From the NCBI RefSeq assembly GCF_014647755.1, contig NZ_BMPU01000004.1:62001-126000 (forward strand): a stretch of DNA of 64,000 nucleotides. The letters are read 5' to 3'. The position numbers and the translations under genes are program-made. Positions 1 through 64,000 of the stretch are shown here, piece by piece (within the stretch, counting starts at the first letter, position 1; every line of letters starts with the position of its first letter). The stretch is from Porphyromonas pasteri (GTDB taxonomy: Bacteria; Bacteroidota; Bacteroidia; Bacteroidales; Porphyromonadaceae). The notes beneath the pieces were generated by a model that did no database searches, was not told the origin of the DNA, and saw only the letters and a list, made by a program, of their open reading frames with translations.

Positions 1-194
1 CCGTCGATCAGTGCATAGAGCGTGTGGTCCTTACCGATACCTACGCCTGCACCTGGGTGATGCTGCGTGCCACGCTGGCGGACGATGATGTTACCAGCCT
101 TAGCGTGCTGACCACCGAAGAGCTTTACTCCGAGTCGCTTACTTTCTGATTCGCGTCCGTTCTTGGAGCTACCTACACCTTTTTTATGTGCCAT
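1..194 (-). CDS. rpmA: 50S ribosomal protein L27 (partial, 3' end outside window)
   Basis: This is the N-terminal 64 codons of ribosomal protein L27, a large-subunit protein near the peptidyl-transferase centre. The translation begins [16 protein letters not shown] and continues through the conserved stretch [17 protein letters not shown] and the [16 protein letters not shown] block, which is diagnostic of the family. The ATG is at 194-192. The rest of the gene (about 20 residues in a normal L27) lies left of the window. It follows rplU by 36 bp on the same strand, the usual rplU-rpmA operon. Confidence 0.97.
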
Positions 195-230
195 TGTCTT
201 ATGTCTAAACTAATGCGGTGATACAATTAC

Positions 231-548
231 TTACGCTACGATTTCCTTGACGAGGACTTCGCTGAACTGCTGGCGGTGGCCATTGAGCTTGCGATAGCCC
301 TTACGGCGCTTCTTGTGGAAGACGAGTACCTTGTCGCCCTTTACAAGAGGCGTGATGATTTCGCACACGACCTTAGCACCAGCCACTACAGGCGTACCTA
401 CAGTGACAGCACCATCCTTGTCTACGAGGAGGACCTTGTCGAATTCTACTACTGCGCCACTCTCTGCACCCTTGACGTGGTGAATGAAGAGGCGACGGCC
501 CTGTTCTACATTGAACTGCTGGCCCTGAATGTCTACGATGACGTACAT
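231..548 (-). CDS. rplU: 50S ribosomal protein L21
   Basis: This 105-residue protein matches L21 in length and sequence: it starts [19 protein letters not shown] and contains the C-terminal basic RNA-binding block [17 protein letters not shown]21 binds 23S rRNA in the large subunit. It is the first gene of the rplU-rpmA pair, read leftward. A Bacteroidota -7 box lies about 100 bp upstream at 646-653, so the transcript has a leader of roughly 90 nt. Nothing unusual in the protein. Confidence 0.97.
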
Positions 549-645
549 TATCGTTGATAACTAAAAAGTTAGCCCCGTAGGGTGCCACCCGCTCCACGAC
601 GGAGGGATAGACTTCTTCTCCTACCCTACATAGGAAATTCGGTCA

Positions 646-653
646 CAAAGATA
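646..653 (-). promoter_or_regulatory. -7 box for rplU-rpmA
   Basis: The minus strand reads TATCTTTG, a perfect match to the Bacteroidota -7 consensus TAnnTTTG. It lies about 100 bp before the rplU start. No convincing -33 element was identified. Confidence 0.6.
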
Positions 654-815
654 CAAAAATATCTGATAAAACACCTTGCACACCCTTGACTTTCACCGAA
701 GAAACATCCTCAGTCCGAGCTCTTCCCCTACCCCACGCAAGGCAACATCTCCCTCCACCAAAGAAGCCCCCACTACAGCCTGCCGCACCACGGAGTCCCA
801 CAGTAAGGGCTATGA

Positions 816-916
816 ACCTATATTGGTCACTGCTCCGACCTATATTGGTCAGCGCACGAACCTATATTGGTCGTCACGCCGACCTATATAGATCCACCCG
901 ACGACCAATATAGGTT
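816..916. repeat. 22-bp-period palindrome array A (ACCTATAT type, 5 units)
   Basis: Five 13-bp units begin at exactly 816, 838, 860, 882 and 904, each followed by a 9-bp spacer. Units are variants of ACCTATATTGGTC; the last is its mirror form ACCAATATAGGTT. The spacers (actgctccg, agcgcacga, gtcacgccg, cacccgacg) differ. The array sits in the divergent gap between rplU and the 1233 nuclease gene. The rest of the 549-1232 gap holds the two promoters and no recognisable gene. Confidence 0.85.
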
Positions 917-1103
917 GCAAAAGCCCCTTCACACCGAGACAACATAACACCATAAGGGCAAACCACTTACGAAACACATAGAAATGCTATCCAAACTCCT
1001 TTATCATTCTAGAAACCAAGCGACCGCTATACCTCCGACAGCCTCACCCAGATGAAGTCACACGCAGCGCACAGGATCCCGCGCCCTATCCTATCGAAAC
1101 TCG

Positions 1104-1111
1104 TACATTTG
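1104..1111 (+). promoter_or_regulatory. -7 box upstream of the PD-(D/E)XK nuclease gene
   Basis: TACATTTG matches the TAnnTTTG consensus. It lies about 120 bp before the ATG at 1233, which would give a long leader. The assignment rests on the motif alone. Confidence 0.5.
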
Positions 1112-1232
1112 CAGCCAGAGGGTATTGCAAATACAGGTAAGCGAACCCATCGAGTAGGAGTCTGCACCCCGCCCCCCCCTCTGGCTGAGCAAGGATATCA
1201 GACTTAGACAATCATCACAACACAAAATAAGT

Positions 1233-2402
1233 ATGGATACAGAGCTGGATATACAGCGATTCTTTCAAGAGGTAGCGAGCATCTGCGCCTTAGGACAAGC
1301 ACAGCAGGAGGAGCGAAATCGCAAAGGCGAAAACTACAATCTCTTTAGCATCCTTAGCATAGAGCGCTACGAATTAAAGCACTCCGCCCTAATCGCTAAT
1401 CTACTCGACCCCAAGGGAAGCCACGGATGCGGCGACGCCTTCCTAAGAGCTTTCTTTGAGATCGCACTGAAGGATCTCGCCTACCCTTTCGAGGACTGTA
1501 CACTCCCGCATAGCTATACAGAGTATTATACAGGCCCCATATCAGGCGACACCGGCGGGCGCATTGACATCCTCGTGAAAAGTAGCCGCTACGGACTCAT
1601 CATAGAGAACAAGATTTACGCTGGAGATCAAGACAAGCAACTGACTCGCTACGACAACTATGGCAGGGAGACTTTTGGTGCAGACGGATATCTCTTGGTT
1701 TATCTCACACTCTATGGATATGATGCCAGCAAAGAGAGCACAGCCACGAAAAACGCTGAGGAAGTAGGCTACTTTCGCCTATCGTACGCGGAAGACATCC
1801 TTCGCTGGCTGGAGCAATGCGTGCGACTGGCCGACAACAAGCCCCTCGTCCGAGAGTCTCTCAATCAGTATATCCGAACTATCAAGCAACTCACCTATCA
1901 AGATATGAATCAAGAGGACATCCAAAAAATCATTGATCTCGCAGTTGATCACCCCGAAGTAGTGGCCACGCTATCAAGCAAACGTGATGCAATCGCTCAG
2001 GGAATTAGAAAGAAGTACATCTTCGCCAAACTGAAGGAATATGCCGATCAAAAGGGCTGGTTGTACGATGATAGTGAGTCTTCGTATAATGAAGAAGAGC
2101 CTAAAATCCGCCTCCGTAAAGAGGGCTGGGATGGCTCTATCATCATATCAGCAGATAGCGAAGATAAAAAATCGAACTATGGCTGGTGGATGAACCTCTG
2201 GATAGGCATAGACTCAAAGGTGACTGGAGCGAAAAAACTTGCTTGCTTAGAAAAGCAAAGTCCTGAATATCCTATGGGATGGGAGTACCTCACGACACCA
2301 AACTGGTACTCAGCCGAGAACTTCCCCGCAATGAAGACAAGCGTCGCCGAAGAGATCATCAGCAAACTTAACGAGATCATAGAGGAGTTGGGCATCAAGT
2401 AG
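1233..2402 (+). CDS. PD-(D/E)XK nuclease family protein (PDDEXK_4-like)
   Basis: This 389-residue protein carries a recognisable PD-(D/E)XK core: D112 in the strand RIDILV, E125 and K127 in IENK, then Q136 in DKQLTRY. The N-terminal block with E44, HS at 50-51 and LLDPKGSHG at 57-65 is typical of the PF14281 group. No methylase, helicase or ATPase neighbour is present, so this is a solitary gene. Members of this family are often in restriction or phage-defence contexts, but its biological substrate cannot be read from the sequence. Repeat arrays A and B flank it on both sides. The ATG at 1233 is the only reasonable start. Confidence 0.85.
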   Translation: MDTELDIQRFFQEVASICALGQAQQEERNRKGENYNLFSILSIERYELKHSALIANLLDPKGSHGCGDAFLRAFFEIALKDLAYPFEDCTLPHSYTEYYTGPISGDTGGRIDILVKSSRYGLIIENKIYAGDQDKQLTRYDNYGRETFGADGYLLVYLTLYGYDASKESTATKNAEEVGYFRLSYAEDILRWLEQCVRLADNKPLVRESLNQYIRTIKQLTYQDMNQEDIQKIIDLAVDHPEVVATLSSKRDAIAQGIRKKYIFAKLKEYADQKGWLYDDSESSYNEEEPKIRLRKEGWDGSIIISADSEDKKSNYGWWMNLWIGIDSKVTGAKKLACLEKQSPEYPMGWEYLTTPNWYSAENFPAMKTSVAEEIISKLNEIIEELGIK

Positions 2403-2528
2403 AGTAAGTAGAGCGACCCTACCCCACACAAGGCAACATCTCCCTCCTCCCAAGCAGCGCTCCCCGAAGTCCATCGTAATACGACGCCATACAGCAAGCA
2501 GTGTGAACCTATATTAAGCGTCACGGTG

Positions 2529-2630
2529 ACTAGTAGTGGTTACTCATCTGACCAGTACTGGTCACGACGCGAAGCAGTACTGGTCGCTATAACCAACTAG
2601 TACTGGTCAACCCAGCGACCAGTAGTGGTC
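2529..2630. repeat. 22-bp-period palindrome array B (ACCAGTACTGGT type, 5 units)
   Basis: Five 13-bp units start at 2529, 2551, 2573, 2596 and 2618; one step is 23 bp, the others 22. The unit is ACCAGTACTGGTC or close variants such as ACTAGTAGTGGTT. Spacer acgacgcga and the last spacer ending cagcg recur in arrays at 30.6 and 44.3 kb, so these arrays are related copies. It lies in the convergent gap between the nuclease gene and infB. Confidence 0.85.
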
Positions 2631-2663
2631 GTAAAAACCACCGCACAGATAGTGCAGAAACGC

Positions 2664-2701
2664 ATTACGCCCCAGGCTGCCGAAGCGGCCTGGGGCGTAA
2701 T
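2664..2701 (-). terminator. Hairpin downstream of infB
   Basis: An inverted repeat with 14-bp arms (attacgccccaggc / gcctggggcgtaat) and a short loop lies 37 bp past the infB stop. There is no long U-run, so termination is inferred from position and strength. It may serve both converging genes. Confidence 0.7.
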
Positions 2702-2737
2702 GTCTATTGGTATATCGTGAGTGAAGTTGACCGCGAC

Positions 2738-5662
2738 TTAGTCGAGGGTCTTCTTGATCTCGATTTCTTCGTAGGCCTCGATGATGTCACCGACCATGAT
2801 GTCGTTGTAGCCATCGATATTCAGACCGCAGTCCTGACCCATGACGACTTCCTTAGCATCGTCCTTGTAGCGCTTGAGAGAGCCGAGTTCGCCCTGGTAC
2901 TTGACGATACCATCGCGGATGAGGCGGATCTTGTTGTTGCGCTTGATCTTCCCTTCGACGACCATACAGCCGGCGATAGTACCGACCTTGGTGATCTTGA
3001 AGGTCTGCTGAACCTCGAGGTTGGCCACGACATTCTCCTTGATTTCGGGCGAAAGCATCCCTTCCATAGCGGACTTGATGTCTTCGATGGTGTCGTAGAT
3101 GATCGAGTAAGTACGGATCTCTACGCCCTCACGGTCTGCCAGACGACGAGCGGCCTGGCTGGGACGTACCTGGAAGCCCAGGATGATAGCAGAAGAAGCA
3201 GAGGCGAGCACGACGTCGCTCTCGGAGATCTGACCGACGCCCTTGTGGATGACGTTGACCTGAATTTCCTCCGTAGAGAGGCGGATGAGCGAGTCGGAGA
3301 GCGCTTCGATAGAGCCGTCCACGTCACCCTTGATGATGACATTGAGCTCCTGGAAGTTGCCCAGCGCACGACGACGAGCGAGTTCGTCGAGGGTAAGCCC
3401 CTTCTTCGTGCGGTTATCCTGCTCACGCTTGAGCTGCTCACGCTTGCTGGCGATGCTACGCGCTTCCTGCTCGGTCTCCATGACGTTGAAGGTCTCACCT
3501 GCGGTAGGTGCACCGTCCAAGCCAAGGATCAGAACGGGTTCGCTGGGGCCAGCATGCTCGACCTTCTGATTACGCTCGTTGAACATAGCCTTCACACGGC
3601 CATAGTGCGTACCTGAGAGGACGACGTCACCCTGCGAGAGCGTACCATTCTGCACGAGGACAGTAGCCACATAGCCACGACCCTTATCGAGTGAAGACTC
3701 GATGACGGAGCCGACGGCACGGCGCTTGGGGTTAGCCTTGAGCTCGAGAAGCTCAGCTTCGAGGAGGACCTTCTCCAGCAGTTCATCGATGTTGATGCCC
3801 TGCTTAGCGGAGATCTCCTGGCACTGGTACTTACCACCCCATTCCTCGACGAGGTAGTTCATGGCAGCGAGCTGCTCACGGATACGGTCCGGGTTAGCGC
3901 CAGGCTTATCGATCTTATTGATCGCGAAGACCATGGGCACACCAGCGGCGGCGGCATGGTTGATAGCTTCCTTCGTCTGAGGCATCACGTCGTCGTCAGC
4001 GGCGACGATGATGATAGCGATGTCCGTGACCTTCGCACCACGAGCACGCATAGCGGTGAAGGCTTCGTGACCTGGCGTATCAAGGAAGGTAATGCGCTTA
4101 CCACCCTTGAAGCGGATGCTGTAGGCACCAATATGCTGGGTGATCCCCCCTGCTTCACCAGCGATGACGTTGGTATTGCGCAGGCGGTCGAGGAGTGACG
4201 TCTTACCGTGGTCGACGTGACCCATGACGGTGACGATAGGAGGACGGCTGATGAGATCAGCTTCGTCATCGACCTCTTCTTCCTGCGTGATGGCTTCGAC
4301 GACCTCAGCGCTGACGAAGTCGGTCTTGTAGCCGAATTCTTCTGCGACCATCTCGATGGTCTCAGCGTCGAGGCGCATGTTGATAGACACCATCAGCCCG
4401 ATGCTCATACAGGTAGCGATGACCTGCGTCACGGGGACATCCATGAGGCTTGCGAGGTCACTGACGGTGACGAACTCAGTGAGCTTCAGCGTACGGCTTT
4501 CGGCTTCGCTACGCTCCTGAGCGTCGAGAGCTGCAGAGCGAGCAGCGTCACGCTTGTCCTTACGGTACTTAGCGGACTTCGCACCCTGCTGGTTCTTACC
4601 CGTCAAACGAGCAAGCGTCTCCTTGACCTGACGCTGTACATCTTCGTCAGTGACGACAGCCTTCTGAGGCTGCTGGCTCTGACGCTTGGCCTTACGGCCG
4701 GTCTTCTGCTCGGCAGCACCCTGCTGGGCATTGCCACGACCACCGCGGTTGTTGGGGTCTGCGGAGCGACCATTACCACCATTACCATTGCGCTGTCCGG
4801 GCTTCTTCGTGCCATTGTCCGTCACCTTAGCGGCTTCGGCCTTGACATCGACGGGACCCTTACCGATGCGGGTGCGCTTACGGCCCTTGTCGGCAGCGGA
4901 CTTCTTAGCGGGGCGCGTATTATCGTTGATCGAAGAGAGGTCGATCTTACCTACTACGTTGAAGCTGATCCCTGCACTTGGAGTCGAAGGGCGATAGATC
5001 TCGGGCTCACGCACCGTGGGCTCCTCTGCAGCGGGAGTAACCTTGGGCTCGGGCTTTACCTCGGGCGCTGCAGGGGCAGGCTCGGGAGCAGGCGCTGGCT
5101 TTGGCTCAGACTTGGGGGCGGGAGCTTCGACCTTAGGAGCGGGTGCAGGAGCAGGCTCGGGCTTGGGCTCAGGCTTGACCTCTACCTTGGGCTCGGGCTT
5201 AGCTGCTGGTGCAGGAGCCTCGGCCTTAGGGGCAGGAGTGGGCTTGGGCTTAGGCTCGGCCTTCGCCTTGGCGGCGGGCTTAGCTTCAGCCTTCTTCTCC
5301 GTAGAGATGGAGCCCTTGATATTGAGGCTGGGGCGGCGATCCTCGGGGACGACTGTCTCGATGTGCTTTACCTTCGCGGGAGCGGGCTCAGCAGCGGGGG
5401 CCTCGGGCTTAGCTGCAGGCTTGGCAGGAGCAGGCTTAGCAGCGGCACCACTGAGGGTGTCGAGGAGCGCGGCGATCTCGGCCTTGCCCATGCCCTTGCC
5501 GTGCTCAGCGATGAGCTGCTCGGCCACCTCGCGGGGTACGCGAGTGTTGGGGGTGATAGTATTGACGTCTAAGACGTTCTTCTTCTCTAACGAATCCTTG
5601 AATGAGCCAATCCCTACGTTGAGTTCCTTGGCCAAGGTAAAGAGCTTGATGTCCTTTGGCAT
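2738..5662 (-). CDS. infB: Translation initiation factor IF-2
   Basis: This 974-residue protein is IF-2, the GTPase that places initiator tRNA on the 30S subunit and drives 50S joining. It opens with an IF2_N-like helix ([12 protein letters not shown]), followed by a long low-complexity Ala/Pro/Glu/Lys linker up to about residue 240. A basic region comes next, then the G domain near residue 475. That domain shows G1 [10 protein letters not shown]3 DTPGHEAF and G4 NKID, and is followed by the beta-barrel and C-terminal domains. It is the last gene of rimP-nusA-infB, 126 bp after nusA. The GC-rich linker produces long false open frames on the opposite strand. Confidence 0.98.
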
Positions 5663-5788
5663 GTATCTTCTCTTTTGAATGGTTTATGTCCGCCTCTTCA
5701 CGGGCTCGCTGCTGGCTTGCTCGGGCTTCTCGCTATGGGTATCTACACTACAGGGAGCGACAGCTGGGCAGCGGGCGGGCGGGACGGA

Positions 5789-7120
5789 TTAGTCTTCTTC
5801 TCCCTCTTCGGTGGCGAGCTCAGCGGCGGGCTCGTCAGCTTCGTAGGGCTCTTCTTCGGAGAACTCGGCGCTGAGGACCTCGAGGATACGGTCGAGGACG
5901 TCTTCGTCCAGCTCAGTCTTCGCAAGGAGCGTAGCACGATCCTCACGCAGTACGGACTTAGCCGTAGTATAGCCTTCCTCCTTGAGGGCTTGGATCATCT
6001 GCTCGTCGATCTCATCAGAGAACTCGTCGAGGTAGATATCCTCCTCACCCGTAGCACCCTCTTCGTCGCGGAAGATCTCGATACGGTAGCCAGTCAGGAG
6101 GGAAGCCAGCTTGAGGTTAGCAGCGTTCTTACCGATAGCCAAGGGCACCTGATCGGGGCGCATGTAGACCTCGGCCTGCTTGATTTCTTCGTCCTCGTCG
6201 CTGAGGGCGATAGCCACGGCCTTCCCAGGGCTGAGTGCGCGCTGGATGAAGAGCATGGGGTTCGTGGTGTAGGTCGTCACGTCGATGTTCTCACCCTTCA
6301 GCTCGCGGACGATGCTGCGGATACGCGAACCGTTGACCCCGACGCAAGCCCCTACGGGGTCGATGCGGTCGTCATACGACTCTACGGCGATCTTAGCGCG
6401 CTCACCTGGGATACGGGCTGCGGCACGGATCGTGATAAGGCCATCAGCGATCTCAGGCACGTTGAGCTCTAAGAGACGCTTGAGGAACTCAGGGCTGACG
6501 CGCGAAAGGATGACCTTAGGATTGCTGTTCTCGTTCTCTACACGCTCGATGACAGCGCGTACCGTCTCACCCTTGCGGAAGAAGTCGCCAGGGATCTGCT
6601 CGGTCTTGGGCATGAGGAGCTCGTTGCCCTCATCGTCGATGAGCAGGGCTTCGCGCTTCCATACCTGATAGACTTCGGCGGAGATCAGCTCGCCCACACG
6701 GCCTACGAAGCTGTGGTAGAAGTGCTCCTTCTGCAGCTCGAGAATCTTGCTTGCCAGGGCCTGACGCAGGTTGATGACTGCACGGCGACCGAAGGAGTTG
6801 AAGTCGACTGCATCGACGAAGTCCTCGCCGACGGAGATCTCCGAGTCGAAGCGCTGGGCTTCGCTCAGGGGCACCTCACGCACCTCATCGACGAAGTCCT
6901 CATCGGCGACGACGTGACGCGTGCGCCAGATCTCGAAGTCACCCTTCTTCTCGACGTTGATGATGACGTCAAAGGTATCGTCCGAGCCAAACATCTTCGA
7001 CAGGACATTGCGGAGGGAATCCTCCATGACCGCGATCAGCGTATTGCGGTCGATACTCTTGAGCTCCTGATACTCGAGGAGCGCTTCGATCAAGCTGGTA
7101 GTCTCTTTCTTCTTTGCCAT
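5789..7120 (-). CDS. nusA: Transcription termination/antitermination factor NusA
   Basis: The 443-residue protein is NusA, which binds RNA polymerase and nascent RNA to set pausing, termination and antitermination. It has the N-terminal polymerase-binding domain, an S1 region around residues 130-200 (SFVGRVGELISAEVYQVWKR) and two KH domains (GACVGVNGSRIRSIVREL; AIGKNAANLKLASLLTG). An acidic C-terminal tail follows. It lacks the extra AR repeats of E. coli NusA, as expected outside Gammaproteobacteria. It lies 47 bp downstream of rimP and upstream of infB in the conserved operon. Confidence 0.97.
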   Translation of the reverse strand: MAKKKETTSLIEALLEYQELKSIDRNTLIAVMEDSLRNVLSKMFGSDDTFDVIINVEKKGDFEIWRTRHVVADEDFVDEVREVPLSEAQRFDSEISVGEDFVDAVDFNSFGRRAVINLRQALASKILELQKEHFYHSFVGRVGELISAEVYQVWKREALLIDDEGNELLMPKTEQIPGDFFRKGETVRAVIERVENENSNPKVILSRVSPEFLKRLLELNVPEIADGLITIRAAARIPGERAKIAVESYDDRIDPVGACVGVNGSRIRSIVRELKGENIDVTTYTTNPMLFIQRALSPGKAVAIALSDEDEEIKQAEVYMRPDQVPLAIGKNAANLKLASLLTGYRIEIFRDEEGATGEEDIYLDEFSDEIDEQMIQALKEEGYTTAKSVLREDRATLLAKTELDEDVLDRILEVLSAEFSEEEPYEADEPAAELATEEGEED

Positions 7121-7167
7121 GGGGCTATTATATAGGTTTATTCTTCTACTGGGATGGGGTGGTGAGT

Positions 7168-7638
7168 TTAGAACTTCAAGACGCGCTTGGTCTGTAGCAC
7201 CTCGTCCATCGGGATGGGGAGGGCTTCCTCGACCTCGATCTTGCGCTTCTGACCCTCGGGGCGTACCTTGCGTACGACGGTGAGAGTGATCGCTTCGGCA
7301 GTAGCGTCAGAGAGGACGCCCTTCTCCTTGATGCCCCCCTTACGGAGCACCTCGACCTCCTCACCGATAGCATCGGTGTACTGACGGAGGACCTTGAAGG
7401 GTGCGGTGAGGCCTGCGGAGCCGACCTCGAGCTCGAAGTCCTCTGCCTCACGGTCCAGCTGCCCCTCGATATGCTTCGAGAGGGCGACGCATGCATCGAT
7501 GCTGATACCCCCACGGGCACCCAGCTCGACGATAATACGATTGCCAGGGTGGACAGCGACTTCTACAATATAATAATCGGGGTGCTCGGTGGCACAGTAC
7601 TGGGAAGCAATTCCCTCGATGTAGCTCTTATCGATCAT
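7168..7638 (-). CDS. rimP: Ribosome maturation factor RimP
   Basis: This 156-residue protein is RimP, needed for assembly of the 30S subunit. Diagnostic blocks include EVAVHPGNRIIVELGARGGISIDACV and the DREAEDFELEVGSAGLTAPFK segment with the family's (V/E)-S-S/G-x-G-L-x-x-P-(L/F) signature. It is the first gene of rimP-nusA-infB. A perfect -7 box sits 80 bp upstream at 7719-7726. Confidence 0.96.
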   Translation of the reverse strand: MIDKSYIEGIASQYCATEHPDYYIVEVAVHPGNRIIVELGARGGISIDACVALSKHIEGQLDREAEDFELEVGSAGLTAPFKVLRQYTDAIGEEVEVLRKGGIKEKGVLSDATAEAITLTVVRKVRPEGQKRKIEVEEALPIPMDEVLQTKRVLKF

Positions 7639-7718
7639 GACGCGTCTCGTAGGATAATAGGGAATGAATGCAAAGAGAGGAAGCTCTGTCGCCTCCTCTC
7701 TCGATCATCTCTTTGCCA

Positions 7719-7726
7719 CAAAGGTA
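7719..7726 (-). promoter_or_regulatory. -7 box for rimP-nusA-infB
   Basis: The minus strand reads TACCTTTG, matching TAnnTTTG, about 80 bp before the rimP start codon. It is probably the main promoter of the three-gene operon. Confidence 0.65.
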
Positions 7727-7774
7727 ATAAAAATCACCGACATAAGCTCCCCCACCCGACACTTCTACATACAG

Positions 7775-7817
7775 ACGCTCCCGCCCAGCACCTCCTGAAG
7801 GCACTGGTCGGGAGCGT
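7775..7817. terminator. GC-rich hairpin in the 7.64-8.49 kb gap
   Basis: An inverted repeat with arms starting acgctcccg and ending cgggagcgt encloses a loop that can pair further. It resembles the terminators seen after other genes in this window, but no gene ending here was recognised. The stretch 7818-8100 next to it has no supported reading frame; it could hold a non-coding RNA read leftward or be decayed DNA. Confidence 0.45.
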
Positions 7818-8112
7818 TGATGATAGGTCCGTCACCACATAATCTGTGTCACGAGTAAAGCTCAGCGTCATGGCCTGCAGCCCATAGACACCAAATGTAT
7901 CGAACGGCCCTATCACACTGTAGAAGGTGTTCTCTCACAAGCAAGGCTCCACGACCCGAGGGTAGGCCGAGAGCCCTTATCACAAGCGAACTCTCCACTG
8001 AGAAGGCACAGACACGCTGTTCTTTAATTCCTTTACAAACGCATTTATAGAGCTCCCAATGCCACCTCTTTCCTTGCTGAGAAATAGGTAGGAATATAAG
8101 GGAGAGCTATCA

Positions 8113-8192
8113 ACCTATATTGGTCGGCGGGCTGACCTATATAGGATGGCGAAGAAAGCTATATAGCTTTGTGAAGTGACCTATATTAGGTT
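8113..8192. repeat. 22-bp-period palindrome array C (ACCTATAT type, 4 units)
   Basis: Units start at 8113, 8135, 8157 and 8179, an exact 22-bp period, with 9-bp spacers (ggcgggctg, ggcgaagaa, tgtgaagtg). The third unit, agctatatagctt, is itself palindromic. The array abuts core element copy 1 (8193-8390). Confidence 0.85.
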
Positions 8193-8390
8193 GTTGCTCC
8201 GCGTAGGGATAAAAGTTGTGGACGAGTGGAAGATAAGGTTGGACTACGTACGTGGCTCTAATATCTACGTACGTGGATATTTGGATTTGCGTGCCTGGTC
8301 TTTAAGACTACGTGCATAGATAGAAGAATACCACTACGGGAAAGCGCTTTTTTCTTCACGAGAAGGACACTTTTCCCTCCGCTGGATAAG
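8193..8390 (-). repeat. Conserved ~197-bp intergenic core element, copy 1
   Basis: Read on the minus strand, this 198-bp block matches 22562-22759 and 38067-38262 nearly base for base. The shared features are an end at cttatccagc, the palindrome gtcttaaagac, two ccacgtacgtag boxes 11 bp apart, and cttttatccctacgc before the array. It points toward the rimP promoter. No reading frame with a sensible start is conserved, so it looks non-coding: a small mobile repeat, an RNA or a regulatory block. Confidence 0.8.
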
Positions 8391-8414
8391 AGGAATACGC
8401 GCGATAAGGCGGAA

Positions 8415-8451
8415 GCCCCACCCCATAGACCAAGGGTCTACGAGACGGGGC
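8415..8451 (-). terminator. Hairpin downstream of the GH66 gene
   Basis: Inverted repeat arms of about 17 bp (gccccaccccatagacc / ggtctacgagacggggc, with mismatches) around a 3-bp loop lie 35 bp past the GH66 stop codon. It is probably the terminator of the utilization locus. Confidence 0.65.
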
Positions 8452-8485
8452 CAACAACACCTATCAACTTATGAATGAGGGGAGG

Positions 8486-10309
8486 CTAACGAGCGGGCGC
8501 CAGCTCCAGGACGAGCATCGTCCAGTAGTGGAGCGCAGGGAGCGTGACCGATACCACACCGCTACGCTGGGTGAATGGCAGGAGCTCGGGTGCCCCGCCA
8601 CGCAGATCAGGCGAGGCTGCCCAGACACGGACGACACGCGCCGCACTCTCCAGCTGGAGCGGTAGCTGTCGCACTAAGCGAGGCTCAGAGCGAGTGCCAT
8701 CGACATCCCGCCAGGAGAGGTCATTCGTCCCCAGGAAGTTCAGCAGATGCACGACCTGCTGTCTCGAGCCGACCTGCTTAGCGAAGACGGTGATAGCATC
8801 TGCCTTCGGAGGCCAAGCCGTGAGCTGGATATCGGCACTCGTCGTCGAGATACGAGGCGTGAAGGCGTGGCGGGAGGTCGTCCCACGGAGCCAGTTCTGA
8901 TAAGCCGTAAGGAAGTCATAGTAGTGGACGATAGCCTCCCGTAGCTCGGGACTCATCGCCAGGGGTGCTGCGGGGAAATACTCGCGTGAGAGCATGTGGT
9001 CTCCCAGCTCGAGGTGTGACCCACCGAGGGCAAACATCACTGCATCGGTCAGTAGTACCCCTGGGGTATTCATCAGCTTATCCCCTCGCCCACCGTGATC
9101 GGCCTTATCATAGTTCAGATACGCAGCGAAGACCGTAGGGAGGCGGTGACGGCTCAGGCTATCATTGCGCTTGATGATCTCATAGAGGTTGGCAAAGGCT
9201 ACTTCGGAAGTACCTCCATAGCCGTTGCCATTGCCCCAGACCTCATTGTAGCAGAAGTCCAGCTTCCCTGTACCGATGATCTCGGCATCACCATAGCCCG
9301 AGACGGCATTCATGATGAGACGCTTCTCGGGACGACGCTTCTTGACGGCCTTGATGAAGGAGGCATAGGCGCGTGGGAGATGGGCCTCGCGCCCCGTCGC
9401 ATCATAGCGCGGACCACGGTTGCCCAGCTGGTCGATCTGATAGCCATCGAAGTCAAAGAGCCGATACACCTCGTCATTGCGGTCGCAGAGATAGCGTTGC
9501 CAATCTGCGTTCCCTGGATCCAGGAGGTAGATATTACTCTGCCAGCTCGAGGGTAGGCCGTGGAAGTCCTGATACCGCTTACCATCCTTGGGCTGAGCAT
9601 AGAGCGCCCAAGCCTCCTGCACTCCATCTTCCGTAGCTCCCTTCCACGACCCGAAGCAGAGGTTGTAGAAGATCGACTTCATCCCGTAGCGGTGCTGTAG
9701 CTCGATGTAGTGACGGACGTGCTCGGCCTTGACCCAGCGGTTGCTGATGTCGCGGTAGGCGGGCATCAGCTGCCCCTTAGCATCGATAGGAGCGGGATAG
9801 TGATGCTTCCACTGCCAGTCCTGGAACTGCACCCCATTGATATGACAACGATTGAGGAAGGCCATCTCCTCGGCGATGCGAGTGCGCTTGGCAGCAGGGT
9901 CTCCCCCATCATCAAAGTCCGCCACGAAGCCGTAGCGGGGGAAGCGTCGCCAGTCACTGGACACATCAACAGCGATGGTAGCGACGACCAGCTCACATTC
10001 GGCAGAGCGGGTATAGACCTCTACGAGGTAGCCCTGAAAGTCCCGCCGTGGAGGGCGCCATGACCAGCGGCCAGCCTTCACCACCTCGGCATAGGGGACC
10101 TCAGCGAGGATCTGCGCACCGTGGCGGTAGCGGATGAAGAGGGCGGAGGGAGGTGTACCCGAGGCGGTGAGATATACCATCTTGCCTGGCAGATAACAGG
10201 CCTTATCGGTAGCGAGCTCCATACGGGGTAGTGTGGGCTCTTGAGCTTCAGCAGAGAAGAGGAGAGCTGCAGAGAGGGAGAGGCTCGAGATCATCTTCGG
10301 CATACGCAT
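8486..10309 (-). CDS. Glycoside hydrolase family 66 (endo-dextranase-like)
   Basis: The protein has the GH66 signature segments RYGFVADFDDGG, LNRCHINGVQFQDWQWKHHYP and FDGYQIDQLGNRG. The last holds the likely nucleophile Asp, and the Glu in CYNEVWGN about 64 residues later is the likely acid/base. GH66 enzymes cut internal alpha-1,6 links of dextran or make cyclo-isomaltooligosaccharides. A signal peptide (MPKMISSLSLSAALLFSAEAQ) with no lipobox suggests secretion to the periplasm or beyond. I placed the start at the ATG at 10309 (10303 is also possible); the frame stays open to 10360 without a better start. It is the last gene of the Sus-like locus. Confidence 0.85.
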   Translation of the reverse strand: MRMPKMISSLSLSAALLFSAEAQEPTLPRMELATDKACYLPGKMVYLTASGTPPSALFIRYRHGAQILAEVPYAEVVKAGRWSWRPPRRDFQGYLVEVYTRSAECELVVATIAVDVSSDWRRFPRYGFVADFDDGGDPAAKRTRIAEEMAFLNRCHINGVQFQDWQWKHHYPAPIDAKGQLMPAYRDISNRWVKAEHVRHYIELQHRYGMKSIFYNLCFGSWKGATEDGVQEAWALYAQPKDGKRYQDFHGLPSSWQSNIYLLDPGNADWQRYLCDRNDEVYRLFDFDGYQIDQLGNRGPRYDATGREAHLPRAYASFIKAVKKRRPEKRLIMNAVSGYGDAEIIGTGKLDFCYNEVWGNGNGYGGTSEVAFANLYEIIKRNDSLSRHRLPTVFAAYLNYDKADHGGRGDKLMNTPGVLLTDAVMFALGGSHLELGDHMLSREYFPAAPLAMSPELREAIVHYYDFLTAYQNWLRGTTSRHAFTPRISTTSADIQLTAWPPKADAITVFAKQVGSRQQVVHLLNFLGTNDLSWRDVDGTRSEPRLVRQLPLQLESAARVVRVWAASPDLRGGAPELLPFTQRSGVVSVTLPALHYWTMLVLELAPAR

Positions 10310-10366
10310 ACATATATTAATATAGAGTGTGTGGGGTATTATGAGAGCGAGCAAGGGCATAAAGAG

Positions 10367-10407
10367 AGGAGGCTGAGCTACGGCACTATGCCTGTGCTCA
10401 GCCTCCT
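10367..10407 (-). terminator. Hairpin between the GH97 and GH66 genes
   Basis: Arms aggaggctgagc and gctcagcctcct are a perfect 12-bp inverted repeat, 22 bp past the GH97 stop. It may end or attenuate transcription before the GH66 gene. Confidence 0.7.
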
Positions 10408-10428
10408 TATCTATATAGGATAGGCGGA

Positions 10429-12561
<2,133 letters not shown>

Positions 12562-12604
12562 TTAGCTATATGAATTGTATGGATATAAACTCGTGGAGAT
12601 AGGC

Positions 12605-12634
12605 ATGCCCCAGCCCGCACTTGGGCTGGGGCAT
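12605..12634 (-). terminator. Hairpin between the GH27-like and GH97 genes
   Basis: A perfect 12-bp inverted repeat (atgccccagccc / gggctggggcat) with a 6-bp loop lies 70 bp past the upstream gene's stop. Such a strong stem inside a utilization locus could lower expression of the two distal enzymes or protect mRNA ends. Confidence 0.7.
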
Positions 12635-12703
12635 ACTACGAGCCTGCCCGCATCAGGCAACAGGCTCTACTCAACATTAAATAGATGCTCGGAGCGGAGG
12701 ATC

Positions 12704-14155
12704 TTACAGCTTCGTGAGCTTGAGGATCTTACAGCCATGTGCAGGGATCTCTGCGGAGATCGTCCCTGAGACCGTACCTTCATCCTCATATGTCCAGAGG
12801 TTGCGAGCCTTCCACGAGCCGTGGATACCGATCTGTGAGAGCATGACGGAGCGCGTGGCGGCAGACTGATCGCGGTTGAAGAGACCGACGACCCAAGAGC
12901 CGTCCTTCAGCTGCCCGTACCAGATCTCGCCATCGATACCCCAGAGGTCACGCTTGTAGGGCTGACCGACGAAGCCGTCCTTCTGCAGGGCGAGCAGCTC
13001 TTCATTCTGGAAGAAGGTGAGGTCATGAGCATTGGGGTAGTCCGTGACAGCGATAGGCCCACCTGCCATCAGAGGCAGGGAGATAGCCGAGCGCTTCTCG
13101 TCATCGCTGGCGAAGGAGCCGAGGCGGATGAAGTCTCCATCGAGGCGGACCTTGCCACGACCCGAGATCTTCGACCAGTTGATGAAGCCGTCGAAGGCAT
13201 TCTCTGAGTTAGGCCAGCCACCACGTAGCGAGCCACGGTTGTTCTCCGAGAAGCGGTACCAAGAGCCTTCGAGAGCGTCGGCATTGATACGGATCATATT
13301 GCCGGCGTACTTCTCGATGATTGCATTATTCTTGAGGTGAGGCATAACGAGGGAGACATAGACGCCGTACTTACGAGCGTACTTATTGATCCACTGCATC
13401 CCACGCACATAGCGCTCACGACCATAGCCACGGTCGATCTGGTCGCTGTAGTTCATACCGTCTTCATACCAAGAGAGGAAGTCCATACGGATGAAGTGCA
13501 CGCCCATATCAGCGTAGTGCTTGAAGAAGGCCTCGAAGTGCTGCTCAGCTCCAGGGTGATCGGTGAGCACCCAACCGAACTGATCATTCTTCGTGGGGTG
13601 GAGGACATCCTTATCCTTCTCGGGATTGTAGCGCAGGCTACCGACAGTGATGCCGTCAGTACCTGGGATGATCGCATTGGGATTGCTATAGTGCAGCCAG
13701 AAGGGATTGTCGTAGACCCCGAGCTTGAGGCCCTTAGCCTTGAGCTTGGCGATGATCGTCGAGAGCTCGATCTCGGGAGAGTTCTCATCCTTCTGAGAGC
13801 GGCTGTAGCGCGTCATATACCCGTTGTCCCCACCCATAGCAGCGAAGCCATCGGTGACGAGCATATCGTAGCCGTAGGGCTTGAGCTTAGTAGCGACGAA
13901 GTCAATAGCTTCATCCCAGTCCTTCTCGGTGAAGATATTGGGGAATGAGCCGTCCTTCTCCTGCTGACGCAGTGCGCCATAGACGCTCCAGTAGAGCGGA
14001 GCATAGTCCATACCAGGGTCTTGAGCCAGTGGTGTCAAGCCCTGCGTAGGGTCGACCTTGTCGACGCTGAGGTCACTCGTCACGTCCCACGTGTTGCTAT
14101 TGCAGCTGGTCATAAGAGCTGCCAGCGCCAGTGCGGCGATGAGATATTTCTTCAT
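12704..14155 (-). CDS. GH27-like glycoside hydrolase lipoprotein (possible isomaltodextranase/alpha-galactosidase family)
   Basis: A 483-residue lipoprotein (signal MKKYLIAALALAALMTSC, acylated Cys18) with a clan GH-D type barrel. Landmarks are KLGVYDNP (145-151), the putative nucleophile Asp225 in FIRMDFLSWYEDG, and a second acidic residue, Asp293, in NADALEGSW. The fold and motifs fit GH27 or a close relative. GH27 includes alpha-galactosidases and also isomalto-dextranase, and the neighbours (GH66, GH97) favour an alpha-1,6-glucan substrate. Specificity is inferred from context only. The lipid anchor suggests the cell surface or periplasmic face. It lies 28 bp after the SusE/F-like gene. 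Confidence 0.7.
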   Translation of the reverse strand: MKKYLIAALALAALMTSCNSNTWDVTSDLSVDKVDPTQGLTPLAQDPGMDYAPLYWSVYGALRQQEKDGSFPNIFTEKDWDEAIDFVATKLKPYGYDMLVTDGFAAMGGDNGYMTRYSRSQKDENSPEIELSTIIAKLKAKGLKLGVYDNPFWLHYSNPNAIIPGTDGITVGSLRYNPEKDKDVLHPTKNDQFGWVLTDHPGAEQHFEAFFKHYADMGVHFIRMDFLSWYEDGMNYSDQIDRGYGRERYVRGMQWINKYARKYGVYVSLVMPHLKNNAIIEKYAGNMIRINADALEGSWYRFSENNRGSLRGGWPNSENAFDGFINWSKISGRGKVRLDGDFIRLGSFASDDEKRSAISLPLMAGGPIAVTDYPNAHDLTFFQNEELLALQKDGFVGQPYKRDLWGIDGEIWYGQLKDGSWVVGLFNRDQSAATRSVMLSQIGIHGSWKARNLWTYEDEGTVSGTISAEIPAHGCKILKLTKL

Positions 14156-14183
14156 ATTCCTATTGTCTTGTTAGAGTCGTCGG

Positions 14184-15743
14184 CTATGCACCGATATACG
14201 TGACGTTGATCTTCTTCGTGGAGAAGTTGATAGTGATCTTGTAGGTACCTGCCTGCGTCACCTTCCACTTGTGGTCAGCGCCGCCCTTGACGACGTCGCC
14301 AGCACTGATGCCCGAGGCATTCACCTCCGTATCAGCCTGAGGGGCCTGAAGCCAGTCACCAGAGAAATCATCGTTGGTCGAGGTGAGAGCCACCTTGAAC
14401 TCCCCGGTACCGAGAGCACCCTGCCATGAGAACTCGAGGGGCGAGGAGCTACTCTTCGTCATCGCCGTCCCCTTGATATCCCAGCCCTTAGGTGTAGCAT
14501 CACCGACGAGGCGTGCCTCAGCAGTAGCGATACTCGTGCTGGCACCACCGACGTATTCGGCGGTGAGCTTGTGCGTCTTCATATCGATGGTGAGGACGTA
14601 GTTGCCAGCCTTCGTGACCTTCCACTTATTGTCAGCACTCTTATTGGTACCAGCGACGACGTCCAGTGCGCTGGTCGTAGCGTCCGAGATCTCGACATCG
14701 GCAGCCGAAGCATAGAACCAGTCCTTAGCTACGTCGTCAAAGCCGCCAGTATTCGTGGCCATAAGCTTCAGTGCACCAGCCTTGAGCTCGCCAGCGTAGA
14801 CGAACTTATGCTCACCGACCTTCTTGAAGGCAAGCGCCTCGCCGATATTCCAGCCACTGGCAGCATCGCCAAGAGCGTAGAGCGTCTCGGTCTTCCAAGG
14901 ATCGCTCTTGGGGGCAGCGGTGAAGGACTCTACCTTGATCGTACGGTTCGTGACGTCGAAGACGAGCTTATACGTCCCAGCCTCGGTGACCGTCCACTTA
15001 TTGTCTGCGCCACCAGCGACCATACCCTGCTTGGACACCCCTTCGTGGCTGAGTGTCACACCTGCCTCGGGAGCCTGGATGTAGGGACCAGCGTAGTCTT
15101 TGAGGACCGTAGCGTCAGAGACGAGCTTGAATTCGCCCGTCTTCAGTGCACCCTCATAGGTGAACTGCAGGGGGCTATCGGAGGCCTTCGTGAAGGTCGT
15201 AGCCTCCGTCGTTGACCAGCCCGCGGGAGTAGCGTCACCGATGAAGCCAAGCGTAGAGGTCGTGATAGGTGTCACGGGCTCTGCGCCCTCATAGACAGCC
15301 TGGATCGTGCGCTCGCGGAGGTTAATCGTCAGCAGATAGGTACCCGACTCGGTGACCTTCCACTTCGTATCGTCACCACCTCGGCGGACGCTGATGCCGC
15401 TCTCGGAGACCCCCTTGCTATTGATCTCGGTGTTTGCCTTCGGAGCATAGATGAAGGTCGCCCCCCAGTCGCCCTTAGCGAGAGGGAACTTCAGCTCCCC
15501 TGCGGCGAGACGACCATGGTAGGTGAAGACGAACTTATTGCTGGCATCGCGCACCAGCTCGGCAGGATTGTCGATGCTCCAGCCCGCAGGCGTAGCGTCA
15601 CCTACCATATAGAGATGGTCGACCTTGAGAGGGAGCTCCTCGTCGATGACTACGATGTCCTTGTCATCATGGCATGACTGGAGGACCGCTGGGACGGCGA
15701 GCACAGCGAGAGCCCATATCCCATACTTGAATATTCTGTTCAT
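14184..15743 (-). CDS. SusE/SusF-like surface glycan-binding lipoprotein with four repeat domains
   Basis: The 519-residue protein starts with a lipoprotein signal (MNRIFKYGIWALAVLAVPAVLQSC) and contains four domains of about 115-120 residues. Each opens with a version of L-x-x-(V/I/L)-G-D-A-(T/A)-(P/S)-x-G-W (near residues 45, 165, 285 and 410). Each closes with a version of DxKWKVT-AGTY-L-I-x. This is the repeat pattern of SusE/SusF-type starch-binding modules and related surface glycan-binding proteins. It is expected on the cell surface, helping the SusC/D pair capture glucan. It sits 46 bp after susD in the same operon. Confidence 0.85.
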   Translation of the reverse strand: MNRIFKYGIWALAVLAVPAVLQSCHDDKDIVVIDEELPLKVDHLYMVGDATPAGWSIDNPAELVRDASNKFVFTYHGRLAAGELKFPLAKGDWGATFIYAPKANTEINSKGVSESGISVRRGGDDTKWKVTESGTYLLTINLRERTIQAVYEGAEPVTPITTSTLGFIGDATPAGWSTTEATTFTKASDSPLQFTYEGALKTGEFKLVSDATVLKDYAGPYIQAPEAGVTLSHEGVSKQGMVAGGADNKWTVTEAGTYKLVFDVTNRTIKVESFTAAPKSDPWKTETLYALGDAASGWNIGEALAFKKVGEHKFVYAGELKAGALKLMATNTGGFDDVAKDWFYASAADVEISDATTSALDVVAGTNKSADNKWKVTKAGNYVLTIDMKTHKLTAEYVGGASTSIATAEARLVGDATPKGWDIKGTAMTKSSSSPLEFSWQGALGTGEFKVALTSTNDDFSGDWLQAPQADTEVNASGISAGDVVKGGADHKWKVTQAGTYKITINFSTKKINVTYIGA

Positions 15744-15789
15744 ATCTAATCTGTGTGCTTTAGAGATTACACTTTAGTATGTAGTGGAG

Positions 15790-17514
15790 TTAGTAGCCGG
15801 GGTTCTGCTTGAGGTTGCGGTTAGCCCCAAGGATATCTCGGTGAAGCGGGAAGATGAGTGTGTGGCTATCTGCATCGGCCTTCTTATCCCACCAAGCATC
15901 GAGGAACTTCCCGAAGCGGATGAGGTCGATACGGCGACGCCCTTCGGCGAAGAACTCACGGCCCCATTCGGCGAGCATCTCCTTGAGATCAAGCTGTGCT
16001 GCACCCTCGGGAGTGTAGAGTGCTGTCGACCAGTCGGTGGAGGGATAGTTACGCTTACGGACGCTATTCAGCAGCTGGGCAGCTGTGGTTGCATCACCAC
16101 TGCGGAGCTTGCATTCGGCGAGGCTGTAGATGATCTCAGGCAGGCGGATCTCACAGTAGTCCGCCTCGAGCTGCCCTGACTCATCGTCTGAGTAGAGGGG
16201 ATACTTGGCGAACATCCAGCCAGAGTTATCGTCCCCGTCCTCCAGACGGCTCTCAGAGGTAGCGAGCCACTTATTCCCGTCGGTCCCGCCAAACTTCCCT
16301 ACGGCATCACGCAGGTCAAGCGTGTAGCGGCCGTTGTGATCCTTGAGGTAGGCCGTCTGCCCCTTGTCATCCGTGTAGGAGATCTTGCCGAAGATGAAGA
16401 GCCCTTCGCGGCGGTTGTTACCGAGGTTCGTGTACATCTTCAGGCGGACATCGGAGGGATATTGCTTGAAGCGCTCGATAGGCATACCTAGCTCATAGGT
16501 GTACTTCTCACCCTTGGGGTTGTAGCTGGGAGAAGCCGAGTACTTGATGTTGTGCGTACCGACCTTGTTCTTGGTATCCTTGAGCCAGTCACTGGCCTTA
16601 GAGGGGACAGACCACCAGAACATATCACCATTGTAGTGCCAGTGTGTACGACCCGCTGATGCAGGGAAGGCGAAGATGACTTCGTCGGAGGTCTGGTTGT
16701 CCCAGTCGAAGGCAGCGTCCCAGCGGTCAGCTACCTTGTAGGAGCCGTACTTACCGTCGAGGATATCCTGAGCGTACTGCGCACACTCGGTGTAGTGGTC
16801 CTCACCGATGTAGACCTTTGCATTGAGGTAGAGGCGCACCAAGAGGGCTGCGGCACTGGCCTGCGTCCACTGACCTTGCGCGGCCTGATTGCCACCGAGA
16901 GAGGTCTTGCGAGTCAGCTCGGGCAGGACTGCCTTCAGCTCAGACTCGATGAAGTCATAGACCTTGCGAGGCTCTACCTGCCCCGCGGAGTTCTTGCTCG
17001 TGTCGTAGTAGCTCACCGCCAGAGGGACGTTGCGGAAGGCGTCCAGCAGACGGAGGTAGAACCACGCACGCAGCACTCTATTCTGCGCCTTGAGGTTCTT
17101 GAACTCCGCATCGGAGAACCCGAACTTTGCAGCTGAGCGCTGCTCAAGGTCCTCGATCACGAGGTTGGCCTGCATGATCCCCTGAAAGCAACCATTGTAC
17201 TCCGTCTGGGCTTCGCCATTGGTCGTGAGCCACTCATGGCGGTGCATACGTGCCCAGCGTCCACCATCATCCCACCAGTCTTCGCGGGTGGGGGTGATGA
17301 GCTGGTCAGCGGACTCTTCATTGAGCACGTGGCGGCTCTGCACGCTCCAGAAGGCGTGCTCGAAGGGGCGGAAGACGGCACGGATGACGTCCGACTTCGT
17401 ATTATAGTAGTTCTGTGAGGCGACCTGATCGTAGAGATTCTCGTCCAGGTTAGTACATCCCACGAGGCTGGCAGCGACGAGCGCACCTGCCATATATTTC
17501 ATTGTCCTTCTCAT
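15790..17514 (-). CDS. SusD/RagB family nutrient-binding outer membrane lipoprotein
   Basis: This 574-residue protein is a SusD-family lipoprotein: signal MRRTMKYMAGALVAASLVGC with acylated Cys, then alpha-helical TPR-like segments. The C-terminal SusD block contains RLPEIIYSLAECKLRSGDA and LNSVRKRNYP, and then EFFAEGRRRIDLIRFGKF. SusD proteins form the lid over the SusC transporter and bind the polysaccharide. It lies between susC (45 bp upstream) and the SusE/F-like gene. Full length for the family. Confidence 0.95.
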   Translation of the reverse strand: MRRTMKYMAGALVAASLVGCTNLDENLYDQVASQNYYNTKSDVIRAVFRPFEHAFWSVQSRHVLNEESADQLITPTREDWWDDGGRWARMHRHEWLTTNGEAQTEYNGCFQGIMQANLVIEDLEQRSAAKFGFSDAEFKNLKAQNRVLRAWFYLRLLDAFRNVPLAVSYYDTSKNSAGQVEPRKVYDFIESELKAVLPELTRKTSLGGNQAAQGQWTQASAAALLVRLYLNAKVYIGEDHYTECAQYAQDILDGKYGSYKVADRWDAAFDWDNQTSDEVIFAFPASAGRTHWHYNGDMFWWSVPSKASDWLKDTKNKVGTHNIKYSASPSYNPKGEKYTYELGMPIERFKQYPSDVRLKMYTNLGNNRREGLFIFGKISYTDDKGQTAYLKDHNGRYTLDLRDAVGKFGGTDGNKWLATSESRLEDGDDNSGWMFAKYPLYSDDESGQLEADYCEIRLPEIIYSLAECKLRSGDATTAAQLLNSVRKRNYPSTDWSTALYTPEGAAQLDLKEMLAEWGREFFAEGRRRIDLIRFGKFLDAWWDKKADADSHTLIFPLHRDILGANRNLKQNPGY

Positions 17515-17559
17515 TGCTTACTCTGTATGATGTCACAGACAGTGATGTCCATCAATAGA

Positions 17560-20550
17560 TTAGAAGTTCACCTGCGTACCGATCATGAACTGACGGGTCG
17601 AGGGGTAGTACGAGCGGGAACCCGTAGCCCCAGGATTCAGTCCATTGACCTGATAGTTTGAGGGATCGATACCAGAGAACTTGGTGATGGTAAAGAGGTT
17701 GCTCGCCGTAGCGTAGATGCGTACAGCATCGATGTACTTCTTCTTCAGATTCAGCGTATAGCCGAGGCTGACTGAGGAGAGCTTGAGGTAGTCCCCGGGC
17801 TCGAGGAAGTAGTCGGAGACAATGGGGTTCTGCGAGACGATCTTATTCTTGCTATAAGCCTTGTCCATCACATTGCCCTGGAAGTTCCGCGTCCCGTAGT
17901 AGAAGTCGTGGATATTAAAGAGGTCAAAGCCGAGTGCCGTCTGGAAGAAGAGCGAGGCATCGATATTCTTGTAGCGCAGGGTATGGGTCATCGAGCCGGT
18001 GAACTGAGGCAAGCCATTGCCCACATACTGGCGGTCATCGTCGGTAGCATTATCGGCAAGGACCTTGTCGCCGTCCTTGTCGTAGACGACCCAGCGCCCC
18101 TGAGGATCTACCCCAGCATACTTCAGCATGTAGAAGTTCCCGATACGCTTGCCCTTCTCGATACGCTGCAGGTTGTGGAAGGGATAGGGGTCCTCCGTAC
18201 CGACGACGTCGTAGTAGTCCTGCCCGACGAACTTATCATTGCTGAAGTCCACGAACTTATTGCTCATCGTAGCCCCGATGACATTGATCGTGTAGGTGAA
18301 GTCCTTTGTCTTGACGGCATTCCACGTGAGGTCGAATTCGAAGCCGCTATTGCGCATCGTACCTACATTGACGAAGGTCGAGGTAAAGAGATAGGGAGGT
18401 ACCGAGACATTGTAGTCACCGAGGAGGTCCTGCTGCTTACGGCTGTAGTAGTTGAAGGAGCCGTAAAGGTCACCACCGAAGAGCGTCCAGTCGAGACCGA
18501 CGTTCCAGTTCTGGCCCTTCTCCCAGCGCAGGTCAGGGTTGACGTTCTTGCCAGGTCCCCATACCTGATAGTACTTACCATTATATAGGTAGTAGCCGAA
18601 GCCCGACATCGTGTTGAGCGAGCGGTAGCTGTCGAAGGACTGGTTCCCCGTGATACCGAAGTCACCACGGAGCTTGAGGTCCGTGAGCCAGCTCTTCGTC
18701 CCAGCCATGAAGGCTTCGTCAGAGATACGCCAGCCGGCAGAGATAGCGGGGAAGTTCCCCCACTTGTGGTGCTCACCGAACTTCGACGAACCTTCGTGAC
18801 GGAGTGAAGCTGTCAGCATATAGCGGCCCTTCCAGTCGTAGCTCACACGACCGAAGAAGGAGATGAGCTTGGAGTCATTCTTATAGGACCCCATACCGAG
18901 CTCCCCTTCATCCTTAGCGTAAGTACCGCTACCGAGGTTGTTGTCCTCGAGCGCATCGTTGGGGAAGTCCTTATTCGCAGCGTTCAGCCCTGAGTACTGC
19001 TCATACTGATAGGAGTACCCTGCCATCACCTTGAAGTTGTGATTACCAAAGGAGTTGGCGTAGTTCGTGACCCACTCGAGGGTACGTATAGCACTCTTCG
19101 AGTAGTCCTGCGAGGCCTCACCTTCACGACCGGCATTGATCGCCAGCGTGCTCGTCGAGGGGCGGAACCACTGATTGTAGTTGTCATACTGGTGGTCAGC
19201 GAAGGTCAGCTGCGTGGTCAGCGTCTGACGATCCTCCTTATTCAGTAGCAGAGGCAGGAGGTTGAGCTTGACGGTACCGTCCCAGTCGAGGAGCTTCGTC
19301 GTACCCGTGCTCTTGTCCTTCTTGAGGAGCTCAAGCGGATTGTAGCCAGCAGCCTGCCCCTTGAAGTTGTAGTAGAGCGAAGGATCCTTGGGGTCCATGA
19401 TAGGCGTCGTGGGGTTAGCCTCGACAGCATTGCGGAAGACATCCCAAGAAGCATTCTTGCGGTAGGCGATACGGGGAGCGACATTCAGCGAGAAGGTGAT
19501 GAGACCACCCTTTGCCGTGTGGTTCAGTGCGACACGCGCACCATATTCCTCACGACCCGAATAGAGATCGATACCATTAGCGCTGCGGTAGTCAGCCGAC
19601 ACACGATAGTTCGAGCGAGCACTACCACCGCTGAGGCTGAGAGAGTGCTGGGTACGTGCCCCGACGCGGCTCACCGCATCAAGCCAGTCGACACTACCTC
19701 CGAGGTCGTAGCCGACGCCCGAGGCCAAGCGGTTCGCACGATACTCATCAGCACTGAGCATATCGAGCTCACGCTTGATGACGTCGAAGGAGACCGTACC
19801 CGTGTAGGTCGTATGAAGGTTGCCGTCACGGGCGCCCTTCTTAGTCGTCACGAGGATGACCCCATTGGATCCGCGCGTACCATAGATAGCACTGGCAGCC
19901 CCATCCTTGAGGATGTCGAAGCTCTCGATATCGTTGGGGTTGAGGTTCGTCAGGTTACCACCAGGCACCCCGTCGATGACGATGAGTGGGCCGAGGCCTG
20001 CAGCACGGGAGGAGACCCCACGCACCTGGATGCTTGCCTGATTGTTGGGGTCACCTGCTCCGGTATTCGTGATGCTCACACCAGCGACCTTCCCCTGGAT
20101 CATCATCGAGGGGTCGACGGTAGCCATCTGAGAGAAGTTCTTGGAGGAGACGTGGGTGACAGCGGAGGTCAGCTCCTTCTTACCCATCGTGCCATAGCCG
20201 ACGACGACGACCTCGTTGAGTGTAGCCGCCTCTTCGGTGAGGACGACCTTGATCTCACGACGGCCATCAAGGGCTATCTCAAGGGGCTTGTATCCGACGT
20301 AGCTCACACGGATCGTAGCCTTAGGATTCTTAGCCTTGAGGACGAAGTGCCCCTTGGCATCGGTCATGGTACCATTGGTCGTACCCTTCTCGAGGACGGT
20401 CGCCCCGATGATGGGCTCACCTGCCGGATCAGTCACGGTACCCTTGACGCTCACGGTCTGGGCAAAGAGGCTGACCGAGGTGAGTACCAAGGTCGATGAG
20501 AGGAGTAGTCGCCGCAGCGAGGTATCCACGCTTTGTACAGTTTCCATCAT
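17560..20550 (-). CDS. SusC/RagA family TonB-linked outer membrane transporter
   Basis: A 996-residue TonB-dependent transporter of the SusC type. After a signal peptide come a carboxypeptidase-regulatory-like domain (VKGTVTDPAGEPIIGATVLE), the TonB box/linker region EVVVVGYGTMGKKEL, a plug domain with the signature RGVSSRAAGLGPLIVIDGVPGG, and the 22-strand barrel ending in FMIGTQVNF. It imports oligosaccharides, here probably alpha-glucans, together with the SusD gene downstream. A weak -7 box (TATCTTCG on the minus strand) lies at 20642-20649. Confidence 0.96.
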   Translation of the reverse strand: MMETVQSVDTSLRRLLLSSTLVLTSVSLFAQTVSVKGTVTDPAGEPIIGATVLEKGTTNGTMTDAKGHFVLKAKNPKATIRVSYVGYKPLEIALDGRREIKVVLTEEAATLNEVVVVGYGTMGKKELTSAVTHVSSKNFSQMATVDPSMMIQGKVAGVSITNTGAGDPNNQASIQVRGVSSRAAGLGPLIVIDGVPGGNLTNLNPNDIESFDILKDGAASAIYGTRGSNGVILVTTKKGARDGNLHTTYTGTVSFDVIKRELDMLSADEYRANRLASGVGYDLGGSVDWLDAVSRVGARTQHSLSLSGGSARSNYRVSADYRSANGIDLYSGREEYGARVALNHTAKGGLITFSLNVAPRIAYRKNASWDVFRNAVEANPTTPIMDPKDPSLYYNFKGQAAGYNPLELLKKDKSTGTTKLLDWDGTVKLNLLPLLLNKEDRQTLTTQLTFADHQYDNYNQWFRPSTSTLAINAGREGEASQDYSKSAIRTLEWVTNYANSFGNHNFKVMAGYSYQYEQYSGLNAANKDFPNDALEDNNLGSGTYAKDEGELGMGSYKNDSKLISFFGRVSYDWKGRYMLTASLRHEGSSKFGEHHKWGNFPAISAGWRISDEAFMAGTKSWLTDLKLRGDFGITGNQSFDSYRSLNTMSGFGYYLYNGKYYQVWGPGKNVNPDLRWEKGQNWNVGLDWTLFGGDLYGSFNYYSRKQQDLLGDYNVSVPPYLFTSTFVNVGTMRNSGFEFDLTWNAVKTKDFTYTINVIGATMSNKFVDFSNDKFVGQDYYDVVGTEDPYPFHNLQRIEKGKRIGNFYMLKYAGVDPQGRWVVYDKDGDKVLADNATDDDRQYVGNGLPQFTGSMTHTLRYKNIDASLFFQTALGFDLFNIHDFYYGTRNFQGNVMDKAYSKNKIVSQNPIVSDYFLEPGDYLKLSSVSLGYTLNLKKKYIDAVRIYATASNLFTITKFSGIDPSNYQVNGLNPGATGSRSYYPSTRQFMIGTQVNF

Positions 20551-20641
20551 TGATATGTAGGTTAGAATTTTTATCCCAACAGGTAGGTATCTGGCGACTC
20601 GGATGAGTGGCTGAGCCGTAGCTCACCCGGATCGCTACCAA

Positions 20642-20649
20642 CGAAGATA
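20642..20649 (-). promoter_or_regulatory. Possible -7 box for the susC operon
   Basis: The minus strand reads TATCTTCG, one base off the TAnnTTTG consensus and identical to the box in front of mfd. It is about 90 bp upstream of the susC start. No clear -33 element. Confidence 0.4.
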
Positions 20650-20666
20650 GACGAAATGCATACGCG

Positions 20667-20737
20667 AAGAGGGTGAGGTACTAAGTATATAGTTGGTGTA
20701 GAAACGTCCACTCTGATACTTAGCGACTTACCCTCTT
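20667..20737. other. Long imperfect inverted repeat between the regulator gene and susC
   Basis: Arms of about 22 bp (starting aagagggtgag and ending gacttaccctctt, with the inner ends ctaagtat/atacttag) are separated by about 27 bp. It lies just past the regulator stop and just before the susC promoter. It could be the regulator's terminator or the binding site of the regulator for the locus. Confidence 0.55.
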
Positions 20738-20760
20738 TTTACAGACAAAAAAAGTAGTGA

Positions 20761-22449
20761 TTATTGGGGCGGATTGGCGCCTTTCAGAGCCTTTTTCCCG
20801 ATCTCCATGACCTGCTTCTCGAGCTCGTCACGATCGCCTCGAGCACGATTGCGCATGCGGGTACGGTAGTTGTAAATCGTCGTCACCGAGTAGCGCAGGA
20901 AGTGTGCGATCTTGGTGCTGTCGGTGATGCCGAGGCGGATGAGTGCGAAGACACGCAGCTCGGTATTGAGCTTCTGCCCTGGCTTGAGCTGTACCTGCTC
21001 GTCCTCACGAAGGAGCGCATTGAAGTCCTCGACGAAGGTCGGGAAGAGGTTGATGAAGGTCGTGTCGAAGCTGTCGTAGAACTCTGCCAGCTCCGTCTCG
21101 ACCTCCTGATTGTATGAGGTGAGGGCCTGCTGGATCTCCTTCGTCTTGCCAGCGCTGAGGAGCTGACGCAGGCGCTTACGGAAGCTCTCCATCTTCTCCA
21201 GATAGCTCGAGCACTGATCCATGTACTGAGTGATGTAGGCCTCCTTGAGGTACGAGGTCTCGGTGATGAGCTGATTCTGCCGCTTCATCTCCTCGTTGTA
21301 CTCCACGAGCGTGCGGTTGACCTCATTGAGCTGACTATTGGCATACGCCAGATCCATCTGCGCCTGCTGCAGGGCTTTCTTCTGCTTCAGGACGCTGAAG
21401 ATGGCGAAGATGAGGCTCACGACAAGGAGGCTAATGGCAATAAGGACCCCTGTGATGACACGCTGTTGCTGCTGCTTCTTCTCCAGATAAGCCTCATTGA
21501 CGACGGGGAAGGTATCGAGGATCTCGAGGATACGGAGGCGGGCATTACACGCCTTCGCATCGGCCATACACAGCGTGAGGTAGTGGTAGGCTCGGTCGAT
21601 GTCGCCCGACTGGAAGAGGATCACAGCGAGCTTGCGCAGGGCGATGTACTCACGTGTGTCGCTCTGCATGTCGCTGATAGCAGCCAGCGTGTAGTAGTGT
21701 CGGGCCTCCTCGATACGCCCCATGTGGTAGTAGGCCTCGGCGATGGTGTAGTGGTAGCCCGCGTCGAAGCGCCCATCGCCCGTCGGCGTGAAGGGCAGGA
21801 GCTCACGTAGAGCCTCGGCATACTTGCCGTGGGCAGTCAGCTTATCGGCATAGATCATCCGATACATATTCGACCCCGCCTCATAGATCGTCAGCAGCGA
21901 GTCGCGGAAGTCATCGGTGAGGCTGGCATAGGCCGCTTTCTCTTGTGCCGTCACGGCATAGTCCGCCATGAGGCCGAAGAGGCTTCGACCGAGGTGGAAG
22001 AACTGGCTACGCTGCCCTGGGAGGAGGCCCCCCTCACGCAGAGGCTTGATGATCTCATCGGCTTCCTTGAACATCCCGATCGTCATCAATGCCGTAGCCC
22101 GATGGAGTAGGGCGTTCTGCTTCTGCTCCTCATTGCCCGCCTGCTGTGCCAGCTGGGAGAGTGCCGTAGCATAGAAGAGTGAGGAGTCGGTATTGTATGA
22201 GCGATTCTCCTGCCACAGCGCCTCGTAGAGGTTCATGCGCCCCTCCACGTTCCCAGCACTCAGCTTACTCAAGCTCTGTCGCAGGGTCTCTAAGGCCTCC
22301 TCCTTGCGCTGCATATAGGATGGGCGCTGCTCGATCGTCTGATTGAGCTTCACCAAGAGGCTATCCGAAGAGCCTGCCCACAGCGAAGGGAAGAAGGAGA
22401 GGAAGACAGCGATAACGGCCATCCACTTTAGAGAATTCCGCTTGATCAT
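20761..22449 (-). CDS. Membrane-anchored transcriptional regulator, DUF6377/SusR-like
   Basis: From the ATG at 22449 the protein has 562 residues. It shows an N-terminal signal/anchor (MIKRNSLKWMAVIAVFLSFF), a periplasmic TPR-like helical region, and one membrane segment near 331-354 (VITGVLIAISLLVVSLIFAI). A cytoplasmic coiled coil follows, then a C-terminal helix-turn-helix region (RLGITDSTKIAHFLRYSVTT). This matches the DUF6377 layout and resembles SusR-type regulators that sense oligosaccharides in the periplasm and activate an adjacent Sus locus. The gene lies directly upstream of susC on the same strand. The frame is open to 22530, but the 22449 ATG places the signal segment at the N-terminus. 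Confidence 0.8.
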   Translation of the reverse strand: MIKRNSLKWMAVIAVFLSFFPSLWAGSSDSLLVKLNQTIEQRPSYMQRKEEALETLRQSLSKLSAGNVEGRMNLYEALWQENRSYNTDSSLFYATALSQLAQQAGNEEQKQNALLHRATALMTIGMFKEADEIIKPLREGGLLPGQRSQFFHLGRSLFGLMADYAVTAQEKAAYASLTDDFRDSLLTIYEAGSNMYRMIYADKLTAHGKYAEALRELLPFTPTGDGRFDAGYHYTIAEAYYHMGRIEEARHYYTLAAISDMQSDTREYIALRKLAVILFQSGDIDRAYHYLTLCMADAKACNARLRILEILDTFPVVNEAYLEKKQQQQRVITGVLIAISLLVVSLIFAIFSVLKQKKALQQAQMDLAYANSQLNEVNRTLVEYNEEMKRQNQLITETSYLKEAYITQYMDQCSSYLEKMESFRKRLRQLLSAGKTKEIQQALTSYNQEVETELAEFYDSFDTTFINLFPTFVEDFNALLREDEQVQLKPGQKLNTELRVFALIRLGITDSTKIAHFLRYSVTTIYNYRTRMRNRARGDRDELEKQVMEIGKKALKGANPPQ

Positions 22450-22561
22450 AACCCCAAATTTAGAAAGTATCCTTGATTTATCAGCAAAAGCGCGTGAATT
22501 CAGCAGGGTTTCCGTCATGGGATCTCCCACCTATGACGGCTCTCTTCCCCTCTCTTTTCTT

Positions 22562-22759
22562 CTTATCCAGCACAGAAAAAAGTGTCCTTCTCGCGAATAA
22601 AAAAGCGCTTTCACGTAGTGGTTTTCCTCTGTCTATGTACGTAGTCTTAAAGACCAGGCACGTAAATCCAAATATCCACGTACGTAGATATTAGAGCCAC
22701 GTACGTAGCCTAAACTTTTCTGCCACTCGTCCAAAACTTTTATCCCTACGCAGAGCAAC
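22562..22759 (+). repeat. Conserved ~197-bp intergenic core element, copy 2
   Basis: This 198-bp block matches the copies at 8193-8390 (reverse) and 38067-38262 with few substitutions. Its array of palindromes follows at once (22761-22884), and then the mfd promoter, so element, array and gene are in the same order as at 38 kb. The region starts about 110 bp upstream of the regulator gene. Confidence 0.8.
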
Positions 22760-22760
22760 G

Positions 22761-22884
22761 ACCTAATATAGGTCACTTCACAAAGCTATATAGCTTTCTT
22801 CGCCATCCTATATAGCTCTACCCACGTACCTATATAGGTCATCGCAGCGATCTATATAGGTCGGCCCGCCGACCTATATAGGTT
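22761..22884. repeat. 22-bp-period palindrome array D (ACCTATAT type, 6 units)
   Basis: Units start at 22761 (one base longer), 22784, 22806, 22828, 22850 and 22872; spacers are 9 bp. Units range from acctatataggtc to agctatatagctt. The first 60 bp also match array C at 8.1 kb, spacers included. Confidence 0.85.
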
Positions 22885-23001
22885 CGCACCACCCTTACTA
22901 CGAAGGCGCAGAAAAGCCCGGCGTAGAAAGGCCGTTCCTAGAGGTAACTTCTGCCCCACGAAAAGGAATAGCACGGCAGGCTCCATACGTGGGGGAGAAG
23001 C

Positions 23002-23009
23002 CGTATCTT
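23002..23009 (+). promoter_or_regulatory. -7 box for mfd
   Basis: TATCTTCG lies about 58 bp before the ATG at 23067. It falls inside the longer open frame beginning at 22989, which supports the later start for mfd. Confidence 0.5.
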
Positions 23010-23066
23010 CGCAGTGTGAAACAGGTCGATACAAATCCATCCCGCCCTACCTTCCAGCCGCCCCTC

Positions 23067-26000
23067 ATGACGGGGCTTTCTGAGCAAGGAGTCTCCCTCT
23101 CCCAGCCCCTTCCGCCTCACACCCGTCGCTCCCTCTCGGGGCTCATGGGTTCTGCCCGTGCCTTCGTCGCTCCGCGCATCCGCCAGGCGGCACCGCTCGT
23201 GGCACTCCTACGTGACGAAGAGGAAGCCGGCTACTTCTATTCGGACTTAGCCCAGCTCTTGGGCGAGGATGGCGTACTCTTCTTCCCCTCAGCCTATCGC
23301 CGTGCTATCCGCTATGGGCACCGCGATGAGTCGAGTGCCCTCCTGCGCTCCATGGTGCTCAGCGCCCTGATAAGTGCAGCGGCACCAGGCGGCACTCCCC
23401 TACCCATCCTCGTCTCCTATCCCGAGGCCCTCATGGAGGGTATCCCCCAGGAGAGTAGCACGAAGGAAGAGCCTCTCATCATCCATCGGGGGGACATCAT
23501 CGAGCGTGACCACCTGCGTGACCAGCTCCTCGCCTGGGGCTTCGAGCGCGTGGACTACGTCTATGAGCCGGGGCAGTTCGCCCTGCGTGGGAGCATCGTC
23601 GATATCTATTCCTTTGCCTCCGAGCTCCCCTACCGACTGGACTTCTTCGATGACGAAGTGGAGAGCGTACGCTGCTTCGAGGTCGATAGACAGCTCTCCG
23701 TACGTCAGCTCACAGAGATCACGCTGAGTCCCGACCTCTCTCAGGGCTCGGGCGACCTCACCTCGCTCATCAGCCTGCTCCCTGCAGGCACCCAGCTCCT
23801 CCTCTCGGGTGGCGGATCGCTGAGTACCCGACTTGAGATGACTTGGAGCGAAGCCCCACTGCTGCAAGACGGCGAGGGCTTCGAAGACCTTGAGGCACTG
23901 CGACGTATGCTCATCGAGCCCAGCCAGCTCTTCTCCGAGATCCAGGCTCTCTCGGGCTACGAGCTGACGGACGAGGCTACACCGAATGGCCTGCACTTCC
24001 ACACCACACGCCAGCCTCTCTTCCACAAGGATTATGATGGTCTGGCCGCCCAGATCCGCTCTTGGCGCACCGACGGCTATACCATATATATATGTGCTGC
24101 GAGCCGTGAGGGTCACGAGCGCGCCCGCGACATCCTCACCCCACGCCTCAGCGAAGCCGAGCTACCCACAGAGGTGACCCTCGGCCTACACGAGGGCTTC
24201 GTCGACGAAGACCACCGCTGGGTACTTCTCACCGAGCACGAACTCTTCGACCGCTACCACAAGTACACCCTGCGTAGCGACAAGGCCAGCTCGGGGAAGG
24301 TCACACTCTCGCTGAAGGAGATCCAGAGCTTCAGCCGTGGCGACCTCATCGTCCACGCCGACCACGGCATTGGGCGCTTTGACGGCCTGGTGAGTATGCC
24401 TCAGGGTGACCACATGCAGGAGTTCGTCAAGCTCGTCTACCGCAACAATGACACCATCTATGTCAACCTGCATAGCCTGCACAAGCTCTCCCACTACCGC
24501 TCGGGCGAAGGGGGGAAAGAAGTCACGCTCAGTGCAGTCGGATCGGGGGCATGGCAGCGTATCAAGGAGCGCACGAAGAAGCGCATCAAGGACATCGCCC
24601 GTGATCTGATACGTCTCTACGCCAAGCGCCGCGAGACGGAGGGCTTTGCCTTCAGCCCCGACACCTACCTCCAGCACGAGCTGGAGGCATCGTTCGCCTT
24701 CGAGGACACCCCCGACCAAGCCGCTGCCGTCACCGCTGTGAAGGCCGATATGGAGCGACCCTATCCGATGGACCGCCTCCTCTGCGGGGATGTCGGATTT
24801 GGGAAGACGGAGGTAGCCGTGCGAGCCGCCTTCAAGGCTGCCACCGACGGCAAGCAGGTCGCCGTCCTCGTCCCCACGACGGTCTTGGCATACCAGCACT
24901 ACCGCACCTTCTCTAAGCGACTGAAGGACTTCCCCGTCCGTGTCGACTACATCTCCCGTGCCCGCACGCCGAAGGAGCTTCGCGCCATCCTCGCAGACCT
25001 CCGTGAGGGGAAGATTGACATCATCATCGGCACGCACCGCCTGACGAGCAAGGACGTAGTGTTCCACGACCTTGGTCTCCTGATCATCGACGAAGAGCAG
25101 AAGTTCGGCGTCGCCACGAAGGAGAAGCTCCGTCAGCTACAGGTCAATGTCGACACGCTCACGATGAGTGCCACGCCTATTCCCCGTACCCTACAGTTCT
25201 CTCTGATGGGTGCGCGTGACCTCTCGAACCTCAACACCCCGCCTGCCAACCGCCGTCCCGTAGAGACCCTCCTCACGCAGACCACCCCGCAGATCATCCG
25301 CGAGGCCGTGGGCTTCGAGATGAGTCGCAACGGACAGGTGTACTTCGTCAATAGCCGCATCAGCAACATTGAGAACCTCGCCGCCCTCATCCAGCGCGAG
25401 GTCCCCGACGCACGCATCGCCGTCGCCCATGGGCAGCTGGCACCGAAGGAGATGGAGCAGATCCTCATCGACTTCGGCAACCACGAGTACGACGTCCTCG
25501 TGGCGACGAAGATCATCGAGAATGGTATCGACGTGCCGAACGCCAATACCATCATGATCCACGACGCACACCACTACGGCCTGAGCGAACTGCATCAGCT
25601 CCGTGGCCGTGTAGGACGTAGCGACCGCAAGGCCTTCTGCTACCTCCTCACTCCTCCGCTCGAGGGCCTCAGCGAAGACTCCAAGCGCCGTCTACGTGCT
25701 ATTGAGAGCTTCAGCGATCTGGGCAGTGGCATACGCATTGCCCTGCAGGACCTCGACCAGCGGGGTGCGGGCAACGTCCTCGGTGCCGAGCAGAGTGGCT
25801 TCATCACCGACATGGGCTACGAGACCTATCAGAAGGTCTTCTCCGAAGCTATCCGAGAGCTCAAGGCCGATGAGTTCGCACACGTCTATGCCGACGACGA
25901 TAAGCAGAGTGACGGTAGCGAGCTCGCCGACCGCTTCGTCGTCGAGACGCAGGTAGAGAGTGACCTCGAGCTTGCCCTTCCCGACGAGTACGTACCCTCG

Positions 26001-26414
26001 GACAGCGAGCGTATCCTCCTCTACCGTGAGCTGGACAGCCTCAGCGAAGACAAGGAGCTCGAGGACTTTGCCTCCCGACTGCGCGACCGCTTCGGTGCTC
26101 TTCCCCCAGAGACCGAGGAGCTTATCCTCATCCCTCGCCTGCGCCGTCTCGGCCATCACCTCGGCATCGAGAAGGTCGTACTCAAGGGTGGCTCTATGAG
26201 CCTCCACCTCATCGCCGATACCTCCAGCCCGTACTACGCCTCGGAGACCTTCGGCCGACTCCTCGAGTACGTGGCACGCAACAGCCGTCAGTGCGAGTTC
26301 GTCCAGCGATCGGGTCGCCACATCATCCGCGTGCATCATATCCCCTCCGTCGCCGCTGCTATCACCGTGATGCAGCACATCCTCCAGCGTCGCATCGAGG
26401 GAACACGAGCCTAA
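23067..26414 (+). CDS. mfd: Transcription-repair coupling factor Mfd
   Basis: Mfd removes RNA polymerase stalled at DNA damage and recruits nucleotide excision repair. The protein shows the UvrB-like N-terminal part, the polymerase-interacting domain (RGDLIVHADHGIGRFDGL), the translocase with Walker A GDVGFGKTE and DEEQ box IDEEQKFGV, and motif VI in RGRVGRSDRKAFCY. A C-terminal D7 domain follows. The frame is open from 22989, but a promoter-like box at 23002-23009 would lie within that longer version. I therefore place the start at the ATG at 23067, giving 1115 residues. cobU follows 30 bp downstream. Confidence 0.96.
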   Translation: MTGLSEQGVSLSQPLPPHTRRSLSGLMGSARAFVAPRIRQAAPLVALLRDEEEAGYFYSDLAQLLGEDGVLFFPSAYRRAIRYGHRDESSALLRSMVLSALISAAAPGGTPLPILVSYPEALMEGIPQESSTKEEPLIIHRGDIIERDHLRDQLLAWGFERVDYVYEPGQFALRGSIVDIYSFASELPYRLDFFDDEVESVRCFEVDRQLSVRQLTEITLSPDLSQGSGDLTSLISLLPAGTQLLLSGGGSLSTRLEMTWSEAPLLQDGEGFEDLEALRRMLIEPSQLFSEIQALSGYELTDEATPNGLHFHTTRQPLFHKDYDGLAAQIRSWRTDGYTIYICAASREGHERARDILTPRLSEAELPTEVTLGLHEGFVDEDHRWVLLTEHELFDRYHKYTLRSDKASSGKVTLSLKEIQSFSRGDLIVHADHGIGRFDGLVSMPQGDHMQEFVKLVYRNNDTIYVNLHSLHKLSHYRSGEGGKEVTLSAVGSGAWQRIKERTKKRIKDIARDLIRLYAKRRETEGFAFSPDTYLQHELEASFAFEDTPDQAAAVTAVKADMERPYPMDRLLCGDVGFGKTEVAVRAAFKAATDGKQVAVLVPTTVLAYQHYRTFSKRLKDFPVRVDYISRARTPKELRAILADLREGKIDIIIGTHRLTSKDVVFHDLGLLIIDEEQKFGVATKEKLRQLQVNVDTLTMSATPIPRTLQFSLMGARDLSNLNTPPANRRPVETLLTQTTPQIIREAVGFEMSRNGQVYFVNSRISNIENLAALIQREVPDARIAVAHGQLAPKEMEQILIDFGNHEYDVLVATKIIENGIDVPNANTIMIHDAHHYGLSELHQLRGRVGRSDRKAFCYLLTPPLEGLSEDSKRRLRAIESFSDLGSGIRIALQDLDQRGAGNVLGAEQSGFITDMGYETYQKVFSEAIRELKADEFAHVYADDDKQSDGSELADRFVVETQVESDLELALPDEYVPSDSERILLYRELDSLSEDKELEDFASRLRDRFGALPPETEELILIPRLRRLGHHLGIEKVVLKGGSMSLHLIADTSSPYYASETFGRLLEYVARNSRQCEFVQRSGRHIIRVHHIPSVAAAITVMQHILQRRIEGTRA

Positions 26415-26444
26415 CCACACCCCACTACCATCACCTGACTATCT

Positions 26445-26957
26445 ATGAGCTACATTCATCTCATCACCGGCGGCGAGCGCTCTGGCAAGAGCACCTATGC
26501 CGAGAGCGAAGCTCTGCGCCTCAGCGAGAGCCCCGTCTATCTGGCCACGGCCCGCGTCTGGGACGAAGAATTCCGCCAGCGCATCCTGCGTCACCAGGAG
26601 CGTCGCGGGCCCGAGTGGACGAACATCGAGGAGGACATCCGTCCCTCCAAGCACGACTTCACGGGGCGCGTCGTCCTCATCGACTGCATCACGCTCTGGG
26701 CGACGAACTACTTCTTCGATATGCAGCAGGATGTCGATCAAGCGCTCGAAGCCCTCAAGAAGGAGTTCGACACGCTCGTCCAGCAGGATGCCACCTTCAT
26801 CTTCGTCACCAATGAGCTGGGTATGGGCGGTATGTCCGAGTCCCGCACACAGCGCCTCTTCACCCAGCTACAGGGCTGGATGAACCAGTATGTAGCCGCC
26901 CGCGCAGACCGCGTCACCCTGATGGTCAGCGGCCTTCCCCTCACCGTCAAGGGCTGA
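26445..26957 (+). CDS. cobU: Adenosylcobinamide kinase / adenosylcobinamide-phosphate guanylyltransferase
   Basis: A 170-residue CobU/CobP enzyme: P-loop GGERSGKST at residues 8-16, the family segment YLATARVWDEEFRQRILRHQ containing the guanylylated histidine region, VVLIDCITLW (Walker B-like) and FVTNELGMG. It phosphorylates adenosylcobinamide and then forms AdoCbi-GDP in lower-ligand assembly of vitamin B12. It is 27 bp upstream of cobT. CobS and CobC, which complete the branch, are not in this window. I saw no cobalamin riboswitch upstream; the gene follows mfd directly. Confidence 0.93.
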   Translation: MSYIHLITGGERSGKSTYAESEALRLSESPVYLATARVWDEEFRQRILRHQERRGPEWTNIEEDIRPSKHDFTGRVVLIDCITLWATNYFFDMQQDVDQALEALKKEFDTLVQQDATFIFVTNELGMGGMSESRTQRLFTQLQGWMNQYVAARADRVTLMVSGLPLTVKG

Positions 26958-26983
26958 CCTCACCCGAATTACTCCCTATCACA

Positions 26984-28036
26984 ATGCAAGACTTCGATAT
27001 CCGCCCCATCCCCGAGGAAGAGATCTACCGTGCCCAATGCTACATCGACCAGATCGCTAAGCCTCTGGGAGCCATGGGCAAGCTCGAGACACTCGCCGCA
27101 CGCCTCGCCGCACTCCAAGACACCCTACAGCCCAGCCTTTCGCCACGTGAGCACTTCGTCTTCGCCGCCGACCACGGCATCGAGACCGAGGGCGTGAGCA
27201 AGAGCCCGCGCGAGGTCACCCATCAAGTCGTCTACAGCATGCTACGTGGTGGAGCGGGGATATGCTTCCTTTGCCGACAGCATGACTTCGCTCTGCACAT
27301 CGTCGACGTCGGGGTAGATCACGAGTTCCCCCTCGAAGGGACAGCACTTATCCACCGCAAGATCCGCCGAGGTACCCGCTCCTTCCTCCACGAGTCTGCG
27401 ATGACTGAGGAGGAGGTCGACCGCGCTATCTCTATCGGCGTCGTCTCAGTAGATGAGGCCATCGACCGCGGGTGTAAGCTCCTCTCCTTCGGCGAGATGG
27501 GCATCGCCAACACCTCTACCTCGGCACTCTGGATGTACTACCTCACCGACCTTCCTCTCGAAGAATGTGTGGGTCGTGGGAGCGGACTTGACGACGAAGG
27601 CGTACAGCACAAGCTCGCTATCCTTCGCCAGGCTGTGGACAACTATCGCGGTCCTGTGGATGCCGAAGCTATACTCCGCTACTTCGGTGGCTACGAGATG
27701 GTGGTCACCGTCGGGGCGATGCTCCGTGCAGCAGAGCGCCGCGTAGCCTTCCTCGTCGATGGCTTCATCATGACGGCCTGCTTACTTATGGCACGGGCAT
27801 TATACCCAGCAGTCACTGATTATGCGTTCTATGGACATGCAGGGGATGAGGCGGGGCACGCTCGTCTCCTACGCTACCTCGGGGCCGACCCCATCCTGCG
27901 CTTAGGTATGCGTCTTGGCGAAGGGACGGGGGCTATCTGCGCCTTCCCTATCCTCGATTCGGCAGCGCGAATGCTCCGTGAGATGGCCTCCTTCACCACC
28001 TCTGGAGTCACCGACTACGTCAGCCCTGCCGAGTAG
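26984..28036 (+). CDS. cobT: Nicotinate-nucleotide-dimethylbenzimidazole phosphoribosyltransferase
   Basis: The 350-residue protein is CobT, which activates the lower ligand (dimethylbenzimidazole) to alpha-ribazole phosphate. Visible family blocks are the N-terminal LDQ/IDQIAKPLGAMGKLE region, FAADHGIETEGVSKSP, LLSFGEMGIANTSTSA, and the C-terminal RLGEGTGAICAFPIL, which carries the catalytic glutamate. It pairs with cobU in a two-gene cobalamin salvage cluster behind mfd. Full length for the family. Confidence 0.95.
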   Translation: MQDFDIRPIPEEEIYRAQCYIDQIAKPLGAMGKLETLAARLAALQDTLQPSLSPREHFVFAADHGIETEGVSKSPREVTHQVVYSMLRGGAGICFLCRQHDFALHIVDVGVDHEFPLEGTALIHRKIRRGTRSFLHESAMTEEEVDRAISIGVVSVDEAIDRGCKLLSFGEMGIANTSTSALWMYYLTDLPLEECVGRGSGLDDEGVQHKLAILRQAVDNYRGPVDAEAILRYFGGYEMVVTVGAMLRAAERRVAFLVDGFIMTACLLMARALYPAVTDYAFYGHAGDEAGHARLLRYLGADPILRLGMRLGEGTGAICAFPILDSAARMLREMASFTTSGVTDYVSPAE

Positions 28037-28063
28037 CTCCGAGCTCATTTGCACACGATTAAG

Positions 28064-28071
28064 TACCTTTG
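28064..28071 (+). promoter_or_regulatory. -7 box upstream of the LysM protein gene
   Basis: TACCTTTG matches the consensus and lies 34 bp before the ATG at 28105. It supports 28105 rather than 28069 as the start and shows that this gene need not depend on the cobUT transcript. Confidence 0.65.
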
Positions 28072-28104
28072 CCCCATATTCATCACAAGACTAAGTATAG
28101 ACAG

Positions 28105-29613
28105 ATGACCCTCTCCGACACTTGCCGCCGCGCACTCCTCTTGCTATCGACCGCACTCCTTATATATATAGGTGCCAGCGCCCAGGGCGGGCGACGCATC
28201 CGTGAGCACGAGGTCCAGCGCGAAGAGACGGTGTATAGCATCGCACGTCGCTACGGTGTCGCCATCGATAAGGTCTACGAGCTCAACCCATGGGCCCGCC
28301 AGCAGATCAAGGTCGGCGACAAGCTCCTCATCCCTTCTACTCCCGCTACACCGGCCACCACCTCCGCAGCTTCGTCCTCTTCGCAGAGCCCGAAGAAGCA
28401 CCGCGTAGAGACAGGCGAGACGCTCTATGGCATCAGCCGTAGCTACGGCATTGACCTAGCGGACCTCCTGCGCGCCAATCCTGGGGTAACCTCCTCCACC
28501 GTCAAGGTCGGCATGGAGCTCGTCATCCCTGGTGCTAAGGGTGACAGCGCCACGACCACCACGCCTAAGAGCGACGAAGGCGAAAGCAGCCTACCCTCAC
28601 AGGTAGCCGCTTCGCAGACGCGCATCCTCATGCTCCTGCCGCTGAAGAAGGACAAGCACTTCGTCGAGTTCTACGAAGGCTTCCTCCTCGGCATGTATCA
28701 GCTCAAGAAAGCTGGGATCTCGATGCAGCTCACCACGCTGGATGTGCCCGACGATGAAGCGCTGAATGCCTACATCGATGCTGGCAAGCTTCGTGGTAAG
28801 GACCTCGTCATCGGTGGTGTCACCGAGGGGCAGATCCGTGCCATCTCCGCAGCTGCAGGATACAACTACTATATCATCCCCTTCAGCAAGGCCAGTCACC
28901 TTGAGACGGGTGAAGGCCGTGTCATCCTGACCAACGCCCACACCTCCACCATCATCGATCGCGTCGTCCCCGCCTTCCTGCAGAAGTACAAGGGCCGTGA
29001 AGTCATCTTCGCCTCACGCCCTGGCGACACGGAAGACGGCTTCGTCAGCCAGCTCCGCTCGGCACTCAGCCACGCAGGTCTACCCTTCCGCTCTATACAG
29101 GTAGGTAGTGGTGCCGTCGGAGGTATCAGCTCTGACGCTGTCATCGTACCCGTCTCTCCCGACCGCAACCTCGCGATGGCAACTATGGCGGCTATCGGCA
29201 CGCGTACGAGTGGCGTCACGCTCTTCGGTCACCCACAGTGGCAGGCCTACGGATCGCAGTTCCAGCAGAGCCTGCGCCGCTACAACACGACCATCTACTC
29301 GACGTTCTTCTTCGATCCTACGCTTGCCGAGTCAAAGGACTTCCTAAGTCAGTTCACGGGATGGTTCAGCCACAAGGTCAGCAACTCCTATCCGAAGTAC
29401 AGCGTCCTCGGCTATGACCTGGCACGCTACTTCATCCGCGCCTACTCGATGTACGGCCGCAACTTCATCAACAGTATGTCGTCCATCCCTTCGGACGGCC
29501 TCCAGCTCGACTTCTACCTCCAGCGTAGCGACGAGGCGAACGTGTACACGAATACCCGCTTCTTCTTCGTCCACTACCCCAGCTCAGGTGCTATCACGCG
29601 TGAAGCTCATTAG
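28105..29613 (+). CDS. LysM-domain protein with periplasmic-binding-like C-terminal domain
   Basis: From the ATG at 28105 (502 residues) the protein has a signal peptide (ALLLLSTALLIYIGASAQ). Two LysM peptidoglycan-binding repeats follow (VQREETVYSIARRYGVAIDK and VETGETLYGISRSYGIDLAD), then a Ser/Thr/Pro linker. From about residue 180 there is a domain resembling type I periplasmic binding proteins (ILMLLPLKKDKHFVEFYEGF). It is probably exported and bound to the cell wall. The exact function is unknown; such proteins are common in Bacteroidota. The downstream barrel gene overlaps its end by 14 bp. Confidence 0.85.
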   Translation: MTLSDTCRRALLLLSTALLIYIGASAQGGRRIREHEVQREETVYSIARRYGVAIDKVYELNPWARQQIKVGDKLLIPSTPATPATTSAASSSSQSPKKHRVETGETLYGISRSYGIDLADLLRANPGVTSSTVKVGMELVIPGAKGDSATTTTPKSDEGESSLPSQVAASQTRILMLLPLKKDKHFVEFYEGFLLGMYQLKKAGISMQLTTLDVPDDEALNAYIDAGKLRGKDLVIGGVTEGQIRAISAAAGYNYYIIPFSKASHLETGEGRVILTNAHTSTIIDRVVPAFLQKYKGREVIFASRPGDTEDGFVSQLRSALSHAGLPFRSIQVGSGAVGGISSDAVIVPVSPDRNLAMATMAAIGTRTSGVTLFGHPQWQAYGSQFQQSLRRYNTTIYSTFFFDPTLAESKDFLSQFTGWFSHKVSNSYPKYSVLGYDLARYFIRAYSMYGRNFINSMSSIPSDGLQLDFYLQRSDEANVYTNTRFFFVHYPSSGAITREAH

Positions 29614-30283
29614 TTCCCTCCGCCACAGCCTCATCTTGATATGCCTCCTGCTCGCAGTAGCAGGAGTGCATCTCAGTGCGCAGACGACGAAGGAGCCCTT
29701 CGCCCAGTCGGTATCCGTCGGGGTGCATAGTGGGATGACTGCCAGTAGATTCACCTTCGTCCCCTCGGTACGTCAGCGCCTACATACGGGGCCCATCGCG
29801 GGTATCGCCGTGCGCTACGACGTCGAGCGCGGGGCATCCCTGCAGGCAGAGCTGAACTACCGCCGGGGTGGCTGGCAGGAGCGCTATGATGTCCTCGCCA
29901 CGAGCTACAGCCGCACGCTCGACTATCTCGAGCTTCCCCTACTCACGCACCTCTACTTCCGCTCGGGAGATATCCGCATCTTCATCAATGCGGGGCCATT
30001 CTTCGGCTATCAGCTCGGAGAATCAGCTACCAGCTCGGGCGAGGCGAATATGTCCGCACTGGACTCCACCCGCCACGGTATGGCCGTGCGCGATCGCTTC
30101 TTCTGGGGGCTCGGTGGCGGGCCTGGGATAAGCATCCCCATCGGCAAGCGTCAGCGTGTCGAGCTCGAAGGGCGCTTCGTCTACGGGCTAGGCAACCTCT
30201 GGAGCTCTAAGCGTGGCTCGACCTATGTACAATCGTCGGAGATGTACTTTGGGGCTACGCTGAACTACTTCTTCCGCCTCTGA
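29600..30283 (+). CDS. Outer-membrane beta-barrel protein (PorT-like family)
   Basis: Starting from GTG at 29600, which overlaps the preceding gene by 14 bp, the protein has 227 residues. A signal peptide (HSLILICLLLAVAGVHLSAQ) is followed by alternating amphipathic strands such as VSVGVHSGMTASRF, LDYLELPLLTHLYFRSG and GLGGGPGISIPIG, ending in YFGATLNYFFRL with a terminal aromatic/Leu pattern. This is the PF13568-type barrel fold shared with PorT. Whether it is the true type IX secretion PorT cannot be settled here. The frame is open further upstream, but there it lies inside the LysM gene. Confidence 0.75.
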   Translation: MKLISSLRHSLILICLLLAVAGVHLSAQTTKEPFAQSVSVGVHSGMTASRFTFVPSVRQRLHTGPIAGIAVRYDVERGASLQAELNYRRGGWQERYDVLATSYSRTLDYLELPLLTHLYFRSGDIRIFINAGPFFGYQLGESATSSGEANMSALDSTRHGMAVRDRFFWGLGGGPGISIPIGKRQRVELEGRFVYGLGNLWSSKRGSTYVQSSEMYFGATLNYFFRL

Positions 30284-30322
30284 CCTCGCGGCTGCTCACC
30301 GAGGGTGCAAGTATAAAATGAC

Positions 30323-30330
30323 TATCTTTG
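30323..30330 (+). promoter_or_regulatory. -7 box for tRNA-Arg
   Basis: TATCTTTG, a perfect consensus match, lies 44 bp before the mature tRNA 5' end. Confidence 0.65.
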
Positions 30331-30374
30331 CCCCACATCTCAGCGCGGCAAGAGCTCTGCGCAAGAGGAGATGA

Positions 30375-30446
30375 GCCCTCGTAGTTCAACGGATAGAACA
30401 AGAATTTCCTAAATTTTAGATAGCAGTTCGATTCTGCTCGGGGGTA
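30375..30446 (+). tRNA. tRNA-Arg (anticodon CCU)
   Basis: The cloverleaf closes: acceptor GCCCTCG/CGGGGGT (with G-U pairs), D stem GTTC/GAAC, anticodon stem AGAAT/ATTTT with loop TTCCTAA, T stem AGCAG/CTGCT with loop TTCGATT. The anticodon is CCU. CCA is not encoded. A strong hairpin terminator follows at 30461-30494. Confidence 0.9.
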
Positions 30447-30460
30447 CACCCACTATCGCC

Positions 30461-30494
30461 ACGCCCCACCATCCCACAGCGGATGGTGGGGCGT
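30461..30494 (+). terminator. Terminator after tRNA-Arg
   Basis: A perfect 14-bp inverted repeat (acgccccaccatcc / ggatggtggggcgt) with a 6-bp loop starts 15 bp past the tRNA. Confidence 0.8.
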
Positions 30495-30561
30495 GACGCT
30501 TATATCCCTACCGCTAAGTCGTGGGAGGAGGCAATTCATCCCTCTATTCCGTCTCAAAGCA

Positions 30562-30640
30562 ACCAGTACTGGTCGGCGTTCAGACCACTACTGGTCACGA
30601 CGTGAAGTAGTACTGGTTCACTCAGCGACCAGTACTGGTT
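30562..30640. repeat. 22-bp-period palindrome array F1 (ACCAGTACTGGT type, 4 units)
   Basis: Units start at 30562, 30584, 30606 and 30628, exactly 22 bp apart. Spacers acgacgtga and cactcagcg match those in arrays B and H. It lies between tRNA-Arg and tRNA-Gly, 54 bp before a second array of the other type. Confidence 0.85.
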
Positions 30641-30694
30641 CATTTTATCCCTCCCACAGCTCCGCGCATAGAGATCAAAGGGGAGCAAACGCAT

Positions 30695-30795
30695 ATCTAT
30701 ATTGGTCAGCGGGTGAACCTATATTGGTCGAGATGCGGACCAATATAGGTCGCTGCGTGAAGCTATATAGGTTCGCCCGCTGACCAATATAGGTT
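30695..30795. repeat. 22-bp-period palindrome array F2 (ACCTATAT type, 5 units)
   Basis: Units start at 30695, 30717, 30739, 30761 and 30783, exactly 22 bp apart, with spacers agcgggtga, gagatgcgg, gctgcgtga and cgcccgctg. This is the only place in the window where both array types sit side by side. The rest of the gap to tRNA-Gly holds its promoter. Confidence 0.85.
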
Positions 30796-30947
30796 CACAC
30801 CACCCTCCTCACACCTTCACTCCAATTCCCTCAAAATGAAGCCATTTTATTCTGTCTTGTAACCAGCACCTATATCTGGAGAAGAGGCAGACCATCTCAC
30901 CTTGGGCGAGAGGCGAGATGAGAAATTGCAAGAAATTTCGCCGAACA

Positions 30948-30979
30948 TTTGGTCAATTCAAAACTTCGTCGTACCTTTG
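30948..30979 (+). promoter_or_regulatory. Promoter of tRNA-Gly (-33 TTTG, -7 TACCTTTG)
   Basis: TTTG at 30948-30951 and TACCTTTG at 30972-30979 are separated by 20 bp, the Bacteroidota spacing. The box lies 44 bp before the tRNA, as for tRNA-Arg. Confidence 0.7.
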
Positions 30980-31023
30980 CAGTGCAAAAGGGAAAGGCAA
31001 ACCTCCCAGAGCAAATTTGAAAT

Positions 31024-31099
31024 GCGGAAGTAGCTCAGTTGGTAGAGCATAACCTTGCCAAGGTTAGGGTCGCGGGTTCGAGTCCCGTCTTCCGCTCCA
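31024..31099 (+). tRNA. tRNA-Gly (anticodon GCC)
   Basis: Acceptor GCGGAAG/CTTCCGC, D arm with GCTC/GAGC, anticodon loop CTTGCCAAG region giving GCC, and the T arm GCGGGTTCGAGTCCCGT. CCA is encoded (31097-31099). The 207 bp from here to topB hold nothing I recognise. Confidence 0.95.
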
Positions 31100-31306
31100 A
31101 TAGGTTTCCATAGTTTTGATGTGTATTTGTTTGATGAGGCATTCTAAGATTCACTTAAGTGATCTTGGGATGTTTCTCTCTTTTATGCCTATTGCATTCG
31201 GAGATCAGCCCACTGAAAGGGTACTCCTCTGCGGCACATCATCTGCGCTGCACCTACTCACATCGACTATCACCCCAGCCCGTCTCACCCCTCACTCCAT
31301 ACTATC

Positions 31307-33346
31307 TTGATCGTCTGCATCGCCGAGAAGCCCAGCGTGGCACGTGACATAGCGAACATCCTCGGAGCCACCGTCCGTAGGACCGACAAAGGTATCGGCC
31401 ACTACGAAGGCAACGGGTATGCTGTGACCTGGACCTTCGGACACCTCTGCACGCTGAAAGAGCCCCACGACTATACGCCGGGGTGGAAGGCGTGGAGCCT
31501 GGCATCCCTACCTATGATCCCCGAGCGCTTCGGCATCAAGGCCATCCCCATCGAGCACTATGAGCGACAGCTCGCCGTCATCGGAGAGCTCGTCGCAGGC
31601 GCCGAGATGGTCATCAACTGCGGTGATGCGGGACAAGAGGGGGAGCTCATCCAGCGCTGGGTACTCCAGAAAGTGGGCTGTAAGGTGCCCGTGCGCCGTC
31701 TATGGATCTCCTCACTGACTGACGAAGCGATCCGCGAGGGCTTCGATAAGCTCCGCGACGGCTCCGACTACCAGTCTCTCTATGAGGCGGGCTTAGCGCG
31801 CGCCATCGGCGACTGGCTCCTCGGGATGAATGCCACCCGACTCTATACCCTCCGCTATGGCGGCAGCGACCGCAAGCAACCCCTCTCCATCGGACGCGTA
31901 CAGACCCCCACCCTCGCCCTCATCGTCGAGCGCCAAGAGGCTATCGAGAACTTCAAGAGCGAGACCTACTGGGAGCTGAAGACTCGCTACCGCGAGGTCA
32001 TCTTCAGCGCCGACAAGGGCAAGTACAGCGACAAGGCAAAGGCTGATGCTGCCCTACAAAGCATCACGGGCGAGCCCTTCACCATCACCAGTGTCAAGAA
32101 GAAGGACGGCAAGGAGTCCGCTCCGAAGCTCTTTGACCTGACGAGCCTGCAGGTAGCGTGCAACCGTAAGTTCGGTATGAGCGCCGAAGAGACGCTCACC
32201 ACCGTGCAGTCGCTCTATGAGAAGAAGGTGACGACCTACCCTCGTGTCGACACCACTTACCTCAGCGAAGACCTATATCCTAAGGTCGCAGGTATCCTGC
32301 GAGGCCTCGTCATCCCACCCTATCTCAATCTGGTGAGCCCGCTCCTCAGTGGCGCCCCCATCCGCAAGAGTAAGAAGGTCTTTGACAACAAGAAGGTCAC
32401 CGACCACCACGCTATCATCCCCACAGGGCAGTCGCCCTCGGGGCTCTCCGAGACAGAGACGAAGGTCTTCGACCTCATCGCCCGCCACTTCATCGCGGCC
32501 TTCTACCCCGACTGCCTCGTCAGTACGACGAGCGTCGAGGGCACAGCAGGCAAGGTGAAGTTCAAGACCTCGGGGAAGGAAATCCTCGAGCCAGGGTGGC
32601 GTGTGGTCTTCGAGACCGAGACACCCACCGAGGCGAGCGAAGCCAAGGAAGGCGAAGAGGGCGGAGAAGCATCCGAAGCACTCCTCCCGACCTTCACCGA
32701 AGGCGAGACGGGCGAGCACATCCCCGAGCTACGCGAGAAGCAGACCCAGCCCCCGAAGTACTACACCGAAGCGACCCTCCTGCGTGCTATGGAGACCGCA
32801 GGTAAGTTCGTCGAGCAGGAAGAGCTCCGTGAGGCAATGAAGGAGAATGGTATCGGACGCCCCTCAACACGTGCCAACATCATCGAGACGCTCTTCAAGC
32901 GCGGCTACATCGTCAAGGAGAAGCGCAGCCAGATCCACGCCACCGAGACGGGCCGTCAGCTCATCAAGCTCATCAACTACGACCTCTTGAAGAGCGCTGC
33001 ACTCACGGGCGAATGGGAGTACAAGCTCCGTCAGATCGAGCGTCGTGAGCTGGAGACGCAGGTCTTCATCGACGATCTCAAGGCGATGCTCTACCAGCTG
33101 GTGCAGTCTGTCCTTGCCCCACAGCCGGCACCAGCACCTCAGCCAGCTGCCCCCATCCTTCCCGTCGACACGGGCGTGCCCTGCCCCCAGTGTCAGCAGG
33201 GGACCCTTCTGCGAGGTCGTGCGGCCTTCGGCTGCTCCGCCTTCCGTGAGGGCTGCACCTTCCGCCTCTCCTATAAGGAGTGCCCCTGCACAGCTTCGCC
33301 CGAAGAGCTGAGCGCCCGGCTGGGCGATACACCCCTCCTCTTCTGA
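31307..33346 (+). CDS. topB: DNA topoisomerase III
   Basis: A 679-residue type IA topoisomerase. The Toprim part begins IVCIAEKPSVARDIA and contains NCGDAGQEGELIQRW. The active-site tyrosine is in TYPRVDTTYLSEDLY near residue 311. The C-terminal end has a zinc-finger-like module (CPQCQQGTLLRG plus two further cysteines). It relaxes and decatenates DNA. The start must be TTG at 31307, because homologous proteins begin M-x-V/I-C-I-A-E-K and no upstream ATG fits. The strong hairpin at 33384-33413 ends the transcript. Topoisomerase III is sometimes on mobile elements, but nothing mobile is seen beside this copy. Confidence 0.93.
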   Translation: MIVCIAEKPSVARDIANILGATVRRTDKGIGHYEGNGYAVTWTFGHLCTLKEPHDYTPGWKAWSLASLPMIPERFGIKAIPIEHYERQLAVIGELVAGAEMVINCGDAGQEGELIQRWVLQKVGCKVPVRRLWISSLTDEAIREGFDKLRDGSDYQSLYEAGLARAIGDWLLGMNATRLYTLRYGGSDRKQPLSIGRVQTPTLALIVERQEAIENFKSETYWELKTRYREVIFSADKGKYSDKAKADAALQSITGEPFTITSVKKKDGKESAPKLFDLTSLQVACNRKFGMSAEETLTTVQSLYEKKVTTYPRVDTTYLSEDLYPKVAGILRGLVIPPYLNLVSPLLSGAPIRKSKKVFDNKKVTDHHAIIPTGQSPSGLSETETKVFDLIARHFIAAFYPDCLVSTTSVEGTAGKVKFKTSGKEILEPGWRVVFETETPTEASEAKEGEEGGEASEALLPTFTEGETGEHIPELREKQTQPPKYYTEATLLRAMETAGKFVEQEELREAMKENGIGRPSTRANIIETLFKRGYIVKEKRSQIHATETGRQLIKLINYDLLKSAALTGEWEYKLRQIERRELETQVFIDDLKAMLYQLVQSVLAPQPAPAPQPAAPILPVDTGVPCPQCQQGTLLRGRAAFGCSAFREGCTFRLSYKECPCTASPEELSARLGDTPLLF

Positions 33347-33383
33347 TCCCGATGCTCTCCTCTGCAGACGCACGATATAAATA

Positions 33384-33413
33384 TGGAGCCGTAGACCAAG
33401 GTCTGCGGCTCCA
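33384..33413 (+). terminator. Terminator after topB
   Basis: Near-perfect inverted repeat tggagccgtagacc / ggtctgcggctcca with a 2-bp loop, 38 bp past the topB stop. Confidence 0.75.
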
Positions 33414-33524
33414 TTCTCGTACCACGGCAGGGCGTAGAGTTACCAAGAAATAGGGATATTTGGCGGATTGACAACCGGAGGGCATACCTACGGCGTTCTA
33501 TCTATTAGCGAAAAGTAGCATCTG

Positions 33525-36371
33525 ATGGCAATAGACAGATACGTATACACACCGACCAGCCGTGTGGAGAGGAAGGGATTCCGCTCCATAGGGCTCACCC
33601 TCCTCTTTACCCTTTTCTTCCTCTCCTTCGCCTGCCCCGCTCTCACCCAAGAGCGACGAGGGACGCTTTCCAATGGGATGAGCTACATCCTCAGACACAA
33701 TACTCAGCCACGCAAGAAGATGGAGGCACGCCTCGTCATGCGTGTGGGCTCCTGCGCTCAGCGTCCCGACGAAGCAGGCTACGCACACTTCATCGAGCAT
33801 CTGGCGTTCGGTCGAACGAAGCACTTTGCCTCGGGCGGTATCAAGCGCTATGCAGAGCGTCTCGGCACACGCTACGGCGTCGAGCTAAATGCTATGACTG
33901 GTCACGACCGCACCGTCTATATGATCTCCCTCCCCACCGATGAGCCGCACGTCCTTGATAGCACGGCGCTCATCCTCAGCGATTGGCTCACGGGGCTACA
34001 GCTCGACAGCCTCGAGGTGGAGCAGGAGCGTAGTATCATCAAGGAGGAGATACGCGCCTACGTACAGACCGATCCCTTCTACTCGCTGAAGGTCGGCACA
34101 GGCATCCACAGCCGTAGCCTCCCCGTAGGCACAGCACAAGACATCGACCGTGCGACGGCGAGCGGCCTACGTGCCTTCTACCATCGCTGGTATCGTCCTT
34201 CCCTTGCGACCATCGTCCTCGTCGGGGACTTCGACCTGGATGCCGCGGAGAAGAGCCTACGCGCGACCTTCACCACCGCCCCCACCACCCCAGCCCGTAC
34301 CTATATCGAGCCAGAGCTGCACTACCCGCGTGGCCTACATCTCGAGAGCCATAGCGACACCCTCATCCGCACAGCGACCCTCGACCTCATCTTCCCCCAC
34401 AAGACCCTCCCCACACGGACGCTCTCCGAGCTCTTTACGGAGAAGGTCCACCGCATGGCACTAGCTGCATGGAGTCACCGACTCGACAAGCTCCGCGGCG
34501 CTAAGCTCGCTGACAGCTGGTATCTTGGCCGTACAAGCCACCTCTCCCTCACCCTCGAAGGCAGTCGTACGGCCGAGATCCTCCGTGACCTCCGCGAGGC
34601 TATCTCGGCACTGAGCGTACTGCGACGAGGCACGATATCAGAGCGCGAACTCACCCTCCTCAAGGAGCGTGCAAAGTCCGCCCTATACGTCGTCACGGGC
34701 GATACGCCCTCGGCTGGCTGGTGCGACTATTACACTGATGAGATCCTCCACGGCGACCACTTCCTCACCGATGAGGCAGAGAAGAAGAAGCTCGAGCGTC
34801 GCATCGACGGTCTACGTGCCAGCGATCTCCGCCCCGCCTTTGACCGCCTCTACCGCTACCTCACTGGGCCAAGCAAGCTGGCGAGCTTCACACACAATGC
34901 GCAGCTCCCCGAGACAGCACGCCCACAGCGTGGCGCCATCGAGCGTGCTATCCAGCGCGGACTCTCCGCCCAGCGCACCCGTCTCAGCTTCACTCCGCCT
35001 TCGGATGAGGCTACCGAAGAGAAGAAGAGCGCCATCCCACAGCTCCTCACTCCCCCACAGAAGCTCCCCACGGCACAACTCCGTTCGTCGAAGCTACACC
35101 CCAACCTCGGCGTGCAGGAGGCCTATCTCCCCAATGGCATCCGCATCATCCTGCGCCCCATGCCCGAAGCGGACTCTGTCGTGAAGATCGCCATCAACCA
35201 CCCCTCGGGCCTGCGTGACATCCCGCTTGACGAGCAGCCTCGCGTCGCTTCGCTCGCTGCCTATATGGAGCTGGGCGGTATCGCGACCCTACCCCGTGAC
35301 CAGCTCGATAGCTTCCTCTTCGACCACGGCGTAGCACTCACCCTCACCGAAGCCATGGACTGGGGTGCACTCCTCGGTACAGCTCCCACGGGCAAGACGT
35401 ACAGCCTCCTACGTTTAATGAAGGAGAAGATGCTGCACCCCGAGGCTGCGACAGCAGACTTCGAGGAGTCACGCGAATCACTTATCTCCGCCCTCGGGCG
35501 CCCCAGCCGTCTGGAGCAAATGCTTGCCCGTGACCCTGAGCGCAAGCTACAGCGCCGTCTGGATAGCATCCTCGGCACCTACATCCCCCAGCGCGAACCT
35601 GAGACCGAAGCCGAAGCACGTGCCCTCAGCCTTCCCTACATGATTGACTTCCACACCGACCTGTGGACGCGCACCGAGGGGATGACGATCGTAGTCGTCG
35701 GGCGCTTCGACAGCGAAGCTCTCCTCAAGGAAATCTCGGGCGTCTTCGCTGACCTTCCCCAGCGCCCCGCTAAGCCCACCCTCCCATCTCAGGGCCAGCT
35801 CACGGCAGAAAACTATACCCTCGAGGATATCGATGCTGGCGACGAGACGGCACTGCACAACGTCTACTACGGCACCTACGAGCCTACCCTACGTGGTAGC
35901 CTACGCCTCAAGCTCATGCGTGAGCTCCTGCGCAGTCGTCTCATCGATCGCCTGCGCTCCGAGGCGGGCATCATCTATTCGCCCTATCTCTATATGGAGT
36001 ACCGCCCGAAGCCCGAGCCCTTCGTATGGTTCCGCCTCGAGACGCTTGTGAAGAGTAGCAATGCTCCACTGGCCTGCAAGCTCATCGAGGAGCTGGTCGA
36101 AGACCTCCAGACGAAGCTCGCCAGCCCCAGCGAAATAGCCGACATCGCCCGCACCTTCCTCATCAATAAGCGCGAAGCCCTCACCGAGAGTGATCTGGCT
36201 CCTTGGCAAGATATGCTCCTTGGCCTCGTGCGTAGCGGTGAGCGCCTTGAGGACTTCGCTCAGTACGAGCAGATCCTTCGCTCCATCACACCCGAGGAGC
36301 TCCGCACCGCCTTCCGCACGATCCTCAGCCCTCAGCGCCACCTCATCTATTCGATTGTACCCAAGCAATGA
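33525..36371 (+). CDS. M16 family zinc metallopeptidase (PqqL-like, exported)
   Basis: A 948-residue M16 (pitrilysin) peptidase with a signal segment (GLTLLFTLFFLSFACPALTQ). The inverted zinc motif HFIEH is at residues 88-92, with a downstream Glu in EVEQERSIIKEEI completing zinc binding. The protein has the duplicated M16 layout: an active N-terminal half and a second half from about residue 500 without HxxEH. It is expected in the periplasm, degrading or processing peptides. Its stop overlaps the start of the ChaN-like gene (ATGA), so the two are translationally coupled. Confidence 0.9.
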   Translation: MAIDRYVYTPTSRVERKGFRSIGLTLLFTLFFLSFACPALTQERRGTLSNGMSYILRHNTQPRKKMEARLVMRVGSCAQRPDEAGYAHFIEHLAFGRTKHFASGGIKRYAERLGTRYGVELNAMTGHDRTVYMISLPTDEPHVLDSTALILSDWLTGLQLDSLEVEQERSIIKEEIRAYVQTDPFYSLKVGTGIHSRSLPVGTAQDIDRATASGLRAFYHRWYRPSLATIVLVGDFDLDAAEKSLRATFTTAPTTPARTYIEPELHYPRGLHLESHSDTLIRTATLDLIFPHKTLPTRTLSELFTEKVHRMALAAWSHRLDKLRGAKLADSWYLGRTSHLSLTLEGSRTAEILRDLREAISALSVLRRGTISERELTLLKERAKSALYVVTGDTPSAGWCDYYTDEILHGDHFLTDEAEKKKLERRIDGLRASDLRPAFDRLYRYLTGPSKLASFTHNAQLPETARPQRGAIERAIQRGLSAQRTRLSFTPPSDEATEEKKSAIPQLLTPPQKLPTAQLRSSKLHPNLGVQEAYLPNGIRIILRPMPEADSVVKIAINHPSGLRDIPLDEQPRVASLAAYMELGGIATLPRDQLDSFLFDHGVALTLTEAMDWGALLGTAPTGKTYSLLRLMKEKMLHPEAATADFEESRESLISALGRPSRLEQMLARDPERKLQRRLDSILGTYIPQREPETEAEARALSLPYMIDFHTDLWTRTEGMTIVVVGRFDSEALLKEISGVFADLPQRPAKPTLPSQGQLTAENYTLEDIDAGDETALHNVYYGTYEPTLRGSLRLKLMRELLRSRLIDRLRSEAGIIYSPYLYMEYRPKPEPFVWFRLETLVKSSNAPLACKLIEELVEDLQTKLASPSEIADIARTFLINKREALTESDLAPWQDMLLGLVRSGERLEDFAQYEQILRSITPEELRTAFRTILSPQRHLIYSIVPKQ

Positions 36372-37264
36372 AACTCCTCCGTACCCTCACCCTGCTCCTC
36401 ACGGGGCTTCTCTTCTCCCTCTCCGTATCAGCGCAGAAGACCACCGAGCCCGTCGCCTACCGCCTCGTAGACTCCGTCGGGCGCCCCGTCACCTTCGACA
36501 AGCTCATCACACGCGCCGCTGGTGCCGATGTCGTCTTCTTCGGGGAGCTGCACAACAATCCCATCAGCCACTGGATGCAGCTCCGTGTCCTCGAGGCCCT
36601 GCAGCAGCGTAAGGGGAAGAACCTCACCCTCGGGCTTGAGATGCTCGAGGCGGATATCCAGCTGATCCTCGATGAGTACCTCGCCAAGACCATCAGCCCC
36701 AAGAGCTACGGCGACGAGGCACGCCTGTGGCCGAACTATGAGACGGACTACGACCCCGTCGTCTACTTCGCCAAGGACCATGGCCTTAGAGTCATCGCGA
36801 CGAACGTACCCCGTCGCTATGCCGATCTGGTGAATCGCAAGGGCCTTCCCGCCCTCGACTCGCTCAGCGCCGAAGCCAAGCGCTATCTACCCCCTCTGCC
36901 CATCGCCTTCCAGTCCACGGAGGAGAGTGCGGGAATGTTCGCCGCTATGGGTGCTCTCGTCCACGGGGATAAGAAGAAGGAGAAGCGCTACCTCGAGGAA
37001 GCTCAAGCCATCAAGGATGCCACCATGGGCTACCGCATCAGCCAGCACCTCCGCCCTCAGCACACCTTCCTCCACCTCAACGGCTCCTACCACTCCCTGC
37101 AGAATGGCGGTATCATCCCCTACCTCAGTCGCTACGCTCCCAAGACGCGCATCGTGACGATCACGACCGTCCTGCAGGAGGATGTCCAGTCCCTCGAAGA
37201 AGCCTACCGCGGTATGGCAGACTTCATCCTCATCGTCCCCGAGGACATGACCCGCACGCACTAA
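36368..37264 (+). CDS. ChaN-like haem-binding/Tiki superfamily protein
   Basis: This 298-residue exported protein (signal LTLLLTGLLFSLSVSAQ) belongs to the ChaN/PF04187 group: VVFFGELHNNPISHWMQLRV, LGLEMLEADIQLILDEYL and the late HTFLHLNGSYHS carry the conserved Glu/His residues. ChaN of Campylobacter binds haem and is linked to iron uptake; related folds are metalloprotease-like. The role here is inferred from family only. The signal peptide ends without a clear lipobox Cys. The 4-bp overlap with the M16 peptidase gene suggests a shared function in haem or peptide handling. Confidence 0.8.
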   Translation: MKLLRTLTLLLTGLLFSLSVSAQKTTEPVAYRLVDSVGRPVTFDKLITRAAGADVVFFGELHNNPISHWMQLRVLEALQQRKGKNLTLGLEMLEADIQLILDEYLAKTISPKSYGDEARLWPNYETDYDPVVYFAKDHGLRVIATNVPRRYADLVNRKGLPALDSLSAEAKRYLPPLPIAFQSTEESAGMFAAMGALVHGDKKKEKRYLEEAQAIKDATMGYRISQHLRPQHTFLHLNGSYHSLQNGGIIPYLSRYAPKTRIVTITTVLQEDVQSLEEAYRGMADFILIVPEDMTRTH

Positions 37265-37285
37265 GCTCCCCCATCACCCTACGGA

Positions 37286-37816
37286 ATGAGCAAGCTCAAC
37301 TTCATCGCCATTGACTTCGAGACGGCTACGCAGAAGCGCAGCTCCATCTGCGAGGTGGGTATCTGCGTCGTCCGTGATAGCGAGATCGTCGAGACGCGCT
37401 CGTGGCTCGTACAGCCCGAGGACAATGCCTATGCCTATTGGAACATCCAAGTGCACGGCATCCGCCCCGAGGATACCGCCACCGCCCCCTCCTTCCCCGA
37501 CGTGTGGGAGGAGATTGCCCGCGAGTATCTGGAGGAGTTCGACACGTTCGTCGCCCACAACGCTCCCTTCGACCGCAGCTGTCTGGAGCGTACGGCCGAG
37601 CTCTACGAGATCGAGCTTGGGGAGTTGAAGTGGGACTGCTCGCTGAAGCGTGCACGGCAGATCTATAACTTCGAGAGCAATTCGCTCGCATCCCTCTGCG
37701 ACCAGCTCCAGATCACTCGCGGCACACACCACCGCGCTGGCGATGACGCCGAGATGTGCGCCCGCCTCTATCTGAGGGAGTGGGCCGATGCTCCAGCGAA
37801 GGGCGGACGGAGATAA
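37286..37816 (+). CDS. DnaQ-like 3'-5' exonuclease (DEDDh)
   Basis: A 176-residue exonuclease of the DEDDh type: Exo I DFETAT, Exo II HNAPFDRSCLE and Exo III with H and D in HHRAGDDAEMC. It is short and free-standing, like the epsilon subunit of DNA polymerase III or RNase T-type proteins, and probably trims DNA or RNA 3' ends. It follows the ChaN-like gene by 21 bp and ends at the strong hairpin at 37855-37900. Confidence 0.88.
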   Translation: MSKLNFIAIDFETATQKRSSICEVGICVVRDSEIVETRSWLVQPEDNAYAYWNIQVHGIRPEDTATAPSFPDVWEEIAREYLEEFDTFVAHNAPFDRSCLERTAELYEIELGELKWDCSLKRARQIYNFESNSLASLCDQLQITRGTHHRAGDDAEMCARLYLREWADAPAKGGRR

Positions 37817-37854
37817 GCACATCAGTACCGCCAGCCATATAAGGCAAGAAATCA

Positions 37855-37900
37855 TATAGGCAGGGGGACGAACTTATATTGGTTCGTCCCCCTGCCTATA
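37855..37900 (+). terminator. Terminator after the exonuclease gene
   Basis: Perfect 16-bp arms (aggcagggggacgaac / gttcgtccccctgcct), extended by tat/ata pairs, around an 8-bp loop ttatattg. The loop and inner stem recall the ACCTATATTGGT repeat unit, but it is a single hairpin. Confidence 0.75.
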
Positions 37901-38066
37901 TCCATATCCATCATAAGTATGAGAGAGGGGTGAGCGAACCTATATGGAGACTGTTGCCGAGAGTCCTGCCCCCTACTTATTGTGCTAAAGCATCGCGCAC
38001 CCAGCTCCCCGATATGCCTCTCCGAAGCGATACACAAGCCCTTCACCTTATCGCGAGTATTCCTCT

Positions 38067-38262
38067 TATCCAGCGGAGGGAAAAGTATCATTCTCGTGAA
38101 GAAAAAAGCACCTTCCCGTAGTGGTTTTTCCGCATCTATGCACGTAGTCTTAAAGACCAGGCACGTAAATCCAAATATCCACGTACGTAGATATTAGAGC
38201 CACGTGCGTAGTCCAAACTTATCTGCCACTCGTCCACAACTTTTATCCCTACGCGGAGCAAC
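38067..38262 (+). repeat. Conserved ~197-bp intergenic core element, copy 3
   Basis: 196 bp matching the copies at 8193-8390 (reverse) and 22562-22759. The array and then the promoter of the next gene follow in the same order as at mfd. Confidence 0.8.
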
Positions 38263-38286
38263 AGTCTCATATTGTTCATCGGGTGA

Positions 38287-38365
38287 AGCTATATAGGTCG
38301 GCGTCGTGACCTATATAGATCCGTGAGTGAACCTATATAGGTTCGCCCAGCGACCAATATAGGTT
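38287..38365. repeat. 22-bp-period palindrome array E (ACCTATAT type, 4 clear units)
   Basis: Clear units start at 38287, 38309, 38331 and 38353, exactly 22 bp apart; a degraded fifth (gtctcatattgttc) precedes them. Spacers are ggcgtcgtg, cgtgagtga and cgcccagcg. It is attached to core element copy 3. Confidence 0.85.
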
Positions 38366-38402
38366 CATACGACCCTCCGGTATAAGGTAGCGAGGAGTGC
38401 CG

Positions 38403-38410
38403 TATCTTTG
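38403..38410 (+). promoter_or_regulatory. -7 box for the YeiH transporter gene
   Basis: TATCTTTG, a perfect match, 37 bp before the ATG at 38447. It overlaps the TTG that would open the longest possible frame, which rules that start out. Confidence 0.7.
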
Positions 38411-38446
38411 CAGGACAAAAGATCTATTACTCACGACAGCAATTCA

Positions 38447-39508
38447 ATGAAAGCCCTCCCTCGAGGTACCATCCATGGTCTCCTCTTCCTCGTCGTCCTG
38501 ACCCTCCTGGTTCATACCCTTTCGCTCGTGCCCTTCTTCCACGACCTGCGCCTCAGCCCGATGGTGCTCGGCGTCATCGTGGGGATGATCTTGGCCAACA
38601 CCGTACGCTCCCAGTTCCCCGAAAGCTGGGACGGCGGGCTGAAGATCGCCAGCAAGCAAATCCTGCGTGCGGGGATCGTACTCTATGGCTTCCGCTTGAG
38701 CTTCGATACGCTCCTCGCCGTAGGTGGTGGCGCCATCCTTATCGATGTGATCATCGTCGCTGGCACACTTATCCTTGGGAACTACCTCGGGCGAGCACTG
38801 GGCTTGGACAAAGACGAACGCTTACTCATCTCCTCGGGTTCGGCTATCTGTGGAGCAGCGGCTGTACTCGCCACAGAGCCCGTCGTAGGGGCGAAGCCAC
38901 ACAAGACGGTCGTCGCCGTAGCGACGGTAGTCCTCTTCGGTACGCTGTCGATGTTTGGCTACCCGCTCCTTTACCGTGCAGGGCTCTTAGATGCCCTTTC
39001 CCCACAAGCAGTCGGGGTCTACACGGGATCTACCATACACGAGGTCGCACACGTCGTCGGGGCAGGGGCTGCGATGACACCCGACACCCACGGCTCCAGC
39101 ATAGACATCGCAGGCATCGCGACGATGACGAAGATGCTTCGCGTGCTTCTGCTCGCACCCGTCCTGATGATCCTCGGCTACATCATGCGCCGAGGCAGTG
39201 CAGACAGCGCTACCTCGGGGAAGATACAAGTACCTTGGTTTGCCTTCTACTTCCTCATCGCTATCGGGATCAATACGCTGCTGGGCATGGGAGCTGAGCA
39301 TATCGGCCAAGTCGCAGCATATCACCAGCTGACGCATATCATCGAGGTCATCGACGGCTTCATGCTGGCGATGGCGATGACGGCGATTGGCTTGGATGCG
39401 ACCTTTGCCAAGTTCCGCCAGTCGGGCGCTAAGGCCTTCCTCCTCGCCCTCGGGCTGTATGTCTGGCTCGTAGGCGGTGGCTATATCCTCGCTCGCCTGC
39501 TGGCATAG
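38447..39508 (+). CDS. YeiH-family putative sulfate exporter/transporter
   Basis: A 353-residue integral membrane protein with about 10 hydrophobic helices, of the YeiH/PF03601 family. Conserved blocks are LSPMVLGVIVGMILAN, ILRAGIVLYGFRLSF, SSGSAICGAAAVLATEPV and STIHEVAHVVGAG. Substrate is not firmly established for the family; members are annotated as putative sulfate exporters. The start is the ATG at 38447, because the longer frame begins inside the promoter. It converges on nagA over a shared terminator. Confidence 0.88.
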   Translation: MKALPRGTIHGLLFLVVLTLLVHTLSLVPFFHDLRLSPMVLGVIVGMILANTVRSQFPESWDGGLKIASKQILRAGIVLYGFRLSFDTLLAVGGGAILIDVIIVAGTLILGNYLGRALGLDKDERLLISSGSAICGAAAVLATEPVVGAKPHKTVVAVATVVLFGTLSMFGYPLLYRAGLLDALSPQAVGVYTGSTIHEVAHVVGAGAAMTPDTHGSSIDIAGIATMTKMLRVLLLAPVLMILGYIMRRGSADSATSGKIQVPWFAFYFLIAIGINTLLGMGAEHIGQVAAYHQLTHIIEVIDGFMLAMAMTAIGLDATFAKFRQSGAKAFLLALGLYVWLVGGGYILARLLA

Positions 39509-39540
39509 CCACGGGAACGATAGGGACAAACATAAAACAC

Positions 39541-39575
39541 GCAGCGCCCCGTGCCGTAGTGGCACGGGGCGCTGC
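39541..39575. terminator. Bidirectional terminator between the YeiH gene and nagA
   Basis: Perfect 15-bp arms (gcagcgccccgtgcc / ggcacggggcgctgc) with a 5-bp loop, midway between two converging genes. Confidence 0.85.
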
Positions 39576-39604
39576 GTATTTATATCTGTAGCAGTCGGAA
39601 AGGC

Positions 39605-40774
39605 TTAGCCCCAGAACTCGGCGCCACGGACCGTGCGACCACGGTGCATGACGAAGCGCAGCTGGAGGTCTTCGTCGAGGAAGAGGATATCTGCGTCGTG
39701 GCCTGCCTCGAGAGCACCCTTCGTATCCTGAATACCCATGATGCGGGCAGGCGTGTAGGTGCACATGTAGACAGCATCGATGAGGGGGATATTAGCCTTC
39801 TGCACAGCGGTGCGGATGAGGAGGTCCATCGTAGCGATACTACCAGCGAGAGCTGAGCGGTCGGAGAGCTTGCAGACGCCGTCCTCGACGATAGCGTGAC
39901 CCGTGGGATCCTTGAAGTTCACCGTACCCGTGTAGAGGAGTGCATCGGTGGTGAGTGCCATACGTTCGCGGCCCTTCACAGCGTAAGCCAGGTGGACCAT
40001 CACGGGAGGCACGTGGATACCATCGCAGATCACCTCGATATCGAAGTCGGGCATATCGAGGATGGTCTCTACGGCACCAGGCTCCTTGTAGACACCGACC
40101 TTGTGAGCGACCTTCATCGCATTGTAGAAGTGCGTACCGAGCGTGTAGCCATGTTCCCAAGCTGCGCGGACGTGCTTGTCGTTGGCCTCGGTATGGGCCA
40201 GTGCGACGACGACACCGCGCTCACGGATATAGCTACCGAAGTCCAGTGCACCCTCGATCTCGGGAGCAGCGTCCCAGCGCTTGATGACACCGTCACCGCG
40301 CTCCATGATCTTCGTGTATTCCTCGGGACGAGCGGGGCGGATCAGCTCGGGGAGCTGAGCACCAGCCATCTTCACAGAGAAGTAAGGACCTTCGAGGTGG
40401 AGACCTTCGACGGTGGACTCATCGTCCTTCATCAGGATCTCCGTGCACTCGATCCCCTTCATGATCGTCTCATAGCTCGAGGTGGAGAGTGTGGGGAAGA
40501 TCGTCGTCGTACCCTGCTGGAGGTGGTAGTCTGATGCTGTGCGGAAGGCCTCTACCGTCCCGTCCATGTAGTCTGCTCCGGCAGCGCCGTGCACGTGCAT
40601 CTCGATCCCACCAGGGATGATGTACGAGCCTCGAGCATCCAGCTGACGTGCGCCCTCGATAGGGAGGTCGGTATTAAGAATCGCTTTGATCTTCTTGCCT
40701 TCGACGAGGACACTGCCACCATCGATCCAGCCTGTGGGCGTGTAAATGCGCCCGCCTACGATCTGTATATACAT
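39605..40774 (-). CDS. nagA: N-acetylglucosamine-6-phosphate deacetylase
   Basis: The 389-residue protein is NagA, an amidohydrolase that deacetylates GlcNAc-6-P in amino-sugar breakdown and cell-wall recycling. The metal-binding EMHVHGAAGADYMDG, the LEGPYF block, ALAHTEAND, LGTHFYNAM and the CDGIHVPP segment fit the family. It is the last gene of kdsC-maf-nagA. Its ATG shares one base with the maf stop (TAATG arrangement), indicating translational coupling. Confidence 0.95.
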   Translation of the reverse strand: MYIQIVGGRIYTPTGWIDGGSVLVEGKKIKAILNTDLPIEGARQLDARGSYIIPGGIEMHVHGAAGADYMDGTVEAFRTASDYHLQQGTTTIFPTLSTSSYETIMKGIECTEILMKDDESTVEGLHLEGPYFSVKMAGAQLPELIRPARPEEYTKIMERGDGVIKRWDAAPEIEGALDFGSYIRERGVVVALAHTEANDKHVRAAWEHGYTLGTHFYNAMKVAHKVGVYKEPGAVETILDMPDFDIEVICDGIHVPPVMVHLAYAVKGRERMALTTDALLYTGTVNFKDPTGHAIVEDGVCKLSDRSALAGSIATMDLLIRTAVQKANIPLIDAVYMCTYTPARIMGIQDTKGALEAGHDADILFLDEDLQLRFVMHRGRTVRGAEFWG

Positions 40775-41379
40775 TATCTATTGGATGTATTTGTATGAAA
40801 TATGCTCATCAATTGTTCGCCCACCAGATGCACTGGCAAGCCCATTACCGTGTAGAAAGAGCCCTCGATACGGCGGATGGCACGGTAGCCGATCCACTCC
40901 TGTATACCGTAGGCGCCAGCCTTATCCAGTGGCTGGTAGTGAGTGACGTAGTAGTCGATCTCCTCATCCGTCAGGGGGAGGAACTCCACCGTCGCCGTGT
41001 CGGAGAATGCCACCGAACGCTCGGGCGTCATCAGTACGACACCCGTAGTGACGGTATGCTTCTGCCCACTTAGCTCGCGAAGCATCGCCTTCGCCTGTGC
41101 AGCATCACGGGGCTTACCGAGGACTTTATCCCCGATGAAGACCAGCGTGTCAGCCGTGATGAGGAGCGTGCGCTCACCGAGAAGTGGACGATAAGCCTCC
41201 GCCTTCACGCGGGCGATATAGAGGGGGATCTCCTCGAGAGGTAGATCAGTAGGGTAAGACTCATCGACACCCTCCAGACGGATCTGCTCAAAGGGAAGAT
41301 CCAGCCCACGCAGGAGCTCCACACGGCGCGGAGACTGTGAGCCTAAGATGATCTGGTAGTCGTCGAGGTGCTTCCACAT
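40774..41379 (-). CDS. maf: Maf-like nucleoside triphosphate pyrophosphatase
   Basis: A Maf/HAM1-fold pyrophosphatase that removes non-canonical or excess nucleotides and is linked to septum formation. Visible are the N-terminal SQSPRRVELLRGL signature, the ITADTLVFIGDKVLGKP block and the DKAGAYGIQEWIGYRAI block, all typical of the YhdE (dTTP/UTP) subgroup. I start it at the ATG at 41379 (201 residues). The frame is open upstream, but that part overlaps kdsC in another frame. It is 16 bp after kdsC and overlaps nagA by one base. Confidence 0.93.
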   Translation of the reverse strand: MWKHLDDYQIILGSQSPRRVELLRGLDLPFEQIRLEGVDESYPTDLPLEEIPLYIARVKAEAYRPLLGERTLLITADTLVFIGDKVLGKPRDAAQAKAMLRELSGQKHTVTTGVVLMTPERSVAFSDTATVEFLPLTDEEIDYYVTHYQPLDKAGAYGIQEWIGYRAIRRIEGSFYTVMGLPVHLVGEQLMSIFHTNTSNR

Positions 41380-41395
41380 AGTATTATAGGTCTCC

Positions 41396-41917
41396 TTACC
41401 AGCCAAAGCCTGCTGAGAGCGACCACTGGCCATTGGCGCGCAGGGTCTGCTCGATGACGTCACGCACCACACCATAGCCCCCATCACAGAGGGAGATGTA
41501 GGTAGCGATGGACTTGACTTCGGGAGCGGCATCCGCAGGTGCGCAGGGCAGAGCCACGAGCTTCATAATGGGGATGTCGGGGATATCATCGCCGATATAG
41601 GCGATCTGGTCGGGTGTAATACCCGCTTCTTGGCAGAGGATATCGAGCTGAGCAGCCTTGTCCGAGACCCGCATATAGACGTGCTTAGCACCGAGCTGGT
41701 GGAAGCGCTGCGTCATCGCTTCGCTCGCACCACCGGAGATGACTGCCAGCGTATAGCCCTGCTTGACAGCGTACTGCATCGCATAGCCGTCCTTGACATT
41801 GACCGTACGCATAGGCATACCATCGGGGCCAATGGGGCTCACCGTAGCACTCACTACCCCGTCCATATCTAGGACGAAGGCGCGGATCTTCGACAGATCA
41901 AAGGGGATACTACTCAT
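41396..41917 (-). CDS. kdsC: 3-deoxy-D-manno-octulosonate 8-phosphate phosphatase
   Basis: A 173-residue C0-type HAD phosphatase of the KdsC family. The HAD motif I nucleophile is in VLDMDGVVS, motif II in VISGGASEAM, and motif IV in YIGDDIPDIPIM. The GYGVVRDVIE tail is typical. KdsC removes phosphate from KDO-8-P in lipopolysaccharide core synthesis. It is the first gene of kdsC-maf-nagA; a perfect -7 box is at 41939-41946. Confidence 0.93.
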   Translation of the reverse strand: MSSIPFDLSKIRAFVLDMDGVVSATVSPIGPDGMPMRTVNVKDGYAMQYAVKQGYTLAVISGGASEAMTQRFHQLGAKHVYMRVSDKAAQLDILCQEAGITPDQIAYIGDDIPDIPIMKLVALPCAPADAAPEVKSIATYISLCDGGYGVVRDVIEQTLRANGQWSLSAGFGW

Positions 41918-41938
41918 TTCCTAAAAGAATTTATGATA

Positions 41939-41946
41939 CAAAGGTA
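41939..41946 (-). promoter_or_regulatory. -7 box for kdsC-maf-nagA
   Basis: The minus strand reads TACCTTTG, 22 bp before the kdsC start codon. Confidence 0.7.
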
Positions 41947-42022
41947 CAACCATTTACCCATATCTGTGCCTATTTCCTCCATAAAATTCGGCACATCTAC
42001 CCATAGGCAGGTCTATAAAAGA

Positions 42023-42060
42023 GCGAAGCCGCCACAGCTGAGATGCTGTAGCGGCTTCGT
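42023..42060 (-). terminator. Terminator after the DUF1573 gene
   Basis: Inverted repeat gcgaagccgccacagc / gctgtagcggcttcgt with a 6-bp loop, 27 bp past the stop. Confidence 0.75.
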
Positions 42061-42086
42061 CTTAGTCGTGATAGAGTCCGGTAAGA

Positions 42087-42470
42087 TTACTCGACCTTAC
42101 CCTTGATACGCAGGGTGAAGGCCCCATCGCGGCCGTTGCTATAGACGGCGACATTCTTGAAGAAAGGACCGGGACGGCCTGCGGGGTTGAAGGAGACAGT
42201 GATCTTGCCTTCGCGGCCTGGAGCGATAGGCTCCTGGCTGTACTCAGGCGTCGTGCAAGCGCAGGGCGTAGCGACACGCGTGATCACCAGGGGAGCGTCC
42301 CCGACATTCTTGATGACGAAGGTATGTGAGACCTTACCATTAGCTTCCTTGATGATGCCGAAGTCAAACTCTGGCGCAGCGGAAGAAATGACGGCACCCT
42401 TTCCGTTCTGTGCAACGACGAAGCCGATGCAGAGAAGGAGTGCTGAGAATATAAGAGCAAATCTTTTCAT
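42087..42470 (-). CDS. DUF1573 domain-containing exported protein
   Basis: A 127-residue protein with a signal peptide (FALIFSALLLCIGFVVAQ) and one DUF1573 immunoglobulin-like domain. FDFGIIKEANGKVSHTFVIKN, VGDAPLVITRVATPCACTTP and the closing VAVYSN segment define it. The CACT pair is the conserved 'CGCT'-like cysteine motif. Function is unknown; the domain is common in Bacteroidota, often on exported proteins. It is a single-gene unit with its own -7 box (42521-42528) and terminator. Confidence 0.9.
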   Translation of the reverse strand: MKRFALIFSALLLCIGFVVAQNGKGAVISSAAPEFDFGIIKEANGKVSHTFVIKNVGDAPLVITRVATPCACTTPEYSQEPIAPGREGKITVSFNPAGRPGPFFKNVAVYSNGRDGAFTLRIKGKVE

Positions 42471-42520
42471 AATCTTCTGTTCGTTTAAGTATGATCCCTC
42501 TGAGAAGAGGCTATTTGTCG

Positions 42521-42528
42521 CAAAGATA
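42521..42528 (-). promoter_or_regulatory. -7 box for the DUF1573 gene
   Basis: The minus strand reads TATCTTTG, about 50 bp before the start codon. Confidence 0.65.
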
Positions 42529-42552
42529 GTTAAAACTTTTTAAAAGACCATT

Positions 42553-43266
42553 TTACTCGAAGGACAGCGTGAAGAGAAGCGCACGTGTCGCCACCCCACG
42601 AACGGCCTCAGTGAAGCGTATCCGGGGGGCACCCTGCAGATCGGGGCGGTGCGTTTGGAGAAGGTTCGCCAAGCCATAGTGGAAGGTCAGCTGAGGCGAG
42701 AGCTTGAAGAAGGAGAAGTAGAGGTCGCACCCAGCACCGATACTCAGCCCGTAGTCTATGGGGCGGAGGTGCAGGAGTTCGCTCGAGCGCGTCCTGAGCT
42801 GCAGAGCAGCATAGCCACCAGCAGCGACGAAGGGGCGGTAATTGCCCCAGCGCACGGCTGCCCACTTCAGCTCCAGTGGTAGCTGCAGGCTACTCGTGCG
42901 CAGAGAGAGGCGCTCTACCTCTTGGCTCCCATCAGTGTAGGCCACGGGCACATCCCCGAGATGAAGCGTCGGGAGCAGGCGTAGCTCCAGCTGAGGCACG
43001 AGGGTCACGCCCCCGATGACGCCGATACTGAAGCCTGGGTGCCACACAGGGCTATCGGCCCAGAGTTGCCCACCCAGACTATTGACCGCCCCGCTATTGG
43101 TGATCCGCACATCGGGCAAGTGAAGCCCGAGGCGGAAGCCAATATAATAGCGGCGTAAGTCGAGATAGGGCTGACGCTCGACGGCTCCCTCTTGCGCCCA
43201 CAGAGCGGCGGGGCAAAGGACGGAGAGCAGGAGCGCAAAGGCAAGTGTAAGGCTGCGAAGGGACAT
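42553..43266 (-). CDS. Outer-membrane beta-barrel protein (PorT-like fold)
   Basis: From the ATG at 43266 the protein has 237 residues. It has a signal peptide (LTLAFALLLSVLCPAALWAQ) and alternating strands such as RRYYIGFRLGLHLPDV, FSIGVIGGVTLVPQLELRL and IDYGLSIGAGCDLYFSFF, ending in TRALLFTLSFE. It resembles PF13568-type eight-strand barrels. The frame is open 10 codons further up, but the 43266 ATG puts the signal peptide first. It lies 45 bp downstream of the ECF sigma gene on the same strand and may be its target or partner. Confidence 0.75.
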   Translation of the reverse strand: MSLRSLTLAFALLLSVLCPAALWAQEGAVERQPYLDLRRYYIGFRLGLHLPDVRITNSGAVNSLGGQLWADSPVWHPGFSIGVIGGVTLVPQLELRLLPTLHLGDVPVAYTDGSQEVERLSLRTSSLQLPLELKWAAVRWGNYRPFVAAGGYAALQLRTRSSELLHLRPIDYGLSIGAGCDLYFSFFKLSPQLTFHYGLANLLQTHRPDLQGAPRIRFTEAVRGVATRALLFTLSFE

Positions 43267-43311
43267 ATATATTAATATGGTATCGTCCCACCGCACAAGA
43301 GGGCGGGAGGC

Positions 43312-43893
43312 TTACTGACGCACGTAGCGGCGCAGATGCTGCAGAGCGTAGCGCATACGCCCGAGGGCTGTATTGATGCTGACGCCTGTCTCTTCGGCGA
43401 TCTCCTTGAAGCTCTTCTCTTCCCAGTAGCGAAGGCGCACGACCTCCTGCTGCTCGGCGGAAAGCTGGCTCAGGCCATAGCCCAGCTCATCGACATATTC
43501 GCCGTGGATCAGGCGCTCCTCAGCGATAGCTTCGGGAGAGGGGATCTGGATCGTCTGTAGGAGATCTTCGGTCGAAGTCCCCTCGATCGTCTGCTCTTGA
43601 CCACGCGTACGCTGACGGCGGAAGTGGTCCATGATCAGGTTGTGCGCGATGCGCCCGATCCAGCTGCGGAACTTCCCCTCGGCCGTGTAGCGGCCTTGGC
43701 GAATGGTCATCATGACCTTGATGAAGGTATCCTGGAAGATATCTTCCACGAGATCTTCGTCAGTGACCCAATAGCGGATCGTCGTATGGACATAGGCATC
43801 GTAGCGAAGGAGAAGCGTGTCAAAGGCTTCGTTAGTCCCAGCGGAATAAAGGTGCACCAGCTGATCATCGCTCATGCTTTCATATCGTCTCAT
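43312..43893 (-). CDS. ECF-type RNA polymerase sigma factor
   Basis: A 193-residue sigma-70 family protein of the ECF class. Region 2 includes VEDIFQDTFIKVMMTIRQG and FRSWIGRIAHNLIMDHFRR. Region 4 includes LSAEQQEVVRLRYWEEKSFKEIA and an HTH in TGVSINTALGRMRYAL. No anti-sigma gene is adjacent; the next gene downstream encodes a barrel protein. ECF sigmas in Bacteroidota often answer envelope stress or oxidative cues, but nothing here shows which. Confidence 0.92.
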   Translation of the reverse strand: MRRYESMSDDQLVHLYSAGTNEAFDTLLLRYDAYVHTTIRYWVTDEDLVEDIFQDTFIKVMMTIRQGRYTAEGKFRSWIGRIAHNLIMDHFRRQRTRGQEQTIEGTSTEDLLQTIQIPSPEAIAEERLIHGEYVDELGYGLSQLSAEQQEVVRLRYWEEKSFKEIAEETGVSINTALGRMRYALQHLRRYVRQ

Positions 43894-44239
43894 TGTTGTC
43901 TCAGTTTAGGGCTGGATCCACAGGGCGCGCCCACAAGACGTCGGGGCAGACTCTGGCTACGGACCAGCGATAGACTTAATTACTTTCAGATATGTAAAGC
44001 TTACTCGATAGGCGACTATTTATTGCTACGTAATGAATGAAATTTGTGCGTGGAGATGAGCGTTTTTTGCTACATCTCTCGGCTACAAATTAAGAGATAT
44101 GTTTTGAATTCACCAAATCTCCTGCCTTAGACAATACGAATAGACCATAAAGTCGGTTACATCGAAGCCCCCTATTTCGCGCCTCCCACGCCCCTCTCCT
44201 ACGAAGGCAAATCCCCCTACTCGGGAGAGAGGAATTTCA

Positions 44240-44341
44240 ACCAGTACTGGTCATCGATCGGAGGAGTACTGATCACGATGCGAAGGAGTACTGGTCACTT
44301 TTGGCAACCAGTACTGGTCCACTCAGCGACCAGTACTGGTT
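44240..44341. repeat. 22-bp-period palindrome array H (ACCAGTACTGGT type, 5 units)
   Basis: Units start at 44240, 44262, 44284, 44307 and 44329: steps of 22, 22, 23 and 22 bp. The 23-bp step is at the same place as in array B. Spacers acgatgcga and cactcagcg recur in B and F1. The rest of the 43894-44457 gap, about 350 bp beyond the sigma gene start, shows nothing else recognisable. Confidence 0.85.
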
Positions 44342-44370
44342 CATTTTCCCCTGCTCCCACGCAAACGACA

Positions 44371-44396
44371 AAGGGCCCTCCCTTAGGAGAGCCCTT
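44371..44396 (-). terminator. Terminator after the DMT transporter gene
   Basis: Inverted repeat aagggccctcc / ggagagccctt (one mismatch) with a 4-bp loop, about 60 bp past the stop. Confidence 0.65.
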
Positions 44397-44457
44397 CACC
44401 GCAAGGAGCACCGTATAATAAGAGAGATGAAGCAGGGAAGAAGTCCCGTCGGTCGAC

Positions 44458-45402
44458 CTACCTCCGCCCAATAGGTCGCTGGGCAAAACGGCGCAGGCGC
44501 TCGGCGATATTCTTATCAAGGAGGGGCGAAAGCACGATGATCGTCACCGCTGCGATGATGAGGAGAATCCCCAGAGCCATCGTACCCGAAATCGTTTCGC
44601 CGAAGACTACCACCCCGATGACAATAGCCGTCAGCGGCTCCATAGCCCCGAGGACCGAAGTCAGTGTCGAGCCAATACTCTTGATCGCCCGCACGAGCGC
44701 AAGATTTGACACCAGCGTAGGGAGGAAGGCCAGCAGCAGGAGGTTGACCAGTGCCGACCCGCTTGGGATAGCTTGTACCCCGCCATTGAAGGACGCATTG
44801 ATGAGGAAGAAGCCCGCACTGGATAGGAGGACGTAGAGCGTCAGCTTCAGATTGTCCATCTCGCGGATGCGGCGGACATTATTCACCGTCACAAGATAGA
44901 TCGCATAGCTGAGCCCCGAGAGCAGGACCAGCAGGATGCCTACCAGCGAAGCGCTTCCTTCCGCTACCCCGCTACCTCGCAGCGAGAGCAGTGCCACGCC
45001 CGAGAGCGCAAGGATAATAGCGATAATCGTGAAGGGCGAAGGACGCTGCTTGAAGAGTACCGCCATAATGAGCGTCACGCCCACCGGATAGAGGAAGTGC
45101 AGCGTCGTGGCCATCCCGCTCGACATACTCCCATAGGCCTGGAAGAGCAGAGTAGCCGACCCATAGTAGAAGAAGCCCAAGAGGACGAGCCAACTCAGCT
45201 CGCGCAAGCCTACGGAGAAGTTCACCCGACGCACCATCATCAGCACAGCAACCAACAGCGAAGCGAAGAGCATACGATAGCAGAGGATGCTATCCGTCGT
45301 CATGCCCTCGGCCATCGTCGGCAGCGTGAATAGGGGCAGCAGCCCGAAGGTCGCAGATGCAGTCATCCCGTAGAGGAAGCCCTTGAACTTATTCATATAC
45401 AT
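44458..45402 (-). CDS. EamA/DMT superfamily transporter
   Basis: A 314-residue membrane protein with ten predicted helices made of two EamA repeats, the drug/metabolite transporter layout. Typical features are the N-terminal GMTASATFGLLPLF helix and the second-repeat signature GSTLTSVLGAMEPLTAIVIG. It probably exports a small metabolite; substrate unknown. Two ATGs (45402, 45396) are equally possible starts. A perfect -7 box is 47 bp upstream. Confidence 0.9.
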   Translation of the reverse strand: MYMNKFKGFLYGMTASATFGLLPLFTLPTMAEGMTTDSILCYRMLFASLLVAVLMMVRRVNFSVGLRELSWLVLLGFFYYGSATLLFQAYGSMSSGMATTLHFLYPVGVTLIMAVLFKQRPSPFTIIAIILALSGVALLSLRGSGVAEGSASLVGILLVLLSGLSYAIYLVTVNNVRRIREMDNLKLTLYVLLSSAGFFLINASFNGGVQAIPSGSALVNLLLLAFLPTLVSNLALVRAIKSIGSTLTSVLGAMEPLTAIVIGVVVFGETISGTMALGILLIIAAVTIIVLSPLLDKNIAERLRRFAQRPIGRR

Positions 45403-45448
45403 AATGTATTAGGCGATGTGCTGTGACCGCAGTCCCGCGGCCTTCTTA

Positions 45449-45456
45449 CAAAGGTA
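45449..45456 (-). promoter_or_regulatory. -7 box for the DMT transporter gene
   Basis: The minus strand reads TACCTTTG, about 47 bp before the start codon. Confidence 0.65.
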
Positions 45457-45576
45457 CAACTTCCCCAGCGAGCAGGCGTGGCAGCAGGTCCCACGACTCA
45501 CCCTTCTCTCCCCTCCTCACAAAGGAGATACTCCCCTCTCCGATAAGTCCACTCTTGCAAATTCGCCGAAATAGAC

Positions 45577-45584
45577 TATCTTTG
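45577..45584 (+). promoter_or_regulatory. -7 box for tRNA-Ser
   Basis: TATCTTTG, 61 bp before the tRNA. TTGC at 45554-45557 is a possible -33 element. Confidence 0.65.
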
Positions 45585-45645
45585 CATCGGTTAAGCCCCC
45601 TACCCTCCCTTGCGGGTGGGCTTCAAACGGGGTGAAATTGACCAT

Positions 45646-45731
<86 letters not shown>

Positions 45732-45733
45732 AA

Positions 45734-45775
45734 TAAAGGGTGTAAATCAGCAAGTTATGCAATTTACACCCTTTT
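45734..45775. terminator. Terminator after tRNA-Ser
   Basis: Inverted repeat aaagggtgtaaat / atttacaccctttt with a loop of about 16 bp, immediately after the tRNA and followed by T-rich sequence. It could also end the leftward RloC-like gene. Confidence 0.7.
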
Positions 45776-45820
45776 CTACACCCAGAAACTTATAAGCATA
45801 ATGTTTAGATAGAGAATGCT

Positions 45821-48208
45821 TTATTTAGGGTTAATACTTAGAAGAAAAGCATCATATTGATCTGGATCTTTGGTCTTGATAGTCTCTAGTATATACTGGG
45901 CACATTTCTTTATCTCGGCATGATCGGACATAGACATCCCCCTCTCCATTAACCCCTCAAGATGTGAAAGTTCGTTATCAATGCGATCTATAGTAGTAGC
46001 CGCACATTCATCTGAGAAGAAGCGCATCATTTTCTTATGGAGGCAGTTTGTATCGTTATCAGGATATTTATAATATAGATAGGCCTCTAAAAATTTACGT
46101 GCATTATTCCCAAAGCCATAAAACAGCTCATATGCTTCATTTTCAGCCGCTTGACTACATTTATAGATTTGGTGAAATAGGTAATTAAACTCTGTCACAT
46201 GTTCTTTCATATACTTCGGCATAACACTGATAACCGAAGAATGCCCCTTCCGTTCCAATAAGAAGCGCTGGATTTGAATATTCCGCTGCTTTATATCGCC
46301 TTTCTTATCTGAATAGGGTATAGTCAGTTCCTTTGTATGGAGCCGTTTGAGGTACCTCAAGAAATCAAGATTATGGGTAGATATAAAGAGCTGTACCCAC
46401 TGATGTTTAGCCGCTATTTGCTGGTCTATCAGCGAGAAGATAAAGAACACATGATTAACATCCAAGCTCGATATAGGATCATCAATCCAAATTATTGGCT
46501 TTTCTGCTACAGTCTCAACATCCTCCAGTTTCGCAACGAAGTACGAAAAAGCAACTAGATTACGTTCCCCTTCACTCAAGTTATACGCTTTCTGCTCTCC
46601 TCGAAACACATCAAAGTAAACACCTTCTTCATTATCTTTCTTAACAGCTCTAAGCTCAATGAATCTATGTCCAAAATAGTTTTTCAGAATTGCATTTACT
46701 TTTCTTGCTCCCTCTTCTTCATTTTGACGGAGGCGCTCTTTTTCTTTAATAGCTTTCTCCTTGGAAAGAACTGTTTTTTCCTTTGCTTCCTTTGCTTCTC
46801 CTTTCTCTTTGAGAACCGCCTCTTTCTCTAATATGAGCTTGACTTTCTCTTCATAGCCTATGTCTTCCTTAAAGCGAGAAACTTCAGCTAAACGGAGTTT
46901 TTCCTGAGTTTTAGATTGCTCCTGCTTAAGCTTAGCACCATACTCAGCTGCACTTTTCTCAAGATTCTCAATCCGACTATAAATTGCATTGAGATCTGAA
47001 ATATCAAATGCGGATTCAATATAAGAAGGGGTAGAATGAATATCCGCTAATTTCTCTTTCACTTGTAGCAAAATGTCGTTCAACGCTGTCAAAAGGTTCT
47101 CTCGAAGTTTATCCATGTCCTTATTAATATCCTCTACCTCAACTTTAAAGTGCTGATAGTATTTCTCAGGTGATATTTTGTAGAGATCCTTTGCTACTTG
47201 AATATGTTCTTCTAACCAATCAACCGCCTTCTCTGCCTTATCTTTCAATTTCCTTGTAGCTTCGTCGTAATGACGTTCTAACTCTGCCCAGCGATTGTTT
47301 GTGATTTCACCTCCACAGAATAAACAAGTTTTCTTTCCCTCATGTAGTTTACATCCTTCCTCAACCCATTTGTTTGCTATTGCATTGCGTACTAATTCTT
47401 CAATTTTTCCTGATGGCATTATCTGCTGCTCCACAATAACCTTAATTCGTTGATTGATGTCCTCGAAACTTGGGAAAGAACATTCTGATATAAGTGTGAT
47501 TTGCTTTGTCTCTTCCTTTAATAGTGCTTTCAACTCAACTAATTGCTCGTTTGCCAGTTGATTGTCGTGAGTAACATTCTTAAGTTCATCTTCGAGTTTG
47601 GCTACATTGTAATTCTGATCGCCAAAAATATGGGATAGATACTTGATACCGGATTTCTTATCCAGAGCCTTAAGCTTGAGCATCTTCTCTAACCGTTCTT
47701 TCTCTTCCTTTATTTCTTTTTCTGCATCTTGATAGTCTTTGACTGCATTCTTTCTCTCCAGATAAAGTCCAGTTTCATTCCCTTCTTCTGCTGACCCTAA
47801 CAGACCTTTTAGCTCTTGGATTTCTAACTCAATCTGGGCGTTTTCACCCAATACGGCAAAGGGTGTTATACCTTCTTCAGGATTACCAATAAAGAGTAGA
47901 TTCTCTTTCATAAAGTCTTCATTGAAGACTCGAACAGGGATTGTAAAGTTCGCTATAGATTTTTCATCTATAGTATTTCCATTGCTCAGTTCCAACTGGA
48001 ACGAACCACTCTCAAACTTTTCGAGTCCGCATTTTAACTCTAAGGCACGAAAAATCCGAGAAAGAGTTGTCTTTCCCGAATAGTTACGCCCAAATAAAAT
48101 GTTTATATCTTGTAAGGTCTCTATTTTTCCATTATCGTCTACAACGTTCTTGTCCCATTCAAAATCTTTGAAAACCCCTAGATTCTTGACGTCAAACTTT
48201 TTAATCAT
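45821..48208 (-). CDS. RloC-like ABC/SMC-type ATPase with zinc hook (AAA_13; possible anticodon nuclease)
   Basis: A 795-residue ABC-type ATPase: Walker A GRNYSGKTT at 40-48, signature LSEGERN at 544-550, Walker B IIWIDDP at 572-578 and His-switch FISTHNL at 608-614. Between them are long coiled coils interrupted by CLFC at 295-298, a zinc-hook CxxC. The C-terminal tail has R704-x3-E708 and H749. This echoes the Arg/Glu/His triad of PrrC/RloC anticodon nucleases, where Arg and Glu are also four apart; the His is further away here than in PrrC. Such proteins cut tRNA when the linked restriction system is disabled. Nuclease activity is inferred. It follows hsdS by 84 bp. Confidence 0.78.
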   Translation of the reverse strand: MIKKFDVKNLGVFKDFEWDKNVVDDNGKIETLQDINILFGRNYSGKTTLSRIFRALELKCGLEKFESGSFQLELSNGNTIDEKSIANFTIPVRVFNEDFMKENLLFIGNPEEGITPFAVLGENAQIELEIQELKGLLGSAEEGNETGLYLERKNAVKDYQDAEKEIKEEKERLEKMLKLKALDKKSGIKYLSHIFGDQNYNVAKLEDELKNVTHDNQLANEQLVELKALLKEETKQITLISECSFPSFEDINQRIKVIVEQQIMPSGKIEELVRNAIANKWVEEGCKLHEGKKTCLFCGGEITNNRWAELERHYDEATRKLKDKAEKAVDWLEEHIQVAKDLYKISPEKYYQHFKVEVEDINKDMDKLRENLLTALNDILLQVKEKLADIHSTPSYIESAFDISDLNAIYSRIENLEKSAAEYGAKLKQEQSKTQEKLRLAEVSRFKEDIGYEEKVKLILEKEAVLKEKGEAKEAKEKTVLSKEKAIKEKERLRQNEEEGARKVNAILKNYFGHRFIELRAVKKDNEEGVYFDVFRGEQKAYNLSEGERNLVAFSYFVAKLEDVETVAEKPIIWIDDPISSLDVNHVFFIFSLIDQQIAAKHQWVQLFISTHNLDFLRYLKRLHTKELTIPYSDKKGDIKQRNIQIQRFLLERKGHSSVISVMPKYMKEHVTEFNYLFHQIYKCSQAAENEAYELFYGFGNNARKFLEAYLYYKYPDNDTNCLHKKMMRFFSDECAATTIDRIDNELSHLEGLMERGMSMSDHAEIKKCAQYILETIKTKDPDQYDAFLLSINPK

Positions 48209-48292
48209 ATCTTTCTAGAATTTGAACTCCTTACACTCCTTTACCTTAGAATGCCTGTATAAGGTATTATTTTCATTATAACTTCATCTATA

Positions 48293-49735
48293 TCAACGCC
48301 TCAGAACTTTCTCCATCTGTTGCAGTGCGTCTTGCTCCTTGAGATAAGCTTTGTAGCGCAGGGCATTTGCCTCTAGCACTAAGTTATTGATGCGTGACTG
48401 AACCGCCTTATCCGTCAGGAGGGGAATGGAGACTTCAGCTAACTGCTTATCATCAATCTCATCAATGACAGCACCATAATTATTGCGCACAATGAGAGGG
48501 AAACAATATGGGGAAGATAGCCAGCTATAAATATAGCCAGCTATTTCATCGGACGCAGGAATCACTCTCATCACATGCTGATTGATCGCCCAGCCATTCC
48601 AATGACGAGGAGCAATCTGCACTTTTCCAATAGTACCACTGCAACTTACCAAACACATATTCTTTTTGATGGAGAGTTCTTGATCGATGCGGTCTCCATG
48701 ATTATTGAGAGATAAATATTTATCTCCCGAAGGATCCAACTGTAACAGTTGTTTACCTCCAAAGAAAGGTACCCCTTTCCCCTTTTCAACATAAATACGT
48801 TTGAAACGTCCTGGCAAGATTATTTCCTTGCTCACCCTTGGGTCGCCGAGGGTGGTGACTTCGGCAGCATTTTGGGCAATGAGGAAGAGGATTTCCTTGA
48901 CTTCGGGCACGTGGTAGGAGGCATCGAAGCGGTTGTTGAGTTCCTCGTGCTTGACAGTGAAGCAGCGGAAGCCAGCATCGGGCGTATAGTACTGCGGGGT
49001 CAATTCCATCTTTGCAGACAATCCGAGTGCGTCATAGAGCAAGCGTTGCGCCTCGTCGATGAGGTCGTTCGATTGGTCGCGTAGGTCGTAGGATGCTACT
49101 ACAGCCTCGTGAATGCTCCGCTTGATTTCTTCGGGCGCATTCGGGATGGGGAGCCTCATTAGATGTATAGGTTCAATATGATCAATGACTGCTCCATAGT
49201 TATTGCTCTGCAAAAGCTTCAAGCCCACCTCTGTGTTGAGATAGGCATAGACGTAACCGAGATCGTATGATCCTTGGAAGGTAACACGAAGCAAATCATG
49301 GCTAAATACTTGCTTATCCATCTTCTTACTAACCAGACTCGTCTTACCAATAGTCCCCGATACAGAAACTAACAACATTCCTTTATTGACTCTCAAGTCA
49401 TCTAATGGAGCCACGGTCTTTGCCGAGATATACTTGCTTGGGCTTGGATATACATTCTCTATATCTGAAGGTAGAAAGAATGGAATATCATTCTTATTCT
49501 CTGTGTATATCCGCTTAAAGCGTCCTCCAACATACGCATCCTCGACCAATCCCTTTTTGCTCCAGAGATAGACCCAGCCATAAGGGTTGTGGTGTACTCG
49601 TGAGAGTGCATCCATAGCGCCGATGTCGTAGGCTGAAGCATCAAGGCGATAACCATTACTGATGACTTGCTCCTTAGCAAGAGTATACCAACGCAAAGGA
49701 GGTAAAAGCTCTTTCAGTTCCTTATCCTCTACCAT
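48293..49735 (-). CDS. hsdS: Restriction-modification specificity (S) subunit
   Basis: A DNA-recognition subunit with two target-recognition domains. Each ends in the conserved (L/C)-V-S-x-S-G-T-I-G-K signature: LLVSVSGTIGKTSL in the first half, CLVSCSGTIGKVQI in the second. Each is followed by a spacer helix, the second at the C-terminus (RYKAYLKEQDALQQMEK). Starting at ATG 49735 gives 480 residues and a 7-bp overlap with the methylase-fusion stop; a GTG at 49759 is less likely. The two half-sites it reads cannot be predicted from sequence. It works with the nuclease-methylase fusion. Confidence 0.9.
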   Translation of the reverse strand: MVEDKELKELLPPLRWYTLAKEQVISNGYRLDASAYDIGAMDALSRVHHNPYGWVYLWSKKGLVEDAYVGGRFKRIYTENKNDIPFFLPSDIENVYPSPSKYISAKTVAPLDDLRVNKGMLLVSVSGTIGKTSLVSKKMDKQVFSHDLLRVTFQGSYDLGYVYAYLNTEVGLKLLQSNNYGAVIDHIEPIHLMRLPIPNAPEEIKRSIHEAVVASYDLRDQSNDLIDEAQRLLYDALGLSAKMELTPQYYTPDAGFRCFTVKHEELNNRFDASYHVPEVKEILFLIAQNAAEVTTLGDPRVSKEIILPGRFKRIYVEKGKGVPFFGGKQLLQLDPSGDKYLSLNNHGDRIDQELSIKKNMCLVSCSGTIGKVQIAPRHWNGWAINQHVMRVIPASDEIAGYIYSWLSSPYCFPLIVRNNYGAVIDEIDDKQLAEVSIPLLTDKAVQSRINNLVLEANALRYKAYLKEQDALQQMEKVLRR

Positions 49736-51762
49736 ACGATACCTTGTTGACGTTTCCACTTCAAGAAGACTTCTGCCACCATGATGGTCTGGTCGTTAAC
49801 GATCTTCTCTTCAAAATTCTCCTTGCGATAAGTCACTTCGCCAGTCTCAGCATTAATCTCGCGCACCTCGTTCTCTTCGTGACGCAAGACCAAGTTCCCC
49901 TCTTCGTCACGCTTATACACCGTGTTACCTCGCTTATCATGCCCAATGTGGTCTACCATAACCATGAAGATCTCTTCATTGGGGATAAATCCGAGCTTCA
50001 GCTCTTCTTGCAATTCGGCTTCTGTCTTCTTGACTACAAAGAGGATGGAACACTGCGTACCATTGTGAGGTTGGAAGGTGTCTGCATGCAGGTCAATGCT
50101 GGCGATGATATGCGTCTTTTGCATGAGCCACACACGAATGAACTCCAAGCCTGGCGAAGAGAAGATGCTATCGGGCAAGACGATGGCAGCACGCCCACCA
50201 GGCTTCAAGAGCTGGATGATGCGCTCAATGAAAATTTGTTCGGGCGGCACACTCACACGGAGCTTCGTGGGGTTCATCTTCCACTTGCCGTGCTGGTCTT
50301 TCGTCCACGTGTGGGCCAGGTCAAACTGTTCAAGTATCTGCTGGTCGTTGATGGGAATTTTAGACCCGAAGGGCGGATTGGTGACGATGACGTCAAAGAG
50401 GTCGATGGTCTTGTGATTGACAATTGAGTCTTTGGCTCGTCCCATACGCGCTTCGAGCAGATGCTTCTTCTCTTCGCTCCACTCGTGGGGAGGAAGGAGG
50501 CTGTTGAGCTGAATGATGTTGCCACTACCGTCGTTGTTCATCACCATGTTCATCTTCGTAGCCTTCACCAGGTCGGGGTTGATGTCGAAGCCAAAGAAGT
50601 TCTCTCCAGCAATCTCTGTGATCTTATTGTTGAAGGCATCGCGTATCATCGGTGGCCAGTCTTCAATGTTCTCGCCATATTCCCCTTGCATTTGGGCTTT
50701 GAGCGTAGCGATAACGGCATTCATGGCCGTGACCACAAAGCCTCCAGTGCCACAACTGCTGTCGAGCACCTTCTCTCCCTCTCGTGGCGCAATCATGGCC
50801 ACCGCCATCTGCATCACATTGCGAGGGGTGAAGAACTCTCCGCGGTCGCCACGGAGGTTGGAACCCACAATTTCCTCATAGGCCTTGCCCTTGAAGTCGA
50901 TGCGCGTGTCGAGGAGCGAATATTTCTGAAGTTCGCCCACCAAATGAGTGAGCGTGCGTGGCTCTAGCTTGATGGTGTCATTGGCTTCAAAGATCTTACC
51001 CTGCTTCTTCTTCACTTCCTCAAAGATGGCCGCGATGCGTTTATACACCGTGGCTTGCCCATCTGAATTGTTGCGCTCAGAAGCTGTGGTGTAGAACTCT
51101 ACGGGCTGGGTGACGTTGCGCTCATCGGTGATCTTGCAGAAGATGACCTTGAGAAACTCAAAGAAGGCTGCCTGCTTGGAGTGTCCCTCATTGACCGAAA
51201 TGATGTCGTGACAAGTGCGGAAGGTGAAGAGCAGATTGTCGTCTGTAGCCTTAGACATGAGACCACGCTTAGGACGATCGTTGGCACTATTGCTACCATC
51301 GGCTGAGGGGATGTCATTGGCTTCTTCGAAGAGAATGTTCCCCTTGTCGTCTGTCACTTTCTGATAGACGGTCTTGTGCTTTCCGTTGGTCCACATGCCC
51401 CACACGCAGTTGCTGCACGAAGCCATATATGTCTTGAGTTGGGCCACACCCTCCTCTTTGTCGGTAGGCTTCACCGACTCCTTTTTGCACTCAATCACGA
51501 GGACAATGTTCTGCTGGTCTTGTTGCTCTTCGGCCGTGGCCTCTTCTGAGAAGATCACAATGTCTGCCCGCTTCTTGCCATCGCCCATCTTGATGGGATA
51601 CTCCACAGCAATACGCGCCTTGGGATATTTATGCTCAACCACGAGACGCTTCTCTACTGTCTGGCGCACATACTCCTCGGGCGTATCCTTGCGGATAGTC
51701 CCATCGATGTAGTCTCTTATCTTCCCTTCGGGAACGATCTGATATTTTTGTTCTTCTGCCAT
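49729..51762 (-). CDS. Fused PD-(D/E)XK nuclease-N6-adenine methyltransferase (BcgI-like/Type I-like)
   Basis: From the ATG at 51762 the protein has 677 residues. Residues 1-100 form an HsdR-N-like nuclease domain, with D67 in RADIVIF and E91-C-K93 in LVIECKK. The rest is an N6-adenine methylase of the HsdM type: helical HsdM N-terminal part, SAM motif DSSCGTGGF at 334-342 and catalytic NPPF at 462-465. Cutting and modifying activities in one chain plus a separate S subunit, with no HsdR helicase nearby, recall Type IIB enzymes such as BcgI. The classification is an inference. It starts 1 bp past the XRE gene stop, so it is probably translated by coupling. Confidence 0.85.
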   Translation of the reverse strand: MAEEQKYQIVPEGKIRDYIDGTIRKDTPEEYVRQTVEKRLVVEHKYPKARIAVEYPIKMGDGKKRADIVIFSEEATAEEQQDQQNIVLVIECKKESVKPTDKEEGVAQLKTYMASCSNCVWGMWTNGKHKTVYQKVTDDKGNILFEEANDIPSADGSNSANDRPKRGLMSKATDDNLLFTFRTCHDIISVNEGHSKQAAFFEFLKVIFCKITDERNVTQPVEFYTTASERNNSDGQATVYKRIAAIFEEVKKKQGKIFEANDTIKLEPRTLTHLVGELQKYSLLDTRIDFKGKAYEEIVGSNLRGDRGEFFTPRNVMQMAVAMIAPREGEKVLDSSCGTGGFVVTAMNAVIATLKAQMQGEYGENIEDWPPMIRDAFNNKITEIAGENFFGFDINPDLVKATKMNMVMNNDGSGNIIQLNSLLPPHEWSEEKKHLLEARMGRAKDSIVNHKTIDLFDVIVTNPPFGSKIPINDQQILEQFDLAHTWTKDQHGKWKMNPTKLRVSVPPEQIFIERIIQLLKPGGRAAIVLPDSIFSSPGLEFIRVWLMQKTHIIASIDLHADTFQPHNGTQCSILFVVKKTEAELQEELKLGFIPNEEIFMVMVDHIGHDKRGNTVYKRDEEGNLVLRHEENEVREINAETGEVTYRKENFEEKIVNDQTIMVAEVFLKWKRQQGIVW

Positions 51763-51763
51763 T

Positions 51764-51967
51764 TTATTTGATGAGTTCTTTGGGAGACACACCGAGCAAG
51801 TCGGCCACCTTAAAAAGGGTGACCAGATTGGGCTGCTTGCGATTGCACACATAGGCATTGGTGATGCTGAAGCTCATACCTAGCTCCTTGGCAAGCCACG
51901 TTTGCGTGATACCTCGCTTCTTCAAATACTCCTTGATGAGATTGCTATGCTCTTTCTTCTGCCCCAT
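51764..51967 (-). CDS. XRE-family helix-turn-helix regulator (restriction controller-like)
   Basis: A 67-residue Cro/C1-type DNA-binding protein: KKRGITQTWLAKELGMSFSI and NAYVCNRKQPNLVTLFKVADLLGVSPKEL form the five-helix HTH fold. It is the first gene of the restriction operon, 1 bp before the nuclease-methylase start, a position typical of controller (C) proteins that delay the nuclease. A perfect -7 box lies 24 bp upstream (51991-51998), so it can autoregulate. Confidence 0.88.
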   Translation of the reverse strand: MGQKKEHSNLIKEYLKKRGITQTWLAKELGMSFSITNAYVCNRKQPNLVTLFKVADLLGVSPKELIK

Positions 51968-51990
51968 TGAATGTATCTTGATTTTGGCTA

Positions 51991-51998
51991 CAAATATA
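51991..51998 (-). promoter_or_regulatory. -7 box for the restriction operon
   Basis: The minus strand reads TATATTTG, matching TAnnTTTG, 24 bp before the XRE gene start. The 320-bp gap to 52288 otherwise holds only this and a divergent promoter. Confidence 0.6.
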
Positions 51999-52186
51999 TG
52001 AACTTATAGTGAGAGAAAAGAGATTTCGAACGACTTTAACACGCTCGATGGTATGATTTGCTTGAGACACCCACTAAACGTATCAAAGAACACGAGCAGA
52101 AGACTTAGATAGACTTCCCGATTTCCTACTCTTTCCTGGCGTTTCCCTGCGCTTCCCGAGCTATTCATACGCATTGATTTCGCCTT

Positions 52187-52194
52187 TACTTTTG
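52187..52194 (+). promoter_or_regulatory. -7 box for the mobilizable-element replication genes
   Basis: TACTTTTG matches TAnnTTTG. It lies about 94 bp before the DUF3853 start; the open frame that spans it begins too early to be the true start. Confidence 0.55.
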
Positions 52195-52287
52195 CAGTGT
52201 CAAAGCGACGCAGGAAGCATCCCTACAGCTCGCAAGACATCGCTAGGCATAACGCAATATCAACGCACAAGTAAACATCCATATCCT

Positions 52288-52599
52288 ATGACACTACACG
52301 AACTTCTCGACAAACCTGTGTGGCAGATGACAGGCGAAGAACTCCTCTTCCTCGCTCAGCACGGACAGCGTCACACAGAGACCAACAGCACACAACAAAC
52401 CTCCGCCAAAGAAGAAAGACACTTCGTTTACGGGCTCTCTGGGCTTGCCCGACTTTTTGGGTGTAGCCTCCCCACAGCCAATCGCATCAAGCAGAGTGGA
52501 AAGATCGATCGGGCTATCACGCAAGTCGGACGAAAGATCATCGTCGATGCAGACCTTGCCCTTGAGCTAGCTGGGCGCAAATCAGGAGGACGCAGATGA
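52288..52599 (+). CDS. DUF3853 family protein
   Basis: From the ATG at 52288 this is a 103-residue protein with the DUF3853 sequence: MTLHELLDKPVWQMTGEEL, then a C-terminal winged-helix-like part (YGLSGLARLFGCSLPTANRI, KIDRAITQVGRKIIVDADLA). It resembles excisionase/helix-turn-helix proteins and is found next to replication genes in Bacteroidota mobilizable elements. It overlaps the RepA-like gene by 4 bp (ATGA), so the two are coupled. Its role is unproven; a DNA-binding control of replication is likely. Confidence 0.85.
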   Translation: MTLHELLDKPVWQMTGEELLFLAQHGQRHTETNSTQQTSAKEERHFVYGLSGLARLFGCSLPTANRIKQSGKIDRAITQVGRKIIVDADLALELAGRKSGGRR

Positions 52600-53660
52600 A
52601 CGCTTTCACCCATTCCTGCGATCCATCACCCGATATGGAGGAGGTATGGAAACGCTCACTCATCCGAGTAACAGACGAATTCACCCTCCCTCCCGTAGTG
52701 CTCCGTGTGGAGGATGCAATCATTGGCACGCTCGGCAACTTCAGCGTCTCGACGGGGAAGGCAAAAGCCAAGAAGACCTTCAACGTCTGTGCCCTGGTGG
52801 CGGCAGCCCTCATCAATGGGCAGGTGCTAGAATATCGAGCGAGCTTTCCTGAGACCAAGCGCAACATCCTCTACTTCGACACCGAACAAAGCCCCTATCA
52901 CTGCCAGCTCGTCATGCAGCGCATCTTACACTTGGCCGGACTTCCTCTTGACCGTGAGCCCGAGCATTTACACTTCAGCCACTTGAGAGCCATCGCTGAT
53001 CCCGAAGAGCGCAGAGCCATCATTCGCTACGCCATCTACCACACCCCTGATGTAGGGCTCGTCGTCATTGATGGTATCCGTGATCTCATGCATGACATCA
53101 ACAGCTCCACTGAAGCCACAAAGCTCGTCGGAGACCTAATGCAATGGACAGGCGAGCAGAACATCCATATCCAGACGGTCCTTCATCTCAACAAAGGCGA
53201 CGATAATGCACGAGGGCACATTGGTACTGAGCTAAACAACAAAGCCGAAAGCGTGCTACTTATTGCCAGAGATAATGCTGACGCTGATAGAAGCATCGTA
53301 TCCTCTGCGATCATTCGCTCGAAGGCTTTTCAGCCATTCGCTTTCAGGCTATCAGAAGACGAAGGCATCTGCTTACCAAAGCTGGACAGCGACTATACCG
53401 TCCTACATACGCAAGTAGTCGCTTACCAAGAACTCACCTATGAGGAGCACAGCAAAGCCTTACGAGAGGTATTCGGTCAGGATACAGAATTAGGATATGG
53501 CGATCTACTTGTCAGACTTAGCAGTGCCTACGCTGCTACGACTGGTCATCCATATCGACAGACAAAGCTCAAAGAGCTCCTTCGCTTCCTCCTCCGCAAA
53601 GGAATGATCATCAAAGAGGGGCGAGGACGCTATCGCTGCAACTCAGACCAGCACCACTAA
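52596..53660 (+). CDS. RepA/RecA-like AAA ATPase of a mobilizable element
   Basis: A 354-residue AAA_25-type ATPase resembling RepA helicases: STGKAKAKKTFNVCALVAAA (P-loop, variant GKAKAKKT at about residues 51-58), ILYFDTEQSPYHCQLVMQRI, VGLVVIDGIRDLMHDI (Walker B) and TVLHLNKGDDNARGHIGTEL. The C-terminal part has a winged-helix-like tail. It probably unwinds the replication origin of the excised element. It is followed by the nested inverted repeats at 53670-53773 and then the primase. Confidence 0.85.
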   Translation: MNAFTHSCDPSPDMEEVWKRSLIRVTDEFTLPPVVLRVEDAIIGTLGNFSVSTGKAKAKKTFNVCALVAAALINGQVLEYRASFPETKRNILYFDTEQSPYHCQLVMQRILHLAGLPLDREPEHLHFSHLRAIADPEERRAIIRYAIYHTPDVGLVVIDGIRDLMHDINSSTEATKLVGDLMQWTGEQNIHIQTVLHLNKGDDNARGHIGTELNNKAESVLLIARDNADADRSIVSSAIIRSKAFQPFAFRLSEDEGICLPKLDSDYTVLHTQVVAYQELTYEEHSKALREVFGQDTELGYGDLLVRLSSAYAATTGHPYRQTKLKELLRFLLRKGMIIKEGRGRYRCNSDQHH

Positions 53661-53669
53661 GTCCCTGGA

Positions 53670-53773
53670 TTGGTCGGTCGGACGCAGGCTATATATACCT
53701 GACCATCCGACCAACCATAAATATAGAATGGTCGGACGGAAGGAGTGCCTATAGTAAACGTCCGACCGACCAA
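53670..53773. repeat. Nested inverted repeats between helicase and primase genes (possible origin)
   Basis: An outer perfect 15-bp inverted repeat, TTGGTCGGTCGGACG (53670-53684) and CGTCCGACCGACCAA (53759-53773), encloses an inner pair (ccgaccaaccat at 53707-53718 with atggtcgg at 53728-53735). The shared core is TGGTCGGACG. Four copies of one motif in this place could be iterons for the RepA-like protein, or an operator. Confidence 0.6.
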
Positions 53774-53799
53774 AGAAGAACCGCCAAAGAAAAAACAGC

Positions 53800-54707
53800 A
53801 TGCAGCTACACGACATCAAGCAAGTCTCCATTGTGGACTACTTAGCACAAGCAGGCTTTGAAGCAAAGCTCATCAAGGGCGTGAACTATTGGTACTGCTC
53901 CCCGCTACGCTCAGAGCTCACGCCTTCGTTTAAAGTCAATGCAGAGCGCAACCAATGGTATGACTTCGCCACAGGAGACCACGGAGACATCATTGACCTC
54001 GTTTGCGCTCTCCAGCACTGCACCACAGCAGAAGCTATGAGACGGCTAGCTGCACTGAAGGGAGTACGGCTAGCACCGTCTTTTTCTTTTGGAGGAATAA
54101 CTCCCGTAAGATCACAATCTCCCTCAATGGAACTCATCAGCGTACAAGCGGTGAAGCATCCCAAGCTCTTACTGTATCTCTCGGAGCGAGGGCTACAGCC
54201 CTCTGATGTCTCCCCCTTCTTATCTGAGGTCTATTATAGGGTCTCCGAGAAGTGTTTCTTTGCTCTGGGATTCCCAAATGACGCTGGTGGCTGGGAGCTA
54301 CGCAATCCCTACTTTAAGGGCTGTTTTGCACCCAAGGCCATAAGTACAAGGCCATAAGTACAATCAAAGGGACTGGTAGTCACAAGCTACAGCTCTTCGA
54401 GGGCTTCATGGACTTTCTCTCTTGGCGGAAACTTCACCCCGAGGTGCAAGATGACAGCATCATTCTCAATTCGCTCACCCTACTTCCGAAACTCATACCC
54501 ACACTTCATCCCTACCCTATAATTGAGAGCCTTCTTGATAATGATGAAGCAGGGGATCGAGCAACGAAACAACTCTTCGACGCTGGCCTACCCGTCAAGG
54601 ATATGCGAGCGTGCTACGCTCCCTATAAAGATATCAACGAGTATCTTATTCTAGCCGATCAAAAGAAGCAGATCCTCACTCCGCGCAAGAGAGGACTTCG
54701 TCGATAA
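53800..54707 (+). pseudogene. CHC2/Toprim DNA primase, frameshifted by a 14-bp tandem duplication
   Basis: The first part (53800-54357, 185 codons) is a CHC2-type zinc-binding primase domain: YWYCSPLRSELTPSFKVN, WYDFATGDHGDIIDLVCALQ. At 54334-54361 the 14-bp unit aaggccataagtac stands twice in tandem, which shifts the frame and brings a stop at once (ISTRP). Removing one copy joins it exactly to the second part, whose Toprim residues include SLLDNDEAGDRATKQL and YKDINEYL, ending at 54707. The joined protein would be about 297 residues, the usual size for these small primases. As it stands, only the zinc domain is made. Confidence 0.9.
54334..54361 (+). repeat. 14-bp tandem duplication inside the primase gene
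   Basis: aaggccataagtac occurs at 54334-54347 and again at 54348-54361 with no difference. Because 14 is not a multiple of 3, it breaks the reading frame. Confidence 0.95.
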
Positions 54708-54747
54708 AGCAATGCTCTCAGCTCCGCAATTAGAAGAGGTCAATGTC

Positions 54748-54934
54748 GAGACCTCGAGATCTCGAGAAATTAATTAATCGAGATATCGATGTCTTGAGCT
54801 TAAGTTTGCTCGAGCGCTAAAGAAACAGAGTGATCGGTAGAGGCTATGAAGCATTCCTTCTTGATACTGGCAAGGTGTGTCTTTGTCCCACAAATTGCCA
54901 TTTGTACCACAAAGACCCTTGCCCCAAAAGGGGG
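54748..54934. other. Palindrome-rich region upstream of mobC (candidate oriT)
   Basis: The 54708-54975 gap contains several palindromes in 54748-54804 (cctcgagatctcgag, ttaattaa, tcgagatatcga). It also has a hairpin at 54881-54914 whose 15-bp arms (ctttgtcccacaaat / atttgtaccacaaag) match at 12 positions, and a small CCCC-AAAA-GGGG hairpin at 54922-54934. Inverted repeats just ahead of mobC are the usual setting of an oriT. No nick site could be identified. Confidence 0.5.
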
Positions 54935-54975
54935 ATCAATCACTCCGAAGTCGTGATAATGAATCCAGATAAAAG

Positions 54976-55380
54976 ATGAAACAGCACAAGCCTGACGGAA
55001 GATGTGCCACCTGTCCACGATGGCACAGATGGCACATCAGGATACCGAAGATTGAAGACCAGCAGAAGCTCATCGAGCTATACCGAAGGTCGGGGGCAAA
55101 GACAAAATCAGACTTCCTACGAGCTCGACTCCTAGACGAGAGCTTTAAGGTCATCATCGAGGATGAATCTGCAGAGGAGTACTATCGTAAACTCTCCAGC
55201 ATCACAGCACGGATTCAGAAGATCGCCATCCTCTACAACCAAACAGTGAGGGCTATCAACAGCTACCACTCGGTCAAGGCTGCACAGGTAATGCTTCAAC
55301 GCTTAGAGCAGTACTCCCAGCAAATAATCATCCTTGAGCAACAGGCTATTGAGCTAACCTTAGATTATCAAAAGCGATAA
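54976..55380 (+). CDS. MobC-like relaxosome accessory protein
   Basis: A 134-residue mobilization protein: a ribbon-helix-helix segment (HIRIPKIEDQQKLIELYRRSG, KSDFLRARLLDES) followed by a long helix with SSITARIQKIAILYNQTVRAIN. This is the MobC/BmgB pattern of Bacteroidota mobilizable units. MobC helps the relaxase open DNA at oriT. The expected relaxase gene is absent downstream; instead a short fragment (55409-55600) and the lipoprotein genes follow. Confidence 0.82.
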   Translation: MKQHKPDGRCATCPRWHRWHIRIPKIEDQQKLIELYRRSGAKTKSDFLRARLLDESFKVIIEDESAEEYYRKLSSITARIQKIAILYNQTVRAINSYHSVKAAQVMLQRLEQYSQQIIILEQQAIELTLDYQKR

Positions 55381-55408
55381 ACGCTAAGCATTCGGGCATG
55401 ATGAAACT

Positions 55409-55600
55409 TTGATATTGCCTAGGAGCTACCAATCTATCTCTGTCAGTCCAGAGTTCCTTAACGAAGATGACTCCGATAGTCCCAGCGAGACCATCGATAC
55501 CAACTGTGAGTGCGTGAAGCAAGAGACCCTAAGGCTTATTGTGAGCGAGATAGAGCGAATTAAGAATAATGCTAATCTCAGCCGCATAATCAAGGAGTAG
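55409..55600 (+). other. Short conserved open frame, probably a gene remnant
   Basis: A 63-codon frame (TTG start) after mobC. Its last ~50 codons (LNEDDSDSPSETIDTN, CVKQETLRLIVSEIERIKNN) are homologous codon by codon to the decayed frame at 57414-57565. That suggests a once-real protein end, perhaps from the lost mobilization genes. No start with a good leader is seen, and no family was recognised. Confidence 0.45.
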
Positions 55601-55608
55601 GAAGGTGC

Positions 55609-55983
55609 TTAGAACTCATCATACTCAGAGTATCTGAACCGATCCAAGATTCTTAGTGTGTCGGCTTCGCGGATGTACCAAACCGTGATGAGGCTATCAG
55701 CTTTAATTCTCCAAGTAAACTCCAGGATCCATGTATTGTGTGCTAAGCGCTGCTCCATGGGGAACTGTTGCTCCACGGGATGCCGAAATTCATCATGCTT
55801 CTCCTGCAAGATAAAGCTATCCCGATAAAGTGGCTCATAGAGGCTATCCAGTTCCATGGGTGTGTAACTGATCGGGAGCTTCTGAGGCGGTATGTATTGC
55901 GATTGCTCCCTACTAGGACCTGTGCAGGCGAGGAGACTAGAAATAAAGCAAGAAACCTGAAGAATCTTCGTGAACACACTCAT
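55609..55983 (-). CDS. Small lipoprotein, paralogue 1
   Basis: A 124-residue protein with a lipoprotein signal (QVSCFISSLLAC). The mature part is shared with the proteins at 56047-56427 and 62823-63191: conserved blocks are RDSFILQEKHDEFR, a TWILEFTWRIKADSLITVWY block and READTLRILDRFRYSEYDEF. No known family was recognised. The three copies all lie next to Rhs fragments, so an immunity role against an Rhs toxin is possible but not shown. It converges on the remnant behind mobC. Confidence 0.65.
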   Translation of the reverse strand: MSVFTKILQVSCFISSLLACTGPSREQSQYIPPQKLPISYTPMELDSLYEPLYRDSFILQEKHDEFRHPVEQQFPMEQRLAHNTWILEFTWRIKADSLITVWYIREADTLRILDRFRYSEYDEF

Positions 55984-56046
55984 AAACTACACTTCTATTA
56001 CTTCACTGAATCAGAATAGCGACCAAGGGGAAGGAAAGATCAATGG

Positions 56047-56427
56047 CTAGAACTCATCATGCTCTGAGAATCTGAAGTGTCTCAGTTTCCTCAGCGTGTC
56101 AGCTTCTCTTACATACCAAACGGTGATGAGGCTATCAGCCTTCTCCCGCCAAGTAAACTCCAGGATCCAGGTCTTATGAGCCATCCGTTGCTCCATAGGG
56201 AAGAGCCTCTCTGTCGGATTTCTAAACTCATCGTGTAGCTCCTGCAAGATGAAGCTATCCCGGCAAAGAGGCTGATAGAGCTGATCCAATTCCTGGGGCA
56301 TATAAGTCGTAGGACATACGCTATGAACTTCTCGTTGCTCTTTCCCTCGACAAGAACAAACGACAAGACATACTAAAAGACGCACTCCCCAAAAGAGAGA
56401 ATTGGTTCTGTCCAGATACCAGGCCAT
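56047..56427 (-). CDS. Small lipoprotein, paralogue 2
   Basis: A 126-residue close relative of the 55609-55983 protein (most mature residues identical), with lipobox-like VVCSC after a hydrophobic stretch. The segment FRNPTERLFPMEQRMAHKTW parallels FRHPVEQQFPMEQRLAHNTW in paralogue 1. The two genes are 63 bp apart on the same strand, so they are probably a recent tandem duplication. Function unknown. Confidence 0.65.
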   Translation of the reverse strand: MAWYLDRTNSLFWGVRLLVCLVVCSCRGKEQREVHSVCPTTYMPQELDQLYQPLCRDSFILQELHDEFRNPTERLFPMEQRMAHKTWILEFTWREKADSLITVWYVREADTLRKLRHFRFSEHDEF

Positions 56428-56472
56428 CTATTACTTTATCAATCTTGAAATTACTATCTAAGAGATACTCCT

Positions 56473-56994
56473 TCATATCATCGTCAGCTCACCCGAGGGG
56501 CTGTAGCTATACTGAGTGAGGCCGTAGCGGTCATCCTCGATCGAGAGGAGCCGATCGGCACTGCCCCAGTTGTAGTGGCGGGAGCGGCGCTGCTCCGCAG
56601 AGCGGCGGGTCTTACGATCAACCAAACGGCCGATGTTGTCATAGGCAAAGCTCTGACTAACGCCTCCTGGTAAGAGACGCTCCAGCTCAAAGCCTAGACT
56701 ATCGTACTGATGCTCGCTGGTAAAGCTCGCATCTGTTTCCGCTTCACCGGCTCTGAAGCAAACTAGCTCGCCATAAGCATTGCGCTCATAGCTCAGCTGA
56801 GCGCCGAGACTGCTCCGTAAAGATACGATAAGTCCGTGTTTGTCATAGCTTCGCTCGATGAGATGTGCATCACAACGCTCCTCAACAGGCAAGCTGAGAT
56901 TATTGCAGCGGAAGCTTACCCGGGCGTGTTCATTCAGCACCTCTCGTAGGTACCCTGATAGTTTGAGTGAACTAGTACCTCCTTCATGGGTCAC
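56473..56994 (-). pseudogene. Rhs/YD-repeat protein fragment
   Basis: A 173-codon open piece of an Rhs protein. YD-type repeats are visible in SYDKHGLIVSLRSSLGAQLS, YDSLGFELERLLPGG and AYDNIGRLVDRKTRRSAEQR. It ends abruptly at GELTMI, where intact Rhs proteins continue into the core. The N-terminal side runs into a decayed stretch (57000-57190) with stops. Rhs proteins are large polymorphic toxins or surface proteins. This piece cannot work alone, and part of it is repeated at 61884-62179. Confidence 0.75.
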
Positions 56995-57293
56995 CTTAGC
57001 GACCTATGGTGGGTCCTCGAGACTATCCCTAGTTAGCTTTGTTGACGACCTATCAGGTCTACCCTTGAGGCGAGAGGACTCTCCGCGTTGGGCTAGCGAC
57101 TCGTGTATGATCTTCCGATACGCACCCGAGCTGGCAACTGAGACTGTGAAGATAATTGAGGTCGAATCATGGTACACTAAAGGAATGAGACCTGTATAAG
57201 TTTGCGGGAATGTAAAGCTAGTAGCTCCTCAAGCATAGATAGAAAAGCAATACGATAGCCAAGAGGATAAGGAAGCCACTGACAATACACAAG
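56735..57293. repeat. Direct repeat, left copy (Rhs fragment to small membrane protein)
   Basis: About 559 bp aligned to 61884-62463 in the same orientation, with scattered substitutions and a small insertion in the right copy. It includes part of the Rhs frame and the C-terminal part of the small membrane protein. Homology stops sharply after gacaatacacaag at 57293. Confidence 0.85.
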
Positions 57294-57451
57294 GCATGTT
57301 TGTGGGTGTAGCCTCTGATAACTTTGACGAGCACACAGAACAGAAGATTCTCCATGCCGAGATTGTTGTGAATTTTGCCGAGGAGAAGGAGTAGCAGCCC
57401 ATTCCCATCATCGCTAACTTCCAAAACGAAGAAGGCTCCGACAATCTCCAT
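57218..57451 (-). pseudogene. Small membrane protein, hybrid/truncated copy
   Basis: A 77-codon frame whose last 24 residues (CIVSGFLILLAIVLLFYLCL, then RSY) match the end of the intact protein at 62391-62669. The N-terminal part has no relation to that protein and is antisense to a decayed frame (57300-57565), so the start of this gene was replaced at the 57293 junction. It is probably not functional. Confidence 0.6.
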
Positions 57452-57565
57452 GAGACTATCGAAACCAACTATTGAATGGTGAAGCAGGACATCCTATCCC
57501 TTGTCACCAGCAAGATTGAGCGGATTTAGAATAAGCCAAATTCGAAGCTGCTGATTAAGAAGTAA
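57300..57565 (+). pseudogene. Decayed plus-strand frame homologous to 55450-55600
   Basis: Read in one frame this stretch gives a protein-like sequence (GMFVGVASDNFDEHTEQKIL, IVVNFAEEKE) broken by stops at 57392, 57473 and 57527. Its last ~50 codons (NEEGSDNLHETIETN, MVKQDILSLVTSKIERI) match the remnant behind mobC. It is likely the relic of a second mobilizable-element end. Family unknown. Confidence 0.55.
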
Positions 57566-57570
57566 TCAAT

Positions 57571-59580
57571 CTACTGTAATCCCAATTTGTGGAAGAAAAT
57601 GGCGTTCCTCATTTTCGCATCTTCTACGACCTTCTTAAAACTCATTATTTGAACATAGGCATTATAGGCTTTCATATATCCCATATATCCTTCGCCATCT
57701 GGAGTCTGAGTGAGGCTAGCTTCATCTGCAAACTGTTGAATTCGAGGAACTATATCAGCCACAATATATAAGTAAATAGGAGTATACTGTGCATCTACCT
57801 TGATATTCTCAGACCCATCTGGCACTTCATATTTCCCCTCTAGTATCTTGCGAGCATATCGGCAAGCTTGTGTTATAGGGTTCTCTGAGTCACTATACTC
57901 TTTTCTACGAGGTCTCTTAAACTCATATATAGAGATTGGAGAGGTAATCACGTTATCTCCATTTCTCATAAAGACTTTCTCATCAAAGAACGCAACTAGA
58001 TCAGGTTCATCATGGTCCTTTGATGATATAACCTTATCCGAAGCTATATACTTTGAAAAAACAAGTCTCTCATCAAGTAGCCACAAGTTATGTTCATCAT
58101 ACCTTGTATCAAGGCTTGTCTTTCTCATAGGATAAATGATATTGTGGATATCAGATTCTAGATGAGCTTTCCCATCTTCTTTTCTAGCTCTAAGAGCATC
58201 AAACAAGTCAAGCACCCTTTTCCTATTGCACACATAATGAATAAGATCATTTTTTCCAGCCTCTGTAACAGCTTGTAATATCATATCAATCTGCTTTCCT
58301 AGTACGTCAAGAGGAGAGTCTATATCTTGATTCTGATTTAGCACGTTTATGGCATTACGTGCAGCTTGTTCCTTTTGGAATTTACATTCCTGAAATTTCA
58401 TTTCTATTTCCTGCTCAGATATAGACATTGGCATACTATCTACGTCTATGTCGTTCTCTAGAAATTTATGCCAAGGTGCTTTTTGTGCCACATACTGGCT
58501 AACCTTCTTCTTTTTTTCCTCTAATCGTTCATGAACCTCATCCTTGAAACATTCTTTGACTACATCTGCTGCAGCTTTTTCAATGTCAGACTCTGATATT
58601 TCAGCAAACAAATCATCTCCCGTTTTGGATATGGTAAAAGCATCTCGCTCAACTGTCACATTCTCATCAAGAAAATCTCCAATGACATAAGCCTTTACAA
58701 CATAGTTCTTTGTTGATCCTTTAGAGTCGACCATTATCAAAGGGGACTTGAACTCTGGAATGTATTTATGCATAGGAGTATCTGTAACCTCTCTTTTATT
58801 AGCAGTAAGGCTAATTTTGCTACTCATAGTAGAGAAAAATATCTTATATACTTGTACTTTGAGCTGGATACTTAGGTTATTCTTACTCTTAAGAGGCAAT
58901 GGGGCTTCTTTTACTAAATTAATATCCCTATCTTCTCCAATATAATCGTTGAGACAGATCTCTTCACTACCATCCTCTTCTCTCAGTATAATCTGTGGCA
59001 TACTTTTGGTATTATCGACAAAAAAAACAAGAAGACGTTCCACTAATTTTCTAGCAATAACTTCAAGTCCCTTATCGATATTACTGTTTTTCAAAATGGA
59101 CATTAGATGTAATGTTGTCCCAGTTTGGTTATGTCCCGACACCTCCTCTTCAACCTCATCTACAATGATGTCATTCTTCTTACCAAAGGCAAAGGAACGT
59201 TTTCTCATTTCCCCCTTATCATTACGGAAGTAGCTTTCTACTTGCACCCTATCAAAGTATTTCAAGTACATAAAACGACCAAATCCCTTTCCTCCTTTCT
59301 CATACTTGAAACTGCTGCGAAAGGTATCAAAAGACTCTCTATTTTCTCGATTGAACCCGACTCCATTGTCTACGACATCTATTGATATGATGCTTCCCTT
59401 AACTTGATTTCCTTCAAGGTCAGAGTTTATAGGTTCTCGCTTGACAATAACCTCAACATGTCCCTTGGGTGAGTCCCCAATAGCATCAACTGAGTTGCAA
59501 ACCGCCTCGATAATGGGAGTAAGATAAGTTGTTTTACTCCTGATGTCGCGAACTATACCTAGGATATTGATTTTACTCAT
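57571..59580 (-). CDS. GHKL (Hsp90/MutL-like) ATPase fused to a PD-(D/E)XK nuclease domain
   Basis: A 669-residue protein. Its N-terminal 110 residues hold a GHKL ATP site: N-box EAVCNSVDA (25-33), G1 DNGVGF (71-76) and G2 GGKGFGRF (96-103). A middle region with coiled-coil character follows. Near the C-terminus, D527 in EPDLVAFF and E553-x-K555 in IYEFKRP form a PD-(D/E)XK nuclease core, followed by ITQACRYARKI. An ATP-driven clamp joined to a nuclease suggests action on foreign or damaged DNA. I know no named system with exactly this build. It is the last gene of a three-gene operon, 26 bp after the SLOG-like gene. Confidence 0.78.
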   Translation of the reverse strand: MSKINILGIVRDIRSKTTYLTPIIEAVCNSVDAIGDSPKGHVEVIVKREPINSDLEGNQVKGSIISIDVVDNGVGFNRENRESFDTFRSSFKYEKGGKGFGRFMYLKYFDRVQVESYFRNDKGEMRKRSFAFGKKNDIIVDEVEEEVSGHNQTGTTLHLMSILKNSNIDKGLEVIARKLVERLLVFFVDNTKSMPQIILREEDGSEEICLNDYIGEDRDINLVKEAPLPLKSKNNLSIQLKVQVYKIFFSTMSSKISLTANKREVTDTPMHKYIPEFKSPLIMVDSKGSTKNYVVKAYVIGDFLDENVTVERDAFTISKTGDDLFAEISESDIEKAAADVVKECFKDEVHERLEEKKKKVSQYVAQKAPWHKFLENDIDVDSMPMSISEQEIEMKFQECKFQKEQAARNAINVLNQNQDIDSPLDVLGKQIDMILQAVTEAGKNDLIHYVCNRKRVLDLFDALRARKEDGKAHLESDIHNIIYPMRKTSLDTRYDEHNLWLLDERLVFSKYIASDKVISSKDHDEPDLVAFFDEKVFMRNGDNVITSPISIYEFKRPRRKEYSDSENPITQACRYARKILEGKYEVPDGSENIKVDAQYTPIYLYIVADIVPRIQQFADEASLTQTPDGEGYMGYMKAYNAYVQIMSFKKVVEDAKMRNAIFFHKLGLQ

Positions 59581-59606
59581 AATGGTATACTTAATTAAGC
59601 AACTAT

Positions 59607-60074
59607 TTATTTGTTACTATGTTGCAATAGCTCTACCTTATTCTGATACTTCCGATAATACTCCCACAGCGAACTATCCTCATGAATATATCCAAAGAGA
59701 AGATGCCCAGCCTGTTGGGAAATGTAATCATTGCGAAGATCTGCAGTAGGCTTGCTTACTCGGCTTGCCTCAGGGGATGTGCTCACAATAAGCATACGTC
59801 CTTCATCATAAGCAGACTGCCATTCGGCTGGGATCGTAGCGTACGGCTTGCATGCTAAGACCACAATGACGCTATGCCCCCCTTTGCCCAAAAGCAACTG
59901 TAAAACATCACGTTCGATGGGCGAGTGAAAGCCACTCATCAAGACTCGTCCACTGGGCAAGGTCGTTGCCCAATCGCAGCAGGGGAATATAGCTCGGTTG
60001 CTCACCCTGCTAGAGCAGAGGAAGCCGAGCTTATAAGCGTTGAGGTGTTTTTGGTTGTCGAGATATTTATGCAT
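59607..60074 (-). CDS. DprA/SLOG-like Rossmann-fold protein
   Basis: A 155-residue protein resembling the SLOG (DprA/LOG) superfamily. GRVLMSGFHSPIERDVLQLLL parallels the DprA 'SGxA.GID...H..AL' region. VIVVLACKPYATIPAEW, GRMLIVSTSPEAS and LRNDYISQQAGHLLFGYI parallel the later 'RNR..I' part. It lacks the DprA partner domains. SLOG proteins bind nucleotides or nucleic-acid-derived ligands and recur in defence systems. It starts 4 bp past the AlbA_2 gene stop and ends 26 bp before the GHKL-nuclease gene. Confidence 0.65.
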   Translation of the reverse strand: MHKYLDNQKHLNAYKLGFLCSSRVSNRAIFPCCDWATTLPSGRVLMSGFHSPIERDVLQLLLGKGGHSVIVVLACKPYATIPAEWQSAYDEGRMLIVSTSPEASRVSKPTADLRNDYISQQAGHLLFGYIHEDSSLWEYYRKYQNKVELLQHSNK

Positions 60075-60078
60075 AGGC

Positions 60079-61569
60079 TTACGCTTGTTTTAGACGATAG
60101 CATTGATTGCGGCTAGTTGGTTTGTCTGGAATGGTTAGCTCTATGATGCCAGCCTGAAGCATCTTCGTTAGGTATCTATTACGGACTGTTCGGTCTGTTA
60201 TCCCCAGTATCACAGACAACTCGGACGCCTTATGAGGCTCTATCAAGTGGCGGATAAGTACATACAAGTTTTTCTCCTCTTTGCTTGGAAAGTACTTGGG
60301 TACTAACTTGGTAAACAACTTGGTAAACAACTTGGTAAAATCGTCCTCAGACGTCATCGTTTTGCTCTGATTATCCGTCATTTCGAGCGCCGAGTAGCTT
60401 GTCACCTCAAAGGCTGTGATCTTGGTAATATCGAAGTGAGGCTCAGCTCCTCCATTTTCCAACATCAAGCGTTTGACACGACTAATACCTCTGTTAAACA
60501 TATTGACATAGCCTAGTATCTTGAGAGCTTGAGCGATAATCGGATTGCGATAATCATTGACATTAGGGAAGTTTTCTGGGCGAGCTTTGCCATAGAGTCC
60601 TCCAGGATTCATAATCTCGATACGATCGTCAAACTGATAGAAGCGCGTGGGGGCATGAGACTGGTAGTCGCGATGCATACACGCATTCAGTATTAGCTCA
60701 CGCAAAGCCTCCTTGGGATAGTTGGACTGATTCTTCTCTCTGAGACTACTCACTGCGATAGGGCGTGTGTTAACCACGCCATAGTCTATAAACACTTCGA
60801 GCTGTGGCATCATTCTGCTTAGGCTACTATTGAAGGGCTTGTCGTCTAGAATTTCTCCCCCTTTGTCTAAGCCAGCAAAGCGAACATATTGTAGATACAT
60901 CCCAGGCAGAAACTGCTTAGGCTTCTTCCCAAACAATATGATGCAGGCATTCGTGGGACAATGGCGTTGCAAATCATAAAGCCCCAATGACGCCATTTGC
61001 TCTTCGATAGGTCGAGAGTCATTCAGGAGCTCTTCTGCATCTACAGCCTTAGGAATGTATTCCTTGCGGATGAAGTCAATATCCACATCTTCAAGTGTAG
61101 CTCTGTCACAAGGCAAAGCATCATAGGATGCCATATTGCTCATACGCTTCTCTGTGAGGATGCGCTCCTCGTCGAGGGTAGCAATATCTCTACGCGGACC
61201 AATACGGATAAAAGTGCGACCACGATAACGAACAGGCGGAGAGAAGGCGGGCTGCACCTCAACAATAAGCAGGTCGCCTCCCTCCAGCTCATAGCGTTCG
61301 CAGGTCATCATGGGGATCGGCAAGATGTTGCCATCGCTTCGAATGCCTGCTATCTTCTGATAAAGCTCATCGTCTACTTTCAAGCCCGACAGCTCACCGT
61401 TATCCTTTGCGCCAATGATGAGGTAGCCATTCTGGCGAGAATTGCTCATATCATTACTAAAAGCACAAATAGCCTCTTGAAACTTATCCATATTCGTTGT
61501 ACTCTCCGTACGCTCTATGCGTGAGGTCTCTGTACTATGGAGTAAGCTTTGTATTTCTTCTATTGCCAT
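60079..61569 (-). CDS. AlbA_2 (Schlafen-like) ATP-binding protein with winged-helix C-terminus
   Basis: A 496-residue protein: an AlbA_2 domain (about residues 15-130, with NGYLIIGAKDNGELSGL and FIRIGPRRDIATLDEER) and a HATPase_c_4-like region (ELILNACMHRDYQSHAPTRF, DRIEIMNPGG). A C-terminal winged helix (HKASELSVILGITDRTVRNR) completes it. Proteins of this build are often called transcriptional regulators. Residues 411-422 are FTKL three times over, encoded by a 12-bp tandem repeat. It is the first gene of the operon with the SLOG-like and GHKL-nuclease genes, so it may be its regulator or sensor. Confidence 0.85.
   Translation of the reverse strand: MAIEEIQSLLHSTETSRIERTESTTNMDKFQEAICAFSNDMSNSRQNGYLIIGAKDNGELSGLKVDDELYQKIAGIRSDGNILPIPMMTCERYELEGGDLLIVEVQPAFSPPVRYRGRTFIRIGPRRDIATLDEERILTEKRMSNMASYDALPCDRATLEDVDIDFIRKEYIPKAVDAEELLNDSRPIEEQMASLGLYDLQRHCPTNACIILFGKKPKQFLPGMYLQYVRFAGLDKGGEILDDKPFNSSLSRMMPQLEVFIDYGVVNTRPIAVSSLREKNQSNYPKEALRELILNACMHRDYQSHAPTRFYQFDDRIEIMNPGGLYGKARPENFPNVNDYRNPIIAQALKILGYVNMFNRGISRVKRLMLENGGAEPHFDITKITAFEVTSYSALEMTDNQSKTMTSEDDFTKLFTKLFTKLVPKYFPSKEEKNLYVLIRHLIEPHKASELSVILGITDRTVRNRYLTKMLQAGIIELTIPDKPTSRNQCYRLKQA
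60305..60340 (-). repeat. 12-bp in-frame tandem repeat (FTKL x3) in the AlbA_2 gene
   Basis: On the plus strand aacttggtaaac is repeated at 60305, 60317 and 60329 (last copy ends aaaa). Twelve bases keep the frame, so copy number changes would only alter the linker length. Confidence 0.9.
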
Positions 61570-61883
61570 AGCTCAATGTTTCTTATCCTAATTACTCCTC
61601 GTGCAACTCATCGCCCATACGACACCCGATGTCGTAGTTGTTCAAACTGATGATTAAGAAAATCCACCTTAGAAATCTTATCAAATAACTCTTGATTAAT
61701 AATCTAGCTATGAACTTCTGTTGTTATAAATTCCATCCGTGCTGTTTTAAGCATTCTTTCGGCTAAAGTTAGGAATCCTGTAACGTATGGTTCCATCTAA
61801 ATTAATGCACCATCATTCTTCCCTTTTCCATCTGCATGCCATCGAATCTTAAATAGGGGGAGATCCCCGTCCATACTCCACTC

Positions 61884-62179
61884 GTCTCCGCTTCACCAGC
61901 TCTGAAGTAAACTAGCTCGCCATAAGCATTACGCTCATAGTTAAGCTAGGCTCCGAGACTGCTCCGTAAAGATACGATAAGTCCGTGTTTGTCATAGCTT
62001 CGCTCGATGAGATGTGCATCACAACGCTCCTCGACAGGCAAGCCGAAGTTGTTGTCGCGGGAGCTTACCCGGGCGTGCTCATTCATTGCCTCGCGTATGC
62101 GCCCCAATAGTTCGGGTAAACTAGTCACCCATTCATGGGTCGCTGGAGGGAGCCATGAATGGGGTACCTTGGCTACCAA
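61884..62179 (-). pseudogene. Rhs fragment, decayed second copy
   Basis: It has the same Rhs segment as 56738-56994 (VEERCDAHLIERSYDKHGLI, SLRSSLGA), but the codon after SSLGA is TAG instead of CAG, giving a stop. Beyond it the homologous frame goes on (NYERNAYGELVYFRAGEAET) until homology ends at 61884. The upstream part (62180-62390) is likewise decayed. Confidence 0.75.
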
Positions 62180-62463
62180 TGATGGGCTATCGAGACTACC
62201 CTTGGTTAGTTTTCTTGACGACCTGCCTGATCTTCCCTCGAGACGACAGGACTCTCCACATTGGGCCAGCTACTCGAGAATGATCTTCCGATATGATCTC
62301 AAGCTCAACCCTGATGTTGCTGGAAGCATTGCAGCCGGATCCTGGAGCACTGAAGGAATGAGCCCTGTACAAATTCACTAGACTGCAGAGCTAGTAGCTC
62401 CGTAAGAAGAGATAGAAAAATACGACAGCTAAGAGGATAAGGAGGGCACTGACGATACACAAG
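61884..62463. repeat. Direct repeat, right copy
   Basis: About 580 bp aligned with 56735-57293 in the same orientation. The two copies enclose the decayed frame and the three-gene operon (57294-61883). The 61570-61883 stretch left of it holds no recognisable gene. Confidence 0.85.
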
Positions 62464-62669
62464 CTTGTGCGACCTAGGAAGTCTTCGATCATATGCCATC
62501 CACTATCGTGCCCAGCAGGGCGTACAGCCCAATCCTTGTTGCAGATGATCCCAACGAGGTATATGATGAAGACAAGGATAATGATGAGGTATGCCCAACT
62601 AGGATGAGCAAAAAACTGAGCCTTAAGGGCCAGCCCTAAGTGCTCAATATGCTGTTGAAGACTTTCCAT
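62391..62669 (-). CDS. Small two-helix membrane protein next to the Rhs fragment
   Basis: A 92-residue protein with two membrane helices (AYLIIILVFIIYLVGII and LCIVSALLILLAVVFFYLFL) around a polar loop with conserved-looking W and H residues. The C-terminal helix is shared with the truncated copy at 57218-57293. It lies directly upstream of an Rhs fragment in the direction of transcription, so an accessory or immunity role is possible. No family recognised. Confidence 0.6.
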   Translation of the reverse strand: MESLQQHIEHLGLALKAQFFAHPSWAYLIIILVFIIYLVGIICNKDWAVRPAGHDSGWHMIEDFLGRTSLCIVSALLILLAVVFFYLFLRSY

Positions 62670-62822
62670 CAGTTTGTAGTATTTGAGGTGGATACTGTGC
62701 CATTATCTTCTTAAACCAATGTAGCACATTAGATCAAGAAGCTGGAGCTCTGTCGTCCTGGCGGAAACGAAATGGAGGGAAGTAAGCCCCTAAGCTTGGC
62801 CAACCATGTAAGATGTCAGCAT

Positions 62823-63191
62823 TCAAAACACGGCGTCACGAGGATAGCTGAACTTCCCGAGAACCGTCAGCGAATCTCGGAAGGGCAAGTACCAAACCGT
62901 CAGGAGGCTGTCTTTATTCAAGCTCCAGGTGTACTCTAGAATCTTCGTCTGATGTGCCCTGCGCTCCTCATCCGAAAACAGATCTTCTATCGGCGCCCTA
63001 AACTCATCGTGCCCTTCGGAGAGGATGAAGCTGTCCCGCCTCAAGGGGATGTAGAGCTGATCTAGTTCGTCAATAGAATAGGTGCTTGGGGACTTGGGGC
63101 TAAGAGTTCCCTTCTGTCCTGAGCCAGTCTGTGAGGAGCACGATAGCCCTAGTGCTAGAAGGATGCTGGCATATAATAGGCTTGTTCGCAT
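62823..63191 (-). CDS. Small lipoprotein, paralogue 3
   Basis: A 122-residue lipoprotein (lipobox LGLSC) related to the two at 55.6-56.4 kb. Shared features are IDELDQLYIPLRRDSFILSE, HDEFRAP, ILEYTW and DSLLTVWYLP. It is more distant from the other two than they are from each other, and so probably the older copy. It lies upstream of the small membrane protein and the Rhs fragment on the same strand. Confidence 0.65.
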   Translation of the reverse strand: MRTSLLYASILLALGLSCSSQTGSGQKGTLSPKSPSTYSIDELDQLYIPLRRDSFILSEGHDEFRAPIEDLFSDEERRAHQTKILEYTWSLNKDSLLTVWYLPFRDSLTVLGKFSYPRDAVF

Positions 63192-63298
63192 AGGCTAGGA
63201 GGTCTAGTTATAGACAAAAATCTGATTGGCTGAACAGAAAAGCTAATTGTCATGAATATCAACACCGAGAGCTAGGCTTGGATGCAGTATGACCTAGC

Positions 63299-64000
63299 TC
63301 ATAGCTGATTGAACTTACTCATAGCATTCGCCTTAATGTCGTCTGCAATATCGATGTAGGGCTTCATCGCCTTGTAGTCACTGTGCCCCGTCCATTTCAT
63401 CACGACTTGAGGAGGAATACCCAAGGCAAGGGCGTTACAGATAAAGGTGCGACGACCAGCATGCGTACCAAGCAGAGCATATTTAGGCGTCACCTCATCG
63501 ATGCGCTCGTTCCCTTTGTAGTAGGTTTGGCGGATAGGCTCGTTGATACCCGCAAGTTCGGCAAGCTCCTTGAGGTACTCATTCATCTTCTGGTTGGTGA
63601 TCACGGGCAGCGCCTTGTCGTGCTCAAATACCACATCCTGGTACTTCTCCAAGATAGCCTTACTGTGCTTGTTGAGCTCGATGACCAAGCTGTCAGAAGT
63701 CTTGATCGTAGTGACTTCTATATGATCTTCCTTGATGTCGCTTCTTCTGAGATTGTAGACATCTGAGTATCGCAGTCCGGTAAAGCACTGGAAGAGGAAG
63801 ACATCACGCACACGATCAAGCGACTGCTTCGCTGGAGGGATCTCGAACTCTCGAAGCTTAGTCAGCTCCTCCCAAGTCAAGAAGATGATCTTCTTCTGCG
63901 TATCCTTGAGCTTAGGTCTGAAGGTATCGTAAGCATTGTTCCTATGCATTCCCTGGCTGAAGCTCCAACGTAGAAACCACTTCAAGAAGCTGAGCTGCTT
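63299..64000 (-). CDS. Tyrosine recombinase/integrase (partial, 5' end outside window)
   Basis: The C-terminal 229 residues, plus a few at the very edge, belong to a tyrosine recombinase of the Bacteroidota phage-integrase-like group. Catalytic Arg is in TGLRYSDV, His-x-x-Arg in THAGRRTF, the second His in WTGHSDY and Tyr in MKPYIDI. The N-terminal SAM-like domain continues beyond position 64000 (the frame is still open there). It probably drives integration of the AT-rich island. It lies at the opposite end of the visible island from tRNA-Ser. Confidence 0.92.
   Translation of the reverse strand, partial: KQLSFLKWFLRWSFSQGMHRNNAYDTFRPKLKDTQKKIIFLTWEELTKLREFEIPPAKQSLDRVRDVFLFQCFTGLRYSDVYNLRRSDIKEDHIEVTTIKTSDSLVIELNKHSKAILEKYQDVVFEHDKALPVITNQKMNEYLKELAELAGINEPIRQTYYKGNERIDEVTPKYALLGTHAGRRTFICNALALGIPPQVVMKWTGHSDYKAMKPYIDIADDIKANAMSKFNQL

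Follow-up and report, generated by a model that had tools for sequence, protein, structure and literature searches.

Analysis of a 64,000-nucleotide stretch of Porphyromonas pasteri DNA (hereafter the window) makes it likely that three adjacent genes, termed here A, B and C, are defence-island cargo on a mobilisable tRNA-Ser island with no obligate three-part system, and that C works on its own as an anti-phage nuclease, belonging to the paraMORC3 / Shedu type I-D kind. The evidence comes from the layout of the island, the architecture and conserved residues of C, its comparison with Shedu, and the neighbours of A, B and C in other genomes, plasmids, phage and viral contigs.

Genes A, B and C on the island

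The three genes lie on the minus strand with intergenic gaps of 4 and 26 bp (Table 1). The genes, coordinates, common strand and spacing given in the first-pass annotation, which was made from the letters of the window, were all borne out by the open-frame list and the letters themselves. Judged from this spacing, co-transcription of A, B and C is plausible, and the tight packing suggests that they share a transcript and perhaps that selection links them. The promoter scan gave a count no higher than in shuffled sequences. The hairpin downstream of C is a pattern match only, and the scan for terminator-like sites found two against a shuffle mean of 3.2, a hairpin count not above chance. The GC content is 0.461 in A, 0.476 in B and 0.375 in C.

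A, B and C are carried as cargo by an island of about 19 kb at tRNA-Ser, together with R-M-like genes, mobilisation genes and an integrase. The probable boundaries of the island are given by the 3' end of tRNA-Ser, 14 nt of which are repeated past the integrase, which bears out the earlier placement of the genes in a mobile island next to a restriction locus. Within the island, the three genes are flanked by a degenerate direct repeat, the pieces of which are 74–89% identical (families D1, D3, D4 and D5) with a start-to-start spacing of 5149–5173. Putatively RHS-like reading frames were noted in these flanking repeats, from a reading of frame 56473–56994.

Table 1. Features in and next to the window; positions in window numbering
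Feature	Position	Strand	Remark
tRNA-Ser	45646–45731		
Proposed att copy	45719–45732	+	14-nt repeat at 3' end of tRNA-Ser
N6 methyltransferase	49729–51858		
Degenerate direct repeat, left copy	56735–57293		flanks A-B-C
Terminator-like hairpin	57434–57466	-	downstream of C
Gene C	57571–59580	-	open frame, 669 aa; most likely paraMORC3 / Shedu type I-D kind
Gene B	59607–60074	-	open frame intact, 155 aa; DprA-like (putatively SLOG-like)
Gene A	60079–61569	-	open frame, 496 aa
Degenerate direct repeat, right copy	61884–62463		flanks A-B-C on the other side
Tyrosine integrase of the island	63299–64597	-	runs past the window end (window part 63299–64000)
Second proposed att copy	64758–64771		beyond the window; same 14 nt, just past the integrase

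Gene C and its relation to paraMORC3 and Shedu

Domain analysis revealed that C consists of a GHKL ATPase with an S5-like domain (residues ~1–330), a helical part (~330–465) and a PD-(D/E)XK nuclease (~466–669) with the residues E475, D527, E553 and K555. HATPase_c of Pfam matches C at E 9.7e-5, short of Pfam's own cut-off, and is matched in 16 of the 20 aligned members at E ≤ 0.1. The residues D71, D527, E553 and K555, singled out in the first-pass annotation, proved invariant in C and 19 relatives (20/20), in an alignment (A1) that omitted L068–L071 out of the 13 genome loci fetched. They are likewise invariant in a second alignment (A3) of C with 31 viral-contig relatives (32/32), as is E475; one broken locus of 32 (L099) was omitted from it. 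With four further relatives, namely three of L068–L071 plus L162, the residues E25, N29, D71, E475, D527, E553 and K555 are invariant in 24/24, and so are the ATP-binding positions G73, G99 and G101; the C relative of L071, split over two frames, stands outside this count.

The AF2 model of C (pLDDT 85.1, pTM 0.70) was compared with known structures by VIA-align, in which the top matches are MORC2, SMCHD1, Hsp90 and MORC3 with Z of 19–20 over residues ~1–360. The match to the MORC2, MORC3 and SMCHD1 modules supports an S5-like domain after the GHKL domain, and these ATPase modules and Hsp90 share the GHKL-S5 fold with C; the proteins are eukaryotic, however, and their match leaves out the nuclease domain. 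The structure matches listed span residues ~1–405 of the model and are all GHKL proteins, with no Shedu chain among those shown. Together with the invariant residues, the MORC/Hsp90 fold match upholds the earlier description of C as a GHKL ATPase fused to a PD-(D/E)XK nuclease, and the domain architecture and invariant residues are in keeping with the idea of a nuclease that would be gated by ATP.

Direct Shedu sequence models were silent on C: neither Pfam DUF4263 nor PADLOC SduA gave a match at E ≤ 0.1, for C itself or for the 19 relatives aligned with it. An assignment of C to Shedu by sequence model alone was thus rejected, and profile–profile comparison was used. By hhalign, the nuclease profile of C aligns with a Shedu profile at Prob 90 and E 1.7e-6 over 186 columns, ExK on ExK, and the whole-length profile of C does so at Prob 85 and E 6.6e-6, whereas the controls gave Prob 0.2 (B family) and 4.1 (HsdR N-terminus). 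Out of 132 plasmid records found, 11 went into this Shedu profile, with L030 among the loci used. Searching PDB sequences with the nuclease profile of C gave no Shedu chain at E ≤ 10 and chance-level matches only. Given the silence of DUF4263, SduA and the PDB, the Shedu membership of C rests on one profile–profile match together with the published classification. PADLOC, which the first-pass annotation had proposed to run, returned no model for C at E ≤ 1 and no named PADLOC system; over 20 C members it gave one MTase_II and one PD-T4-6 match, each in a single member.

In that classification, paraMORC3 is now assigned to Shedu type I-D, a type whose member VcSduA has been shown by experiment to act against phage (PMC2292703, PMC12137116). 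Iyer, Abhiman and Aravind 2008 (PMC2292703) give E-D-ExK as the nuclease residue set of paraMORC3, carried by a C-terminal RE-fold domain after GHKL and S5; this is the architecture of C, and no difference from that description was found in C. The same text describes paraMORC3 as prevalent in proteobacteria and Bacteroidetes with a standalone subset, and the passages compared do not mention neighbours like A and B. VcSduA, of the V. cholerae WASA lineage, is reported to protect as a single gene, and replacing its E27 or K557 with alanine abolished defence (PMC12137116). VcSduA is reported to combine, like C, a GHKL ATPase N-terminus and a C-terminal PD-(D/E)XK nuclease in one protein, with the ATPase Glu near 25–27 and the nuclease Lys near 555–557 in both. 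In a relative from Vibrio fluvialis, which shares 30% identity with C, these residues are E27 and K556. C differs in having two co-directional upstream neighbours, and the two proteins were compared via the reported residue numbers and the V. fluvialis relative only. Classical Shedu SduA (PDB 8ti8 and 8ps4, which came up with a V. fluvialis Shedu protein as query) has a nuclease homologous to that of C by profile comparison, but the aligned Shedu proteins showed no sign of a GHKL ATPase. From these sequence comparisons, C is most likely a new member of the described paraMORC3 / Shedu type I-D kind. An ATP-binding gene that adjoins a Shedu gene in Rhizobium was tried as a relative of C and shown not to be one.

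Distribution and neighbours of A, B and C

Of 295 genomes sampled from the order, 16 besides the window's own carry a relative of C, some as partial matches, and further relatives were found in 55 plasmid records (34 at a coverage of at least 80%), in one phage record and at 32 viral-contig loci. Regions were fetched for 13 of the 16 genomes (all except G060, G070 and G170), and ten annotated regions were fetched from the 55 plasmid records and the phage record. In these ten regions, the C relatives lie beside type I R-M, a classical Shedu gene, CBASS-type genes (those in L031 we take to be CBASS), AbiE and others, and tblastn found no relative of A or B. No gene is a constant neighbour of C across the loci examined, although many of these have flanks so short that a partner further away might escape notice. 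A same-strand gene lies within 60 nt of C or overlaps it in 4 of 12 genome loci, a different gene each time where identified, and several plasmid regions likewise have a close same-strand gene, with overlaps in L025, L030 and L031. Iyer et al. raised non-R-M functions including mismatch repair for standalone paraMORC3 (PMC2292703), by which C would be a standalone repair or mismatch-type enzyme and not a defence gene; given the patchy spread of C on plasmids and viral contigs and beside defence genes, and the phage restriction reported for VcSduA (PMC12137116), we regard this as extremely improbable.

The co-occurrence check suggested in the first-pass annotation was run on genomes, plasmids, phage and viral contigs, and the trio does not recur in the loci examined. 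None of 56 C loci contains B or an adjacent A (an AlbA_2 gene lies ~5 kb from C in two of them), C is absent from all 34 loci of B relatives, and neither B nor C occurs in ten A loci. Among 38 genomes of the family, all three genes are present in a single one, that of the window, and C and B co-occur in one of 294 other order genomes, on different contigs and near chance (one-sided p 0.47). A recurrent A-B-C trio was therefore rejected. The first-pass annotation had proposed one new three-part system and had named absence of the trio elsewhere and a match to a described system as evidence to the contrary; both were found, the absence in the loci examined and the match for one part, C, and such a system is unlikely. 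As one system, B would sense a nucleotide or ssDNA signal, A would regulate or bind nucleic acid and C would be the licensed nuclease. The single strand and narrow gaps, domains of the sorts that usually make up sensors and effectors, and an AlbA_2 gene directly upstream of B in three of the 34 other B loci (L049, L052 and L128) speak for this arrangement, but we give it only a slim chance, considering the missing trio, the single-gene protection reported for VcSduA, a protein of the same kind as C, and the GC content of C, which differs from that of A and B.

Pfam analysis of A revealed SLFN_AlbA_2 (Schlafen-like; 7.1e-17, 62.5 bits against a cut-off of 25.3), HATPase_c_4 (1.2e-15, 57.8 bits against 26) and Fic-like_C (3.2e-11), with a C-terminal winged helix, so the earlier winged-helix AlbA_2 assignment is retained; A is probably regulatory or nucleic-acid binding. 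Its relatives in the same family are 50–79% identical (an A match occurs in 15 other genomes of the family, nine of which were fetched to give the ten A loci), and the plasmid search with A gave 96 distant records. B itself has no match in Pfam, NCBIfam or PDB sequences, and the plasmid search with B gave none. Among its relatives, seven of 11 alignment rows match PF02481 (best 3.4e-8); L057 and L058 were omitted from the B alignment (A2). PDB DprA 3uqz came up at E 0.86 only, and the structure model of B from three sequences has a pLDDT of 47.6, too poor for structure search. The DprA/SLOG-like label given earlier to B is kept as probably DprA-like through the relatives, with no match of B's own; SLOG is a label that we assume. 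The PsyrTA antitoxin PsyrA was considered for B and rejected, with PADLOC PsyrA at E 0.017 only and with neighbours A and C lacking a helicase domain in Pfam.

Relatives of B lie near Eco57I/type IIG-like methyltransferases in 12 of the 34 B loci, a count that keeps several contig-end pieces or longer fused forms, compared with two of the 56 C loci (Fisher p 1e-4); six of the 34 B loci supplied the sequences for the methyltransferase profile and therefore match by construction, and the match in L052 is weaker (6.5e-26). In type IIG-like loci such as L104, L127 and L128, the B relative lies near an Eco57I/MmeI-type methyltransferase. A-B-C, in contrast, has no such methyltransferase beside B, and the N6 methyltransferase of the window, ~8 kb from B, best matches models other than type IIG-like. 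A and B might be a two-gene module from type IIG-like loci that has lost its methyltransferase, with C as a separate neighbour. In L128 and L052, a methyltransferase, AlbA_2 and B share a strand, in L049 AlbA_2 is followed by B, and A and B, unlike C, are similar in GC; these features and the methyltransferase counts point to such a module. However, AlbA_2 anywhere in the locus is not clearly more frequent in B loci (4/34) than in C loci (2/56; p 0.19), the A relatives lack B in the loci examined, and six of the B loci match the methyltransferase profile by construction. We hold the module to be doubtful, though a real possibility; it is compatible with our main reading of C. A relative genome (G704) has relatives of both A and B, on different contigs, and A and B may be weakly linked to each other without C. 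A regulated Shedu type I-D variant, with the GHKL-nuclease tuned or licensed by a DprA-like sensor plus an AlbA_2 protein that both stem from type IIG-like methyltransferase loci, appears highly improbable. The literature search found no paper on AlbA_2, DprA and defense together.

A putative model and its implications

Our preferred reading, cargo with a self-contained C, enables us to propose a putative model, for which the clamps of MORC and MutL serve as analogy. A and B would have come to adjoin C as separate island cargo. On ATP binding, the GHKL-S5 ATPase of C most likely dimerises, yielding a MORC/MutL-like clamp. Afterwards, the clamp would engage DNA and, by putative ATP gating, license the C-terminal PD-(D/E)XK domain. 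Finally, the licensed nuclease would cut DNA, presumably that of phage. B would be a DprA-like Rossmann protein, the relatives of which often accompany type IIG-like methyltransferase loci.

In summary, one part of what looked like a new operon can be assigned to an anti-phage family already described, which gains a GHKL-nuclease of the Shedu kind from a mobile island that has been mapped. DprA-like proteins recurring beside type IIG-like methyltransferases in genomes of the phylum Bacteroidota provide a testable lead, and A-B-C illustrates that genes packed closely on an island do not necessarily form a single system.

Layout and island setting of genes A, B and C

Genes A, B and C lie in that order on the minus strand, and the 4-bp and 26-bp gaps between them, already reported in the first-pass annotation, are borne out by the coordinates of the reading frames. 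The 496-residue protein A carries SLFN_AlbA_2, HATPase_c_4 and Fic-like_C winged-helix domains (Pfam). B (155 residues) itself has no match among Pfam, NCBIfam and PDB sequences, but in the alignment of its family 7 of 11 sequences hit PF02481, the DprA domain. GC content is 0.375 in C, lower than the 0.461 of A and the 0.476 of B, a difference that points to separate origins.

The trio seems to belong to the cargo of a mobilisable island roughly 19 kb long. It is probably bounded by a 14-nt att-like repeat of the tRNA-Ser 3' end region, for which about 0.03 chance matches would be expected by a rough estimate. The island contains genes for an AAA_13 ATPase, an HsdS-like protein and an N6 methyltransferase, followed by those for an AAA_25 ATPase, CHC2 primase and MobC. 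A-B-C is flanked on both sides by degenerate direct repeats, near which lie three mutually similar small lipoprotein-like frames.

Coordinates of the genes and island features
Feature	Position	Remarks
Gene A	60079-61569 (-)	
Gene B	59607-60074 (-)	
Gene C	57571-59580 (-)	
Island	45719 to 64771	right end past window; lies in tRNA-Ser and includes the integrase
14-nt repeat	45719-45732 and 64758-64771	second copy past integrase
AAA_13 ATPase	45821-48208	match to PADLOC candidate model PDC-S06, 5.7e-268
Integrase	63299-64597	
Degenerate direct repeats	56735-57293 and 61884-62463	about 560-580 bp; RHS-like frames
Lipoprotein-like frames	55609-55983, 56047-56427, 62823-63191	

Separate occurrence of the three genes

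The proposal that A-B-C forms a new three-part defence operon predicted recurrence of the trio, which was not found in 56 C, 34 B or 10 A loci. B was absent from all 56 C loci, C from all 34 B loci, and both from the 10 loci of A relatives; an AlbA_2 gene lies about 5 kb from C in two C loci. Of the 38 genomes in the family, 16 have A, 2 have B and 2 have C, and all three are found together in the window's genome alone; the sole other genome with both A and B relatives (G704) has them on separate contigs. Outside the window's genome, C and B are found together in 1 of 294 genomes from the order, about as often as chance would give (one-sided p 0.47). C has no constant neighbour: a same-strand frame within 60 nt is present in 4 of 12 genome loci and absent in 8, and several plasmid copies overlap a gene that differs between copies. 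In ten annotated plasmid or phage regions, C relatives adjoin defence genes that vary by region, and tblastn found no A or B relatives there. In one genome (G687), C is flanked by an integrase and a MobC relative, and in another (G277) relatives of A and of MobC lie close together. It therefore seems that the three parts are carried independently of one another, by elements of a similar kind.

Methyltransferase loci of B relatives

An Eco57I/MmeI-type (type IIG-like) methyltransferase, sought with a profile built from six of the twelve positive B loci, is present in 12 of 34 B loci (L047, L050, L051, L052, L104, L126, L127, L128, L130, L133, L137 and L164) versus 2 of 56 C loci (p 1e-4); the 10 A loci have none. 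The further genes of B loci change, including AlbA_2, OLD/UvrD, DarG, AAA_13 (PDC-S06), DUF3644 and YhcG. The DprA-like B relatives are thus possibly an unrecognised accessory of type IIG-like methyltransferase loci. At L104 a PDC-S06 protein adjoins the B relative, and the window too has a PDC-S06 match. AlbA_2 occurs in 4 of 34 B loci versus 2 of 56 C loci (p 0.19); it lies immediately upstream of B in three B loci, so that a weak A-B link may exist, and any functions assigned to A and B are putative. Two longer B relatives (L054:6721-7575 and L055:6837-7592) have a C-terminal extension, over which the B-family profile weakly matches PDB Pur-alpha chains (E 0.03); this may hint at a nucleic-acid-binding fusion.

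Architecture and kinship of C

The 669-residue protein C has a sub-threshold HATPase_c as its single Pfam signal. Its alignment and predicted model show a GHKL-S5 ATPase followed by a helical region and then a nuclease-like C-terminus. Over roughly residues 1-360, the model resembles MORC2, SMCHD1, MORC3 and Hsp90 in structure (Z 19-20). All 24 sequences compared carry the same residues at the ATPase and nuclease positions examined. C occurs in 17 of 295 genomes sampled from the order, the window's own included, and its other relatives come from 55 plasmid records, 1 phage record and 32 viral-contig loci. On a Vibrio fluvialis plasmid (L030:6616-10010), a type I R-M operon ends with a classical Shedu gene and a C relative that share a 4-nt overlap; a Salinivibrio locus (L029) has the C relative and no Shedu gene at the corresponding place.

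The paraMORC3 family, some members of which are standalone, is described as having GHKL and S5 domains and, at the C-terminus, a RE-fold domain with an E-D-ExK residue set (Iyer et al. 2008, PMC2292703), and C has the same set. Proteins of paraMORC3-like kind were classed in 2025 as Shedu type I-D, among them V. cholerae VcSduA, which is reported to protect against phage, to lose protection in E27A and K557A, and to give growth curves consistent with direct restriction (PMC12137116). A V. fluvialis relative of C has E27 and K556, as compared with E27 and K557 in VcSduA. A profile of the nuclease region from 24 C-type sequences aligned with a profile of 11 Shedu proteins (Prob 90, E 1.7e-6), placing ExK on ExK, versus Prob 0.2 and 4.1 in two control comparisons. 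No direct Shedu sequence-model match to C-type proteins was obtained, which counts against Shedu membership.

Most likely C works by itself, without A or B. By analogy with MORC/MutL relatives and VcSduA, ATP binding would shut a dimer clamp of the GHKL-S5 part onto DNA, and this would license the nuclease to cut phage DNA. C is already of a described kind, and its setting is that of ordinary defence cargo.
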